In this document: piece by piece, positions 1 to 8,310 of the stretch
How the letters are laid out: every line of letters begins with the position of its first letter
How positions within the stretch are numbered: position 1 is the first letter of the stretch
Assembly (NCBI GenBank): GCA_021808205.1
Contig: JAKBCD010000040.1
Span: 1-8,310 of the forward strand
Length of the DNA stretch: 8,310 nucleotides
Source of the DNA: Pseudomonadota bacterium
GTDB lineage: Bacteria; Pseudomonadota; Alphaproteobacteria; Acetobacterales; Acetobacteraceae
Direction of reading: 5' to 3'
The notes under the pieces: model-generated
The model's input: the letters and a program-made list of their open reading frames with translations, nothing else
Told to the model about the DNA's origin: nothing
Databases searched by the model: none
Made by a program: the position numbers and the translations under genes

Positions 1-34
1 CCATCAGCACCGCGTAATAATCAAGTTTGGCCAT
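1..34 (-). CDS. dnaJ: DnaJ co-chaperone, N-terminal fragment (cut by window edge)
   Basis: Only the first 11 codons lie in the window; reading leftwards from the ATG at 34 they give MAKLDYYAVLM. This matches the start of the DnaJ J-domain (family pattern M-A-K-x-D-Y-Y-x-x-L-G-V), which binds DnaK and stimulates its ATPase. The position immediately downstream of dnaK on the same strand is the usual dnaK-dnaJ order and supports the call strongly. A GAGGA at 48-52 could be the ribosome site, but its 13-nt spacing is long. Residue 11 is Met where most DnaJ proteins have Gly. The zinc-finger and C-terminal domains lie outside the window, so integrity cannot be judged. Confidence 0.85.
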   Translation of the reverse strand, partial: MAKLDYYAVLM

Positions 35-73
35 GATGGCGCTTATATCCTCGAAATTCTGCTGAAATGGAAA

Positions 74-96
74 GTCCCGGAGCTTAGCTCCGGGAC
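74..96 (-). terminator. Hairpin in the dnaK-dnaJ gap, possible attenuating terminator
   Basis: A perfect 10-bp inverted repeat (gtcccggagc / gctccgggac) has a 3-nt loop and lies 25 nt past the dnaK stop codon. Reading in the direction of dnaK it is followed by only TTT and then mixed bases. It is therefore a weak intrinsic terminator at best, and could equally be an mRNA-stabilising or processing hairpin that sets the dnaK:dnaJ ratio. dnaJ starts 39 nt further on, so partial read-through would be required unless dnaJ has its own promoter. Confidence 0.5.
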
Positions 97-121
97 CTCG
101 CCCGTCATATCAAACCCGGGT

Positions 122-2032
122 TCACGCGGGTTTGTTCTTGTCGTCGACATCCTCGAAATCGGCGTCGACAACCTTCTCGCCGTTCGGACCAGCGCTCTCT
201 GCCCCTGGCTGCGCCGCGCCCGCCTGGGCTTCAGCCTTGTACATTGCCTCGCCGATCTTCATCGCCAACTGGGTCAGCTTCTCCGAGGCCGCCTTCACCG
301 CCTCGGCATTGCCGCCTTCCAGGGCCGATTTCGCTTCAGCAATCGCAGCTTCAGCCTCCGCCTTGTCGGCCGGGGTCACCTTGTCGCCCGCATCCTTCAG
401 TGTCTTCTCAACCTGGTTGACCATGCTCTCGGTCTGGTTACGTGCTTCAACCGCCTCGCGCCGGGCCTTATCGGCCGCCGCGTTCTCCTCCGCCTCGCGC
501 ACCATGCGCTCGATATCGGCGTCAGAGAGACCACCAGAAGCCTGGATGCGGATCTGAGTTTCCTTGCCCGTCGCCTTATCCTTGGCTTGCACCGCGACAA
601 TGCCGTTCGCATCGATATCGAAAGTCACTTCGATCTGCGGCACCCCGCGCGGCGCCGAGGGAATACCCTGCAAATCGAAATTGCCGAGCAGCTTGTTGTC
701 CGCCGCCATCTCGCGCTCACCCTGGAACACCTTGATGGTGACCGCCGTCTGGCCGTCTTCGGCCGTGGAGAAGGTCTGGCTCTTCTTGGTCGGGATCGTG
801 GTGTTCCGGTCGATCAGGCGCGTAAACACACCGCCCAGCGTCTCAATGCCCAGCGAAAGCGGGGTCACATCGAGCAACAGAACGTCCTTCACGTCGCCCT
901 TCAGCACGCCACCCTGAATCGCAGCACCGATGGCCACAACCTCATCCGGGTTCACATTGCGGGCGGGTTCCTTGCCGAAGAAACTCTTCACCGCCTCGAT
1001 CACCTTCGGCATGCGGGTCATGCCGCCCACCAGGATCACTTCCGAGATCTCCCCGGCGGTCACTCCGGCATCCTTCAGCGCCGCCCGGCAAGGGGCCAGC
1101 GTACGCTCGATCAGGTCGTCCACCAGGCTTTCCAGCTTCGCGCGGGAGAGCTTCAGCACCAGATGCTTTGGCCCGGAGGCGTCGGCGGTGATGAACGGCA
1201 GGTTGATCTCTGTCTCTTTGGAGGATGACAGCTCGATCTTCGCCTTCTCAGCCGCTTCCTTCAGGCGCTGCAGGGCCAGCTTGTCCTTACGCAGATCAAT
1301 GCCCTGGTCCTTCTTGAACTCGTCGGCCAGGTAATCGATCACCCGCGCATCGAAATCCTCACCACCCAGGAAGGTGTCGCCATTGGTGGATTTCACCTCG
1401 AACACGCCGTCGCCCAGCTCCAGCACGGAAACGTCGAACGTGCCGCCGCCAAGGTCATACACCGCGATGGTCCCGGCATTCTTCTTATCCATGCCATAAG
1501 CAAGGGCGGCCGCCGTCGGCTCGTTGATGATACGCAGCACGTCCAGCCCCGCGATCTTGCCGGCATCCTTCGTCGCCTGGCGTTGCGCGTCGTTAAAATA
1601 GGCCGGCACGGTAATCACCGCCTGGGTCACGGTCTCGCCCAGATACGCCTCGGCCGTCTCCTTCATCTTGGTCAGAATGTAGGAGGACACCTGCGAAGGC
1701 GAATATTTCTCGCCCCTGGCCTCAACCCAGGCATCGCCGTTATCGCCCTTCACAATGGCGTAAGGCACCAGCCCCTTATCCTTGGCCACGGTCGGGTCTT
1801 CATACCGGCGGCCAATCAGCCGTTTCACCGCGAACAGCGTGTTGGTCGGGTTGGTCACCGCCTGGCGCTTGGCGCTCTGGCCGACAAGGCGCTCACCGGA
1901 ATCTGCGAAGGCCACCATCGAAGGTGTGGTGCGGGCACCTTCCGCGTTCTCGATAACGCGAACATCCTTACCCTCCAGCACCGCCACGCAGCTATTGGTG
2001 GTGCCGAGGTCAATACCTATCACTTTACTCAT
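122..2032 (-). CDS. dnaK: Molecular chaperone DnaK (Hsp70)
   Basis: This encodes a 636-residue cytoplasmic Hsp70, normal full length. It binds exposed hydrophobic peptide segments in an ATP-driven cycle with DnaJ and GrpE. The ATPase domain starts with [13 protein letters not shown] (6-18), has the catalytic Lys at 70 (FAVKRLIGR), the phosphate loop DLGGGTFD (193-200) and VGGMTRMP (335-342). The conserved interdomain linker is DVLLLDVTP (383-391), followed by the substrate-binding domain and helical lid. The C-terminus ([16 protein letters not shown]) has the acidic tail typical of bacterial DnaK. The start is secure: AAGGAG (2040-2045) sits 7 nt before the ATG. dnaJ follows on the same strand. 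The TGA stop lies in the 8-nt loop of an 8-bp hairpin (111-134). I see no CIRCE element upstream; heat-shock control by an RpoH-type sigma factor is expected from the family but not clearly visible. Confidence 0.98.
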
Positions 2033-2086
2033 ATTTTTGCTCCTTTGCAGCGGGCGACCACGGCCCGAAGCACCGGGGCCACCCCT

Positions 2087-2116
2087 TTGAGATGGAGCTT
2101 ATTTATTCACTGTAAC
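2087..2116 (+). promoter_or_regulatory. Candidate promoter for the lipoprotein gene
   Basis: TTGAGA (2087-2092, five of six consensus bases) and TGTAAC (2111-2116, four of six) are separated by 18 bp and point toward the lipoprotein gene at 2251. The segment overlaps the candidate dnaK promoter on the opposite strand, so the two could interfere. It would give a 5' leader of roughly 125 nt containing a G7 run (2204-2210). The call rests on hexamer matching only. Confidence 0.3.
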
Positions 2117-2128
2117 GCCGGGGCACAA
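2100..2128 (-). promoter_or_regulatory. dnaK: Candidate promoter for dnaK
   Basis: Reading leftwards, CTTGTG (the TTGTGC hexamer is at 2123-2128) is followed after 17 bp by TAAATA (2100-2105), about 68 bp upstream of the dnaK ATG. The CTTG core agrees with the -35 of alphaproteobacterial heat-shock promoters, but the -10 matches neither the RpoH nor the RpoD consensus well. It is the best candidate in the 218-bp divergent region, no more. Confidence 0.3.
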
Positions 2129-2250
2129 GAGCGAAATTAGGGCGTTTTCATGGCCGACGCCCGGGTGGGAACCTTGCCCCGCTAGAACACGCTCAGCTTG
2201 CAAGGGGGGGCGTCTTGGCCATACTCGGGAAAAATCAATTGAGGGACTTC

Positions 2251-3030
2251 ATGCGAAAAATCATAGCGGGTTGTCTGATGTTGGCCGCCCTGACGGGCTG
2301 CAGCACATCAACGCCCTTCGTCTTACCATCTGCAAAGTCGATCGTGATCGTCCCCGCCATTACCAAAAACTTTCGCGTTGCCACAACGGGTCTGACCGTA
2401 TTTCAGAATAATTTGGACATTATCGACGATTCCAGCTGGAATTTGAACCAACTCGCCTATGATACGGCCGTGAAGGCACTCGGTCCGGTTTACCAAGTTT
2501 CAGAAGCATCGCCAGACGCCGCGTTATGGAAGGCTTTAGACGATTGGCCCTTCCTCGAGCCAGATATCGGCAATGAAATAAAGCAACATGTGCATGTAAC
2601 CAGCTTGCCCGACCTGTTCTTGTGTATAAGTATTTCCAATCCACCCGCGACCGGCGAGCAGTATCCAGACATTTTAAGGGCCGTGGGTATCAGCAAGCAA
2701 AGGGTATGGATAACGAATATTACACCTGTTGCGCACGCCTATTTGGAACTGTCGATCATAGATGGCCGGACATTCAAGGTGCTTAATCAGCTTCCCCTTT
2801 CGATGCCCCAAAAAAAACAAGCTCCTAAAATTGGCATCAGCGATGGGACATTTTTTTATGGCGGTGGCGGCAGATTACCGATCGCGGAGCTTGATAATTT
2901 TCCCTGGCGGGATCACTGGGCGGATTTGACGCCTGCTGAACAGCAAGAGGCTGAAGATACGATCCGCAACCTCATAACTGCGTCGGAGAGCTATACGCTC
3001 ACGCAGGTGCTGGCTGGCCGCGCCCAATAA
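2251..3030 (+). CDS. Putative lipoprotein of unknown function
   Basis: This gene encodes a 259-residue protein that I do not recognise. It begins with a clear lipoprotein signal peptide: a basic start (MRK), a hydrophobic stretch (residues 4-14) and a lipobox LTGC with the lipidated Cys at 17. The mature protein should therefore be membrane-anchored on the periplasmic side. The rest has no further membrane segment and looks like a globular alpha/beta domain; a Gly-rich turn (FFYGGGGR, about 200-207) stands out. The ATG at 2251 is preferred over an in-frame TTG at 2215 because GAGGG (2241-2245) precedes it at 5 nt and the signal peptide then starts normally. Base composition is visibly lower in GC than the flanking genes, with an A8 tract (2810-2817) and a T7 tract (2851-2857). 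This suggests a gene of different origin or under weaker constraint. It is divergent from dnaK and convergent with leuA, so it is probably a single-gene unit. Confidence 0.8.
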   Translation: MRKIIAGCLMLAALTGCSTSTPFVLPSAKSIVIVPAITKNFRVATTGLTVFQNNLDIIDDSSWNLNQLAYDTAVKALGPVYQVSEASPDAALWKALDDWPFLEPDIGNEIKQHVHVTSLPDLFLCISISNPPATGEQYPDILRAVGISKQRVWITNITPVAHAYLELSIIDGRTFKVLNQLPLSMPQKKQAPKIGISDGTFFYGGGGRLPIAELDNFPWRDHWADLTPAEQQEAEDTIRNLITASESYTLTQVLAGRAQ

Positions 3031-3047
3031 GGGCAGGCGCGGCCTTT
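3016..3047 (+). terminator. Terminator-like hairpin at the end of the lipoprotein gene
   Basis: A perfect 9-bp inverted repeat (ggccgcgcc at 3016-3024, ggcgcggcc at 3036-3044) is followed directly by TTT. The 11-nt loop contains the TAA stop codon of the lipoprotein gene (3028-3030), and an inner gccc/gggc pairing is also possible. The stem is strong, but the T-tract is short. In the leuA direction the hairpin has no T-tract, so it most likely serves the plus-strand gene. Confidence 0.6.
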
Positions 3048-3069
3048 CCAAACGGCCCAGCCCAGCACA

Positions 3070-3087
3070 AGCGCCAGCCTAGGCGCT
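3070..3087 (-). terminator. Weak hairpin spanning the leuA stop codon
   Basis: AGCGCC (3070-3075) and GGCGCT (3082-3087) form a 6-bp stem whose 6-nt loop includes the leuA TAG. A competing stem with the coding-side GCGCC at 3090-3094 is also possible. No T-tract follows on the minus strand, so termination activity is uncertain. Confidence 0.25.
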
Positions 3088-4653
3088 AAGCGCCTCCGGC
3101 GCGTGGCGGGTGCGCTTGGTCACCAACTTGTTCAGCGCATGGATATAAGCGCGCACGGCGGCCACGATGGTATCCGTATCCGCCCCCTGCCCGTCCACGC
3201 TCTTGCCATCCTCGGCCAAGCGCACGGTGCAGCGCGCCTGGGCGTCCGTGCCCTCGGTTACCGCCCCAACAGAGAATAATTGCAACTCGGCCTCATGCGG
3301 AAAGATGGCGCGCACGGCATTGAACGCCGCATCCACCGGCCCGTCGCCGCGCTCGTCGGCGGCTTTCACCACACCATCCACGTCCAGCTCCAGCACCGCG
3401 CGGGGCTTGTCCTTGGAGCCGGCCCACACTTCCAACGAGACAAATTTAATCGCCTCATGGCTGCGCACCACCTCGTCATCCACCAGCGCAACGATATCCT
3501 CGTCGTAAACAATTTTCTTACGGTCAGCCAAAATCTTGAACCGGGTGAACGCGTCGTTCAGCGCATTGTCACCGATATCGCCATAACCCAGCGCATTCAG
3601 CTTGTCGCGAAAGGCCGCCCGGCCGGAATGCTTGCCCATCACCAGCGAGGTTTTCTGCCAGCCCACACTCTCCGGCGTCATAATCTCATAGGTGGCCGCG
3701 TTCTTCAGCATGCCGTCCTGGTGAATGCCGGATTCGTGTGCGAAGGCATTGCGCCCCACAATCGCCTTGTTCGGCTGCACATCGAAGCCGGTGATGGTGG
3801 AAAGCAGTTTGGAGGTGCGCAGAATGCGCGTGGTCTCGATATTGTTGTGGTACGGGTTGGAATCCGGCCGGGTGCGGATCGCCATGGCCACCTCTTCAAG
3901 CGAGGCATTGCCCGCCCGCTCGCCAATGCCGTTGATCGTGCATTCAATCTGCCGCGCCCCGCCGCGCACCGCGGCCAGCGTGTTCGCCACCGCCAAGCCT
4001 AAATCATTATGGCAATGGGTGGAGAGAATAATCTGGTCCGCCCCCGGCACGCGCTGCCGCACTGTGGAGAAAATCCGCACCATGTCCTCCGGCACCGCAT
4101 AGCCTACCGTGTCCGGAATATTCACCGTGGTGGCCCCGGCCTTAATCGCGGCTTCCACACAGCGGCACAGAAAATCGATATCCGTGCGGGTGCCATCCTC
4201 GGCGGACCATTCAACGTCATCGGTGTATTGCCGCGCCAGGGTCACGGATTTGGTCACCGCCTCCAGCACCACCTCCGGCTCCATCTTCAGCTTGTACTTC
4301 ATATGTAACGGGGAGGTAGAAATGAAAGTATGGATGCGCTTGCGTTCGGCCGCCTTCACCGCCTCGCCCGCCCGGATAATATCCGCCGGAGATGACCGTG
4401 CCAGGCCCGTAATCACCGGCCCCTTCACGCTTTCCGCAATGCGCTGCACGCTCTCAAAATCGCCCGGCGAGGCAATGGGAAAGCCTGCCTCCAGCACATC
4501 CACGCCCAGAGCCGCCAGCGCCTCCGCCATGCGGATTTTTTCGTCGAGATTCATCGAGAACCCAGGGGATTGCTCGCCATCGCGCAAGGTCGTGTCAAAG
4601 ATGATAACGCGGTTTGCGTCCATCTTGCCAAAATTAGGGTGGTTAATCGTCAT
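3079..4653 (-). CDS. leuA: 2-isopropylmalate synthase
   Basis: This is the first committed enzyme of leucine synthesis: it condenses 2-oxoisovalerate with acetyl-CoA to 2-isopropylmalate in the cytoplasm. At 524 residues it has the usual length of LeuA form I. Visible motifs are the catalytic-barrel start DTTLRDGEQSPG (20-31, metal-ligand Asp20), the metal-binding HCHND (213-217), NGIGERAGN (241-249), HESGIHQDG (306-314), and a complete C-terminal regulatory domain (about 400-515), so leucine feedback inhibition is expected. HESGIHQDG and the regulatory domain argue against homocitrate or citramalate synthase, although citramalate synthase cannot be excluded by eye. The ATG at 4653 is chosen because GGAG (4661-4664) sits 7 nt upstream; Met11 has no ribosome site. 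No other leu or ilv gene is adjacent. An apparent leucine-rich leader peptide and alternative RNA structures precede it (4695-4847). Confidence 0.97.
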   Translation of the reverse strand: MTINHPNFGKMDANRVIIFDTTLRDGEQSPGFSMNLDEKIRMAEALAALGVDVLEAGFPIASPGDFESVQRIAESVKGPVITGLARSSPADIIRAGEAVKAAERKRIHTFISTSPLHMKYKLKMEPEVVLEAVTKSVTLARQYTDDVEWSAEDGTRTDIDFLCRCVEAAIKAGATTVNIPDTVGYAVPEDMVRIFSTVRQRVPGADQIILSTHCHNDLGLAVANTLAAVRGGARQIECTINGIGERAGNASLEEVAMAIRTRPDSNPYHNNIETTRILRTSKLLSTITGFDVQPNKAIVGRNAFAHESGIHQDGMLKNAATYEIMTPESVGWQKTSLVMGKHSGRAAFRDKLNALGYGDIGDNALNDAFTRFKILADRKKIVYDEDIVALVDDEVVRSHEAIKFVSLEVWAGSKDKPRAVLELDVDGVVKAADERGDGPVDAAFNAVRAIFPHEAELQLFSVGAVTEGTDAQARCTVRLAEDGKSVDGQGADTDTIVAAVRAYIHALNKLVTKRTRHAPEALSA

Positions 4654-4694
4654 AACTCTGCTCCGAAATTCTGCCGGTGGTTATTTCTGGCATT

Positions 4695-4753
4695 CCCCTG
4701 AGCGGCGGGCGCGGTATTCAAAACACGCGCAAGAAAAACTTATCGCTCAGGGG
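4695..4753 (-). promoter_or_regulatory. Long-range 10-bp RNA helix in the leuA leader
   Basis: In the leuA transcript, CCCCTGAGCG (4753 down to 4744) is perfectly complementary to CGCTCAGGGG (4704 down to 4695). The 5' arm contains the stop codon of the leader peptide. The 39-nt enclosed segment can form a further 5-bp GCGCG/CGCGC hairpin (4709-4713 with 4726-4730). The helix uses the same bases as the T5-associated hairpin at 4738-4762, so the two are mutually exclusive. A perfect 10-bp match over this distance is unlikely by chance. Which leuA state it favours is inference. Confidence 0.6.
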
Positions 4754-4762
4754 CGGATAAGT
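4734..4762 (-). terminator. Candidate attenuator hairpin with T5 tract before leuA
   Basis: Reading toward leuA, ACTTAT pairs with ATAAGT and CGC with GCG (one bulged C) around the loop CCCTGA. The hairpin runs directly into TTTTT (4734-4738). The 5' arm is made of leader-peptide codons 13-15 (Arg, Leu, Ile), and the loop holds the leader stop codon. The stem is modest and AT-rich at its base. A ribosome stalled on the Leu codons just upstream would cover the 5' arm and block the hairpin. Confidence 0.5.
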
Positions 4763-4800
4763 CGAAGGAGCAGCCCAGCAAGGGTAGGGGCAGAAGCCAT
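4747..4800 (-). CDS. leuL: Leucine-rich leader peptide of leuA
   Basis: This short ORF lies 93 nt upstream of leuA on the same strand and encodes 17 residues, MASAPTLAGLLLRLIRP, then TGA. Five residues are Leu (7, 10, 11, 12, 14), three of them consecutive (CTG CTC CTT), with an Ile right after Leu14. TAAGG (4808-4812) lies 7 nt before the ATG as a ribosome site. The AGLLLR core resembles the GLLLL run of the E. coli leu operon leader. The inferred role is as a leucine sensor: scarcity of charged tRNA-Leu stalls the ribosome and changes folding of the downstream RNA (hairpin 4734-4762, helix 4695-4753), raising leuA expression. The peptide itself probably has no function. The ORF, codons and complementarities are directly visible; regulation is inferred from position and from known amino-acid attenuators. 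Confidence 0.72.
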   Translation of the reverse strand: MASAPTLAGLLLRLIRP

Positions 4801-4812
4801 GACCTTGCCTTA

Positions 4813-4847
4813 GCGCAAAAGCTTCCGCCGTTGCAAGCCGTTTGCGC
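4813..4847 (-). promoter_or_regulatory. Stem-loop just upstream of the leader peptide ribosome site
   Basis: A 7-bp inverted repeat (gcgcaaa at 4813-4819, tttgcgc at 4841-4847) encloses a second 4-bp pairing (gctt at 4821-4824, aagc at 4835-4838). In the leuA direction it ends immediately before the TAAGG of the leader peptide. It has no T-tract on either strand. It may be a 5'-UTR structure that keeps the leader ribosome site exposed, if transcription starts upstream of it. Confidence 0.35.
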
Positions 4848-4905
4848 GCCAGGGCCGCGGCACCGTCTTTGTCCCCTCCAGCGACAAGCTCGCTTTGACC
4901 CTCCG

Positions 4906-4940
4906 TATCTTAATTAGTTAATCAATTAATTAGTATTTTC
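4906..4940. promoter_or_regulatory. AT-rich element with 9-bp direct repeat between leuA and the helicase gene
   Basis: A stretch of almost pure A/T stands out in GC-rich DNA. It holds a perfect 9-bp direct repeat, TTAATTAGT at 4910-4918 and 4926-4934, with start-to-start spacing of 16 bp. Such a block between divergent genes is a candidate operator or UP-type promoter element. I cannot assign a regulator, and no convincing -35/-10 pair for leuA is visible within it. On the plus strand TTGACC (4895-4900) is a possible isolated -35. Apart from this element, the hairpin at 4813-4847 and the helicase promoter, I see nothing in 4801-5031. Confidence 0.45.
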
Positions 4941-4994
4941 ATGGGATCGTTACCGCCGGGCCGGGCCGCAGCAGAGCCACATGGGCACGAACAC

Positions 4995-5023
4995 AAGACA
5001 AACCGTGAACACCACCCTATAAC
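4995..5023 (+). promoter_or_regulatory. Promoter for the helicase gene, predicting a leaderless mRNA
   Basis: AAGACA (4995-5000, four of six consensus bases) and TATAAC (5018-5023, five of six) are separated by exactly 17 bp. The -10 box ends 8 nt before the helicase ATG at 5032, so transcription would be expected to begin at or within a base or two of the start codon. No Shine-Dalgarno sequence precedes that ATG, which fits leaderless initiation. Confidence 0.5.
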
Positions 5024-5031
5024 GACACGCA

Positions 5032-7749
5032 ATGTCGAGTCTCCCCGCCCTGCCCGCTCTCGCCGCCGGCCATGGCCGCGCCGTCCTGCTAGATGCGGAT
5101 GGCGTGATCCTTACCCTTAAACCCGGCACAATCGCCCGCCAGGTGGGCGCTTCTATCCCGCTTTGCATCCACGCCCCGGCTACGCTCAAACGCCTTGGCA
5201 ACCCGGCCATCCAGTTGCTGGACCTGCTGGAACTCTTCGCCTTCGTGCATCCGGCGCAAAGCCTGGCCCCCACCCCGGCAGGCTTCGCCCGGGCGCTGGA
5301 ACTACCCATCCCCAATTCGCTTGAATCCGCCGCTCAAGCCTTGCCGGAAATGGCGGAATTGCTCCTCACGCGCCTGGAGGCGGGCAAAACCACCCCCGCG
5401 AACCGAGACGCCCCAGGCCTTGCCGCCCGCATGGGTGCCGCTGGCTGGCTCTGGGCGCCTTACGTGCTCGCCGCCCTCGGCCAGCCGGATGCAAGGCCGG
5501 ATGGCATGGCCATGCGCCTGTGGAAGCGCCTGCCAAAATGGGAGGAAACCGCGCCGCGCCCGCCGCCATCCAGCTTCGCCATCACTCCGGCGGAAGCCCG
5601 CTCCCGCCTTGCCAGCCTGCTCGGCCCAAACGCTGAACAGCGCCCCACCCAGGCGGATTTCTGCTCCGCCGTTACCGCCGCCTTCGCCCCGCGCGAGGCC
5701 GAGGGCAGCCCTCAAATGGTGCTGGCGGAAGCGGGCACCGGGACCGGCAAAACCATGGGCTACCTCGCCCCCGCCTCGCTCTGGGCGGAGCGCAATAAAG
5801 GTGCTGTATGGATTTCCACCTATACCCGCCACCTCCAGCGCCAGATCGAGCAGGAAGCAAGCCGCCTGCCCGCCGGCACCAATGTGGTGCTGCGCAAGGG
5901 CCGCGAGAATTATCTCTGCCTGCTCAATTTCGAAGACGCTATGAACGCGCAAACCCGCGCGATTCCACTTGGGCTCATCGCCCGCTGGGCCACTGCCAGC
6001 GCCGATGGTGATTTGTTCGGCGGCGATCTTCCCGGCTGGTTCGCCGAACTTTACGGCCAGCCGCTTCTGGCCAGCATCGCGGACCGGCGCGGCGAGTGCA
6101 TCCATGCCGCCTGTCCGCATTTCTCCACCTGCGTGATCGAGCGCGTGATCCGCGATGCCCGCCAGGCGGATCTGGTGATCGCCAACCACGCGCTGGTGAT
6201 GGCGCAAGCGGTTTGGGGCGGGCTCGACGATGACAACGTGCCCACCCGCTATGTGTTCGACGAAGGCCACCATATTTTCGACGCCGCTGATTCGGCGTTT
6301 TCCGTCGAGCTTTCCGGCGGCGCCATGGCTGAGCTGCGGCGCTGGCTTTTGGGCGCGGAGGGTACACGCTCGCGCGCGCGTGGCCTCGCCAAACGGCTGG
6401 AGGACATGGCGGCCGTGGATGAGCCCACGCACAAAGCCATCGAACAGACAGCCAAATTTGCAAAAACCCTGCCCGCGCCAATGTTCTCCGTGCGGCTGGA
6501 CCCGGAACTGGCAGCAGACAACAACCCGGCGGAAGAATGGCTGCGGCTGATACGCGCCCAGGCCCGCGCCCGCGCCAACGCGCCCGACCTCGCTGGCACC
6601 AGCGGGTTTGAGACCGATTTGCACCCGTTAAACGAGGACATCTTCCCCGCCGCCCGCAAGCTCGCTCTGGCCATGGAACAGCTCCGCGTTCCCTTAAGCG
6701 CCCTGCGCGAGCGGATGCTGGAACGGCTGGAAAACGAACCCGACTTGGAAGAAGCCACGCGCCAGCGGCTGGAGAGCACCGCCCGCAGCCTGAAGCGCCG
6801 CGCCATCGATCCGCTTTCTGGCTGGAAGCGCATTCTGGACGGGCTTGAATCCGAACCCGCCCCCGGCGAGCGCCCTGGCCGCGTGGAATTTTTGCGGCTG
6901 GACCGTGAGGCCGGAACCGATAAAGATATCGCCCTGCTCTCGCATCTTCTGGACCCCACGGAAGCTTTCACCCAATCCATCGCCACCCCGGCGCATGGGC
7001 TGCTTATCACCTCCGCCACGCTGCGGGACGGCATTGACCTTGAGGAAGCCTGGGAGACCGCCGAGGCCCGCACCGGTGCCGCACATCTGACAACCCCTGC
7101 CATCCGTGCCGCGTTCGACAGCCCTTTTGATTATGGCGAGCGCACCCGCGTGGTGCTGGTATCAGATGTGAACACCCAGGATATCGGCCAGCTCGCCGGA
7201 GCCTACAAAGCCTTGTTCGAGGCTGCGGGCGGCGGCGGGCTGGGGCTATTCACCGCCATCTCGCGCCTGCGCGCCGTGCATGCCAAAATCGCCGCACCTT
7301 TAGAGGAAAAGGGCATTTCCCTCTACGCCCAGCATGTCGACGCGATGGATAACGCCACGTTAGTGGATATCTTCCGCGCCGAGGAACATTCCTGCCTGCT
7401 GGGGACTGATGCGATGCGCGACGGCGTGGACATTCCCGGCAACGCCCTGCGCCTGGTGGTGTTCGAGCGCACGCCCTGGCCACGCCCGGATATTCTGCAC
7501 CGCACACGGCGCACGCATCTCTCTCATGGCGCACCCAAAACCTATGACGATGCCATCGTGCGCCTGCGCCTGCGCCAGGCCTTTGGCCGCCTCATCCGCC
7601 GTACCGACGACAGAGGCGTGTTCGTGCTGCTGGACCGGCAATTTCCCTCCCGCCTGCTCACGGCCTTTCCGGAGCAGGCGCGGATTATCCGCTCGTCGCT
7701 GGCAGATGCAATTACCGGGATCGGACGGTTTTTGAAGGAACCAGTGTAA
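5032..7749 (+). CDS. DinG/XPD-type iron-sulfur DNA helicase
   Basis: This encodes a 905-residue superfamily 2 helicase of the DinG/XPD group, expected to unwind DNA 5' to 3' and to act on repair intermediates, R-loops or unusual structures. Visible motifs are RPTQ (204-207), Walker A GTGTGKT (235-241), the DEAH-box variant DEGH (410-413), SATL (661-664), GTDAMRDGVD (791-800), and motif VI QAFGRLIRR (849-857). Four cysteines at 296, 356, 361 and 367 have the C-x4-C-x5-C spacing of the last three cluster ligands of E. coli DinG, so a 4Fe-4S cluster is likely. About 200 residues precede the helicase core. Their second half (LLDLLELFAFVHPA to ALPEMAELLL, about 62-111) loosely recalls the C-terminal part of a DnaQ-type exonuclease, without recognisable catalytic acids. 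The ATG at 5032 follows an in-frame stop at 5020-5022; there is no ribosome site. It is longer than E. coli DinG, so I give no gene symbol. Confidence 0.93.
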   Translation: MSSLPALPALAAGHGRAVLLDADGVILTLKPGTIARQVGASIPLCIHAPATLKRLGNPAIQLLDLLELFAFVHPAQSLAPTPAGFARALELPIPNSLESAAQALPEMAELLLTRLEAGKTTPANRDAPGLAARMGAAGWLWAPYVLAALGQPDARPDGMAMRLWKRLPKWEETAPRPPPSSFAITPAEARSRLASLLGPNAEQRPTQADFCSAVTAAFAPREAEGSPQMVLAEAGTGTGKTMGYLAPASLWAERNKGAVWISTYTRHLQRQIEQEASRLPAGTNVVLRKGRENYLCLLNFEDAMNAQTRAIPLGLIARWATASADGDLFGGDLPGWFAELYGQPLLASIADRRGECIHAACPHFSTCVIERVIRDARQADLVIANHALVMAQAVWGGLDDDNVPTRYVFDEGHHIFDAADSAFSVELSGGAMAELRRWLLGAEGTRSRARGLAKRLEDMAAVDEPTHKAIEQTAKFAKTLPAPMFSVRLDPELAADNNPAEEWLRLIRAQARARANAPDLAGTSGFETDLHPLNEDIFPAARKLALAMEQLRVPLSALRERMLERLENEPDLEEATRQRLESTARSLKRRAIDPLSGWKRILDGLESEPAPGERPGRVEFLRLDREAGTDKDIALLSHLLDPTEAFTQSIATPAHGLLITSATLRDGIDLEEAWETAEARTGAAHLTTPAIRAAFDSPFDYGERTRVVLVSDVNTQDIGQLAGAYKALFEAAGGGGLGLFTAISRLRAVHAKIAAPLEEKGISLYAQHVDAMDNATLVDIFRAEEHSCLLGTDAMRDGVDIPGNALRLVVFERTPWPRPDILHRTRRTHLSHGAPKTYDDAIVRLRLRQAFGRLIRRTDDRGVFVLLDRQFPSRLLTAFPEQARIIRSSLADAITGIGRFLKEPV

Positions 7750-7768
7750 TTCCGCTTAGCTTGCGTAA

Positions 7769-8310
7769 TCAGCCGGATTTTGTCAGCTCATACAAGGCAA
7801 CAGCCCCGGCTGCGGAAACATTCAGGCTCTCCATTTCGCCCGGCATGGCCAGCGCGCAAATCTCATCGCAGGTCTCACGGGTCAGGCGGCGCATACCCTC
7901 GCCCTCATTGCCCAGCACCAGCGCCACGCGCCGGCCGGCAAAGCTCTCGCCACGCAGTTTTGTTTGCGCCTGGCCATCCAGCCCCACCACCCAGACATTG
8001 GCGGATTTCAGAACCACCAGCGCACGGGCAATGTTGGTGATGCGCAGCAGCGGCATGGTTTCCAGCGCGCCAGAGGCGGCCTTGGCGAGTGCGCCGGTTT
8101 CCTCCGGCGCGTTACGGTCCTGCGCGATGATGGCGCAGGCGCCGAAAGCCTGGGCGGTGCGCATCAGCGCGCCGACATTGCGGGGGTCAAAAATCTGGTC
8201 CAGCACCAGCACCGGGCCTGGGCGGGCCAGGGCATCCAGCAAAGCCGGGGCGGTGAGCTGATCCGCCAGCAGGGCGATGCCTTGATGCACAATGCCCGAG
8301 CCGGGCCTGG
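7769..8310 (-). CDS. rlmB: 23S rRNA 2'-O-ribose methyltransferase, TrmH/SpoU family (5' end outside window)
   Basis: About 180 C-terminal codons are present; the frame stays open to the right edge (...RPGSGIVHQGIALLADQL), so the true start is beyond 8310. The fragment contains the complete SPOUT methyltransferase domain. Motif 1 is FDPRNVGALMRTAQAFGA, motif 2 is LVLGNEGEGMRRLT and motif 3 is MESLNVSAAGAVALYEL; together these form the trefoil-knot S-adenosylmethionine site. The VHQG segment before the domain is typical of RlmB, which methylates G2251 of 23S rRNA in E. coli; a TrmH-like tRNA enzyme is the main alternative. The GTG at 8290 is an internal codon, not the start. The gene converges on the helicase gene with 19 bp between stop codons and no obvious terminator in between. 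Confidence 0.88.
   Translation of the reverse strand, partial: RPGSGIVHQGIALLADQLTAPALLDALARPGPVLVLDQIFDPRNVGALMRTAQAFGACAIIAQDRNAPEETGALAKAASGALETMPLLRITNIARALVVLKSANVWVVGLDGQAQTKLRGESFAGRRVALVLGNEGEGMRRLTRETCDEICALAMPGEMESLNVSAAGAVALYELTKSG

Follow-up and report, generated by a model that had tools for sequence, protein, structure and literature searches.

A conserved leucine-codon leader upstream of leuA in Acetobacteraceae and related Alphaproteobacteria

The leuA gene of an Acetobacteraceae bacterium is preceded by a short leader, which was analyzed within an 8,310-nt stretch of DNA (the window). Of 145 Acetobacteraceae sequences, 143 carry the same leader upstream of leuA and, judged by this comparison, it is more than a chance reading frame; conservation strongly supports the view that it is a leucine-codon leader associated with leuA. 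The best explanation, to which we assign a rough probability of 0.42, is a leucine-responsive leuA leader whose output would mostly be reduced translation initiation. The comparison shows the open frame, the control codons with their spacing, a covarying hairpin (P1), the position of the promoter, the association with the gene and, in a subset, base pairing of the control codons with the spacer or the leuA ribosome site; what we infer under this explanation is that the leader is translated, that ribosomes stall on it, that it responds to leucine, in which direction it acts, and which output operates in the species of the window.

The Leader ORF and Its Surroundings in the Window

The leader ORF occupies positions 4747..4800 on the minus strand, between leuA and a divergent ORF with its start at 5032, and its translation from the window sequence (4800 to 4747) is MASAPTLAGLLLRLIRP, followed by a stop codon. 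The stop ends at 4747 and the leuA ATG starts from 4653, leaving 93 nt between the two. The downstream gene (3079..4653, minus strand) encodes 2-isopropylmalate synthase, scoring 684 bits against TIGR00973 with a cut-off of 599. A leader ORF 93 nt upstream of leuA had been proposed by a sequence-only reading of this DNA; it exists as described and recurs before leuA in relatives.

The Leu run of the window leader is CTG CTC CTT CGA CTT ATC (L-L-L-R-L-I). The putative control codons CTT CGA CTT (4759..4767, minus strand), assigned from conservation in the family, include together with the next A the CGACTTA core. In the predicted fold, the Leu codons CTGCTCC (4767..4773, minus strand) are able to pair with GGAGCAG (4658..4664, minus strand) in the leuA Shine-Dalgarno (SD) region, a pairing with p = 0.70 against shuffles in the window.

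The leader's 3′ end is overlapped by a strong hairpin, P1 (CCCCTGAGCG:CGCTCAGGGG), which bears out the earlier suggestion of a hairpin at this place. Its 5′ arm, CCCCTGAGCG (4744..4753, minus strand), contains the leader stop codon TGA, and its 3′ arm, CGCTCAGGGG (4695..4704, minus strand), was placed by covariation and the predicted fold. The region folds at −70 kcal/mol, compared with −59 kcal/mol for shuffles (z = −2.6), and 3 of 200 shuffles folded as well.

Elsewhere in the window, a dnaK-like gene (122–2032, minus strand; named by sight) is accompanied by a 408-codon open frame in antisense (2–1228, plus strand), probably a by-product of high-GC codon usage.

Conservation of the Anchor, the Frame and the Control Codons

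A first leuA search provided 80 loci, many of them named Acidocella, Acidiphilium, Roseomonas-type or other Acetobacteraceae, together with Beijerinckiaceae/Rhizobiales and Micavibrio. A match to leuA was present in 361 of the 397 genomes of the family, and 100 places, all among the better matches listed, were used; 30 genomes of one further sample were hand-chosen. After L001, L056 and L059 (little or no upstream DNA), L159 (64 bases) and 15 duplicates had been dropped, 162 upstream sequences were kept, the window included. Seventeen of them (L064–L080), from Rhizobiales/Micavibrio, were set apart, leaving 145 from Acetobacteraceae.

CGACTT followed by the P1 5′ arm was found in 143 of the 145 sequences, and the spacing from CGACTT to CCCC was 11 nt in 136 of the 143 anchored ones. 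The two sequences without CGACTT, L055 and L148, both contain CTTA; no anchor was seen in L211. In all 143 anchored Acetobacteraceae sequences the frame was open through CGA-CTT and had a nearby in-frame stop, which was the sixth codon from CGA, inside the P1 5′ arm, in 64 (the window among them) and the eighth, just past the arm, in 79. The stop codons TGA, TAA and TAG interchange among relatives, and the TGG-GCG-TGA, TAG and TAA variants all preserve the leader frame. The class set takes in the 17 Rhizobiales/Micavibrio sequences, and 68 of its 69 leaders have an open frame with a near in-frame stop.

These counts bear on a rival explanation, according to which CGACUUA and P1 form an RNA motif that a protein or a small RNA binds, the leader being open by accident only. 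The invariance of CGACTTA at the nucleotide level over much of the class would fit such a motif, as would L267 and L282, from two genomes of one family, which keep CTTCGACTTA and a P1-like hairpin although the frame does not close at P1, running through the hairpin and stopping later. Against an incidental frame stand the open frames and nearby stops of both sets, the stop variants that keep the frame, and the 29 of 69 class-set leaders in which a Leu codon (CTT, CTC or CTG) takes the place of CGA, and we regard this explanation as very improbable.

In at least 133 of 143 sequences, A was the first nucleotide of the codon after CTT, while the encoded residue varied (Ile, Ser, Thr, Met, Lys, Asn), and the constraint therefore appears to act on nucleotides. 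CTT at position +1 within CGACTTA is nearly invariant in relatives, with CTA there in L182, L294 and L295; the class anchors were found by a pattern that demanded CTT at a fixed place, so the 69/69 CTT at +1 and the fixed spacing of that set are partly built in. Counting Leu among codons −3 to +1, a single one was present in 5/172 family leaders and 2/69 class-set leaders, and two in 18/172 and 16/69, respectively. Among relatives, the conserved feature is the nucleotides CUU-CGA-CUU-A and not a Leu run. The sequence-only reading had proposed to test in related genomes whether a short Leu-rich ORF and its spacing are conserved: the short ORF and the distance from CGACTT to P1 are, whereas the Leu-rich run as such is not.

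The same codon-level pattern weighs on the idea of an arrest peptide, whose R-L-x-R-P end would stall the ribosome on free leucine or another small molecule instead of uncharged tRNA-Leu. A highly conserved Leu-Arg-Leu-X-X-Pro end in the family speaks for it. Against it, the residue after CTT varies under a retained A, many Rhizobiales-type leaders read LLLLSRP or LLLIRP and have no Arg-Leu, and the CCC encoding Pro belongs to P1; with a constraint that looks codon- or nucleotide-level and not peptide-level, peptide arrest seems a very unlikely basis for the leader.

CTT made up 356 of 597 Leu codons (60%) among the last codons of family leaders. The leuA genes themselves, 60 of them from this group, use CTT for 2.1% of Leu codons and CGA for 1.3% of Arg codons. 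Three long genes of the window used CTT for 25 of 196 Leu codons and CGA for 1 of 145 Arg codons, and CTT is therefore not rare in the window's own genome. Codon choice, together with established knowledge of leader peptides, makes it very probable that the leader senses tRNA-Leu charging. The fixed place of its Leu codons beside a covarying hairpin, and its association with two families of isopropylmalate synthase, also support this reading. According to a theory paper, changing the CUA control codons to CUG in the Salmonella leu attenuator reduced its sensitivity (PMC1183508). If ribosomes pause on the window's leader, the pause is expected at 4767–4759 (CTT CGA CTT), rather than at 4773–4767 alone as the earlier reading had it.

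In L156, four CGACTTA-like units lie before P1, and repeats also occur in L144, L145 and L151, a pattern that looks like duplication of the control codons.

Covariation of the P1 Hairpin

P1 was formed in 95.6% of the cells of a 52-sequence family alignment, where 5 of 10 pairs showed two-sided changes, and in 94.5% in a 55-sequence class alignment, where 7 of 10 pairs did. The family alignment held only rows with arms scoring at least 8/10 and a spacing of 11, five rows of the class alignment were hand-placed, and the arms were located by complementarity in both sets; the pair percentages consequently lean towards P1, because rows were chosen or placed partly by complementarity. The P1 covariation score was matched by 0 of 500 shuffles in the family alignment and 0 of 500 in the class alignment, with shuffles that ignore kinship among the sequences. 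Sliding the partners by 1 to 3 columns gave much worse results in both alignments.

Distribution Across the Class and Association with leuA

A covariance model for the element (R1) was searched against 241 genomes of Alphaproteobacteria and matched in 66 of them, at one place each. An isopropylmalate synthase operon lay downstream of 63 of the 66 matches: 57 precede a leuA of the TIGR00973 type, and five (L238, L248, L249, L265, L281) precede the other isopropylmalate synthase family, an assignment that was profile-tested (TIGR00970/NF002991) for two of the five and made by sight for the remaining three. Since the same element stands before a TIGR00970-type synthase, it appears to follow function and not one gene lineage. 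In one of the 66, a cupin-like gene comes next, followed by leuA. Matches in L268, L271 and L279 lie inside other genes and were put down to chance.

This arrangement of element, small cupin-like gene and leuA, noticed in one genome (L304, and L276), looks like the insertion of a gene that now separates leuA from its leader.

A second, class-trained model (R2) was searched against 299 Pseudomonadota and matched in 76, of which 75 belong to Alphaproteobacteria; the lone match outside the class is inside another gene and was rejected. Among 20 hand-chosen R2 matches that were read, 17 precede leuA and three (L296, L302, L303) are chance matches, one of them the sole match of a class genome. Within the order, the element was matched in 52 of 60 genomes. 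The window's genome has one clear model match; two further matches at E 0.3–0.4 and four at E 2–6 were taken as chance.

A Predicted Promoter and a Probably Leaderless Start

The sequence-only reading had given the leader a plausible ribosome site, a weak detail, as the site is not conserved: an SD-like motif precedes 10 of 108 single-ATG Acetobacteraceae leaders, compared with 14 of 216 background windows. For leuA, 118 of 172 starts have such a motif. In the 120 nt upstream of the same 108 leaders, CTTG occurs 127 times, with 80 occurrences at −40..−31 and 58 of the 127 at exactly −36 or −37 from the leader ATG. On the position of this motif in relatives, we predict a −35 box, CTTGCA, at 4832..4837 (minus strand) in the window, and from the sequence and the −35 position a −10 region, GCTAAG, at 4809..4814 (minus strand) with a 17-nt spacer. 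With a −35 box at that distance, transcription would begin on the leader AUG or right beside it. Given the −35 position and the missing SD enrichment, the leader mRNA is probably leaderless, and a ribosome site seems unnecessary for the leader. The 19 single-ATG leaders of the class set, whose starts are uncertain, showed no −35 peak and had SD-like motifs in 4/19 versus 3/38 in the background.

Possible Output by Transcription Termination

A classical attenuator needs a terminator. The chief rival of translational control is transcription attenuation, in which a hairpin would stop RNA polymerase unless a ribosome waits on the leader. The hairpin could be P1, which would either rely on its poor U-tract or make the polymerase pause; it could also be the alternative hairpin 1:2 with a T run in the window's genus, or a weak 3:4 hairpin further downstream that competes with P1. 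Rho may take part.

For P1 itself, the number of T in the following 8 nt is raised on average (1.66, versus 1.27 in the rest of the spacer), although at least five T there were found in only 11 of 171 relatives, and the window has no U-tract after P1. The case for termination is best seen in Commensalibacter, where P1 is followed immediately by eight T in L055, and where two further members of the genus, L192 and L196, are among the 11. By its sequence, the T run after P1 in these leaders resembles a true intrinsic terminator. The same three Commensalibacter-type leaders also have CAACTT for CGACTT and few Leu codons.

A simple terminator scan of the window found no terminator-like site between the leader and leuA; its two sites, one per strand, lie inside leuA. 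The scan missed a weak candidate that overlaps the leader's end. Here CTTATC (4756..4761, minus strand) can pair, 4761–4756 with 4744–4739, with GATAAG (4739..4744, minus strand) to form the weak 1:2 hairpin, which excludes P1 as alternative hairpins do in classical attenuators, and directly after it follows TTTTTCTT (4731..4738, minus strand), so that the two together may be a weak intrinsic terminator. By eye, the 1:2 hairpin is kept across 19 sequences of the genus and near relatives, with G-U changes and shifted register, a T-to-C/A-to-G change in L004, and a weak form in L086. The run of five T after it favors termination in the window, but it occurs in only 2 of the 19 sequences, the window and L002 (TTTTTCT).

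The 3:4 helix reached p < 0.05 in 16 of 110 representatives, about three times expectation, which lends attenuation some support; it is not general, and a universal 3:4 terminator was rejected on this count. Altogether, we consider termination a serious candidate that falls somewhat short of even odds. Of the leucine attenuator proposed earlier, the conserved leader frame and the Leu codons fixed beside a covarying hairpin are supported; a classical terminator is suggested in few relatives by U-tracts after P1 and in the window by the weak 1:2 candidate.

Possible Output by Base Pairing with the Spacer or the leuA Ribosome Site

Pairing of the control codons with the spacer fell in the top 5% of dinucleotide shuffles in 24 of 118 representatives, against 11/118 and 2/37 in controls, and in the class set alone in 11 of 40, against 3/40 and 2/26. 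When GC-matched partners from other genomes were used, the counts were 21/114 versus 14/114 for an upstream control and 3/35 for a leuA-coding control. The pairing was not seen in the Rhizobiales/Micavibrio set (2/15).

Whether the Leu run pairs with the leuA SD was tested against shuffles in 31 sequences, all hand-chosen (16 AT-rich relatives and 15 of the window's own group). This pairing was significant (p < 0.05) in 10 of the 16 chosen AT-rich relatives, some of them close kin (L184, L188, L194, L197, L199, L201, L202, L205, L206 and L209), with p of 0.05–0.13 in L198, L207 and L210 and no significance in L192, L193 and L196; these 16 include two Commensalibacter-type sequences, L188 matches the Asaia locus L053, and for the others the label "acetic acid bacteria" is our own attribution. 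Several of the ten form the helix from unrelated sequences. In the window's own group the pairing reached p < 0.05 in 0 of 15, the window included with its high p value.

Family-wide, the Leu-run:SD pairing of 63 representatives (AT-rich ones included) had a mean z of −0.78 against shuffles, with −0.40 for the upstream control, whereas GC matching brought it to −0.44, with −0.45 for the upstream control region. The idea that all members share a Leu-run:SD base stem, which a plain cis/trans test had seemed to support strongly, was thus rejected, the signal having shrunk with GC matching to that of the control region. Because the family-wide signal fails GC matching, the stem is retained for the AT-rich relatives only.

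In masked folds, a ribosome footprint was placed on the control codons of 142 sequences. The mean unpaired probability of the SD was 0.35 in the free RNA, 0.43 with the ribosome on CUU, 0.33 with a control mask and 0.38 with the ribosome at the stop; SD openness with the ribosome on CUU rose by more than 0.1 in 55 of 142 and fell by more than 0.1 in 9, a small effect. In the window, the SD was unpaired at 0.34 when free; the value fell to 0.22 when the CUU after CGA occupied the A site and rose to 0.41 when the A site was two codons earlier. Across the masked folds, the mean P1 probability dropped from 0.86 in the free RNA to 0.17 for the first of these two ribosome positions and was 0.86 for the second. 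L052, below the P1 score cut, was left out of the masked-fold, SD-pairing and U-tract counts.

Proposed Mechanism

In the leucine-responsive leader that we favor, the mRNA would begin with the leader AUG or very close to it, and ribosomes would load directly on that AUG. When charged tRNA-Leu is scarce, a ribosome would wait at CUU-CGA-CUU. The leading edge of a ribosome covers about 12 nt in the standard footprint, and from the last CUU it would reach into the P1 5′ arm, while the ribosome would also occupy codons otherwise able to pair with the spacer or the leuA SD. A long-range closed structure could then not form, and leuA would be expressed. When leucine is plentiful, the ribosome would terminate at the stop in or beside the P1 5′ arm and leave; P1 and the base pairing would close, and leuA expression would fall. 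The output would most likely be reduced translation initiation in most lineages and intrinsic termination in a few, such as Commensalibacter.

For the element overall, we place translational control slightly ahead of termination, because a terminator is usually missing and a subset of sequences demonstrably lets the control codons pair with the spacer or SD; in the window, we consider both outputs about equally likely.

Taken more broadly, and with a confidence that stays well under one half, the element could be an ancient alphaproteobacterial RNA for which we found neither a match in Rfam 15 nor a description in papers. It would combine one near-invariant stall sensor, a leaderless CUU-CGA-CUU-A with the stop in or beside the P1 arm, with two LeuA families and lineage-specific outputs: in AT-rich acetic acid bacteria the control codons would capture the SD, Commensalibacter would use a U-tract terminator, and the genus of the window a 1:2 switch. 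If this is true, control of leuA in many Alphaproteobacteria rests on a widespread RNA element unlike the enteric attenuator. The short exact motif could be used to annotate unlabelled leader peptides, and the natural series, in which the same stall sensor is seemingly joined to different outputs, would make change in attenuator mechanism testable.

Comparison with Known Leader-Peptide Systems

No Rfam family matched the window at the gathering score; weak matches at E up to 5, to suhB (E 1.5) and TtnuCD34 (E 3.8), were judged to be chance, and in 40 relative loci the gathering score was reached by tRNAs only. The Leu_leader covariance model of Rfam, which we take to be the enterobacterial leu operon leader (LeuL), did not match the window at the gathering score or at E up to 5. 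A literature search over titles and the starts of abstracts returned no paper on an alphaproteobacterial leuA leader; two older comparative surveys, Vitreschak 2004 and Lopatovskaya 2010, may mention such leuA attenuators.

Two alphaproteobacterial systems share parts of the design. In the Sinorhizobium trp attenuator rnTrpL/peTrpL, the mRNA is leaderless and starts at the leader AUG (PMC10117765), as is predicted for the amino-acid leader described here; unlike it, that system is a known attenuator RNA of the tryptophan operon (PMC10117765). The cysS leader uORFC-8-2 of Rhodobacterales is likewise an ORF thought to sense charged tRNA by stalling (PMC8632094), but it has cysteine codons, belongs to a different gene and is confined in that account to one order (PMC8632094).

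With the enterobacterial leu leader, the present element has in common a short ORF before leuA, genome-rare Leu control codons and hairpins at the 3′ end. It differs in having one to few CUU around CGA in place of a CUA run, a stop codon in a hairpin arm, and no U-tract after P1 in the window. The actinobacterial LEU element has a leader peptide with Leu codons before leuA, a base stem between the Leu run and the leuA SD, and a conserved pseudoknot (PMC1262725). The Leu-codon leader peptide before leuA is shared with the element described here, and the Leu run:SD pairing has a counterpart in 10 of the 16 chosen AT-rich relatives, being lineage-specific here and not significant in the window; the CUU-CGA-CUU-A core and P1 set the present element apart from that description. 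By description, these two, the actinobacterial LEU element and the enteric leu leader, are the nearest known systems. Sequence comparison and modeling point to both a short ORF with codons for the pathway's product and a conserved structure that a ribosome could change, which would place the leader among amino-acid leader-peptide regulators in the broad sense.
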